Assembly (NCBI GenBank): GCA_903922465.1
Contig: CAIXTV010000247.1
Span: 1 to 41,686, forward strand
DNA length: 41,686 nucleotides
Direction of reading: 5' to 3'
Source: an uncultured bacterium
Lineage (GTDB): Bacteria; Bacteroidota; Bacteroidia; Bacteroidales; CAIXTV01
The notes beneath the pieces are model-generated. The model made no database searches. It saw nothing but the letters and a program-made list of their open reading frames with translations, and was not told the origin of the DNA. This document shows positions 1 through 41,686 of the stretch, in pieces. The position numbers and the translations under genes are program-made. Position 1 is the stretch's first letter. Each line of letters begins with the position of its first letter.

Positions 1-3000
1 AGTAGTAAAGGTAAAATCATAAATTGAATCAGTTAAAATATTTCCGTTAAAAGTCCCCTGTACTGGTGTACCGTTGTCTATTGAGTAGTATAAGGTTGCA
101 GTCGTTATAGGGTTGATTCCGAAATTTTTAATTCTAACTGTAACAGTTTCAGTCGTTGACATCGAGCAATTCGAAACAGGAGCAATAACTGTAATTAGCG
201 CTAAATCATAATTAATTGGAAAAAATTCATCTGCACCAATATCTGGTGTTGCAGCATCTCTATCATCACCGTCGATATCAATAGAAATCCCTGAGATTGG
301 AGTTGCTTTTGCATTTATTGATACATTCGATAAGTGTAAATTTGTTGGAGTGAAGAAATAAGGATTAGTAGAGATTGAGTTATTATCCTGTAAGGATGCA
401 GTTCTCCATGCGGCAAGAGTAGCTCTGTTTGCAGTCCAATATCCCAAATTAGCACCTGCAGTATATAAATCATTGTAATCACTTACAATTCCTGTTGTTG
501 TAGCAACATAGTATGAATAACCAGTTCCTGTATTATTAAAGATATTGTTTTTTACGTTTAAAGACAAAGTCCCAGTTCCAGCAATATAAATCCCGGCACT
601 TGTGGCATATGTGCTAGTTACATTTATGCTGTTATAATAATAGTTTTGAAAAGTTGAATAATTACTATAAATACCATAAGCGTTTGATAATGCTACTCCA
701 CCCATGCTGATAAAGTTATTTGCAACTAAACCTTCACTATTTAAAAGTCCTGTGTTGTAATAAATGCTAATTCCATAGCCATGAGTATTGGGTGCTGAAA
801 TCTTGTTGCCCCAAATCCTCATTTTATTATAACAATAATTTGAATATATTCCATTAAAGGCAACATTTGTGACCGTTGTCGTAATTGTATTATTTAGAAC
901 CTGAGTTCCATCCTGATAATATAGATAAATTCCGAATCCATTTTGATTTGTAAAAGTGTTTCCTGAAACAATATTTTTTACTTCTCTAACAGTGGTAGAT
1001 CCGCCTCCCATATAAACACCATATGCTCCATTACTGAACAGATTATTTGAGATAAGATTATTTGAGTCTACGGAAGTTAGTCCTGTTGGAGAATAAAAAA
1101 TTGCTCTGTCAAAGGAGTTAGTTGCTGTAACAGGAGCAAGAAAACGATTATTACTAAATTGGTTATTGATTGAACCGTTAGAGATATTTATACAATTGCC
1201 ATAAGTAGCTCCTTTTTGATTAAAGGTCATTTTTATAAACTTGAAAAAATCAGCTCCATCCAATTTAAAAATATAATTGTTAGCCACCGCAGTTGCAGAA
1301 TCCTGGATAATAACACTAGTACTATCTCCATTAGCAGACTGGAATGTAATGGTGTTCAGTGTTGAAGCTCCATTGATAGGGGTGAAAACAATTTTCTCAT
1401 TATAGGTACCAGGGTTAACCCTGAAAATAACTGGTCCAATAACTCCACAGTTTTGTAAAGCAACATTTGCAGCAGCAAAAGTAGGAAAATCAGCAGTTAC
1501 ACCTCCTAAAGTATAGGAGCCATTTAATATTGAACTACATGCATAAACAGATGCGTAAGCAGTGTCATTTAAATGGTTTTGATCGAGGCTGTCGTTTGGC
1601 AAATCAGTCCATGATCTAATTGTATGATTTCCAACAGTGAATAAAGCATTATTACTGATCGTTAATATAGGGATAACAACATCCTGCAATAATAAACCAT
1701 TCCATGAAAACAGGTTAGCAGGGTTATTATCAATTTGCCAATAAATATTTGCTTTCACCAAATTCACACTTCCGAAGTTTCTTAATCTTACTTGAAAATC
1801 TAAATTCGAATTGGCAACAATGGTCCCAGAAGGGCTGGTAATTTGTGTAATCCCAGCATCCTGAGTATAAGTATCAGGTGGGTACCCAAATTTTATATTT
1901 GGCCGCGAGGTATTCAGAAAACCATTGCCAGTTGGTGGAGTTGTATTTGCATAATTATAATAATGTGAATTAGTAAATGAAGCAGTATAATTAAATACCG
2001 GAGCTGGAGTTGTACCTGATGCTCCATAATTAGCTTCACAAAGAACAATTAGATTTCCCGAAGTATAATTAAAAGGAGTCGTTAACGTAATTGTTTTCCA
2101 TCCTGTGTCAGGAAAATTAACTGTATTGCTATAGGCAAGGGTGGCTCCGTTGATCATATTTGCCCATGTAGTTGCAGTTAGAACATTAGCTGTATCCGAT
2201 TTTATATATATTTTAATAGGGCAATTTGTAGCTGCTCCTGTTGCAACTTTCCATGAAAGAGTTAGGATAGTACCATATCTATTAACTTCAGAATATTTAT
2301 AAAGAGCTCCACTCCTAGCGTAGCCAAAATTAGTCGCGAAGTTGAATGGATAAGACCCTGTGGTAGTACCAGTTCCTACTTGTATGTAGATGTTACTTTG
2401 TTTAATAATAAAATTTTTCGTTGCTGATACGGCTACATTCTGCATAGAATCTATTGCCCTAATGTAATAATCAACACTATTCTGATAGGTCATACTAGGA
2501 ATATTTGCACTATAATTACTCCCTACCCCTAAAACCATTGGGATTGAATCTAAAGGACCACCATTTACTTTATAGAATAATTTTGCACTGGATATGCCAG
2601 ATGCATCGATTATATTGGCACTAATATTAAACGGCCCTGTTGAAAATACTGAATCTTGATAGATGGGGGCAGTATAAGTAATTGAAGGAGGAATAATTTC
2701 ATTAACTGATGCCGATATTTTAACATCATCAATTAACCAACCATAAGCCCCAACTGCTCCTGCAGGAGTATAATCGCTTAAGCGAAAGCGAATAGCTATA
2801 TTGTTAGTGTCTTTTGCAACGGAAGAAATATTAAATATCTCAGTTTTCCACCATGTGTTATTAGGGACAATTGAATCGTGGGCGAAATCCCATTCACTGT
2901 ATGACCTCGAATCGAAACGATCGCCATACAAGGTAAAGTTGGTGGAGGTTCCAAGATACATTGCAGTTGTAAGTTTTGTCCAATTTCCATTGTTTACAGA

Positions 3001-3316
3001 AATTTCGATTTCTGCTCTATCCAGATAATTAATCTTTGCAATATGCGAAAATTCAAGTAAAACAAATTGCTTCCCATCTGTATTGAATGTATCAGACAAT
3101 AAAAATGTAGTTAAACCTGAAATAACTGAACATGAATCGGATTTTGCTCCAGATTTCTTGAGACTGGTCGAAGTGTTCCAGTGGCTAGCTCCAGCTGTAT
3201 TTGAGGAGGTAAACTTAAAAGGGAGGGTTTCAAAACCTTCCTGAATTAGGGTAGTTTGGGCTTGAATGCTCATACTGAAAATTACGCCTAACAATAGTGT
3301 TAATAGTTTTTTCATG
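1..3316 (-). CDS. Large secreted multidomain surface protein, 3' end outside window, apparent frameshift in signal peptide
   Basis: One frame is open without a stop from 3300 down to base 1, about 1100 codons, and continues off the window. After the signal region come a MAM/jelly-roll-like domain beginning at TLIQEGFETLPF and ending GWLIDDVKI, an Ig-like segment (PPSITYTAP onwards), a lectin-like segment, a CARDB-type domain (DAGITQITSPSG), a right-handed beta-helix built of N/G-rich turns, and a second CARDB-type domain near base 1. Such architecture is typical of exported Bacteroidota adhesins or hydrolase-associated surface proteins; the T9SS sorting domain, if present, lies beyond the window. 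The natural ATG (3314-3316) begins MKKLLN and is one base out of frame with the body; removing one T from 3300-3302 would give MKKLLTLLLGVIFSMS followed by IQAQ, a perfect signal peptide. As read, the first in-frame ATG is 3273. Substrate unknown. Confidence 0.8.
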
Positions 3317-3481
3317 TTAAAAATGTTAATGTTTAAAAGAGTTTATTCATGATACAAATTTACAAATTAATTTGGTTCAGGCAATACATTTGTAGATATA
3401 AAATGAAAAGACTCTATTTTTTTTTATTGTTGCTTTTTAAGATTATTCGTAATTGCAATTGTAATCTGCAGATAATTAAAG

Positions 3482-3516
3482 AAAAAAGGCTCATCAGTTA
3501 AATCTGGAGCCCTTTA
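3482..3516 (-). terminator. Intrinsic terminator downstream of the superoxide dismutase gene
   Basis: On the minus strand GGCTC/GAGCC arms (3507-3511 and 3488-3492) enclose a 14-base loop and are followed at once by a run of six T. A further AAA/TTT pairing around the arms extends the stem with a bulge. It lies 20-50 bases after the stop codon at 3538. Confidence 0.7.
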
Positions 3517-3537
3517 AATTTCTTCAAAAAACTCTAT

Positions 3538-4254
3538 CTATTTTATTGCGTCCAAAAACCTTTTGTTCACCATTTCCCAATTTACAACGTGCCAAAAACT
3601 GGAAATATATTCGGGTCTGCGGTTTTGATATTTTAAATAATAGGCATGCTCCCAAACATCCAAAGTAAGCAAAGGAGTTCCTTTTTTATCGGCAACATCC
3701 ATTAGGGGATTATCCTGATTTGGAGTTGAGGAAATGAATAATTTGTGGTTTGCATCAATGCACAACCATGCCCATCCGCTGCCAAAACGGGTTTTTGCTG
3801 CTTCTTCAAATTGATTTTTAAAATTTTCCATTGAACCAAATTCTTTCACGATAGCATCAAGAATCGGCCCTGAGGCATCTTTGAAATTTGGAGTCATACT
3901 TTCCCAAAACAACTTATGGTTATAATATCCACCGCTATTATTTCTAACCGCAACCGGAGATTTGCTGATGTTGCTGAAAATGGTTTTAATATCACTTTTT
4001 TCAAGTTCTGTTCCGCTTATCGATTTTAAGAAATTATCGAAATAGGCTTTAAAATGCTTAGAATAGTGAATTTCCATAGTCATTTTGTCGATATAGGGCT
4101 CTAATGCATCATAAGCATAAGGCAATTCAGGGAAAATGAAATTTGCTGTTGTTGTCATGTTATTTTGATTTGTTTGATTACTAATTGTTCTGTTTTGTGC
4201 AAATCCGCTTATTGTAGAAAATAAAATAGAGATGCTGATAATTATTAATTTCAT
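3538..4254 (-). CDS. Exported Fe/Mn superoxide dismutase
   Basis: Converts superoxide to oxygen and hydrogen peroxide. The 238-residue protein has an N-terminal signal peptide (MKLIIISISILF...GFAQ, residues 1-20), so it should act outside the cytoplasm, unlike the usual cytosolic enzyme. Metal ligands are all present: His63 (EIHYSKH), His113 (NHKLFW), Asp199 and His203 (DVWEHAYY). Gly109 four residues before the second His, and Gln180 in STPNQD, are the pattern of Mn-type rather than Fe-type enzymes, although cambialistic use cannot be excluded. The second His of the usual KHH motif is Phe68. An Asn/Thr-rich linker (residues 21-36) separates the signal from the catalytic domain. It appears monocistronic: a terminator follows it and the upstream gene ends 240 bases away with its own terminator. 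Confidence 0.93.
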   Translation of the reverse strand: MKLIIISISILFSTISGFAQNRTISNQTNQNNMTTTANFIFPELPYAYDALEPYIDKMTMEIHYSKHFKAYFDNFLKSISGTELEKSDIKTIFSNISKSPVAVRNNSGGYYNHKLFWESMTPNFKDASGPILDAIVKEFGSMENFKNQFEEAAKTRFGSGWAWLCIDANHKLFISSTPNQDNPLMDVADKKGTPLLTLDVWEHAYYLKYQNRRPEYISSFWHVVNWEMVNKRFLDAIK

Positions 4255-4410
4255 GCTTTTAGTTTTCTTCTAAACAAGCTGAAATAAAGTTTTGTTCACT
4301 AAATATCAGTTTAAACAACATAATAAATCATAATCAGATTCAGAAAATAATGGACCACTAAGTACAAATAAGATTCAAATCAAGCCTTGATTTATAAAAA
4401 TTCTAATTGC

Positions 4411-4447
4411 AAAAAATAAGCCCCAGGCTATGAACCTGAGGCTTATT
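4411..4447 (-). terminator. Strong intrinsic terminator downstream of the Q/N-rich secreted protein gene
   Basis: Arms AATAAGCC (4415-4422) and GGCTTATT (4440-4447) pair perfectly and are extended inward by CAGG/CCTG after one mismatch, leaving a short loop. On the minus strand the hairpin is followed by six T (A run 4411-4416 on the plus strand). It sits 50 bases after the stop at 4498. Confidence 0.85.
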
Positions 4448-4497
4448 AAACTATCGTTTATTTTAATTTTTAAATTCTTGACTCAGAAATATTTCCC

Positions 4498-5694
4498 CTA
4501 ATTTCTTTTCCCTCCATCATTAGTGGTTTTATCCTGACCTTTCTTTTCATTCTTCACTGGAGTTTGTTTATTTTCAGGTTTTTGTTTGTTTGAAGGAGAT
4601 TGCTTATTAACTGGTTGTTGTTTGTTTCCTGAACCTTGCTTATAGGTATTTTCTTGCTTATTCCCCTTGTTTTGATTGTAATTAGACCTATTATTCCCTT
4701 TATTCTGATTGTAATTAGAGTTTTGATTAGTCCCTTTACTTTGATTGTAATTTGAGTTTTGATTATTTCCCTTGCTTTGATTGGTGTTTGGCTGAAGTTT
4801 ATTTCCCTTAGATTGATTATAGCCAGGTTGTTGTTTATTTGTGTTATTCTGCTTTAGAACATTAGATTGTTTATTATCAGGTTTGCTGTCTGACTTTTTG
4901 TATGTATTGCTGTAGGCTCCACTTTTTCTTCTTGTATCAACAGTAACCGACGACGATCGGCGTGTTCCATAATAATTGTGTGCAATGGGTGCGCGGTAAT
5001 GATTACCTCTGTAGTAATGCCCGTAGTGTGTGTGATGATATTCGCGATAATGATCATAATACCAAGGGGTCCATGGACGCCAGTGAGGAGGATAATAACC
5101 CCAGTAGTATGGCGAATGATAAGCAATGTAAGCTGGGGTAAACATAAAAAGAATGATAGGCCAGCCACCTACTTCTGATGCAGCATAAGTGTAATCATTT
5201 CCAGAGTAATAATTATTAGTAACATTATTTACTGTGGTATTCCCATTTCCACCAGTATATCCAGGGTTTGGGGTTTCTTTTGCTTTGCCGGGTTCAAGGA
5301 TATAATCCTTACCATAGAGGTTTTCATCACCAATTATTTGAAGTGAAACCACTGTATTATTGTCTTTTTCAACTTCTATTACAGCAACGTCCTGTGCTTC
5401 TTTTTCATTAATTGCAATCTGAAGCACAATGGCGTGTCCGTTCTGATTTTGATGATCTATCACTCTGATGTAATCTATCTGACCATCTCCATTCAGGTCG
5501 AGATTGTTTACTTTTGAATCTTCGAGATTAATACTCTTTTCAAATTGCTCAAGGGTTGGTGATTTTTGGAAAATATCCAATACTGCATATAAATTTAAAT
5601 TATCGCCAGGCAAGCCCAATGCATCGGATTGCGAATTATTTTGAGCAAACAAACTGCTGCAAAACAAACTTAAAATAAAAATTAATTTTTTCAT
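4498..5694 (-). CDS. Secreted protein with EF-hand-like loop and Q/N/K-rich repetitive tail, function unknown
   Basis: The 398-residue product starts with a clear signal peptide (MKKLIFILSLFCSSLFAQ). Residues about 25-130 form a globular region with an EF-hand-like calcium loop, DLNGDGQID at 66-74. Residues about 175-250 are strikingly rich in Tyr, Trp, His and Pro. From about residue 270 to the end the sequence is a low-complexity Gln/Asn/Lys/Gly tail of short repeats such as NQSKGNN and NYNQ. Such N-terminal domains occur in many unnamed Bacteroidota secreted proteins; I do not recognise a function. The basic Q/N-rich tail suggests binding to a polyanion or self-assembly in the envelope, which is inference. 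It has a plausible promoter 27-58 bases upstream and a strong terminator, so it is probably transcribed alone. Confidence 0.85.
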   Translation of the reverse strand: MKKLIFILSLFCSSLFAQNNSQSDALGLPGDNLNLYAVLDIFQKSPTLEQFEKSINLEDSKVNNLDLNGDGQIDYIRVIDHQNQNGHAIVLQIAINEKEAQDVAVIEVEKDNNTVVSLQIIGDENLYGKDYILEPGKAKETPNPGYTGGNGNTTVNNVTNNYYSGNDYTYAASEVGGWPIILFMFTPAYIAYHSPYYWGYYPPHWRPWTPWYYDHYREYHHTHYGHYYRGNHYRAPIAHNYYGTRRSSSVTVDTRRKSGAYSNTYKKSDSKPDNKQSNVLKQNNTNKQQPGYNQSKGNKLQPNTNQSKGNNQNSNYNQSKGTNQNSNYNQNKGNNRSNYNQNKGNKQENTYKQGSGNKQQPVNKQSPSNKQKPENKQTPVKNEKKGQDKTTNDGGKRN

Positions 5695-5720
5695 GACTTT
5701 AGGTTTTTGATTTTTTCGAA

Positions 5721-5752
5721 CAAATGTTTTAATTATAATTTCTTTATTGCAA
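5721..5752 (-). promoter_or_regulatory. Candidate Bacteroidota-type promoter of the 4498-5694 gene
   Basis: On the minus strand a TTG (5750-5752) is separated by 21 bases from AACATTTG (5721-5728), one mismatch from the TAnnTTTG -7 consensus. This leaves about 25 bases of leader before the ATG at 5694. Confidence 0.35.
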
Positions 5753-6057
5753 TATTGATGCCATAGTTTTAAAACCTAAAAAGAATTCCCCTAAACAACT
5801 TGCCTTTAACAAATTAACTTTAGCTCGATTTAAGTATTCATTAGCATTTCCCTATCAACATCCAATTCCATAGTCGCACCAAAATCGATTTCCTTCTCAA
5901 TTAACTTATCATTAAAATTCGCACAAAAGACTATAGTTTAATAATATAATCCTCAAGGTTTTTAGAATTTTGAAATTTTATCGAATCTCTATCAGGGTTC
6001 AACATCATCAGCATTCAACTTAGGGTTAAAATTCATAGTATTCAGCATTTTTATAGA

Positions 6058-6582
6058 AAAAACACAAATTCATTTTTCTGAAATCCTGAGGTTTTTTCGG
6101 AAAATCTTGAAACTTTTTCGGAAAATCTTGAAACTTTTCCCTAAAATCCTCTTGAATTTAGCTGAAATCTTTTTTGTTTTACTATTAATCCAAATAATTT
6201 TAATGGTAATTTAAAGTGCTTTCCTGTTAACACAAATATTCTTTATGGTAATTCAATTAGTTTTTCTGTTAATCATAATAATTTTCCCAGTAATTCAATT
6301 CGGGTTTTCTGAAAGATAACCGAAAGTTCCATAAAGACAATCGAATTTAGCATTAATGCTAAAATATTTAATGGTAGGAGTATTTATTTTACCTTTAGAA
6401 ATATTTTTTTTTTCGGAAAAGTGACTCAATTTTTGTTAGAATTAATTGCACTTGTTATAAAAGGAGAGGTTTTTGGAGAAAAACAAACCTTTTTAGCAAA
6501 CTTTCCATTTAACTTAACCCTATTTCAATTTAAAATACCATTAAATATTTTAGGAATACCGTTAGGAATATTTATAAAAGTG
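6058..6582. repeat. Degenerate tandem array with an exact 21-bp period (about 25 units)
   Basis: This fills much of the 1.1-kb gene-free gap 5695-6838. The clearest units start at 6079, 6100 and 6121, sharing GAAAATCTTGAAAC and TTTTTCG. Beyond them the units diverge but homologous words keep recurring at the same phase: GGTAATT at 6205 and 6247, GTTAA at 6226 and 6268, GAATTTAGC ending at 6162 and 6351, ATTAAT at 6184 and 6352, GGTA at 6373, TTTTTTCG ending at 6099 and 6414, ATACC at 6534 and 6555. No indel is needed over about 500 bases. A 101-codon open frame on the plus strand across 6421-6726 is best explained by the period being a multiple of three. Outside the array, 5695-6057 and 6583-6789 show no gene I can support. 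Confidence 0.6.
6346..6363. repeat. 18-bp perfect palindrome
   Basis: TTTAGCATTAATGCTAAA is a perfect inverted repeat with no spacer. It straddles two units of the surrounding 21-bp array, so it may be accidental, or a protein-binding site. No T-run follows, so it is not a terminator. Confidence 0.45.
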
Positions 6583-6787
6583 GAAAAAAATCATCGACCT
6601 AGGTCAATTTTGCTTTTGAAAGAAATATTGATTGAGTATAATTATGTCAGAACTATACCCCTTTGGGTCATCACCTTAATATTTGTAAACATTAAGCAAG
6701 TGCCTATTTACAAATATCGCATTTGAATAGAATATAAATTTGAGTAAAAGATGAGTGAAAACGGTCAACCCTATTTAGGCCCGAACA

Positions 6788-6838
6788 ACTTAAAAATTAA
6801 CACTTAAAACTTAAAACTTAACACTTAAAACTTAACAC
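6788..6838. repeat. Short AT-rich tandem repeat after the dehydratase stop codon
   Basis: The words ACACTTAAAACTTAA and AAAACTTA alternate three to four times directly next to the stop codon at 6839. It is a simple-sequence tract with no convincing hairpin; no classical terminator is visible for the operon here. Confidence 0.6.
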
Positions 6839-7219
6839 TCAAGCCCCCCCCTCCACATACACCACTTTCATTTTAATACAAACCGCCTCATGGTTTTTAG
6901 CCGAGATATCTGCTGTAATTTGCTGTTCAAGGCGGTTCACTTGGAATTGATATTCAATTGCAGGGTCCACATCGGGGTTCACAATCGAAAGATATTTGAC
7001 ATTAGGAGCCTTAATGAGCTGCAATTTCACCTTCAAACGTTCTTCTAAAATTTCCTTTGCCATTTGCAACAAGCAAACTCCCGGCACAATAGGCTCCCCC
7101 GGAAAATGTCCCTTGAAAATATCATGTCCCGCATTCAATTCAATTCGCGCAGCAAATTGATTGACATTATCGTCATTTTCAATAAATTCTATTATCTTAA
7201 AGAAATCCTTATTTAGCAT
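6839..7219 (-). CDS. FabZ/FabA-like hotdog 3-hydroxyacyl-ACP dehydratase homologue with Glu-to-Gln change
   Basis: A 126-residue single-hotdog protein carrying the dehydratase signature GHFPGEPIVPGV (residues 37-48). His38 is the catalytic histidine. The acidic partner, which in FabZ lies 14 residues later, is Gln52 here (CLLQMAKE), so the normal His/Glu pair is incomplete. It may still dehydrate with altered efficiency, act as the non-catalytic half of a heterodimer, or serve as a thioesterase-like hotdog. It is the last gene of the six-gene operon running from 11548, 12 bases after the lipoprotein gene, and would remove water during each elongation cycle of the ketosynthase pair. The C-terminus (VEGGA) is encoded by a tract of eight G next to the stop, a spot prone to slippage or sequencing error. 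Confidence 0.85.
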   Translation of the reverse strand: MLNKDFFKIIEFIENDDNVNQFAARIELNAGHDIFKGHFPGEPIVPGVCLLQMAKEILEERLKVKLQLIKAPNVKYLSIVNPDVDPAIEYQFQVNRLEQQITADISAKNHEAVCIKMKVVYVEGGA

Positions 7220-7231
7220 AGCCTAATATTT

Positions 7232-7882
7232 TTACAGTGAATCGTTTTCATTTATTATCGTATTTTCCATCGGTTTCAACCAAAGCTTCAGCCCTTTTCC
7301 TTTATGTTTATAATACATCCCTTCCACTTTTTTCTCTTTCGAATACAATACCTTTCCCTCAATTCGTGTACGCTCTTTAATTTTAAACTGCATAAAATGC
7401 GCAAGCGTATCATTCGGCACCCAGAAGTACCTGAAAAGAGTATCTCCATTGCGATAGTCTTCAACACAAATATTTGCTTCAGGCGCCGGATAGCAACTGT
7501 ACTCTTTTTTGAAAACCCCGCACAACAAACGAAACTGATTCTCAAACATCGCAATATATTGTGGTTTATTTAATGAGGGAATACAGTATTGAACACTAAA
7601 ATTATCCTGCTTCAGCGTAAATTCAAATATTTTCAAGCCAAACTGAGTTGTGCAAACAAAGTAATAATCCTTCTGTGCCGAGCGTTTCATGAATAATATC
7701 CCATTAAATCTTTTGAAAAAAAACTTCATCTCGAGTTTACACATCACAGTAGAAGTATCTTTAATGAAGATGTTGAAATCCTTCGTATTATAGAAGAAAG
7801 TTTCAACCTTCTCTTTTGGCAAAAAGATGTGGCTACATCCAACAAACAAAATTAAAAGACTAATTAATCGAAAACTTTTCAT
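7232..7882 (-). CDS. Predicted outer-membrane lipoprotein, hypothetical (LolB/DUF3261-like role suggested by context)
   Basis: I place the start at the ATG at 7882, because MKSFRLISLLILFVGC is a complete lipoprotein signal peptide ending at Cys16; an upstream in-frame ATG at 7897 only adds MFSYR. The mature part (about 200 residues) is predicted beta-rich, with alternating aromatic and basic residues, and I see no catalytic motif. Aryl-polyene and flexirubin-type clusters usually carry a small lipoprotein next to a LolA-like carrier; position and size suggest the same acceptor role here, but I do not recognise the family from sequence alone. The start overlaps the end of the LolA-like gene by 23 bases, indicating translational coupling. 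Confidence 0.75.
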   Translation of the reverse strand: MKSFRLISLLILFVGCSHIFLPKEKVETFFYNTKDFNIFIKDTSTVMCKLEMKFFFKRFNGILFMKRSAQKDYYFVCTTQFGLKIFEFTLKQDNFSVQYCIPSLNKPQYIAMFENQFRLLCGVFKKEYSCYPAPEANICVEDYRNGDTLFRYFWVPNDTLAHFMQFKIKERTRIEGKVLYSKEKKVEGMYYKHKGKGLKLWLKPMENTIINENDSL

Positions 7883-8513
7883 TCGATAACTGAACATTAT
7901 TTTTGCGATTCGAAAAGCGGATAAGTGTATAATCCTTTTGGGCTTCCATTAGCTTAATGGCATATACAGAATAATCGTTTTTATTAAAATACACGAGTAT
8001 CGAACCAAAAAGATCTTTCAGTTTCTTCGCTTGAGGAAACAATGTAACCAAATAATACTTATCGCTTTCCTGATATTTATAATTAAAATCCTTGCGCTGA
8101 CTGAATAGTTTCCCCTGTATAATCATAGTAAGATTATCATTCAATTCGCTGAAGTTTTTATTGGAACTTGCATCAAATTTCTTCACCTTTTTATCATCCT
8201 TAATGAAAATCTTTCCATTATTAAATACAATTATATAAGCATAAGGCTGAGTATATTCCCATCGAACCAGATTAGGAGCTTTATAATAGAGCTTCCCCTT
8301 CGAAATCACCTTATCCGTCATAATGCTCAGGTATTTTTCCTGTGTAAAATCACTTTCAGTGGATTGTATGGATGTAGTTGCGCCATTAATTTTAGCAATA
8401 AGGCTAAGGGTGTCTTTAACTGTTGAGTATTTATCCGTACTCTTTTGCCCCGACACCACAGCAGTTAAGCTAAAGAGAAAAAGAAAACAGATTGAAAAGA
8501 TGGATTTATTCAT
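7860..8513 (-). CDS. LolA-like periplasmic lipid/lipoprotein carrier
   Basis: The start chosen is the ATG at 8513 (MNKSIFSICFLFLFSLTAVVSGQ), which puts a good signal peptide at the N-terminus; an ATG 24 bases upstream would add eight residues before it. The mature protein has LolA features: the N-terminal helix with SIQSTESDFTQEKYLSI, then SKGKLYYKAPNLVRWEY, the family's typical G-xLxY-xP-xxxRWxY strand, and later hydrophobic strands. LolA-fold proteins ferry acylated cargo across the periplasm. Several pathway-specific LolA homologues sit in aryl-polyene and flexirubin clusters, which fits the ketosynthase neighbours here. It overlaps the deacetylase gene by 8 bases and the lipoprotein gene by 23. 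A general Lol-pathway role is less likely given the operon. Confidence 0.85.
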   Translation of the reverse strand: MNKSIFSICFLFLFSLTAVVSGQKSTDKYSTVKDTLSLIAKINGATTSIQSTESDFTQEKYLSIMTDKVISKGKLYYKAPNLVRWEYTQPYAYIIVFNNGKIFIKDDKKVKKFDASSNKNFSELNDNLTMIIQGKLFSQRKDFNYKYQESDKYYLVTLFPQAKKLKDLFGSILVYFNKNDYSVYAIKLMEAQKDYTLIRFSNRKNNVQLSNEKFSIN

Positions 8514-9282
8514 GAGAGGGTGTTTTAAGATAATCATCAGGCAAAATTACATTGTATTCATTTGCTTTCAGATATTTTATTAGTTTTTCAAGTACAATAA
8601 CTGAACCCTCTTGTGTATCATGCATCAAAACAATATTTTTATGTTTCGATAAACGGCTGATTATTCTTTGATATATTTTATTTTCATCCCTAATCACAGT
8701 ATCAAGCGAGCGGTTCGACCAACCAATAACAGTAAAGGGTAATTTCTTCAAAGCACTTCTCAACGATATGGTGGTTACTCCAAAAGGGGGCCTAAAAAAC
8801 CTCATTTCTTTGCCGGTAACTTTCTTCACAGTGGAATTGGTCATCAATAATTCATCCCTAATTCTTCTCGCATTAAAGAAATCGAATATCTTGCTATGCG
8901 AAAAACTATGGTTGCCTATAAGATGTCCTTCTTCGTCCATGCGTCTAATGATTTCCGGGAATTGATAAGCGTTTTTACCTATAACAAAAAAGCAGGCTTT
9001 TAGGTTGGCTTCCTTTAATATATCTAATATTTTCGGCGTATTAACGGGATGTGGACCATCGTCGAAGGTAAGGCTTACCAGCTTTTCGTCAGTAGGGTAA
9101 CGGCAAAAGGCTTTTATTAAAAACTGAGAGTGTACCCTTGATGTCCCCCAAAAGACCATGCTGAAAAACGTTGAGAATAGGAGCACATACCACCAATAAC
9201 TGATATCGATAGTGAATTTCAGGATATTTAAAATGAAAAAGCACCAAACAGTTATCCAGAATGCATAAGGAAACTTTAGCAT
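8506..9282 (-). CDS. Membrane-anchored NodB-type polysaccharide deacetylase
   Basis: The 258-residue protein has two hydrophobic segments at the N-terminus (about residues 6-23 and 29-46) followed by a carbohydrate esterase family 4 domain. All five NodB motifs are recognisable: TFDDGP with Asp74/Asp75, the metal-binding His125 and His129 in GNHSFSHS, RPPFG at 164-168, the GWSNRSLD segment with Asp194, and VLMHD with His221. It should remove an acyl or acetyl group from an N-acylated sugar or similar amide, with the catalytic domain next to the membrane. Its tight coupling to the ketosynthase pair (7-base overlap with the upstream gene, 8-base overlap with the downstream one) means its real substrate may be a lipid or glycolipid product of this pathway, which is inference. 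Confidence 0.9.
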   Translation of the reverse strand: MLKFPYAFWITVWCFFILNILKFTIDISYWWYVLLFSTFFSMVFWGTSRVHSQFLIKAFCRYPTDEKLVSLTFDDGPHPVNTPKILDILKEANLKACFFVIGKNAYQFPEIIRRMDEEGHLIGNHSFSHSKIFDFFNARRIRDELLMTNSTVKKVTGKEMRFFRPPFGVTTISLRSALKKLPFTVIGWSNRSLDTVIRDENKIYQRIISRLSKHKNIVLMHDTQEGSVIVLEKLIKYLKANEYNVILPDDYLKTPSHE

Positions 9283-10340
9283 TGATTCAATAACACTAAT
9301 GAATGGTTGACATTAAAGAAATGATTGTAGAGCAACACCCGTTTTACTTTATTCGTTTGCTTTCCTTTCAGATTAAAGTAGGAGGGAAGCGTATTGTTTT
9401 TTAAAGCAAGTGAGGCAATATAGGTGGCAAAAGCGGAAGAAGTGTTGTATTCGCCACAAAGATGTTTGTAATAAGATAAATTATCAAAATCAAACATTTT
9501 GAAGGTGTCGTAATAAACAGCATCGTTGCTGATATCTCCATTAATTCCGGTGAGGACTACATCAACATCATTCATACTAATATTATTTCTGTCGAGGAAA
9601 GCCTGAATTTGCTTTTTAGTTTCTTCGGTGTTTTCAGGTTTATAAAACATAGCCACATCAGCAATTGCTGCATGGCAATCGGGTGTTTTGGTGTTGGATA
9701 ATAAAAAGAAACTTGCCCCTTCGCCGGCAATAGTCCCCTTTGAAGAAGGCTGCAATAAGTGTAGATTGCTTTCAATATCATTTCTCCAATATCCCAATCG
9801 TTGCAGGATAATAAAAAGACGGTCGGTCAATTCATCGGCACTTCCTACCAACATGTTCTTGGTTTCGGTTTTTTCATCCAATTGCATCAAAGCATCCAAC
9901 AAAGCGCTTTCGAATGAAAATGAGCGATGAACATAAGTAAAGTTATAATGATGACATTTAGAAAATAAAGCAATTTGCCCGCTTATGGAGTTGTGTGTCG
10001 ACTGAATGAAAGGGGTTGGGGTTAAGAAGTTTTCATTATTATCTTTAATGGAAATGAGAAAGTTCTCGCTGTCTTCGACACAACCAAGACCTGTTCCGGT
10101 GATGATACCATCAGGAACCTCGATGGATGAGTTTTTCAGACAAATCAATCCTGCACCTACGCCCAATTTCAATACCCTGCCCATTCTTCTCAACATGGCA
10201 GCGGGAATATGTTCTTTATAATCGGGGTCAACGCATTTCAGACGGTTTCCTTCGTAAAGCTGAGGGGTTTCAGGGAAGTTGCCTGCGTTAATTTCTGCTT
10301 GTGGTGATATGACCCCTGTGGATGTTATGTATGCTTGCAT
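9276..10340 (-). CDS. Chain-length-factor-like ketosynthase homologue lacking the catalytic triad
   Basis: A 354-residue thiolase-fold protein related to FabF-type ketosynthases. It has lost the active site: where the neighbouring enzyme has Cys162 it has Ser140 (HRSFSFES), the first His motif is replaced by LTGINGD, and the second His motif GHTLGATGA is replaced by GEYNTSSAFA. Such inactive partners pair with a catalytic ketosynthase and set product length in type II polyketide, aryl-polyene and flexirubin systems. The gene starts two bases after the ketosynthase stop and overlaps the deacetylase gene by 7 bases, consistent with equimolar co-synthesis of a heterodimer. It is shorter than typical (about 400), mostly in the N-terminal half. 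Confidence 0.85.
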   Translation of the reverse strand: MQAYITSTGVISPQAEINAGNFPETPQLYEGNRLKCVDPDYKEHIPAAMLRRMGRVLKLGVGAGLICLKNSSIEVPDGIITGTGLGCVEDSENFLISIKDNNENFLTPTPFIQSTHNSISGQIALFSKCHHYNFTYVHRSFSFESALLDALMQLDEKTETKNMLVGSADELTDRLFIILQRLGYWRNDIESNLHLLQPSSKGTIAGEGASFFLLSNTKTPDCHAAIADVAMFYKPENTEETKKQIQAFLDRNNISMNDVDVVLTGINGDISNDAVYYDTFKMFDFDNLSYYKHLCGEYNTSSAFATYIASLALKNNTLPSYFNLKGKQTNKVKRVLLYNHFFNVNHSLVLLNQC

Positions 10341-10342
10341 GA

Positions 10343-11548
10343 TTAAGCTTTCGAAAAAATGATAGATGAATTATTTCCTCCAAAACCAAAGGAATTGGAC
10401 AAGACGTGCTTTAAGTTCTGATTCTTTTGAATCTGGGTAACAGGAATTAGTTGAGTTTCTTCAATGGGTTCAGAAAAGTTCAGATTCGGAATGATAATTC
10501 CATGATGCATCGATAGCAAGGAAATCACAGCCTCGATGGCACCTGTTGCCCCAAGGGTGTGACCTGTAAAGGGCTTGGTGGAACTAAAAGGGGGAAGCGT
10601 TTCGCCAAAAATTCTTTTCATGGCAATGCCTTCGGTAAGATCGTTGTTGGAAGTTCCAGTGCCGTGCACATTAATATAATCAATCTGATTGGGCTCAAGT
10701 TGGGCGGAAATCAGGGCTTGCTGCATGGCAAGGAAAGCGCCTTGTCCGTCGGGCGAGGAAGCTGTTTGATGGAAGGCATCGCAAGCATTGGCAAAGCCTG
10801 AAACATAGCCATAATGCTTCTTGCCACTCCTTTTAATAATATCTTCCGATTCTAAGACCAAAAAGGCCGCCCCTTCGCCAATGTTCAAACCGTTGCGGTT
10901 TTTGTCGAAAGGTTTGCAGGCTTGTTTGTCGAGTATCATCAAAGAATTAAAACCATTGACCGTAAAACGCGTCAGGGAATCTGTGCCTCCCACAATTACT
11001 CTTTCTGCAAAACCATGTTGAATCAGTCGTGTGCCCAACATGATGGAGTTTATAGAAGACGAACAGGCGGTGCTAACTGTGGTAATCATTCCTTTATTCC
11101 CAATAAAATCAGCAATCGCTTCTGTGCTGTCGGCACAATCGTGACCTACGATGTTTCTTAGTTTGGGTTTATAATTATCGACAAGAAATTCATTAAAGAA
11201 ATCTTCTGTTTTATCCATTCCTCCAACCGTAGTTGCCGAAATTAAAGAGGAATTGCGAATTTCTTCCGCCGTGAGTTGAGCATCTGCAATGGCTTCTTTT
11301 GCAGCGATCATCCCCAGGAGGGAGGTACGCGTATAATTTCCTTTCTTATCGCAGTCAGTTAAATCAAACAATTCTTCGTTTGAATATTTGACATCGCACA
11401 CAGGAATCACTCCCTGATGAATGGAATTGAAATACTTAATATGGTCTAATCCCGTGCGGTTTTCGATTAAAGATTCGAGGCATTCGTCCACGTTTTTGCC
11501 TATGGAGCTGATCATCCCAATCCCGCTTATGTAAACTCTTTTTGTCAT
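10343..11548 (-). CDS. FabF-like beta-ketoacyl-ACP synthase (catalytic subunit)
   Basis: A 401-residue type II ketosynthase that condenses malonyl-ACP with an acyl-ACP primer. The complete catalytic set is visible: Cys162 in VSTACSSS, His295 in VHGTGTSNND and His330 in KPFTGHTLGATG, plus the C-terminal GFGGNNSS loop. It is the first gene of a six-gene co-directional operon (ketosynthase, inactive partner, deacetylase, LolA-like carrier, lipoprotein, dehydratase). Pairing with a chain-length-factor-like protein and outer-membrane trafficking genes argues for a specialised pathway such as an aryl polyene or flexirubin-like lipid, not housekeeping fatty-acid synthesis. No acyl carrier protein, acyltransferase, ketoreductase, aromatic ammonia-lyase or MMPL transporter lies in the window, so partners must be encoded elsewhere. 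Confidence 0.93.
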   Translation of the reverse strand: MTKRVYISGIGMISSIGKNVDECLESLIENRTGLDHIKYFNSIHQGVIPVCDVKYSNEELFDLTDCDKKGNYTRTSLLGMIAAKEAIADAQLTAEEIRNSSLISATTVGGMDKTEDFFNEFLVDNYKPKLRNIVGHDCADSTEAIADFIGNKGMITTVSTACSSSINSIMLGTRLIQHGFAERVIVGGTDSLTRFTVNGFNSLMILDKQACKPFDKNRNGLNIGEGAAFLVLESEDIIKRSGKKHYGYVSGFANACDAFHQTASSPDGQGAFLAMQQALISAQLEPNQIDYINVHGTGTSNNDLTEGIAMKRIFGETLPPFSSTKPFTGHTLGATGAIEAVISLLSMHHGIIIPNLNFSEPIEETQLIPVTQIQKNQNLKHVLSNSFGFGGNNSSIIFSKA

Positions 11549-11607
11549 TAAGAGGAGTTTTTGTTTCTATGTGTTAGGTTTAAATCTGAATACGAATTCT
11601 GTTTTTG

Positions 11608-11615
11608 CAAAACTA
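11608..11615 (-). promoter_or_regulatory. Candidate -7 element for the ketosynthase operon
   Basis: Minus-strand TAGTTTTG fits TAnnTTTG and lies 60 bases before the start codon at 11548. No matching TTG is present at the expected -33 distance, so support is weak. Confidence 0.25.
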
Positions 11616-11790
11616 CCATTTTTCTATTTATTCGTTCGTTTTAAAGCAATAATAATTTTTCAGGAAAATAGGCTGAAGGAAGATGGGCTGAAGGGAAATG
11701 AAAAAAGCCCCAAAATTCAAATACAAAATTCGAATGGGAGTAGCCCAAATGGTAAGATATTTAAACTTTAAATCGTGCTAGCGAAAATTA

Positions 11791-12158
11791 AAACCGCACG
11801 GGCGGCAAAATAAACCGTACGGGTAGCATTTTAAACCGTACGGGGGAAACTTTCAACCGTACTTTTAAACTTCCAACCGTATGGCTAGAACTTCCGCCCG
11901 TGTGGGCGGAAAATAAATCCGTGTGGGCGGAAAATAAACCCGTACGGGTGGAAAATATCCCCGTGTGGGTGGAAAATAAATCCGTGTGGGCAGAAAATAA
12001 ACCTGTACGGGCGGAAAATAAACCCGTACGGGCGGAAAATAAACCTGTACGGGCGGAAAATATCCCCGTGTGGGTAGAACTTTAAACCGTACGGGTAGCT
12101 TTTTAAACTGTACGGTTAGAGATTTTCCCCGTACGGTTGAAACTTTCACCCGTGCCAT
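11791..12158. repeat. 21-bp tandem array with CCGTACGG palindromic core (17 full units plus a partial one)
   Basis: Units begin every 21 bases from 11791 to 12148 with no indel. The conserved centre is CCGTACGG or a variant (CCGTGTGG, CTGTACGG, CCGCACGG), with a GCGGAAAATAA tail in the middle units and more divergent tails at both ends. The array stands out as GC-rich in an AT-rich gap (11549-12410). Because 21 is a multiple of three, two spurious frames stay open, one per strand, reading seven-residue repeats such as YFPPVRV or AENKPVR; neither has a signal peptide or homology I recognise. The flanks 11549-11790 and 12159-12410 contain no gene I can support. Confidence 0.9.
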
Positions 12159-12410
12159 TTAACATTTGTTAACATTTCAGGGAAAGATAGAATATTCCTT
12201 TTTTTATTTAGACGATTTAATGTTTCATCAAGTGAAAATTATAATTAACAGAGTTTATATTCCCAACAAAATAAAACTATTTCCTCCAAAAAACATCTTT
12301 AGTCTAAATAAAAAGAATTGGTTTTTTTAACTAGCTAATCTATATCGAGACTGAATCGCTTGAAAACACTTTTTATTCTGAAATAGTTTTCAACATGTTA
12401 CTTAAGAATG

Positions 12411-13052
12411 TTAAGCTTTCTTAATCATCAATGTAAGCCCATCGCGCAAGGGGAGCATAAGTTTGTCGAGCCTTGAGTCTTGGCTAATCATTTCATTAAA
12501 CTCTTTCATTGCCAGAGTTTCACTATCTTTATCAGAAATATCCCCCAAGACTTTTCCTCCCCAAAGTACATTGTCGGCAATGATTAATCCGCCAATGCGC
12601 ACTTTATCGATAATTAGCCTAAAGTAATCGGGGTATTGGGCTTTATCAGCGTCGATAAAAACGATGTCGAAAATATCGTCGAAACTTGGAATTATATCGA
12701 GAGCACTTCCAATATGCAATTGTATGGAATTGGAATATTTCGAAGCATTGATGTTCTCGGTGATAAATGCTTCAAATTCAGGATTAATTTCAAGGGTGTG
12801 TATGATGCCGTTTTCGGCAAGGCCCTCGGCAAGGCACAGGGTGGCATAGGCGGTGAAAGTGCCAATTTCCAAAATCCGTTTAGGCTGTATTAGTCTCGAA
12901 AAATAGCTCAACAATCGTCCTTGCAAATGCCCCGAAAGCATGCGGGGATACAACATCCTCAAATAAGTCTGACGTGTAATGTGCTGCAGCAAAGCATCCT
13001 CTTTCGAGGAGTGGGCAAGGCAATAATCTTCAATCGACTCTTCAATTTTCAT
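12411..13052 (-). CDS. SAM-dependent O-methyltransferase, caffeoyl-CoA/catechol type
   Basis: Class I methyltransferase of the family-3 O-methyltransferase group, transferring methyl from S-adenosylmethionine to a hydroxyl, with a divalent metal in the family. Motif I is RILEIGTFTAYATLCLA, followed by the acidic residue of strand 2 (HTLEINPE), the metal-site segment FIDADKAQYPDYF and the DNVLWGGKV motif. I use the ATG at 13052 (MKIEESIEDYC), which overlaps the M16 peptidase gene by 11 bases; the longer form from 13097 adds fifteen residues that are encoded inside the peptidase gene and look unconserved. The product is then 213 residues, normal for the family. Substrate unknown. A link to the ketosynthase operon 860 bases downstream is possible but not shown. 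Confidence 0.92.
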   Translation of the reverse strand: MKIEESIEDYCLAHSSKEDALLQHITRQTYLRMLYPRMLSGHLQGRLLSYFSRLIQPKRILEIGTFTAYATLCLAEGLAENGIIHTLEINPEFEAFITENINASKYSNSIQLHIGSALDIIPSFDDIFDIVFIDADKAQYPDYFRLIIDKVRIGGLIIADNVLWGGKVLGDISDKDSETLAMKEFNEMISQDSRLDKLMLPLRDGLTLMIKKA

Positions 13053-14280
13053 TTGAGATGGGACTATACAACAAACTGCTAATGGAAAGTGGAGCAAATA
13101 TTTCGTTGGCTACCTCAAGCAATTGCAAGGCAGTGAGGCTTTCGATTTTTATCACAATTTCATCAAAACTTTCGACGCGATTGAAAAGGCAAACGCTCTT
13201 GGCCATACTGAGCATTTCGTTTAGCTTCGACTCCGACATCAGGGCTAACTGACCAACAAACTGTTTTTTGGCCGAATGAAGTTGTAAATCGGTGAGTTTA
13301 TTCTGCATTAATTTTCTCAATTCAGCAGAAACCAAGGCCGATGTTCGTTGTATATAACGTTGATCGGTCCCCATATAGACACAAAAGGCACCCGTATCGG
13401 TGTAAGGCGAGAAATGAGATTCGAGATTATAACAAAAGCCATACTTTTCGCGAATATTCAAATTCAGACGAGAGTTCAAGGAAGGCCCTCCCAGCATATT
13501 ATTAAGGAAAACTAAAGCCAAACGCTGAGGATGAAATGAACTGTAGGCCCTGTTACCCATTATACAATGCGATTGAAAAGTGTTTCTTTTGATTTCCTTT
13601 TTGTTAGGGATATAATCCGTTAAAGGATTTGATGCTACTGCAGGCAGACTAAGCGAATCGCGACTCATATATTTTTGAATCATACGCAAAAGCTTAGAAA
13701 ATTCGATGTCGCCAACCGAACTCAGCACCATATTGCAAGGTTGATAGTTCTTCACTACAAAATCAATAACGTCGGCTCTGCTGAAACCCCTAACACTTTC
13801 GGGAGTTCCCAAAATATTGCTTCCCAAACTATGTCCTTGAAACAAAGATTGATCGAATTCGTCGAATATGAGTTCGGCAGGGGAATCGTTATAGGAATTA
13901 ATCTCGTCGACAATCACATCTTTTTCTTTTTCCAATTCGGGCAGAGGGAAAGATGAATTAAAAAGGATGTCGGCGAAGAGTTCTAAAGCCCTATCATACC
14001 AAGGAGTAAGAAAAGAAGCATAAATGCAGGTTTCTTCCTTGGTTGTGAAGGCATTCATGTCGCCCCCCACTTTATCTAAACGGGTAAGAATGTGATAGGT
14101 CTTGCGTTTCTGAGTCCCTTTAAACAACACATGCTCTAAATAGTGCGCCATTCCGTTATTTCTAGGGCTTTCGTTACGCGAACCCACCTTAATGCTTACA
14201 CCACAATGAGCTACTTTACCAGCAAGCTGCAAATGCACTACCCTTAAACCATTCGGAAAGGTATGATATTGATATTTCAT
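13042..14280 (-). CDS. M16 family zinc peptidase (processing-peptidase-like)
   Basis: A 412-residue single-unit peptidase of the pitrilysin/mitochondrial processing peptidase family. The inverted zinc motif HxxEH is at residues 46-50 (HYLEHVLFKGT) and the third ligand is probably Glu126 in VIVDEINSYNDSP, at about the expected distance. The second, inactive half-domain follows, including the C-terminal RLNLNIREKYGFCYN stretch typical of the family. No signal peptide is seen, so it is probably cytoplasmic, acting on peptides. It is co-transcribed with the downstream O-methyltransferase, whose start overlaps its end by 11 bases. This arrangement divides from the plus-strand gene at 14354, with only 73 bases between start codons. 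Confidence 0.93.
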   Translation of the reverse strand: MKYQYHTFPNGLRVVHLQLAGKVAHCGVSIKVGSRNESPRNNGMAHYLEHVLFKGTQKRKTYHILTRLDKVGGDMNAFTTKEETCIYASFLTPWYDRALELFADILFNSSFPLPELEKEKDVIVDEINSYNDSPAELIFDEFDQSLFQGHSLGSNILGTPESVRGFSRADVIDFVVKNYQPCNMVLSSVGDIEFSKLLRMIQKYMSRDSLSLPAVASNPLTDYIPNKKEIKRNTFQSHCIMGNRAYSSFHPQRLALVFLNNMLGGPSLNSRLNLNIREKYGFCYNLESHFSPYTDTGAFCVYMGTDQRYIQRTSALVSAELRKLMQNKLTDLQLHSAKKQFVGQLALMSESKLNEMLSMAKSVCLFNRVESFDEIVIKIESLTALQLLEVANEIFAPLSISSLLYSPISNEN

Positions 14281-14284
14281 TGAG

Positions 14285-14317
14285 CAAAATTAACATGATT
14301 TAGCCTATACATTACAA
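14285..14317 (-). promoter_or_regulatory. Candidate promoter of the M16 peptidase/O-methyltransferase operon
   Basis: Minus-strand TTG (14315-14317) and TAATTTTG (14285-14292, a perfect TAnnTTTG) are 22 bases apart. The -7 box ends only four bases before the ATG, so transcripts would be nearly leaderless; this proximity lowers confidence. Confidence 0.3.
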
Positions 14318-14353
14318 AATGTAGTATTTTTACACATTTAAATTAATGAAAGC

Positions 14354-14923
14354 ATGAAAATCTATTGCCTTGGGCTATTGTTAATGGGCTTGCATCTTCA
14401 ATTAAATGCCCAAACTGTGAATTCGGAAATGTTAGAGAACAAGAACGACACTTTTTTCTTGAGAACCACCCTCCTACCCTTCACCGGAACTGCCGTCACT
14501 ACTATTGCCAATGGCAAAACTATCATCAGCAGCGATTACGTTAAAGGTGTTCTCAATGGATTGGAAATCAATTATAATTCTTCAGGTGGAAAATATTCTG
14601 AAATTCATTTTCAGAACGGGAAGTTCAATGGTCTTTACACTCAATGGTATGACAACGGCCAAATGGAATTCCAGAAGATTTACAAGGACGACTTCATGTA
14701 TGGACTTAGCACACATTGGTATTCGAATGGGAAGCTTCAAAGCAAAGGCGATTATGAAAATTGCAGAGAAGAAGGCCCTTGGATTTTTTGGTATGACAAC
14801 GGAAATAAAGAAAAGGAAGGCGTGTACCATACCGCCTTACAGGAAGGCAAATGGCTCTTCTGGGACGAAAAAGGAAAGCTAATTAAGGAGGTGGTTTATG
14901 AAAAAGGAAACATCAAAAAGTAA
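14354..14923 (+). CDS. Secreted MORN/YwqK-like repeat protein
   Basis: The 189-residue protein begins with a signal peptide (MKIYCLGLLLMGLHLQLNAQ) and then consists of about six MORN-variant repeats of the kind annotated as toxin-antitoxin component YwqK: recurring units like FNGLYTQWYDNGQMEFQ, YGLSTHWYSNGKLQSKG and EGPWIFWYDNGNKEKEG. The fold is a beta-hairpin ladder; no enzymatic role is known. Despite the family nickname there is no toxin gene beside it. It is followed after six bases, in the same reading frame, by the radical SAM gene, so the two are probably one transcript. Confidence 0.88.
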   Translation: MKIYCLGLLLMGLHLQLNAQTVNSEMLENKNDTFFLRTTLLPFTGTAVTTIANGKTIISSDYVKGVLNGLEINYNSSGGKYSEIHFQNGKFNGLYTQWYDNGQMEFQKIYKDDFMYGLSTHWYSNGKLQSKGDYENCREEGPWIFWYDNGNKEKEGVYHTALQEGKWLFWDEKGKLIKEVVYEKGNIKK

Positions 14924-14929
14924 GCCCTT

Positions 14930-16456
14930 TTGAAAGTGAAAAAACAGTATTCACTCTATCTGATAAGTCCGATTCAGAAATACAAGCACTATGCTTCAGG
15001 TATAGGGATGAGTCGTTTGTTGGGAAAGAGAATAAACATCACACCATTGGCTTTACCTACACTTGCCGCCCTCACACCTTCTCACTACAACATCACCCTT
15101 ATTGATGAAGAGATTCGCGAAATCCCTTCTACATTACCTGATATTGTTGGCATCACTACATTATCTTCGATGTATGAAAGAGCCTATGAAATTGCCGACG
15201 ATTTTAGAAGCAAGGGCATTAAGGTCATACTGGGAGGACCCCATGTGAGTTTTATGCAGGAAGAAGCTCTGATGCATGCCGATGCAATTGTGGTGGGCGA
15301 AGCCGAAAACATTTGGGAAATCTGTCTTAAAGATTTCGAGAATCATCAACTTCAAGGAGTTTATAAAGCTGATGTATTTTGCAAATTTAAGCAACAGCCT
15401 CCACCAAGATGGGATTTAATAGATACCTCAAAAATCAATTCGCTGGGATTGCAAATTTCAAGAGGGTGTCCTTTTAATTGCGAATTTTGCATAGTTTCAA
15501 ACATCTACGGCAGAAAAATGCGCTACCGCGATATCGACAATGTGATAGCTGAAATTGCGTCAGCCCCCCTTAAAAACTTTTTTATTGTTGATGATAATCT
15601 GACGACCAATAAGGCTTATATGCACGAATTGCTAATACGCCTAACACCTCTGCACATCAACTGGACATGCATGGCAAGCATCGAGATTGCAAAAGAAACC
15701 AAATTGCTTAGCTTAATGTCAGAAGCAGGATGTAAATTCATTGTCATAGGTTTCGAATCGATGAATTCTAAAAGCCTTAACGAAACAGGGAAAGAACAGA
15801 ATAGTGTTGAGCATTACATCGATGCAGTAAATAATATTCACCGAGCGGGAATATTTGTTTTTGCTACTTTTATTGTTGGATTTGACAACGACACTCCTGA
15901 AGAATTCGAAAAGCTGTATCAGTTTATTCAAAAAGCCAATATTTGGTATAATATGATAAGCATTTTGGGCCTTACTCCTGGTTCCGATTTATACTACCGC
16001 ATGAAAGCGGAAAACCGTTGGATGAATCCTCCCGCCAACCTCAGAGGGGGCATGTTCCCAGTGATGCAATATAAACATTTCGAACCATTATCCTTAACTG
16101 AAGCATACTTTTCTTTTCTTACTAAAATTTATGCACCTCAAGACCTGATGCAAAGAATCCTTCCTCTGTTCGATACTGAATGGTTTTCAAAATCACATCA
16201 AAGCTCAGGAATTAGCCTAAAAATGAAAGTCAATACTTCTTTTAAAATCATATGGCATTATTTGATTATAGCAAAACCTGCCGAAAGAAGGCTCTTTGTC
16301 CAACTATTTAAGCGCATACGCACCAAAACAATCAGCCCCGAAAATGCAATTATCTTCCTTTTGATTTCTAAAGGTTTTCAAATTCAACTTAGGGACATTC
16401 AGCAACGTCTACCCGCCATCAAACAAGAAATAAAGGAATATTACAAAATAACTTAG
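14930..16456 (+). CDS. Radical SAM enzyme with N-terminal cobalamin-binding-like domain
   Basis: A 508-residue protein. Residues about 35-140 form a Rossmann-like cobalamin-binding domain (LIDEEIRE, VGITTLSS, VILGGPHVS, VVGEAE) without the DxHxxG motif. The radical SAM core follows with the cluster motif Cys180-x3-Cys184-x2-Cys187 (SRGCPFNCEFC). The C-terminal part (about 370-508) resembles DUF4070. Members of this group carry out methylations or other C-C bond chemistry on lipids, tetrapyrroles or natural products; the substrate here is unknown. No ATG start is available near the front: the frame opens right after the TAA of the preceding gene, with TTG at 14930 or GTG at 14936 as the likely start, implying translational coupling. 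Its end is two bases from the convergent ridA stop. Confidence 0.9.
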   Translation: MKVKKQYSLYLISPIQKYKHYASGIGMSRLLGKRINITPLALPTLAALTPSHYNITLIDEEIREIPSTLPDIVGITTLSSMYERAYEIADDFRSKGIKVILGGPHVSFMQEEALMHADAIVVGEAENIWEICLKDFENHQLQGVYKADVFCKFKQQPPPRWDLIDTSKINSLGLQISRGCPFNCEFCIVSNIYGRKMRYRDIDNVIAEIASAPLKNFFIVDDNLTTNKAYMHELLIRLTPLHINWTCMASIEIAKETKLLSLMSEAGCKFIVIGFESMNSKSLNETGKEQNSVEHYIDAVNNIHRAGIFVFATFIVGFDNDTPEEFEKLYQFIQKANIWYNMISILGLTPGSDLYYRMKAENRWMNPPANLRGGMFPVMQYKHFEPLSLTEAYFSFLTKIYAPQDLMQRILPLFDTEWFSKSHQSSGISLKMKVNTSFKIIWHYLIIAKPAERRLFVQLFKRIRTKTISPENAIIFLLISKGFQIQLRDIQQRLPAIKQEIKEYYKIT

Positions 16457-16458
16457 CT

Positions 16459-16839
16459 TTATGCCTTAACCGCTATACATTCAATTTCAACCAATACACC
16501 CAAAGGCAATTTCACCACTCCATAAGCAGCTCTGGCAGGAGGATTAGTGATAAAATAGGAAGCATACACCTCATTCATAGCCCCGAAGTTGTTCATATCG
16601 CTTAAAAGGCAAGTGCATTTCACAACATCAGAATATTCAAATCCGGCTTCAATAAGTATGGCGCCCATATTTTTCAATACCTGATGTGTTTGAACTGTAA
16701 TATCACCTTCAACAACGGTAGAGGTTTCAGGATTAATGGGGATTTGCCCTGACACATACAAAGTGTCGTTCGCCAAAACTGCTTGACTGTATGGACCAAT
16801 AGCTTTAGGGGCTTTGTCTGTAGAAATTATCTTTTTCAT
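16459..16839 (-). CDS. ridA: RidA family reactive enamine/imine deaminase
   Basis: A 126-residue YjgF/YER057c/UK114 protein that hydrolyses reactive 2-aminoacrylate-type enamines released by PLP enzymes, protecting metabolism from their damage. Family landmarks are complete: APKAIGPYSQAV at the N-terminus, LYVSGQIPINPET, and the active-site arginine in PPARAAYGVVKLPLG followed by VEIECIAV. Length is standard and the start ATG has no competitor. It acts in the cytoplasm as a trimer in characterised homologues. It is convergent with the radical SAM gene, two bases apart, so no dedicated terminator separates them. Confidence 0.95.
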   Translation of the reverse strand: MKKIISTDKAPKAIGPYSQAVLANDTLYVSGQIPINPETSTVVEGDITVQTHQVLKNMGAILIEAGFEYSDVVKCTCLLSDMNNFGAMNEVYASYFITNPPARAAYGVVKLPLGVLVEIECIAVKA

Positions 16840-17062
16840 TTGATTAGTTTATTAAGGGACAAAAATAAGATTAATATCATAAGAATATCATGATTCCCTA
16901 AGATAAAAATAAATAGGATGCCTATTGAAAACGCAAGAAGCAAAGTTTATACTATCCTTGCTCTCTTACTTCAATAATAAAATTCACTAAAGAAAAAGAT
17001 GCATACCAATTCATACGTTCAGGATAAACAACATCATCCTTCTCTGTTTCAATTAAGCTAAA

Positions 17063-17641
17063 CTATTTCATTTTTCTTGCTAATTCTTCCACTTCAGCCA
17101 CCCATTTACTCCTGATACTTTCGGTTGATGTTCTCATGGGACTAAAAGATGTAATCCCAATTACCTTAACACCGCAAAAACCAAGTATGCCTTTCTTCAT
17201 CGAGTGGTGCCCAGGGCTCTTAGTGAATAAACGGTAATACCACTTAGGAGAATCCATAGTAACTATAAGTCTTGCGGTTTTCCCATTCAAAAGTTTGTCC
17301 CACAACATTGAGTTTTCACGGTATTTGAACGCAAATCCTGGCAGGAAAGTGCGATCAATAAATCCTTTTAATAAAGCAGGATAAGTACCCCACCAATTAG
17401 GATATATCAACACCAAATGATCGGCATTGCTTATTTCATGTTGAGCAGTAAGCAAGTCAGGTTCAAGCTCAGTAGTTTTACGGTATCCGTTCCTTAAAAC
17501 GGGTTCAAAATGCAAATCAATCAGATGAATAAGCTTACATTCAACTCCAACTGAAACAGCTGCATTTTGATAGTGACTTGCCAACTCAAAACTAAAACTT
17601 TCCTTATCGGGATGGGCGTTTATTATCAGTATTTTTTTCAT
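17063..17641 (-). CDS. NAD(P)H dehydrogenase (quinone), flavodoxin-2 family
   Basis: A 192-residue flavodoxin-fold oxidoreductase related to NQO1, MdaB and the Kef ancillary proteins. The N-terminal ILIINAHPDKESFS loop binds the FMN/FAD phosphate, and YPNWWGTYPALLKGFIDRTF is the isoalloxazine-contacting loop of the family. It would use NAD(P)H to reduce quinones or other electrophiles by two electrons. The gene stands alone: 223 bases separate it from ridA and 90 from the T9SS cargo gene upstream, with no clear promoter or terminator in either. Whether it protects against quinone stress or does something more specific cannot be told. Confidence 0.92.
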   Translation of the reverse strand: MKKILIINAHPDKESFSFELASHYQNAAVSVGVECKLIHLIDLHFEPVLRNGYRKTTELEPDLLTAQHEISNADHLVLIYPNWWGTYPALLKGFIDRTFLPGFAFKYRENSMLWDKLLNGKTARLIVTMDSPKWYYRLFTKSPGHHSMKKGILGFCGVKVIGITSFSPMRTSTESIRSKWVAEVEELARKMK

Positions 17642-17731
17642 TTTACAATAACAGATTCAAAGTGTTTGTGTTGCTTTATTAACAACAATAAAGCATTTTA
17701 GTTTACACAACTCTTTCAAAAATTATTTTTA

Positions 17732-18589
17732 TTAATCCACATGCCTTATCGTAAACTTCCCTTTATAACTGAAATTTTGACCAATAATTGAATAGAAATA
17801 CACGCCTGAAGATAATTTCCCAACATTAAGATTAAGTATATTCTCCCCTTGAATCACTTGATATGTGCTGTTTTTTTTAACTTCTTGACCGAAAGCATCA
17901 TAAACATATAAGTACATTTCGCCAGAAACATTAGCCTTCAATGGAAAACTTACAATATCAACTGCAGGATTCGGGAAAGCAGCCCCTACTACATTTGAAA
18001 CCAAAATGTGATTGATTCCATTACCTAAAGAAAAAGAAAGATCGTCAACAAACATAACTGAACCAACATGATAATCAGAACCTGTAACAGGTCCTGTGAT
18101 TGATAACTGAATGTTTGCTAAATCAGGAATATCACTGGTAGTATAATTAAGTGGTACGGTAAGTTTGGCATAGGTGCTAACTGATGCAGGTAAGGCAATT
18201 GCACCTTGAGCAATAGGAACTCCCCCTTTCTCTAAAGCAACATTCACCGAAAACTTGTCGCCTCCAACAGAGGTGAACTTATAATACAAGTCGATAGAAA
18301 GGTACTTTTCAGAAATAGCAAAACCATTCCCCCCAGGACCACTTTGAATAACAGGTCCAATAGGTGCCGTTTGAAAGATGACCACTTCACCACGGCAAGC
18401 AGAAGTTCCAGAATGGGCATCTGTGGTTTGAGTTACATTAATTAAACTCACCGGAAAAGCATTTGAACTAACCCATCCGTCAGGATCGCCTGCAGTCCAA
18501 GCCTCGAAACCTGGATTGGGTATTTGGGAATGGGCTGATAAGCAAATGCCTAAAAATAATACCATTAAAGAAGAAATGTTTTTTTTCAT
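17732..18589 (-). CDS. Secreted protein with T9SS type A C-terminal sorting domain
   Basis: A 285-residue protein with a signal peptide (MKKNISSLMVLFLGICLSAHSQ), a central beta-sandwich resembling the carbohydrate-binding or PCMD-like modules (IPNPGFEAWTAGDPDGWVSS through SVMFVDDLSFSLG), and a type IX secretion signal at the C-terminus. The sorting domain shows the expected pattern: AFPNPAVDIVSF, YVYDAFGQEV, LNVGKLSSGVYFY and a short final KGKFTIRHVD strand. It should be exported by Sec to the periplasm, across the outer membrane by T9SS, and then anchored or released after cleavage of the C-terminal domain. No enzyme motif is present, so it may be a binding or matrix protein. Confidence 0.92.
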   Translation of the reverse strand: MKKNISSLMVLFLGICLSAHSQIPNPGFEAWTAGDPDGWVSSNAFPVSLINVTQTTDAHSGTSACRGEVVIFQTAPIGPVIQSGPGGNGFAISEKYLSIDLYYKFTSVGGDKFSVNVALEKGGVPIAQGAIALPASVSTYAKLTVPLNYTTSDIPDLANIQLSITGPVTGSDYHVGSVMFVDDLSFSLGNGINHILVSNVVGAAFPNPAVDIVSFPLKANVSGEMYLYVYDAFGQEVKKNSTYQVIQGENILNLNVGKLSSGVYFYSIIGQNFSYKGKFTIRHVD

Positions 18590-18891
18590 TTGATTGTAGA
18601 ATTGAAGTTTTATAACAGATGTATTAATAATTAAAATCGATATACAAAGATAAGTAGAATTCTATCAACTTTCTTTTTTCATAATAAAAATATATTTCAC
18701 TTTAGCAATAGTTCATCCCACTCCCCTTAATATGCATCTGCTAGTCGCATCTGCAAAACCTAAAATTAACTTCTGAAACTCGGATATTATAACAATAATG
18801 CCAATCTTTGCAAAAAATGCAAAACACTTCAATACTCATCATTCATTGAACTTATAATTATTAAACTTGTTAATTCACTAAACTTAAAAAA
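18590..18891. other. Gene-free divergent intergenic region
   Basis: These 302 bases separate the start of the T9SS cargo gene (minus) from the start of the MFS gene (plus). They should hold both promoters. I see only AT-rich sequence and no consensus pair, hairpin or open frame I would support. Confidence 0.5.
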
Positions 18892-20085
18892 ATGCCCATT
18901 TCACGCCCTTCTCTTTGGACACGCGATTTCATACTACTTTCTTTGTCTAATTTGCTATTTTCGATAGCATTTTACTTTATGGTGCCTTCGCTCCCTTTAT
19001 TCTACTCCTACCTATTGCAGTCTGACAATTTTACTATAGGAATATTGGTCGCTCTCTATACAATAGCAGCTCTTTTTATTCGTCCATTTACCGGTATTGC
19101 ATTAGATGTAATGGGAAGAAAATATATCTTCTTGATTTCCTTTTTTCTTTTCGGCGCATTCTATTTTGCTTATCCAATAATTTCTTCATTTGCAGGCATT
19201 ATTTTATTGCGCATATTACACGGCTTCACTTGGGGGGCCTTAACATCATCCTCAACCACAGTAGCTGTCGATTTGCTCCCTCCTGAACGCCGTGGCGAAG
19301 GACTTGGCTTTTTCGGCCTTGCTATGACCCTTGCTATGGGAGTTGGCCCTTTAATTGGTTTATGGATAATCGGCTCAGGCAATCATTTCGATTATATGTT
19401 TTATACAGGCGCTACACTTTCTTTAGCTGGGTTTTTATTAGCCATGCTGATCACTTACAAACCCTTCACTCCCCATCCTAATCATACAGGATTTAAGTTC
19501 GAAAATATCTTTGAGCGCACTTCTCTTCCCGTTGCCTTGGCAATGTTATTGCTAATGATTCCTTATGGGGGATTACTGAGTTTTGTTTCCAAATACGGCT
19601 TAACAATGGGCATTGCGAATCCCGGCATCTTCTTTATTTCCTTCGCTATTGGCATCGGACTCTCACGTATATTTTCCGGAAAGATATTCGACACCAATGG
19701 TCCCTTAAGAATCACCATAACAGGCATCATCTCATTAATTTTCGGCTTTCTAATTCTTTCACTAATGCAAAACATCTATGGTTATCTGGGTTCAGCTTTT
19801 ATTTTAGGAATCGGAATTGGCATTATATTCCCTGTTTTTCAAGCAATGGTAAACAATATAGTATCTCCTCAAAAACGTGGTGTTGCCAATGCGACTTTAT
19901 TCACCGCACTCGATATTGGCATTGGTTTTGGAATTATTTTTACTGGATGGGCTTCAATGCAATTTTCTTTCCCCACAGCTTTTTTGTTTAGCTCAGGGAT
20001 TAGTTTTTTGGGTTTAATTTGGTTCTTCAAAGCAAATACTTATTATAAAAGTCATAAGTTAAACAACAAGAAAACCACCCTGTAA
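18892..20085 (+). CDS. Major facilitator superfamily transporter
   Basis: A 397-residue integral membrane protein with about 12 hydrophobic segments. The loop between segments 2 and 3 carries the MFS motif A (RPFTGIALDVMGRKYIF), and a related copy occurs in the second half (SRIFSGKIFDTNGPLR). The DLLPPERRGEGLGFFGL stretch after segment 4 is typical of drug/proton antiporter-like MFS members, as is the conserved Arg/Gly-rich VSPQKRGVANAT in the second half. It probably exports or imports a small molecule by proton antiport; the substrate is not evident. It is monocistronic, and the hairpin at 20118-20158 lies between it and the convergent PepSY-like gene. Confidence 0.92.
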   Translation: MPISRPSLWTRDFILLSLSNLLFSIAFYFMVPSLPLFYSYLLQSDNFTIGILVALYTIAALFIRPFTGIALDVMGRKYIFLISFFLFGAFYFAYPIISSFAGIILLRILHGFTWGALTSSSTTVAVDLLPPERRGEGLGFFGLAMTLAMGVGPLIGLWIIGSGNHFDYMFYTGATLSLAGFLLAMLITYKPFTPHPNHTGFKFENIFERTSLPVALAMLLLMIPYGGLLSFVSKYGLTMGIANPGIFFISFAIGIGLSRIFSGKIFDTNGPLRITITGIISLIFGFLILSLMQNIYGYLGSAFILGIGIGIIFPVFQAMVNNIVSPQKRGVANATLFTALDIGIGFGIIFTGWASMQFSFPTAFLFSSGISFLGLIWFFKANTYYKSHKLNNKKTTL

Positions 20086-20117
20086 TTTCAAACGAAGATT
20101 GCGAGCGAAATAAAAAA

Positions 20118-20158
20118 AAGCTACAGATTCATCTTTATTTTCAGTGAATCTGTAGCTT
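20118..20158 (-). terminator. Strong intrinsic terminator between convergent genes
   Basis: Perfect 14-bp arms AAGCTACAGATTCA (20118-20131) and TGAATCTGTAGCTT (20145-20158) with a 13-base loop. On the minus strand eight T follow at once, so it primarily terminates the 20183-22069 gene; on the plus strand it lacks a T-run but may still slow transcription leaving the MFS gene. Confidence 0.9.
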
Positions 20159-20182
20159 CAAATTGCATTTATAATTAAACTC

Positions 20183-22069
20183 TTATTCTTCCGATTGTCC
20201 CGGATCGAGTTTTTTCATTAGCTTACCAGAAGATGAGAAGTAGAACTTCCAAATAGGCTGTTCTCCAACCGCTTTCTTCTTCTCGCTCACTTCAACATAA
20301 TAATAATTCTTACGATCGAATTTAGTAACCGATTCACATTTCTGAATCACAAAACTCTTTATGGTTTTCACAATTTGGGTTGTGATGAAAGCGGGTACTG
20401 CTTCATTTTTCACAGGAATAGCTGTTTGAATCCAAAAGCCTGTAGTCGAAATATCAACCCTGTGATGAACTCCATTATATTGGAATGAAGCAGAATAAAT
20501 GGTGTCTGCATTATCCCATTTCACAGCTACTGCTTTTTCAAACTTTAATTTAAGCGTACTAACTACAGCTGCAGGGATATTCTGGCTTTCTTCTTTTTCT
20601 ATTTTCTCTTCTTCCTCTTCAGTAATCACAGCATCGGGATCAATAACCTTCAGAAGTTTACCTTGTGTGTCGAAATACAGTTGTGTCTCTTTTTGCCCCA
20701 CACCTTCTTTTGCAACTTTTAAATAGTAACAGGTGCCAAACTCAGGGTCTTCTGTATACATCGATTTCTTTATCTTAATATCGGGTTTATAGTTCGCTTT
20801 CATGTATTCCATGATGGGAGTAGGTAATTCTTTGGCATTAACTTTAGCTTCACCTTGAACCGATTCGTCTATTCCTTTCGATAATTCCTTTTCATATTCA
20901 CTACTGAATTTATTATCAATTGAAGAAACGGTTTCTTCTATCTGTTCATCTTCAATGTCAGGATCAATAATCTTATCCATTCTCCCTGATTTGTCGAAAT
21001 AGATTTGATAGACACCCTGTTTTCTTATCAATATTTTCACAAAGTAATAATTGTTTCTATCCTTACGTACAACCTTTTCTGCATATACCAACTTATAACT
21101 TTTATAAGTCTTACTCAGCCAGTTTACTATAGGTTGATACAGGTTGTATTTATCCATCAAGGTTTTTGTTACAATAACCACTCCACCTGTATCCATTTTA
21201 ATAGAAGTCTTTTGCTCGTGAAAAACAAAACTACACGAAAACTGATCTCCTGGTAATGTATCCCATTTAACTTCAGTCGATTTTGGGAATTTTTTCGAAA
21301 AACTCGCTTTTACCTTCGAAGGAATAATGCCTTCGCTCACATAAGTATTATCGTTTTTCTTGGTCGTGTTGGTTTTTGAAGTAGTTCTTGAAGTTGATTT
21401 AGTCTTTTCCTGAACTGAAGCTTTTTCTTCTTTTTTCTTTTCAGGTGCCTCTTTTTTGGCATCCTTCTTCTTATCATCATTAAAAACTAAATCATCATCT
21501 TTTTTCTTATCCTTTTCAACTTCGGTTGACTTTACTTTAGTGACTTTAGCCTTAGGCTCTTTAGGTTTTTTCGTTTGTTGAGCTGTTTGTGCAGGTTCTT
21601 CAGTTTTAATTGGAACGGGATCAAATTTCTTCAATAAAGCTCCTTGGGATGAAAAAGTCAGTTCCGATGATTGATCTTGTCCCACTCCTTCTTTTTTTAC
21701 TTTAACGAAATAATAGGTTTCGGCATTGTTTTTCTCATAAAAATCCGCTGAACCGATCTTATAAGTAACAGGATAATTATCCTTAATGTAGACCTGTATT
21801 GGACTAGGAAGTTCTTTAGGATCAACTACAAAAATGGTCAGTTCCCAAGAACCTTCTGGAGTAATTTCAACTCTCCCGGTTTGACCTTCGTCTTTTATCA
21901 CCGCAACATAGTTGTCTTTTGCTTTTTCCCAATTTTTAATCTTTGCATTCGGGTATTGATTCCCAAGCGCTTCAACTACCACTTTGGGTACAGCTGTTTC
22001 TTTGATTTGTTGCGAAAAAGTTGATAATGATAGCATCATCAACATAAAAATAAATATTCGTGATTTCAT
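20183..22069 (-). CDS. Secreted protein with repeated PepSY-like (DUF2874-type) modules
   Basis: The 628-residue product has a signal peptide (MKSRIFIFMLMMLSLSTFSQQ). At least three copies of a module are visible, starting near PKVVVEALGNQYPNAKIKNWEK (about residue 28), PSKVKASFSKKFPKSTEVKW (about 250) and PAAVVSTLKLKFEKAVAVKW (about 495). Each is followed by a second half with LPxPIxxYxKxNY and a YYxVKVxKEGVGQ strand, then LLKxxDP. This is the pattern of putative beta-lactamase-inhibitor-like PepSY-like domains common in Bacteroidota. A highly charged Lys/Glu linker (about 158-245) separates the first module from the rest. Function unknown; a periplasmic binding or regulatory role is the usual guess. 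It has its own strong terminator. The upstream purA stop is 84 bases away. Confidence 0.88.
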   Translation of the reverse strand: MKSRIFIFMLMMLSLSTFSQQIKETAVPKVVVEALGNQYPNAKIKNWEKAKDNYVAVIKDEGQTGRVEITPEGSWELTIFVVDPKELPSPIQVYIKDNYPVTYKIGSADFYEKNNAETYYFVKVKKEGVGQDQSSELTFSSQGALLKKFDPVPIKTEEPAQTAQQTKKPKEPKAKVTKVKSTEVEKDKKKDDDLVFNDDKKKDAKKEAPEKKKEEKASVQEKTKSTSRTTSKTNTTKKNDNTYVSEGIIPSKVKASFSKKFPKSTEVKWDTLPGDQFSCSFVFHEQKTSIKMDTGGVVIVTKTLMDKYNLYQPIVNWLSKTYKSYKLVYAEKVVRKDRNNYYFVKILIRKQGVYQIYFDKSGRMDKIIDPDIEDEQIEETVSSIDNKFSSEYEKELSKGIDESVQGEAKVNAKELPTPIMEYMKANYKPDIKIKKSMYTEDPEFGTCYYLKVAKEGVGQKETQLYFDTQGKLLKVIDPDAVITEEEEEKIEKEESQNIPAAVVSTLKLKFEKAVAVKWDNADTIYSASFQYNGVHHRVDISTTGFWIQTAIPVKNEAVPAFITTQIVKTIKSFVIQKCESVTKFDRKNYYYVEVSEKKKAVGEQPIWKFYFSSSGKLMKKLDPGQSEE

Positions 22070-22153
22070 CTTAAATAATTTTAGAGTGTAAAGTCCATTG
22101 AAATGTTAAACTAAGATTTTCAATTATCATTTTGCTTATTGAAATATTTGGGT

Positions 22154-23467
22154 TCATAACCTAAAATTGGCTTTGAAGTTCTCGTTAAATATTGTTTGAG
22201 TACGGTCAGGGCCAATTGATACTGCACCAATTTGCATTTGAATGTGCTTTTCAATGAATTTATTAAATTCACTTAATTCTTCAGGAAAGTCCTGAAACGA
22301 TTGAACATCGCCCAGAGAGCTGTTCCATCCGGCAACATCTTCATATTGAGGAGTCAATTCACAATTCATATCAAAAGGCAATTCTGTGTAGGTATCATTT
22401 TGAATTTTATACGATGTACAAACCTTTAAGGTTTCAAACTTTTCAAGCACATCAGCCTTCATCATAATAAGGTCGGTTACCCCATTTAACATTAGTGTAT
22501 ATTTCAAAGCAGGAATATCCAACCAGCCACAACGACGTGGTCTTCCTGTTGTTGACCCGAATTCACGGCCTTTCTCTCTCAACAAGTTGCCTTCTGAATC
22601 ATGAAGTTCCGTTGGGAAAGGGCCGCTACCTACACGCGTACAGTATGCCTTAAATACCCCAAGAACCCTACCTACTTTATTAGGAGGAATACCCAATCCA
22701 GTGCATACTCCGGCGGAAATGGTATTGGAAGAAGTAACAAAGGGGTAAGAACCAAAATCTATATCCAGCAAACTTCCTTGTGCCCCCTCTGCAAGAATTC
22801 TTTTCCCTTTCAGAAGTTGTTCATTGATAAAATATTCACTATTGATGAAAGAAAATCGTTTCATCAGTTGCAAAGATTCGAGCCAACGTTTTTCGTAAGC
22901 ATCAAAATCAAGTCCATCCAATAATATTTCTGAGACATCTATTCCCATTTTTTCAATTGTGCTTTGATGCAACAATTTTAAATTATTATACTTAATTTCA
23001 AAGCCCTCAAGTTCGAAGTCACCAATGCGTAGGCCATTTCTTGAAGTTTTATCAGTATATGTTGGCCCAATTCCTTTAAGCGTTGAACCAATTTTATTTG
23101 CTCCTTTCGCCTTTTCGTTGCAGGCATCTAACAATCGATGTGTTGGTAAAATCAGATGTGCTTTTCTCGAAATAAGAAGGTTTTCATACGGATTAATGTT
23201 ACTTTCGAGCAATTTATCAATTTCTTTCTGAAAAATATAAGGATCGATAATCACTCCGTTGCCAATTACATTTTGGGTATTATGGCGGAATATTCCGGAT
23301 GGTATGGTGTGAAGAACATGCTTTTGACCATTAAATTCAATAGTATGTCCTGCATTTGGCCCACCCTGAAAACGAGCGATGATATCATATGCAGGGGCTA
23401 ATACATCAACAATCTTCCCTTTTCCTTCGTCTCCCCATTGTAGTCCAAGTATTACATCAACTTTCAT
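22154..23467 (-). CDS. purA: Adenylosuccinate synthetase
   Basis: Catalyses GTP-dependent condensation of IMP with aspartate to adenylosuccinate, the first committed step to AMP. The 437-residue protein is collinear with the family: GLQWGDEGKGKIVD phosphate-binding loop at the N-terminus, GGPNAGHT, the DIDFGSYPFVTSSNT region, and GSTTGRPRRCGWLD near residue 300. The ATG at 23467 is the natural start (MKVDVILGLQWGDEGK). It lies downstream of, and co-directional with, the Fur-family gene and rel, separated from the regulator gene by 151 bases. This purA/fur-like/rel neighbourhood is, to my knowledge, common in Bacteroidota. In that context purine-nucleotide synthesis sits next to the (p)ppGpp enzyme, a known inhibitor of PurA in characterised bacteria. 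Confidence 0.98.
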   Translation of the reverse strand: MKVDVILGLQWGDEGKGKIVDVLAPAYDIIARFQGGPNAGHTIEFNGQKHVLHTIPSGIFRHNTQNVIGNGVIIDPYIFQKEIDKLLESNINPYENLLISRKAHLILPTHRLLDACNEKAKGANKIGSTLKGIGPTYTDKTSRNGLRIGDFELEGFEIKYNNLKLLHQSTIEKMGIDVSEILLDGLDFDAYEKRWLESLQLMKRFSFINSEYFINEQLLKGKRILAEGAQGSLLDIDFGSYPFVTSSNTISAGVCTGLGIPPNKVGRVLGVFKAYCTRVGSGPFPTELHDSEGNLLREKGREFGSTTGRPRRCGWLDIPALKYTLMLNGVTDLIMMKADVLEKFETLKVCTSYKIQNDTYTELPFDMNCELTPQYEDVAGWNSSLGDVQSFQDFPEELSEFNKFIEKHIQMQIGAVSIGPDRTQTIFNENFKANFRL

Positions 23468-23618
23468 TTAGTTATTTTTTTTATTAAGGCTTAGTTGTTT
23501 TAGGTGTAAACATAGTATGATTCTGTCTTATATATCTAACAAACAAAATCTTAGCTAAATTACATTCATCTTTTTATTGGTAAACAGGAGGCTAAATTAC
23601 AATAAATAAAAATACAAT

Positions 23619-24074
23619 TTATAAATTTCCAATTTGTTTATTCGGCTCAGCATAAAAAATGAGAGAATGTCCACTTATTTTAATGTTAAATGCAGTTTCG
23701 AGTGAACGCTGTATTTCATATAAACGCGGATCACAAAATTCTTGAACATGAAAGGTGTCTGTCATTATTATATGATCGTGTTGCGAAAAATTGAAGGACT
23801 TTTCAAATGATGAAGTCCCATTCCCAAATTGATGTTTCACTACCAATTTACATTCAAGCAAAAGATCCATGGTGTTGTAAATTGTAGCCCTACTCACCAC
23901 ATATTTGTTTTTCATTCTTTGATATAACATTTCGATGTCGAAATGACCATCAATTAAATATATTTCTTGAAGAATTGAAGATCTTTCTGGTGTTTTCCTA
24001 TGACCTTTTTTCTTCAGAAATTGATTAAAACACATTAATACCTTCTCGAAATTTGCATTAACCTTACTTTCCAT
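23619..24074 (-). CDS. Fur-family metal-responsive regulator lacking the structural CxxC motif
   Basis: A 151-residue Fur/PerR/Zur-type repressor with the N-terminal winged helix ([28 protein letters not shown] recognition region). The regulatory metal site is represented by His in DGHFD, the HDH motif after FNFSQ and His in [11 protein letters not shown]. However, the first CxxC of the structural zinc site, normally DHLICxxCG, reads DHIIMTDTF, and there is no second CxxC at the C-terminus. Such CxxC-less members exist. Which metal or signal it senses cannot be told. A palindrome of 19 bp sits in its own leader, suggesting autoregulation. The gene lies between rel and purA on the same strand. 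Confidence 0.93.
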
Positions 24075-24079
24075 CTTTT

Positions 24080-24098
24080 GTAATTTAGATTAGATTAC
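24080..24098. promoter_or_regulatory. Candidate Fur-family operator (palindrome) in the regulator's own leader
   Basis: GTAATTTAGATTAGATTAC is an imperfect 9-1-9 inverted repeat (7 of 9 positions match), the geometry of Fur/PerR boxes. It lies 5-24 bases before the ATG of the Fur-family gene and touches a perfect -7 element, so a bound repressor would block transcription. Confidence 0.5.
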
Positions 24099-24128
24099 AA
24101 ATTTATCATTATTTGGAATAAGTGTAAA
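24098..24128 (-). promoter_or_regulatory. Candidate promoter of the Fur-family gene
   Basis: Minus-strand TAAATTTG (24098-24105) is a perfect TAnnTTTG -7 box; 19 bases upstream is TTTA (24125-24128), one mismatch from the TTTG -33 element. The operator palindrome abuts the -7 box. Confidence 0.45.
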
Positions 24129-24398
24129 TAAAAAAGAAAATATTTTTTCTCTTATGTATGATTTGTCTGATATAATGGGACTTTGATGCGAGGATGAAAG
24201 TATGAATATTTTTCATTTTTAAACTCAATTATTCATCAATAATGTTCCACAATGATTTATTAGTGGATCTAATCCTTCAAGTTGAAACAATTTATTCTAC
24301 AATAAGCTATCATTATCTAAGGTACGAATTCAAACCGGTTAGATGAAATTCAGATTTTGACTGCTAATTCAAATTTTATTTCAATGAGCTCTTTTCCA
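24129..24398. other. Gene-free spacer between rel and the Fur-family gene
   Basis: AT-rich sequence following the rel stop codon. I see no open frame, hairpin with T-run, or repeat. Together with the promoter and operator it makes a 324-base gap. Confidence 0.5.
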
Positions 24399-26612
24399 TT
24401 ACACTCTTCTCACTGAATCAACTCCGTTCACCTTCTTTAAGTTAGAAATGAGTTTTTGTAAGTGTTCAGTGTTTTGAATATACACCATAACATTCCCTTC
24501 AAAAATGCCCTCGCTACTTTCAATATTAAATGATCGAATGTTGATATTCAAATCTTCTGAAATTATGCGAGATAAATCTTTAATTATACCCTTCTTATCG
24601 AAACCATTAATCTTCAAACCTGCTAGAAAGGAAACCTCTTCTTGATTATTCCATTTGGCTTTCACTATCTTCTTGCCATAATTCGACATTAATTCGATGG
24701 CTTTGGTGCATGTGGTATTATGAATTTCTATTCCTGTAGGTAAAGTTATTGCAATAACAGCATCACCTGGAATTGGACTGCAACAGGTTGCAATCGTATA
24801 CTTTATTTCTTCCACTTCTTCATTCAAAAGCAGGGATGCGGGGTTGGTTTTGAGTTGTTGAGAAACCCTGTCAACAAGTTCCTTTACCTTTTGCTTTTTC
24901 GATTTCTTAAAAAAGGAAGGTATAAAAAACCAACTTGATTTATTTAGCTCAGCAAAGCAATCTTTAAGTTCTTGTAGCCCGATACTTTTAGTGCCTATGT
25001 AGTAATACAAATCGTTAGTAACTTTAATATTCAGCGTTGTGACAATATGCTTAATGTTTTCGGGGGTATTTTTGATGTTAAGCTGAATCAAATATTCTGA
25101 AAGTATTTTTCTCCCTTCATCTATAGTGATTTTACGTTGATCTTTCAATACTGCATTAATGCGAGAAACAGCCCTAGAAGTCTTTACATAGTTTAACCAA
25201 GCCTGTTGAGGCGTTTGTTTTTTCGAAGTAATTATTTCAATCTGATCTCCCGATTTTAACACATGGTTTATTGGAACCAATTTATTATCAACCTTTGCTC
25301 CAATACAATGATTTCCCAAATCGGAATGAATAGCATAACCAAAATCTATGATACACGATTCCTCTGGCAAAGTATACTCTTTGCCCTTAGGAGTAAACAC
25401 GATTATTTCTTTTGAATAAAGACTATTTTTAATTCCTCTTACGAAATCCATTGCATTGGATTCCTCACTTTGCAACATTTCGCGGATTTTTGCAAGCCAA
25501 ATATCCAAGCCACCCTCGTCACTGTCTCCTTTGTATTTCCAATGTGCAGCATAACCCTTTTCAGCAATTTCATCCATTCGCCGGCTTCTGATTTGAATCT
25601 CGACCCACTTTCCTTCATTACTCATAACTGTAGTGTGCAAGGATTTATATCCATTTGATTTAGGAGTAGACACCCAATCGCGAAGCCTTTCGGTATTTGG
25701 GGTATATAGTTCAGTAATTATAGCGAATACAGCCCAGCAATCACGATTCTCATTCTCAGGTAAGGAATCCAGAATGATTCTTAAAGCAAATATATCATAG
25801 ACATCTTCAAAGGGAATCTTCTTAGTATTCATCTTTCTCCAAATGGATGAAATTGCTTTGGTTCTATAAGTGATTTCAAAAACAATGCCTTCTTTGGCGA
25901 GTTGTTGTTTGATGGGTAACTTAAATTGTTCAATAAATCGTTTACGCTGTGTTTCTGATTTCTTCAGCTTTTCTTCTATCTCATGATACACTTCAGGCTG
26001 ATTCACCTTAAGTGAAAGATCTTCAAGCTCAGACTTTATCACATACAAACCCAATCTATGTGCCAGAGGAACGTACAAATACAATGTTTCTGAAGCTATC
26101 TTTAATTGTTTTTCTCTGGGCATGTGCTCAATGGTGCGCATATTGTGCAAGCGGTCGGCTAATTTTATAAGGATCACTCTTACATCATCGGTAAGAGTTA
26201 AAAGCATTTTTTTAAAGTTTTCTGCTTGTTCAGAAGGTGTTTTTTGATCAAGGAAGCCTTCGATTTTAGTGAGTCCGTCAATAATTCGAGCTACCTTTTC
26301 GCCAAACATCGATTCGATGTCGGCAAGTGTATAGTCAGTATCTTCAACAACATCATGCAACAAAGCGCAGATAACCGAAGTAGTTCCTAATCCTATTTCG
26401 CCTACTGCAATTGTTGCCACCTCAATAGGGTGGTAAATATAAGGCTCGCCACTTCGTCGACGCATATCCTTATGTGCTTCTACTGCAAGGTTAAACGCTT
26501 TACGAATCAAAAGTTTATCCTGATGATCCGACTTGGGTTTGCACACCTTCAATAAGCTTCTGTATCGCTTTAATATTTCTTTTTTCTCTTGTTCAGCGTC
26601 AATAGTATACAT
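24399..26612 (-). CDS. rel: Bifunctional (p)ppGpp synthetase/hydrolase, RelA/SpoT family
   Basis: A 737-residue long RSH protein that makes and degrades the stringent-response alarmone (p)ppGpp. The N-terminal HD hydrolase domain is intact: His61 (YHPIEVA), His86-Asp87 and Glu90-Asp91 (LLHDVVEDTD) and DRLHNMRT, so hydrolysis should be functional. The synthetase domain follows with YRTKAISSIWRKM, VYDIFALRI and SNGYKSLHTTVM. Then come a TGS domain (about 390-450, IIVFTPKGKEYTLPE), a helical/zinc-finger-like region with CCSPIPGD, and a C-terminal ACT domain ending in VNGVDSVRRV. Cytoplasmic, ribosome-associated in characterised homologues. It is probably the sole long RSH in this window and lies upstream of the Fur-family regulator and purA. 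Confidence 0.97.
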   Translation of the reverse strand: MYTIDAEQEKKEILKRYRSLLKVCKPKSDHQDKLLIRKAFNLAVEAHKDMRRRSGEPYIYHPIEVATIAVGEIGLGTTSVICALLHDVVEDTDYTLADIESMFGEKVARIIDGLTKIEGFLDQKTPSEQAENFKKMLLTLTDDVRVILIKLADRLHNMRTIEHMPREKQLKIASETLYLYVPLAHRLGLYVIKSELEDLSLKVNQPEVYHEIEEKLKKSETQRKRFIEQFKLPIKQQLAKEGIVFEITYRTKAISSIWRKMNTKKIPFEDVYDIFALRIILDSLPENENRDCWAVFAIITELYTPNTERLRDWVSTPKSNGYKSLHTTVMSNEGKWVEIQIRSRRMDEIAEKGYAAHWKYKGDSDEGGLDIWLAKIREMLQSEESNAMDFVRGIKNSLYSKEIIVFTPKGKEYTLPEESCIIDFGYAIHSDLGNHCIGAKVDNKLVPINHVLKSGDQIEIITSKKQTPQQAWLNYVKTSRAVSRINAVLKDQRKITIDEGRKILSEYLIQLNIKNTPENIKHIVTTLNIKVTNDLYYYIGTKSIGLQELKDCFAELNKSSWFFIPSFFKKSKKQKVKELVDRVSQQLKTNPASLLLNEEVEEIKYTIATCCSPIPGDAVIAITLPTGIEIHNTTCTKAIELMSNYGKKIVKAKWNNQEEVSFLAGLKINGFDKKGIIKDLSRIISEDLNINIRSFNIESSEGIFEGNVMVYIQNTEHLQKLISNLKKVNGVDSVRRV

Positions 26613-26830
26613 AAACTTCTTAAGTTATTTTTGATGATTCAACTTTGCAAAATTACTCATTATCATGAAACGTTACACTGTTATGAATGGTTCATATATA
26701 AAATTATATTATGTAATAGAATATCAAGCAATAATGATTTTTAATGACAGATGAATTGTCCATGTCTAACTAAGCTTGACCGTTTCACTCAAATTGTAAT
26801 TAGTAAATTTAGGACATTGATCATAAAAAA

Positions 26831-27070
26831 GCGACGAAGATTTCCTGAATAGCGACGCCCTCCACGAACTGAGCGACGTCCTCCACAAACTGAGCGACGT
26901 CCTCCACGAACTGAGCGACGTCCTCCACGAACTGAGCGACGTCCTCCACAAACTGAGCGACGTCCTCCACAAACTGAGCGACGTCCTCCACAAACTGAGC
27001 GACGTCCTCCACGAACTGAGCGACGTCCTCCACAAACTGAGCGACGTCCTCCACGAGCTGAGCGACGAGA
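26831..27070. repeat. 21-bp tandem array with GACGTC core (ten near-identical units plus degenerate ends)
   Basis: Units start every 21 bases from 26831 to 27062, beginning GCGACGTCCTCCAC and ending CTGA, differing mainly by a G/A at one position (CACGAACTGA or CACAAACTGA). The first unit is strongly diverged and the last is truncated. Each full inner unit contains the palindrome GACGTC. The array fills most of the 26613-27206 gap and is GC-rich against AT-rich flanks. Open frames on the minus strand (84 and 116 codons) read seven-residue repeats, VAQFVED or WRTSLSL, and are by-products of the period. The rest of the gap (26613-26830 and 27071-27206) shows no gene I can support. Confidence 0.95.
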
Positions 27071-27206
27071 GCCATCTTTTAAACCTGGAAAGCCATTTTG
27101 CGAACATTAATACCATAATTTGGACATTGAAATTGCGAAAATTAAAGGTTCAATCATACCTTTCTTATTTTCCCGGCCAAACAATGGTTGAATGTCTATG
27201 ATAGAG

Positions 27207-27959
27207 CTATGGCTTTTTTCCGATAAAATCAAGTATTCCATTAATAAACGTTAATGGATGAGGGGGATTTCCGGGGATATATAGGTCGATTGGATGCTTT
27301 TCGATGAAACTTCTATCTAAAGCTTTACTATTTTGGAAGACACCTCCGCTTATCGCATCAGTTCCACATAAAATAATCACCTTAGGGGAAGGAATATCGC
27401 TAAAGCAGGTTTCTAATGGCTGTGCCATATTCTCAGTAATAGGGCCTGTAATCAAAACAGCATCAGCATGTCGGGGTGATGCAACAAATTCAAATCCAAA
27501 ACGCCCCGAATCAAACTGTACATTGCCAGAAGCATTTAATTCAAGTTCGGCACTGTTGTCTCCACCAGCCGAAACTTGTCTGATTTTAAATGATTGCTTG
27601 AAAAATCGCTCAATTTCAGGTCTTCTTTTCTCTTTATTTACGATTAGAGCTTTGTTTTCCCCCGCTCTGATGATTAAAGCTTCTCTTTCATTCACCGCCA
27701 GATGATAATCTTTAGTAAATTGTATTTTATCAGGCGAATGAAAAGCACATGCACCACAAAAATTGCACTTTCCCAAATCAATTTGAAAGGGATTTACTGA
27801 AATGGCAGCTGTAGGGCATAGCTCAACCAAAGCAACTTCATCGCAATTCTTAGTCGATATTACTGGACGCCCTTTAAATATGCCCGGAACTTCAACATTG
27901 CGAACATCTTTAATGAATTGACTGCCTTGATGGAGTCTTATTTTTATCTCTTTAAGCAT
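27207..27959 (-). CDS. Ferredoxin-fused NuoB/HyfI-like small subunit without N2/proximal cluster ligands
   Basis: A 250-residue fusion. Residues about 30-85 are ferredoxin-like: Cys65-x2-Cys68-x2-Cys71 plus the Cys48-Pro of the first half can build one [4Fe-4S] cluster, while the second cluster is lost (first half keeps only Cys39; the last CP reads Ser75-Pro). Residues about 125-250 match the small subunit of group 4 hydrogenases (FVASPRHADAVLITGPITENM, DAISGGVF, YIPGNPPHP). All four expected proximal-cluster cysteines are replaced: Asp134 and Ala137 (GGDNSAE for the usual GxCNGCE), Asp201, and Asn231. It therefore cannot carry the normal cluster. Last gene of the six-gene complex operon, three bases after the large-subunit gene. 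Confidence 0.88.
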   Translation of the reverse strand: MLKEIKIRLHQGSQFIKDVRNVEVPGIFKGRPVISTKNCDEVALVELCPTAAISVNPFQIDLGKCNFCGACAFHSPDKIQFTKDYHLAVNEREALIIRAGENKALIVNKEKRRPEIERFFKQSFKIRQVSAGGDNSAELELNASGNVQFDSGRFGFEFVASPRHADAVLITGPITENMAQPLETCFSDIPSPKVIILCGTDAISGGVFQNSKALDRSFIEKHPIDLYIPGNPPHPLTFINGILDFIGKKP

Positions 27960-27962
27960 TTT

Positions 27963-29456
27963 CTAAAGATCAAAGCCACAATAGGACAAGTTAAAACTCT
28001 TATTAATAATGGGGAAATCGGATATTTCATTATTCCGAACAGCTAATGCCAGTGCAAGCCAGTTATGCAAGGACGGGTCTTTAATTTTATAGGCAATAAG
28101 ATTCCCTTTTTCATCGGTAATAGCGCAATGACAAATCTCACCTCTCCATCCTTCAGTTAAACTGATGCAAAAAGTGGACGGCTTTGGAGTTGCATGACTT
28201 GCATCCTTTATTTCAATATCAGGAATGTTTTCTAACCAATGTTTAATGTATGAAACCGATTGGATGATCTCTTCATTTCGCAATTGAGTGCGAGAATAAA
28301 CATCCCCATGTTTTTTTGTAATTGGCTGATGGGGTGTTTCTTTAAATAAGCCATAAGGATGAGAGGCTCTAACATCTCTTTCCAGCCCTGCAGCACGTGC
28401 AGACATACCGACAGCGCCAATTTCAATCATTTGATTTCTACTTACTACACCCGTTTTCTCCAATCGCGAGAGCAAACTAGGTAAAGTTTTCATTCTATCC
28501 CAAATTTCATTGAAATCAGGTTCATATTTACTGAAGATATCTAATAATCTTTCCTTTAATTCGGGAGTAAAAGCATAAAAACTATTAAATGGGCGAATCA
28601 AACTCTTGCCTAAACGGTTACCACACCATTCTTGCATGAAATTAACCATAGGAGTACGCAATCGCCCAAGGACAGCATTGCCCAATTGGTAAGCTACATC
28701 AGTACAAATGGCTGCCATATCACCCGTATGCATGGCAATACGTTCAATTTCGACTGAGAGGTTACGTTGCCATAAGAGATGTTGTGATGTTTGAACATCA
28801 CAAAGGCTTTCCCATAAGTTTGCAAAGGCAGAAGCATGTGCAGTTGCTGTATCACCGGCGATACTTTCCGATAAAGCGATACGTTGATTTAAATGAGTAC
28901 TGTTTAGGAACAAGTTTTCAATGCCCCTATGCTGATAACCCAATTGAATTTCAAGGTGAAGTATACGTTCGCCATTGCAAATAAAACGAAAGTGCCCCGG
29001 CTCGATGATGCCTGCATGAATAGGCCCCACACCTACTTCGTGAAGCTCTTCACTTTCTATCTTGAAGAAAGGATAATCTGAAATTTGATGCTCATTTGCT
29101 CGATTCTTTGCATATCGTAAAGGTTTAAGCCAGGGATGACCAATAAAGGTAATGCCATAATTCTCATAAATCTCTCTTTCAAACACAATAATTGAAGGAA
29201 TTTGAGTAGAAAGGGAGGGAACGCTTGCAAAGGATGTCGATTTCCACGATAAAACCTTCAATTTCGATTCTCTATCATCGGCAAGACTGCATATAAGATG
29301 AAGTTCATTCCCAATAGGGTAGGCAAAGTAGTTTACACAATGCACTTCTTCTTCCTCAAATAAACTAATCACAGTATCGAAGAAATCCTTATAGCTAACT
29401 ACAGGAATCATTTCGATAGGAATGCTTTGTAGATTATGTACAGTTGTATATTTCAT
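27963..29456 (-). CDS. hyfG: HyfG/NuoCD-like large subunit lacking NiFe-site cysteines
   Basis: A 497-residue fusion of an NuoC-like N-terminal domain (to about residue 115) and an NuoD/hydrogenase large-subunit domain. Family marks include GVGPIHAGIIEPGHFRF, HLEIQLGYQHRGIE and the C-terminal DFPIINKSFNLSY. The nickel-iron ligands are missing. The N-terminal CGIC is Ala200-Gly201-Asp202-Thr203 (SESIAGDTATAH). In the C-terminal motif the DPCxxC cysteines fall on Ser491 and Gly494; a nearby Cys493 is out of register. It therefore cannot be a hydrogenase of known type. This matches the published idea of energy-converting-hydrogenase-related (Ehr) complexes, which link group 4 hydrogenases to complex I. 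It sits after the membrane-subunit genes, seven bases from the upstream stop. Confidence 0.9.
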   Translation of the reverse strand: MKYTTVHNLQSIPIEMIPVVSYKDFFDTVISLFEEEEVHCVNYFAYPIGNELHLICSLADDRESKLKVLSWKSTSFASVPSLSTQIPSIIVFEREIYENYGITFIGHPWLKPLRYAKNRANEHQISDYPFFKIESEELHEVGVGPIHAGIIEPGHFRFICNGERILHLEIQLGYQHRGIENLFLNSTHLNQRIALSESIAGDTATAHASAFANLWESLCDVQTSQHLLWQRNLSVEIERIAMHTGDMAAICTDVAYQLGNAVLGRLRTPMVNFMQEWCGNRLGKSLIRPFNSFYAFTPELKERLLDIFSKYEPDFNEIWDRMKTLPSLLSRLEKTGVVSRNQMIEIGAVGMSARAAGLERDVRASHPYGLFKETPHQPITKKHGDVYSRTQLRNEEIIQSVSYIKHWLENIPDIEIKDASHATPKPSTFCISLTEGWRGEICHCAITDEKGNLIAYKIKDPSLHNWLALALAVRNNEISDFPIINKSFNLSYCGFDL

Positions 29457-29462
29457 TGAGTA

Positions 29463-30878
29463 TTAGATAAAGCAATTTTGAATGAATTGGACAAAAGCTT
29501 GAGGAGGGAAATACCCCAGCCAAATGCTTGCTAATAGCAACAATATAATCGGAAGTATCTGCAAAAAAACAACATTACTTTTCTCTTCAACAGCATGGTC
29601 ATCCTTTGAAAATATCATATTCAAAGCGTTACGAGTAAAAGAGAAGATAATAAAGGTAAGCAGAATAAACAGCACAATCATTTCCCAATGATGACCAGCA
29701 ACAAAAAGGCTTTTAAAGATTAAAAATTCACTCACAAACAGGCCTGAAGGAGGAACAGCTCCAAGAAACAACAACAACATCAATAGAACAAATGCAGAAA
29801 CAGGGTGTTTCCCAAAGTAATCTTTAATTCCACTCATCTTATAGGTTTGAAAATGGTTGAAAACAGCACCTAAGTGGAAGAAAAAGCCCGATTTCAACAA
29901 CGAATGCAAAATCAGATGCAGGAAAACAGCATAATATGCGGTTCCGCCTATTGATAGTCCAATGGCAACAATTCCAATGTGTTCTAATCCAGAGAAAGCT
30001 CCAAGACGTTTAAGGTTTCCGACAAACAACATATAAACAGCTGCAATCAAAACGCTGAATAAGCCTGACCACATAAGAATAGAACTCATCCAAACCCCTA
30101 TATCAGCAAAGGAAAAGGCATGAAAGAAGCGAAACAGAGCAATAAAACCTGCATTCATCAGGGCAACTGATATAAAAGCCCCTACAGGAGAAGGTGCAAC
30201 AGTTAAAGCATCCACTTTAATGGTCTGCAAAGGGAATAAACCCAACTTTGTACTGAAGCCAACCAGGATAAAAAGAAAAGACATTTTGAGCCAAAAAGGG
30301 CTCATGGCAGCAGCCTGAGTGGCAATAGAAGTAAAGGTAAGGTCGTAGGTGCCATGTTGTTCCACCGCAATCCCTAAGAACAATATTCCAACAAAAGCAA
30401 GTGCTACACCAATTGAACAAATAAAGACATACTTCCAGGTAGCTTCTAAGCTTAATGCATGGCGCTCGTGATAGATTAATAAAGACACGCAAAGCGTGGT
30501 AGCTTCCACTAAAACCCATAATAAACCTGCATGCTGGGCGAGATAAACACCCGAAACAGAAACAATAAGCATCATAAGGGCGCTAATATATAAGGCAACA
30601 CGCAAACCATTATCGCGGTTTCGTTTTAAATATATCAAACTATAAAAAACAGTATAGTAAGACAATAGAGTGAGCACACTGAGGAATAAAATAGCAGTAT
30701 TATCAAATAAAAAGTATTCCAATTCGCTTTCTCCCTGATGAATAATTGCATATATATTCATCAGGGTTTGAACTATAAGAAAAACATAGATGATAATGCG
30801 TGACAAAAGTTTATTTCGCAATAATAAAGTAATGGCCGATAGCGCAATTCCCAAAACAAAATACAAGCTTAGCATCAT
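29463..30878 (-). CDS. hyfF: HyfF/NuoN-like antiporter-type membrane subunit
   Basis: A 471-residue protein with about 13-14 membrane segments, related to the Mrp antiporter/NuoL-M-N family. Conserved charged residues expected for ion translocation are visible, including Glu in LLWVLVEATTL and Lys in FSTKLGLFPLQTIKVDA, followed by PSPVGAF and the HLILHSLLKSGFFF helix. In complex I and group 4 hydrogenases such subunits pump protons or sodium. It is the fourth gene of the operon, two bases after the HyfE-like gene. It is one of two antiporter-type subunits here; E. coli Hyf has three (B, D and F), and no HyfD is present. Confidence 0.9.
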   Translation of the reverse strand: MMLSLYFVLGIALSAITLLLRNKLLSRIIIYVFLIVQTLMNIYAIIHQGESELEYFLFDNTAILFLSVLTLLSYYTVFYSLIYLKRNRDNGLRVALYISALMMLIVSVSGVYLAQHAGLLWVLVEATTLCVSLLIYHERHALSLEATWKYVFICSIGVALAFVGILFLGIAVEQHGTYDLTFTSIATQAAAMSPFWLKMSFLFILVGFSTKLGLFPLQTIKVDALTVAPSPVGAFISVALMNAGFIALFRFFHAFSFADIGVWMSSILMWSGLFSVLIAAVYMLFVGNLKRLGAFSGLEHIGIVAIGLSIGGTAYYAVFLHLILHSLLKSGFFFHLGAVFNHFQTYKMSGIKDYFGKHPVSAFVLLMLLLFLGAVPPSGLFVSEFLIFKSLFVAGHHWEMIVLFILLTFIIFSFTRNALNMIFSKDDHAVEEKSNVVFLQILPIILLLLASIWLGYFPPQAFVQFIQNCFI

Positions 30879-30880
30879 AA

Positions 30881-31510
30881 TTAGTCTTTTAAGTTAGATA
30901 AATTATCGATACTCATCTCTTCAAAGGTATTACCTATCTTGTTAAGGAATAGTCCCAACACCAACACACTAACAAAGATATCGAGCAGTATTCCAAGATT
31001 CACCAATATGGGTTGATGTGCTCCTATGGTGAGGGAAAGCAGAAAGACGCCGTTCTCTAATATCATATATCCCATCATATGGGTGATGATTTTCTTTCGA
31101 GTTATTATAATATAGATGCCTGTAAACAGGGAAGCAAAAGCTACCGTAAATTCGGGTTTTGAATCCTTAGGTAATTCGAGTGAACCTGAAATAATAAAGG
31201 ACATAATAATGAATCCTGTGATGATAATTAACGACCAGAAGTAAGAAACAAAGGGTTCAGTTTCACGAATGATCTTATTCTTCTTAATTATGTAAGAAAG
31301 GAACCAAGGTATCGCTATTGACTTGAAGATTATGGTTTCCAGTAGGATGACAGCTAAGTTAATCCAGTTAATTTCTGTGAGTTTCAAAAAAGTTATACCA
31401 AATAACAGCACTCCTTGTAGGGTAAGCATACGGATGAAGGTGTTCAGGCGGTTTGATATCCCGATAAACAGCAGGGTGAAGGAAAATATGGTGAGCAGTA
31501 TGGTTTCCAT
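30881..31510 (-). CDS. hyfE: HyfE-like membrane subunit (NuoK-related)
   Basis: A 209-residue hydrophobic protein with about six membrane segments, matching the length and position of HyfE in hydrogenase-4-type operons. Its second half contains the NuoK-like helix MMGYMILENGVFLLSL with a buried Glu, a residue linked to proton transfer in complex I. It is separated by one base from the HyfC-like gene and by two from the HyfF-like gene. The start ATG at 31510 follows the upstream stop directly, so translation is probably coupled. Confidence 0.88.
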   Translation of the reverse strand: METILLTIFSFTLLFIGISNRLNTFIRMLTLQGVLLFGITFLKLTEINWINLAVILLETIIFKSIAIPWFLSYIIKKNKIIRETEPFVSYFWSLIIITGFIIMSFIISGSLELPKDSKPEFTVAFASLFTGIYIIITRKKIITHMMGYMILENGVFLLSLTIGAHQPILVNLGILLDIFVSVLVLGLFLNKIGNTFEEMSIDNLSNLKD

Positions 31511-31511
31511 G

Positions 31512-32408
31512 CTATTTATCTAAGTATAAAAGTATCCCTACAAATATGAGAAAGGCTAAAGAAGTGAGTGACATTATGAATTGAGGATTGTGATTCATGC
31601 GGAAACGAGCCATAAAGGATTCTAAAAAGGCAACAACAAATGCATATACCATTTGAATGCCAATAAAAGCGAGAAGTGCAACCCATTGTGGAACATCAAA
31701 TAAGAAGAAGTTTGCAATTATGGTTCCGAAAAGAGCAAATTTAAGCGCATTGGTTAAATGAAGCAAGCCTAAATCGAAACCACTATTATCTAAAATCATT
31801 ACTTCGTGCACCATAGTGAGTTCAAGATGTGTGCGGGGATCATCAACAGGCAGGCGGCAGGTCTCGATTAGTGAAAACATGAAGATAAGAAAAGCCGAAA
31901 TGATGCCAATGCCATAAGAAAAGCCATACCCACTGCGCATGGCAATGAAAATTTCGCTAAAAGAATAGTGTCCTGTGAATAAAACCAAAGCTCCGAACAG
32001 AACAAGGAAGGCAGGCTCGGCGAACATTGAAAAATGTGCTTCACGACTGGCGCCCATGCCTTCGAAACTACTGCCGGTGTCCATAGCAGCAATAATTGCC
32101 ATGAATCTACCTAATCCCAACACATAAATAAAGAAAATAAAATCACCATTAAAGGAAAACACAGCCTGCCAAGGTCCAATAGGCAAAACCATTGCTGCAC
32201 TTATCACTGCAGCAAATGAAATTGCGGGAGCTATCCTAAATATTATGGTAGTTGTTTTGCTATATACACTCCCTTTACGAAACAATCGAATCATATCTTT
32301 CAGGGGTTGCAACATGCCAGGTCCTTTTCGTCCACTCATAAGGCTTCTGATGACATTTATCAGGCCAGGGAAAAGCAATGAAGTGAGGATTATGATGAGT
32401 ATCGTCAT
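31512..32408 (-). CDS. hyfC: HyfC/NuoH-like membrane subunit
   Basis: A 298-residue protein with about eight membrane segments, the NuoH-family subunit that connects the soluble module to the antiporter-like arm. The conserved cytoplasmic loop is present: GSSFEGMGASREAHFS and RLPVDDPRTHLELTMVHEVMILDNSG, which in complex I shapes the quinone channel and in hydrogenases contacts the proximal cluster subunit. Retention of these acidic residues, despite loss of the redox ligands in the soluble subunits, suggests that coupling to ion movement is still used. Spacing to neighbours is three bases upstream and one base downstream. Confidence 0.93.
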   Translation of the reverse strand: MTILIIILTSLLFPGLINVIRSLMSGRKGPGMLQPLKDMIRLFRKGSVYSKTTTIIFRIAPAISFAAVISAAMVLPIGPWQAVFSFNGDFIFFIYVLGLGRFMAIIAAMDTGSSFEGMGASREAHFSMFAEPAFLVLFGALVLFTGHYSFSEIFIAMRSGYGFSYGIGIISAFLIFMFSLIETCRLPVDDPRTHLELTMVHEVMILDNSGFDLGLLHLTNALKFALFGTIIANFFLFDVPQWVALLAFIGIQMVYAFVVAFLESFMARFRMNHNPQFIMSLTSLAFLIFVGILLYLDK

Positions 32409-32411
32409 TGT

Positions 32412-34448
32412 TTACCAGTTAAAGAATTCAATAATCAACATTATAATAATAAATAAAAAGCCATACATCAGATAACTTTGAGTTTGACCGTTCTGAAATA
32501 TTCTGAAACGCCCAAGGAATTTTATCAACTTAAGCATTGGTGCTGAAATAAGTTTATCTTCTATCCTATCAGTCGATTGACTTTCGTAGGAATAGGCTTT
32601 TTGAGGAAATGTTTCTTCAATTGATACTTTATCTTTCTTCATAAAAACCAAAGGATGAAATAGTTTTCGGAAGATACGTGCATAAGAACTTGCTGTATAC
32701 TGCATTTTAGGATTAGGAGCCACATAACCACAACCCCAAGTTTCACCTTGCTCAATCAACACTTTACGTTGAGCCATTTTCTTTAGCCCTAAAACTATTA
32801 TAATGATACCTATAAACGACCCAGAGGCGATAGATATACCCGTAAGGGTCTCAACCATGCCCGAATTGCCAACCAAAGCATCAACGTCTGGCATAAACAT
32901 TTGCAAGGGAATGATCATGGCTTTTATGATATAAGCAGGGAACAATCCAATGAAGATCATACATGCAGAAATGAAAAACATAGGTATTTTCTTTATCCAT
33001 CCTGCTTCTGTAGGCTCCTTTTTAAATTGATGACGGGGGCTACCCTGAAAGACAACCCCGTAAGCTTTTGTGAAACATAAAATAGCAAGTCCTCCAATGA
33101 GAGCTAATGCTGCAATAATCAGCACAAAGGAGAAGGATTGTGAAAGTCCAAGCGAATGAATGGCTTTGAAAAGACCAATAAATATGATGAACTCCGAAAT
33201 AAAACCATTCAATGGAGGCAAACCGCAAATTGCAATGGCACTGATTAGGAAAAACCCCGCTGTATAGGGTAGTTTCTTACCTAAACCTCCTAATCTCTCA
33301 ATATTAACTGTGCCTGTTGCCTGATAAACATTCCCTGCACTGAAAAACAATAGCGACTTAAACAAGCTATGGTTTAGAGTATGCAATAAGGCTCCAGCAA
33401 AACCCATCATGCTGAGCATTGGGTTTTCGTAACCAATACCTAAAACCCCCATCCCAATGCCTATGCCTATTATACCAATGTTCTCTATGCTGTGATAGGC
33501 AAGAAGCTTCTTAAGGTTGTGTTGAATAATGGCAAGCATCACACCATAAAGCCCAGATGCAACGGAAAATATCATGATAATCCAACCTATTACTATCATG
33601 TCGGCGGGATGTTGTAATACTACCCTGAGTATACCATATATCCCCAATTTAATAATTACTCCCGACATGATGCCAGAAACATGAGAAGGAGCTGCAGGAT
33701 GGGCATGAGGGAGCCAAGTGTGAAAAGGGATGAAACCCGATTTTATGCCAAAACCTATAAAGAATAACATGAAGACAATAAGCGAACTTTGTGCCCCTGC
33801 AATGTCAGGCAAAGCAGCAAGGCTGCTAAACGTAGTGCCTCCCGTTAGATGAAACAAATAAAAAGTGCCCATAAGCAGAAAAACTACACTAATGTGCATC
33901 TGAATAAAATAATTCATTGCAGCCTTGAGGGTTCCGTCTTTCTTTCGATCGAATAAAATGAGTAGAAAGGAAGTGAGCGACATCATTTCCCACACGACGA
34001 CAAATAGGAAAAGGTCGTTGATGAGGGTGGTATATATCATACTTGCCTGAAATATGGGAAGAACGGCATAATGCACCTTTAAATCCTGGCTTCTACCTAA
34101 GGAATGTTGGCTTTTAGCTATATGATTTAACTTATTAAAAGTCGGCAAATAATGCCCGAGATATTCCTGTCCATACAAACTCCCTGCTAGCGAAATGAGG
34201 TTAATGATAACAATAAACCAAGCACTTAAAGGGTCAATACTGAGTTGAAATTCGCCTAAGGACGTATAAATAAAGGAAGGTTCGACTGTAGAACCTAATA
34301 ATACAGTAATGGCAGGTATAAGTGAGAAAACGGCAATAATAAGCGATGAAATAAAAGACAACCAACCGGCCAAACGGGGTTTAAAAAAAGGCACGCACAA
34401 CAAAGCCACAGCCACACCAATCAAAGGGAAGAAAAGGGGATTTGTCAT
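32412..34448 (-). CDS. hyfB: HyfB-like antiporter-type membrane subunit
   Basis: A 678-residue protein of the NuoL/MrpA family with about 16 membrane segments and a C-terminal extension. Functional residues expected for ion pumping are seen: Glu in VVVWEMMSLTSF, Lys in IKSGFIPFHTWLPHAHPAAPS, the KLGIYGILRV helix, and a further Lys/His-rich helix (HTLNHSLFKSLLFFSAG). The C-terminus has GETWGCGYVAPNPKMQYTASSYARIF, typical of HyfB/EchA-type subunits. First gene of the six-gene operon hyfB-C-E-F-G plus the ferredoxin-fused small subunit. The start chosen, ATG at 34448, is directly before the first membrane segment. The upstream gap to 35273 has no other gene. Confidence 0.93.
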   Translation of the reverse strand: MTNPLFFPLIGVAVALLCVPFFKPRLAGWLSFISSLIIAVFSLIPAITVLLGSTVEPSFIYTSLGEFQLSIDPLSAWFIVIINLISLAGSLYGQEYLGHYLPTFNKLNHIAKSQHSLGRSQDLKVHYAVLPIFQASMIYTTLINDLFLFVVVWEMMSLTSFLLILFDRKKDGTLKAAMNYFIQMHISVVFLLMGTFYLFHLTGGTTFSSLAALPDIAGAQSSLIVFMLFFIGFGIKSGFIPFHTWLPHAHPAAPSHVSGIMSGVIIKLGIYGILRVVLQHPADMIVIGWIIMIFSVASGLYGVMLAIIQHNLKKLLAYHSIENIGIIGIGIGMGVLGIGYENPMLSMMGFAGALLHTLNHSLFKSLLFFSAGNVYQATGTVNIERLGGLGKKLPYTAGFFLISAIAICGLPPLNGFISEFIIFIGLFKAIHSLGLSQSFSFVLIIAALALIGGLAILCFTKAYGVVFQGSPRHQFKKEPTEAGWIKKIPMFFISACMIFIGLFPAYIIKAMIIPLQMFMPDVDALVGNSGMVETLTGISIASGSFIGIIIIVLGLKKMAQRKVLIEQGETWGCGYVAPNPKMQYTASSYARIFRKLFHPLVFMKKDKVSIEETFPQKAYSYESQSTDRIEDKLISAPMLKLIKFLGRFRIFQNGQTQSYLMYGFLFIIIMLIIEFFNW

Positions 34449-34487
34449 TGTGCATTAGTTAAATCAAAAGGCATTATATATGAACAG

Positions 34488-34495
34488 CAAAAGTA
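34488..34495 (-). promoter_or_regulatory. Candidate -7 element of the membrane-complex operon
   Basis: Minus-strand TACTTTTG is a perfect TAnnTTTG match 40 bases before the ATG at 34448. The nearest upstream TTG is only 11 bases away, too close for a standard -33 element. Confidence 0.3.
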
Positions 34496-35272
34496 GTTTT
34501 ATTCGACAATTAAAAAGCATGATGCAACGAAAATAAATTAACAAATGACAGTTAATTGTCTAAGAGAGCCCACCTCAGCTGCATCAAGATAGATGTAAAA
34601 TACTAATAATTGACTTAAATCTTAAGATTCAGACCTAAAACCATCAGCATTATTCTAATCACATTCGCCTTTTACAAACTTATTTCTCCAACATTTATCT
34701 TAACTTATAATGTTTATAGTTTACTCAGCTTATGGGATAGTGTTAAAATCGAGGCTGCAAAATCCCTCAACGAAACCGACATAACGCACTCTGATATGAT
34801 TAATGAAATTCTTCTGCCCTCAAATATATAACGTCCCGAATTTACGTTCAACATCCTTTTGGGCTCATTCCTAAAACAATATCACCTTTGACTATTTCTA
34901 TTGCATTCATAACTATCGGAATTAGACTTTGTACCTAAAATTCGTAATTAAGCTCTAAAACCATCACCAACCGTAAGAATTAGCCTACAAATAAATCAGA
35001 TATCCCCTACATTTATTTAATCCTTAGCCTACATTCAGCCCAACAAAAAGAGATTACATTTGTTGTCTCCTTAGCGTGAGTTGATTTCGCTTATATCGAA
35101 TGTTCTAAATATTTATATCATAATTCTGTTAAACTAAAAAGGGTCAGAGATTTAGGCTACATGCTTGTGTTTAATTTATTCAAGCAACACTCCCCTTTTC
35201 ACTATGCTTTCACATTTAAAAACTGAGAAATCCCTTTTTATTTAACATTCAAACAACCCAAATTAAAATATC
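34496..35272. other. Long gene-free divergent intergenic region
   Basis: About 780 bases between the membrane-complex operon and the 2028-residue protein gene. No open frame I would support. Words such as CTAAAACCATCA recur near 34635 and 34955 and ACATTTAT near 34690 and 35009, suggesting an old partial duplication. Three short copies of a 22-bp unit occur at its right part. Promoters for both flanking genes must lie here. Confidence 0.45.
34984..35049. repeat. Three degenerate 22-bp units starting CCTACA
   Basis: CCTACA occurs at 34984, 35006 and 35028, exactly 22 bases apart; the second and third units share CCTACATT. Short and degenerate, so it may be chance or the remains of a minisatellite. 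Confidence 0.35.
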
Positions 35273-38200
35273 ATGAAAAAGCTTTTTGCCATTTTAACAA
35301 TCATTTTCTTTGCTTCATTGCTACCAATTAAAGCACAAGACCGACCTGCAAAGCCCAAAACTATAATAACTGGGAAATTCATCGGCCTTAGCAAACCCTT
35401 AAAAGACGCTCCTGCTATGTCTAAAGAAGAGTACATGTTGATGCAGGCAAAAGCCAAAAAAAGAGGCAAAAACACTCCTTTTGATTTACCTAAATACCCA
35501 TATGCATCTAAAGCATTACCTAAAGGGAATGATGCCGCATGGCAAAACCTCAATGGGAATAAGTCTCTTGTAAGTTTAGCCCCAATACAAAACTACGAAG
35601 GTCAGTCTTCACCTTACTATCCACCTGATTGTAATGGCACTGCAGGCCCTAATCATTATATGCAAACCGTAAACAGCACCTATGCCATATATAGTAAAAC
35701 AGGCACTCTACTTGTAGGACCTACTGCAATGAACACCCTTTTTGGCAACGTAACTGGTGCTAATGTTAACGATGGTGACCCAATCATCCTGTATGATGAA
35801 CAAGCTGCAAGGTTTGTTGCAGTTGAGTTCTCTGTTAGTGGGACAAACGATTATATGTTAATCGCTGTTTCAACTAGCAACGACCCAACAGGCACATGGT
35901 ATCAATATTCTTTTGATGTTGTTGATATGCCCGACTATGAAAAGATGGCTGTTTGGCGCGATGGATATTATATGGGAACTAACACTCAACCATCTACTGG
36001 TAGTGACATTTATGTTTTCGAACGTTCCCAAATGCTCAGTGGAGGCATCGCACGCATGGTTGCTTTTGACAACCCCTACCGTCCCGGCACAGGAGTTGTA
36101 GTTGTTCCACCCGTTGACAATGATGGCCCTGCTGCTCCAGTGGGTACACCAGGCACTTTTATTGCTTTTAATGACGACGCTGTAGGTGGAGGCGCTGATG
36201 AACTTTGGCTTTACGAACTTGCTGTCGATTGGACAACTCCGGCTAACTCTAGCTTTAACAGAACACAACAAATAGCTGTTACCCCTTTCGATAGTCAATT
36301 CTCTAACGGATGGGACAACCTATCTCAACCAGGCACCTCTATGAAGCTGTGCGCAATTTCTACCGTAATCATGAATGTACCTCAATATAGGAATTTCGGA
36401 ACTTACCAATCAATTGTTTGCTGTCATACAGTGGATGTTGACAACACTGACCATGCTGGAGTGCGTTGGTATGAACTCAGGAAAACGCCCCCTTCTACCA
36501 CATGGACCTTACGTCAACAGGGGACCTATGCTCCTGACGCTCATTCACGATGGATGGGAAGTGTTGCAATGAATGGCTCAGGGAAGATTGCTGTTGGATA
36601 CTCACTTTCAAGCAGCACAGAATATCCGGGGATACGTTATGCCGGACAATCATCTGCCGCCTATCAAAACGCATCAGGAGTGCTTGATGTTCCTGAAGTT
36701 ACAGCTGTTGCTGGAGCCAACTTCCAATACACTTACAACCGTTGGGGTGATTATTCGAGCATGTCAGTTGACCCATCTGATGATCAAACATTTTGGTTCA
36801 CTACTGAATATATAGGCACTTCAGAAGCAAGAAAAACTAAAATCATCTCCTTTAAGATAGGCAACAATCCTGTGGTTACCACTTTAGCTGCCTCAGCAAT
36901 TAGCACTACATCAGCTACAATAAACGGAAGTGTTAACCCTAACGGCTTAGCAACTACCTATTATTTCGAATGGGGAACAACAACTTTATACGGAAACACA
37001 ACAACTTCCATTTCAGCTGGAGCGGGTAGTTCAAATATTAATGTTAGTGAGAACCTCAGTGGATTAACCCCAAATCAAACCTATCATTTTCGTTTAGTGG
37101 CTGTCAATAGTGATGGCACCTCAAATGGCATTGACCTCAGCTTTATAGCCGGGGGAGCAAGCTTAACTACAACCGCCGCATCTTCCATTTCCTTAATATC
37201 AGCTGCATCGGGAGGCAATATAACCTCTGACGGAGGAAGTGCAATAACAGCCCGTGGCGTTTGCTGGTCGACCTCGGCCAATCCTACTATTTCAGGGAGT
37301 TATACAAGCAATGGCAGTGGCACGGGAGTATTTAGCAGCGCAATAAGTGGATTATTACAAAACACCACCTATCACATCAGAGCATATGCCACGAATAGTT
37401 CAGGAACGTATTATGGTAATGATGTTCAGTTTACAACACTATGCGGGGTCTACACCTTACCTTTTACTGAAAGTTTCAACAATTCGACCCTCCCTAATTG
37501 CTGGTCACAAATAGATAATCAAGGAGGGGGACAAATATGGCAGTTTGGCACCATAACTGGTCAAGCGCCTAATCCTTTGCTAAGTGGGAACTATGCATAT
37601 TTAAATAGTGATGCTTATGGGTCTGGTTTTTCGCAAAACGCCGACCTTATCACCCCAACATTAGACTTATCAGGTTATACCAATATTACCTTGGCTTTTA
37701 ATCATTACTTCAAATCATACGCGGGTTCTTCAGGAGCACTTTATTATAGCATCAATAATGGCTCGACATGGACAAGCCTAGCCTCTTTCACTGCTACTTC
37801 GGCCACCAACCCTATTGCTTTTAGTCAATTAATTACCTCAGTAGCCGGGCAATCGCAAGTGAAATTTAAATGGAATTACACCGGAGCATGGGGTTATTAT
37901 TGGGGCATAGATGATATCTCAATTACCAGTGCCTGCACTTTACCTCTTGCTGCCGGCACAATTACAGGCCCGGCCACCGCCTGTCAGAGTGCAACTGCAG
38001 TTGCTTATTCTATTCCCACAATTACCAATGCCACAACATACACCTGGGCATATTCGGGAAGTGGTGCTACGATAACAGGCACATCAAACAATATAACAAT
38101 TTCATTCGATGCCAATGCAACATCAGGCAACCTCAACGTGAAAGGCCACAATGCTTGTGGTGATGGAATTATCTCGGCTAATTATGCAATAACAATTAAT

Positions 38201-41200
38201 CCTCTACCTGTGGCAGCTGGAACCATAAGTGGTGCGGCTTCTGTATGTCAGGGGGCCACTTCAGTTGCCTATTCGGTGGGTGCAATTAGCAATGCAACGT
38301 CCTATGTTTGGTCATATTCAGGCACAGGCGCAACCATAAGCGGAAGCGGCAACAACATTAGCATAACATTTGCCTCAAATGCAACCCTGGGCAACCTCAG
38401 CGTTATTGGTCATAACACTTGTGGCGATGGAGTGGCTTCTGTTTTACCCATCAGCATAAACTACTTACCTGCAAGTGCAGCAGGCGCTATCGCAGGGAAC
38501 AACACCGTTTGCCAAGGGCAAAGCATTGTCGCTTATGCTGTTCCTGCCATTACTTATGCCACAACTTATGTATGGACCTTACCCAATGGAGCATCAGGAG
38601 CAAGCGCCACAGATAGTATTATTGTGAATTATGGCTATGCAGCCACCTCGGGAAACATCAGCGTGAAGGGTCATAATGCTTGTGGAGATGGGGCTATCTC
38701 AAATTTGGCCATAGTGGTAAACGCTATGCCATCGGCTCCTCTAGCCGGAACAATCACTCAACCAACATGTTCATCAGCAACAGCTAGTTTGGTTTTAAAC
38801 GGTTTGCCTGCATCGGGTAGCTGGATGTTGGTGAGAAGTCCGGGAGGAATCATCACCAATGGAACCGGGACAAGCGCAAGCATTACAGGTCTTGCAAGCG
38901 GAACTTACACCTACACAGTCACCAATGCATTGGGGTGCATTTCATTAGCATCATCCAATATCATCATAAATATTCAGCCTTCACCGCCTATAGCACCCTC
39001 GGGAAGTGCTGCTCAGTCGTTTTGCTCGGCCATTATGCCAAGAGTTGCGAACTTAACAGCTTCGGGGGCAGGCATTCAATGGTATAGTGCATCGAGCGGA
39101 GGAAGTGCTTTAGCGAGCACAACAGCCTTATCGAATGGCAGTCATTATTTTGCAAGTCAAACCATTAGTGGATGTGAAAGCACTGCACGACTGGATGTTG
39201 CCGCGACCATCAACCCCACCCCTTCTGCTCCTTCAGGAGATGCAGCCCAATCGTTTTGTTATGCCGCCACTGTAGCTAATCTGGTGGCTAGCGGAACCAA
39301 TATAAATTGGTATGATGCCGCCAATGGGGGCAATTTGCTTCTATCCAATACTCCTTTAATAAATGGAAACACCTATTATGCAAGTCAGAGCCTGAATGCC
39401 TGCGAAAGTCAAAGCAGGCTGGGAGTGGCAGTTACGATAAATCCTACCGTTGCCATAAATGCAGTAACTCAAGCCGTTTCTGGCATCAACCTAAATGGGG
39501 CAACGTTTAACGCTGAGCTCACTTCCACATGTCCAAACCCAACCATAGCAAGAGGTTTTGTGTATGCCAATCATGCCAATCCCAGCCTAAGCAATGCTTT
39601 AAGCACGGTGCTTAATGCGGGTAATGGCGTTGGGACTTACTCATCTGTTCTTACCACATTAAGTTCAAACACCGATTATTGGGTGAGGGCATTTGCCATT
39701 AATGCAACTGACACCGCTTACGGAGCCATATTAACTTTCAAAACAGGCATTTGGCCCTTCTTCAATCTTGAACTTAAGAACGATATACAAACCAATGATA
39801 GAACCTATGAGTTCGATATTATCCTCACGCATACAGGAAATTACGTAAACCCTGTTCAGTTTGAGTTATCAACCATACAAATGGGCATCTATTTTAACAG
39901 TGCCATCCTTAATGGAGGAACTGCCACGGCTACCGTGGTTCCAGGTTCAACCTCCGACTTTAATGTAATTCAGCAGCAAACCAATGCCAATTTATACATC
40001 ATTGGCCCTACAACCGGCAACAAAACCATCAAAATTACGGCCAAGACTGCAAGTTCTGGATTCGGTACCCTAATTTCAACCTCTACAGGAAGTCGTGTGA
40101 TGCGTGTGAGACTCACCAATACAGTAGCTTTCGCCCAACTAAAGCCCAACTTAAACTATTCGTTTACGGCAACCGGGCCTTCGTGGCAAACCATTGTTAA
40201 CGCCTACATAGCCACCATCAGCAAGAACATTAGTGCAAACGGCACTTTCATCGTTAACGGATTGCTTAACCCCACACTTAACCTTCAAAACTCTTATACT
40301 TTAAGCGGTGGAGGGGCCTATTGTGCTGGAAGTGGCACGCCTGTAAGCATTTCACTTGATGGTTCGCAAAGCGCTTTTAGCTATCAGTTGAAAAAAGATG
40401 GAATTAATTACGGTAGTGCGCTTGTTGGCACCGGAAATCCCCTAACATGGAACACCACTGATGCCGGCACCTACACCTGCGTTTGCGATACGCTAAACAT
40501 GAATGGAAGTGCGATAGTAACGATAAACAGCACCCCTACCCCAACGGCTGATGCCAATCAATCGTTCAATTATACCCCCACCATTGCCGATTTGACTGCT
40601 ATGGGAACGACAATTAAATGGTATGATGCCGCCACGGGAGGCAATCTACTTGCTTCGTCGTATACTATGCTAAACGGAAATACTTACTATGCCAGCCAAA
40701 CAATTGCAGGCTGCGAAAGTCAAAGCCGGGTAGCCGTAGCAGTGGCTATATCACTATATAAGATTATCAATTTGCATCTTTTCCTCGAAGGATTGTTCGA
40801 CAACAACACCCTTATCATGCACGAAGCCATGGATGGCAACACGGGTCAACCTTATTATGGCGATGGCATTGCCGATAAAATACAAGTCGACCTTTATAAT
40901 GAAAACACCCCCTTTGCACCTGCTGGAGTAAGTGTGAGTGGCATTGATTTAGCGACTAATGGTTTGGCAAGTTTCCAGATTTCCACCTCTCTTAATGGCA
41001 ACTATTACGTAAAAGTGAGCAACCGCAATCACTTGACCTATTGGTCGGCCATTGCTATACCTTTTAACACCTCAACTGTCAACTATTACTTTACGACCGA
41101 TATGCTACAGGCTTACGGAAGCGACCCTCAGGTGCAGGTTTCGCCCGGAATATTTGCCTTCTTTGTTGGCGACTTAGATCAGGGTGGATGGGTAGATGCC

Positions 41201-41359
41201 AACGATTTCAACATCTTTGAGTATGACTTAATTATGGGCACTGTCGGATTTCTTCCTTCTGATTTAGATGGTAGCGGATGGGTTGATTCTGACGACTACA
41301 ACGTCTTGGAGCCTCGATTGATGTTTGGTGTATTTACCGAATATCCTGGTCTGTACTAA
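35273..41359 (+). CDS. Giant secreted modular protein with FN3/PKD/Ig-like repeats and dockerin-like C-terminus
   Basis: The 2028-residue protein starts with a signal peptide (MKKLFAILTIIFFASLLPIKAQ). Order of regions: a 500-residue N-terminal module (PPDCNGTAGPNHYMQTVN, many aromatic strands, probably a beta-propeller); two FN3-like domains (about 535-725); a MAM/jelly-roll domain (about 730-890, ending WGIDDISI); three PKD-like repeats with GHNACGDG (about 895-1145); Ig-like repeats with FCSA/FCYA and GCES/ACES cysteine motifs (about 1150-1430, and again about 1790-1870); an FN3-like domain and a cohesin-like domain (LELKNDIQTNDRTYEFD). The C-terminus has two EF-hand-like repeats, DLDQGGWVDANDF and DLDGSGWVDSDDY, as in type I dockerins, and lacks the usual T9SS type A sorting pattern. 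It is probably a surface adhesin or scaffold; the ligand is unknown. It stands alone on the plus strand. Confidence 0.9.
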   Translation: MKKLFAILTIIFFASLLPIKAQDRPAKPKTIITGKFIGLSKPLKDAPAMSKEEYMLMQAKAKKRGKNTPFDLPKYPYASKALPKGNDAAWQNLNGNKSLVSLAPIQNYEGQSSPYYPPDCNGTAGPNHYMQTVNSTYAIYSKTGTLLVGPTAMNTLFGNVTGANVNDGDPIILYDEQAARFVAVEFSVSGTNDYMLIAVSTSNDPTGTWYQYSFDVVDMPDYEKMAVWRDGYYMGTNTQPSTGSDIYVFERSQMLSGGIARMVAFDNPYRPGTGVVVVPPVDNDGPAAPVGTPGTFIAFNDDAVGGGADELWLYELAVDWTTPANSSFNRTQQIAVTPFDSQFSNGWDNLSQPGTSMKLCAISTVIMNVPQYRNFGTYQSIVCCHTVDVDNTDHAGVRWYELRKTPPSTTWTLRQQGTYAPDAHSRWMGSVAMNGSGKIAVGYSLSSSTEYPGIRYAGQSSAAYQNASGVLDVPEVTAVAGANFQYTYNRWGDYSSMSVDPSDDQTFWFTTEYIGTSEARKTKIISFKIGNNPVVTTLAASAISTTSATINGSVNPNGLATTYYFEWGTTTLYGNTTTSISAGAGSSNINVSENLSGLTPNQTYHFRLVAVNSDGTSNGIDLSFIAGGASLTTTAASSISLISAASGGNITSDGGSAITARGVCWSTSANPTISGSYTSNGSGTGVFSSAISGLLQNTTYHIRAYATNSSGTYYGNDVQFTTLCGVYTLPFTESFNNSTLPNCWSQIDNQGGGQIWQFGTITGQAPNPLLSGNYAYLNSDAYGSGFSQNADLITPTLDLSGYTNITLAFNHYFKSYAGSSGALYYSINNGSTWTSLASFTATSATNPIAFSQLITSVAGQSQVKFKWNYTGAWGYYWGIDDISITSACTLPLAAGTITGPATACQSATAVAYSIPTITNATTYTWAYSGSGATITGTSNNITISFDANATSGNLNVKGHNACGDGIISANYAITINPLPVAAGTISGAASVCQGATSVAYSVGAISNATSYVWSYSGTGATISGSGNNISITFASNATLGNLSVIGHNTCGDGVASVLPISINYLPASAAGAIAGNNTVCQGQSIVAYAVPAITYATTYVWTLPNGASGASATDSIIVNYGYAATSGNISVKGHNACGDGAISNLAIVVNAMPSAPLAGTITQPTCSSATASLVLNGLPASGSWMLVRSPGGIITNGTGTSASITGLASGTYTYTVTNALGCISLASSNIIINIQPSPPIAPSGSAAQSFCSAIMPRVANLTASGAGIQWYSASSGGSALASTTALSNGSHYFASQTISGCESTARLDVAATINPTPSAPSGDAAQSFCYAATVANLVASGTNINWYDAANGGNLLLSNTPLINGNTYYASQSLNACESQSRLGVAVTINPTVAINAVTQAVSGINLNGATFNAELTSTCPNPTIARGFVYANHANPSLSNALSTVLNAGNGVGTYSSVLTTLSSNTDYWVRAFAINATDTAYGAILTFKTGIWPFFNLELKNDIQTNDRTYEFDIILTHTGNYVNPVQFELSTIQMGIYFNSAILNGGTATATVVPGSTSDFNVIQQQTNANLYIIGPTTGNKTIKITAKTASSGFGTLISTSTGSRVMRVRLTNTVAFAQLKPNLNYSFTATGPSWQTIVNAYIATISKNISANGTFIVNGLLNPTLNLQNSYTLSGGGAYCAGSGTPVSISLDGSQSAFSYQLKKDGINYGSALVGTGNPLTWNTTDAGTYTCVCDTLNMNGSAIVTINSTPTPTADANQSFNYTPTIADLTAMGTTIKWYDAATGGNLLASSYTMLNGNTYYASQTIAGCESQSRVAVAVAISLYKIINLHLFLEGLFDNNTLIMHEAMDGNTGQPYYGDGIADKIQVDLYNENTPFAPAGVSVSGIDLATNGLASFQISTSLNGNYYVKVSNRNHLTYWSAIAIPFNTSTVNYYFTTDMLQAYGSDPQVQVSPGIFAFFVGDLDQGGWVDANDFNIFEYDLIMGTVGFLPSDLDGSGWVDSDDYNVLEPRLMFGVFTEYPGLY

Positions 41360-41482
41360 AAGGAAGCGGCTTTTCTTTTGCTGATGTCAACGTCCTTGAC
41401 CAATGCTAATTTGGTTAAGATATTAGAGATATGCTTAAGTGATATCTGTAGATAGTATAGATTTAAAATAACTGCAGATAAT

Positions 41483-41686
41483 TACATTAAGGAATGGCAT
41501 TACAAACTTTTGCATATAGGCAACCTAGGCTAAGGACATATATAGCAAACTTCTGTATATATATCCCCTAGGCTAAGGACATATATAGCAAACTTCTGTA
41601 TATATATCCCCTAGGCTAAGGACATATATAGCAAACTTCTGTATATATACCCCCTAGGCTAAGGACATATATAGCAAACTTCTGTA
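41483..41686. repeat. 43-bp tandem repeat running off the window end (one diverged, three full, one partial unit)
   Basis: Units start at 41526, 41569, 41612 and 41655, each with CCTAGG at the junction, then CTAAGGACATATATAGC and AACTTCTGTATATATA. A diverged copy lies at 41483-41525 (about 27 of 43 positions match). Inside a unit GGACATATATA can pair with TATATATATCC around an 11-base loop with one mismatch. It follows the stop of the giant protein gene by about 120 bases; the spacer 41360-41482 contains nothing I recognise. The total number of copies is unknown. Confidence 0.92.

Follow-up and report, generated by a model that had tools for sequence, protein, structure and literature searches.

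Energy-converting hydrogenase related (Ehr) complexes resemble the group 4 [NiFe] hydrogenases but lack their CxxC motifs, and their function is unknown (PMC10284858, PMC10432482, PMC6349859). The member found in Geobacter is encoded by GSU0739-45 (PMC7894505). The sulfane sulfur reductase MBS of Pyrococcus is a further complex I superfamily member without a NiFe site, and its proximal cluster, which is held by three cysteines, is the proposed site of catalysis (PMC7684303). In DAB2, a NuoL-type subunit forms part of a complex that has no redox centres (PMC13144422). The open literature that we searched describes Ehr only as lacking the NiFe motifs, and no description of an Ehr complex that also lacks the proximal cluster, N2, was found in it; the papers defining Ehr fell outside the scope of this search, and such a variant may already have been noted.

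The window analysed here, a stretch of 41,686 nucleotides of DNA from an uncultured member of the Bacteroidales, carries six open reading frames on the minus strand at 27207-34448. All are intact and they are separated by 1-6 bases, which bears out the six tightly packed genes described in a first-pass annotation of this DNA. Read from 34448 to 27207 they encode HyfB-, HyfC-, HyfE-, HyfF- and HyfG-like proteins and then the small subunit. The first is a HyfB/NuoL-like antiporter-type membrane subunit (P0006, 678 aa, 32412..34448; PF00361), the best NCBIfam match of which is hydrogenase 4 subunit B (E 1.8e-148, under the equivalog cut-off). It is followed by a HyfC/HycD/NuoH-like membrane anchor (P0005, 298 aa, 31512..32408; PF00146, E 4.6e-34), a HyfE-like (NuoK-like) membrane subunit (P0004, 209 aa, 30881..31510; PF00420, and hydrogenase 4 membrane subunit in NCBIfam, E 2.2e-20) and a HyfF/NuoN-like antiporter-type membrane subunit (P0003, 471 aa, 29463..30878) that was assigned from its NCBIfam match to hydrogenase 4 subunit F (E 7.1e-65, under the cut-off). 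The two soluble subunits are an EhrL/HyfG/HycE-like large subunit (P0002, 497 aa, 27963..29456) composed of a 30 kDa and a 49 kDa domain (PF00346 and PF00329), and an EhrS-like small subunit (P0001, 250 aa, 27207..27959; PF01058, E 8.1e-17). By Pfam and NCBIfam each gene falls within the complex I/hydrogenase-4 superfamily, and none of the NCBIfam scores reaches its equivalog cut-off. A 21-bp tandem array (26851-27067, 10.3 copies, 95% match) lies between the gene for the small subunit and a RelA/SpoT-like gene; it opens long minus-strand frames in two registers and is probably not a gene. A repetitive, secreted-looking protein of 2028 aa is encoded at 35273-41359, divergently from the operon.

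The large subunit was aligned with HycE and MbhL using HMMER and with HyfG using MAFFT. At the first NiFe-binding CxxC site it has A200 G201 D202 T203 (codons at 28848..28859, minus strand), and at the second it has S491 and G494, within the sequence FNLSYCGFDL at residues 488-497 (27966..27995, minus strand). In the MAFFT alignment, FLSDRVCGICGFAHSV ... SLDPCYSCTDR of HyfG is matched by ALSESIAGDTATAHAS ... SFNLSYCGFDL. The annotation had reported the loss of the NiFe cysteines (AGDT at 200-203, Ser491 and Gly494) and had taken the complex not to be a hydrogenase; its readings are exact, and the conclusion is supported, the two NiFe-binding CxxC motifs of group 4 [NiFe] hydrogenases both being absent. 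The closest PDB match of the large subunit is HycE (7z0s_E, E 6e-35), and the protein clusters with Ehr sequences, those of Geobacter included, and not with HyfG/HycE. As in the Geobacter complex (GSU0739-0745), the operon encodes HyfB, HyfC, HyfE, HyfF, large and ferredoxin-fused small subunits, including the antiporter-like and NuoH-like membrane subunits that characterise Ehr, and GDT/S and NKSFNLSYCGxDL motifs replace the NiFe cysteines. The complex is therefore a Bacteroidota type of Ehr, a family within the complex I superfamily, and the missing NiFe site is expected from this membership.

A search of the whole host genome, which is a fragmented assembly of 312 contigs, found neither a NiFe large subunit nor HypD (PF01924), the latter being detected in control genomes. 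Thus the hydrogenase maturation genes that had been noted as missing nearby are, as far as HypD is concerned, missing genome-wide. Five matches to FeFe hydrogenases are present, and other homologues in this genome (L060, L063) resemble operons of the complex I type.

Geobacter-type Ehr retains the four cysteines that bind N2 in the small subunit, and N2 is present in all sampled Ehr outside the N2-less lineages described below. In contrast, the four N2 columns of the small subunit encoded here, which in HyfI fall within GGCNACE, GACGVGGG and PGCPP, contain D134, A137, D201 and N231. The codons of Asp134, Asp201 and Asn231, which correspond to ligand positions 1, 3 and 4, lie at 27558..27560, 27357..27359 and 27267..27269, respectively, on the minus strand. 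The motifs that flank these columns align without gaps with HycG and MbhJ, and no intact cysteine was found at any ligand column, confirming the earlier claim that all four proximal-cluster ligands are lost. An AlphaFold2 model of the protein (pLDDT 93.7) has HycG (rmsd 1.1 Å) and MbhJ as its nearest solved folds, and N2-less and N2-bearing types alike have an invariant Arg127, Arg153, Pro162-Arg163-His164 and Asp166.

The small subunit is not free of clusters, since the N-terminal ferredoxin domain that is fused to its NuoB/HycG-like domain retains one [4Fe-4S] site (C48, C65, C68 and C71), a feature absent from the first-pass annotation. These residues align with cysteines 4, 5, 6 and 7 of NuoI/HyfH, which ligate N6b, the cluster adjoining N2 in complex I. 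About half of the Ehr outside the N2-less lineages have two ferredoxin clusters, whereas there is one here. No second set of four invariant cysteines that could house a relocated cluster was found in the soluble subunits; relocation of the cluster was rejected, as the large-subunit cysteine columns 160, 442, 251 and 40 either vary or occur in N2-bearing Ehr.

With E. coli Hyf/Hyc the complex shares the subunit set and the fold, but the NiFe site, N2, a HyfD gene in the operon and HypD in the genome are all absent, and the ferredoxin domain is fused to the small subunit. Like complex I it has homologues of NuoB, NuoCD, NuoH, NuoK and NuoL/N with the key antiporter Glu/Lys residues; unlike complex I it lacks N2, has Gly201 at the column of the NuoD quinone-site tyrosine, and has no NuoEFG in the operon. 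It resembles MBS in having no NiFe site, but the MbsJ-type proximal-cluster cysteines are missing here and, by analogy, MBS-like catalysis at the proximal cluster would be open to N2-bearing Ehr and not to the N2-less type. Mrp antiporters contain a NuoL-type ion path and no redox centre. The complex has an ion path of this type in common with Mrp and DAB2, but it retains a full hydrogenase-like arm, and neither MrpF (PF04066) nor DabA (PF10070) was found in the host genome. Coupling to CO2 hydration through DabA was rejected because the DabA gene is absent from this genome. The possibility that the complex replaces Mrp was likewise rejected, since in 99 genomes Mrp and Ehr occur together 6 times, against about 5.7 expected, and so show no association.

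Examination of 99 genomes of the same order identified large-subunit orthologues in 26 further genomes, with 48-60% identity and open frames. Most of these keep the same operon, some on short contigs; in L048 and L053 the operon genes are not all together. Counted over 295 same-order genomes, the system is carried by 66, about a fifth of those sampled. A collection-wide scan gave at least 575 relatives, and the best 80 of these are spread over Bacteroidota, Geobacter and other Thermodesulfobacteriota, Verrucomicrobiota, Planctomycetota, Melainabacteria, Ignavibacteriota, Spirochaetota, Omnitrophota and Myxococcota. At the NiFe sites the relatives have GDT/S and a C-terminal NKSFNLSYCGxDL-type motif, GDA and ADT being among the rare variants.

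Small subunits were surveyed as 183 distinct sequences, 181 of which could be scored at all four N2 positions. All four cysteines are present in 78 sequences from many phyla and the set is lost in 103, of which all but L056 belong to a single Bacteroidota clade of 102, these row counts representing non-independent events and many of the genomes being metagenome assemblies. The pattern is all-or-none, with zero intermediates among the 181, though a cysteine at position 137 alone often persists. Position 137 is Ala in the window protein and Cys in 76/103 N2-less relatives, and hence only three of the four ligand replacements are clade-wide.

A tree was built from the large and small subunits after removal of the four ligand columns. 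It unites the N2-less sequences other than L056 in the Bacteroidota clade (bootstrap 96, SH-aLRT 84), the sister of which is an N2-bearing Bacteroidota sequence (L188) inside a 100/100 group. The remaining sequence, L056, belongs to a separate lineage and forms a 100/100 group with N2-bearing L178 and L179, indicating that its loss of N2 is independent. A larger tree based solely on the large subunit recovers the same main clade (SH-aLRT 100) and two changes, with L056 on a long branch. On these trees, the N2 set disappeared on two separate occasions, one of them in the Bacteroidota clade. At the base of the main clade, L090 has both ferredoxin cluster motifs and no N2, and therefore N2 was probably lost first and the outer ferredoxin cluster later. 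The small subunit of L056 lacks the ferredoxin domain as well, and a progressive loss of clusters is visible. The overall interpretation offered by the first-pass annotation thus holds in that the N2 loss is real and goes beyond what is usual for Ehr, but the locus is not an isolated oddity, the state being clade-wide. We regard N2-less Ehr as a variant of the family for which we have found no previous description in the open literature searched.

The contig of L092 is labelled Phycisphaerae and its sequence falls within the Bacteroidota N2-less clade, through either misbinning or transfer. One assembly, genome G708, has yielded an Ehr operon with N2 and also a small subunit without it (L277 and L278); coexistence of the two types is not certain there, given contamination of 4%. 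The opposite pattern, with N2 kept and the ferredoxin cysteines lost, is seen in L134 and L141 (Omnitrophota). A tandem pair of HyfB-like genes is found in L031-L036, L042 and L184-L186, and the window has one such gene. Upstream of the N2-bearing operons from many phyla (L104, L108, L110, L113, L118, L119, L120, L123, L124, L125, L126, L135, L142 and L145) lies a common gene, the product of which begins with an excisionase-type helix-turn-helix; the N2-less loci are without it.

The residues at the former N2 positions are constrained. Their usual state is D-x-D-N, with an acid at 134 and an acid at 201 each in 102/103 N2-less sequences and Asn at 231 in 97/103; position 231 may also be Ala, as in Alistipes, or Ser, and the variants at 137 are Cys, Ala, Val, Gly, Asn, Thr, Ser and Tyr. 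Exactly two acids are found across the four positions in 102/103 sequences and three in L056, so that a check of replacement residues in relatives, as the annotation had proposed, finds two carboxylates in all 102 clade members. Only two rows lack an acid at 134 or 201, L084 (A-D-D-N) and L090 (D-D-H-S), and Asp137 is present in both of these and in no other row. The chance of Asp137 coinciding with both losses is about 2 in 10,000, ignoring kinship, and the swaps occur in Cytophagales and Saprospirales, lineages that are thinly sampled here. This two-acid rule was first seen on 53/53 main-clade rows; roughly half of the N2-less set was added to the survey afterwards, and every one of these sequences fits it. 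Such conservation suggests that the pocket was not simply left empty but has a specific replacement in the two carboxylates. Their net charge of -2 equals that of an oxidised [4Fe-4S] cluster bound by four cysteinates.

The membrane Glu/Lys residues, which were said to be retained, are confirmed to be so, and the ion machinery is under constraint. In the HyfB-like subunit, the ion-path residues E154, K236, K267, K364 and E419 are invariant in 41/41 N2-less relatives, as are E125, K211, K329 and E384 of the HyfF-like subunit in 50/50 N2-less sequences; both sets align with the ion-path Glu/Lys of NuoL, NuoM and NuoN. The HyfC-like subunit of the window retains ion-path residues E131, D189, E196 and E202, and E131, E182, E196 and E202 are invariant in 42/42 N2-less sequences. 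The column of NuoH E216, which is Glu also in HyfC and HycD, is Arg192 here (codon 31833-31835); it is Lys or Arg in 40/42 N2-less sequences, and N2-bearing Ehr usually have Asn, Ala or Thr there. Arg192 adds an extra positive charge near the coupling region. In the closest N2-less pair, L078/L112, the small subunit has a dN/dS of 0.05 and the other five genes have values of 0.11-0.19, and a check for frameshift decay in same-order orthologues found none, the frames being open. By these measures the membrane module is under purifying selection. The large-subunit cavity residues of N2-less Ehr are conserved as much as those of N2-bearing Ehr, as would be expected if something still binds in the cavity.

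On the basis of these comparisons we propose that the complex is an Ehr with a cut electron path, which would work as an ion translocator gated rather than driven by electrons, a reading to which we give an even chance of being correct. In the related formate hydrogenlyase, relay distances are < 14 Å (PMC9474812), and with the bridging cluster gone electrons should not be able to reach the cavity from the ferredoxin cluster. The annotation had argued that N2 loss leaves no known redox endpoint, and this is supported, there being no known electron acceptor. No electrons would then pass from the soluble arm into the former active-site cavity, and with the path cut ions would move without a redox reaction there; we infer that movement would be coupled to a non-redox event. 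The two carboxylates may substitute structurally for the cluster, matching its -2 charge near Arg163 and His164, or may alternatively hold a divalent metal. The complex would behave as an ion valve or antiporter like those of the Mrp and DAB type, with no redox chemistry in the cavity driving the ions; the soluble arm would couple or gate their movement by conformation, and the retained [4Fe-4S] site might be a redox sensor. L056, which has neither N2 nor the ferredoxin domain, counts in favour of a cut electron path. Against the proposal count the conserved cavity, the null association with Mrp, and the ferredoxin ligands kept in 102/102 main-clade sequences, which indicate that some electron-related or structural role persists.

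These same ligands, C48, C65, C68 and C71, matching NuoI/HyfH cysteines 4-7, the ligands of N6b beside N2, would also fit a pump that is still redox-driven, in which the retained [4Fe-4S] site bypasses N2 and feeds an unknown substrate, cofactor or docked partner. The conserved cavity is consistent with this, as are the FeFe hydrogenase genes found in 23/27 Ehr genomes vs 44/72 others, which suggest that low-potential ferredoxin metabolism is present in carriers. However, judged from the fold, removal of N2 should widen the gap to the cavity, set against relays of < 14 Å (PMC9474812), no conserved partner gene that could be a candidate electron donor or acceptor adjoins the operon in N2-less loci, and the ferredoxin domain is missing altogether from L056; we consider a redox-driven pump possible but doubtful. 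Asp134 and Asp201, with Asn231 and often Cys137, might instead bind a mononuclear metal as a redox or hydrolytic centre. The conserved pair of carboxylates with its compensating swaps would suit such a site, but variation at 137 and 231 leaves few ligands for a redox metal, which makes this reading unlikely.

A recent 2026 paper concludes from the absent NiFe site that Geobacter Ehr has no function and experiences relaxed selection (PMC13194489), and the progressive cluster loss observed here could be taken to mean that the operon is a decaying Ehr relic. This is very improbable: the orthologues have open frames, dN/dS is 0.05-0.19, the ion-path residues are invariant over deep divergence, the two-acid rule holds, and 66/295 same-order genomes carry the operon. 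Decay was thus largely refuted, and since an entire branch of the family shares the change, it looks functional. Misalignment, assembly error or a chimeric contig might be suspected in an assembly of 312 contigs, but the same residues occur in about 100 other sequences and the flanking motifs align to HycG and MbhJ without gaps, so that we give an artefact next to no credence.

The conservation of the N2-less complexes argues against extending to them the view of Geobacter Ehr as non-functional and drifting (PMC13194489). How the redox event at N2 and in the cavity of complex I sets ions moving far away is a long-standing question. In Bacteroidota the redox event, including N2, has been removed twice, while the cavity and the ion path stay under selection. 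If the complex moves ions, as in the gated translocator that we propose, it would provide a ready-made system that separates conformational or electrostatic coupling from electron transfer.
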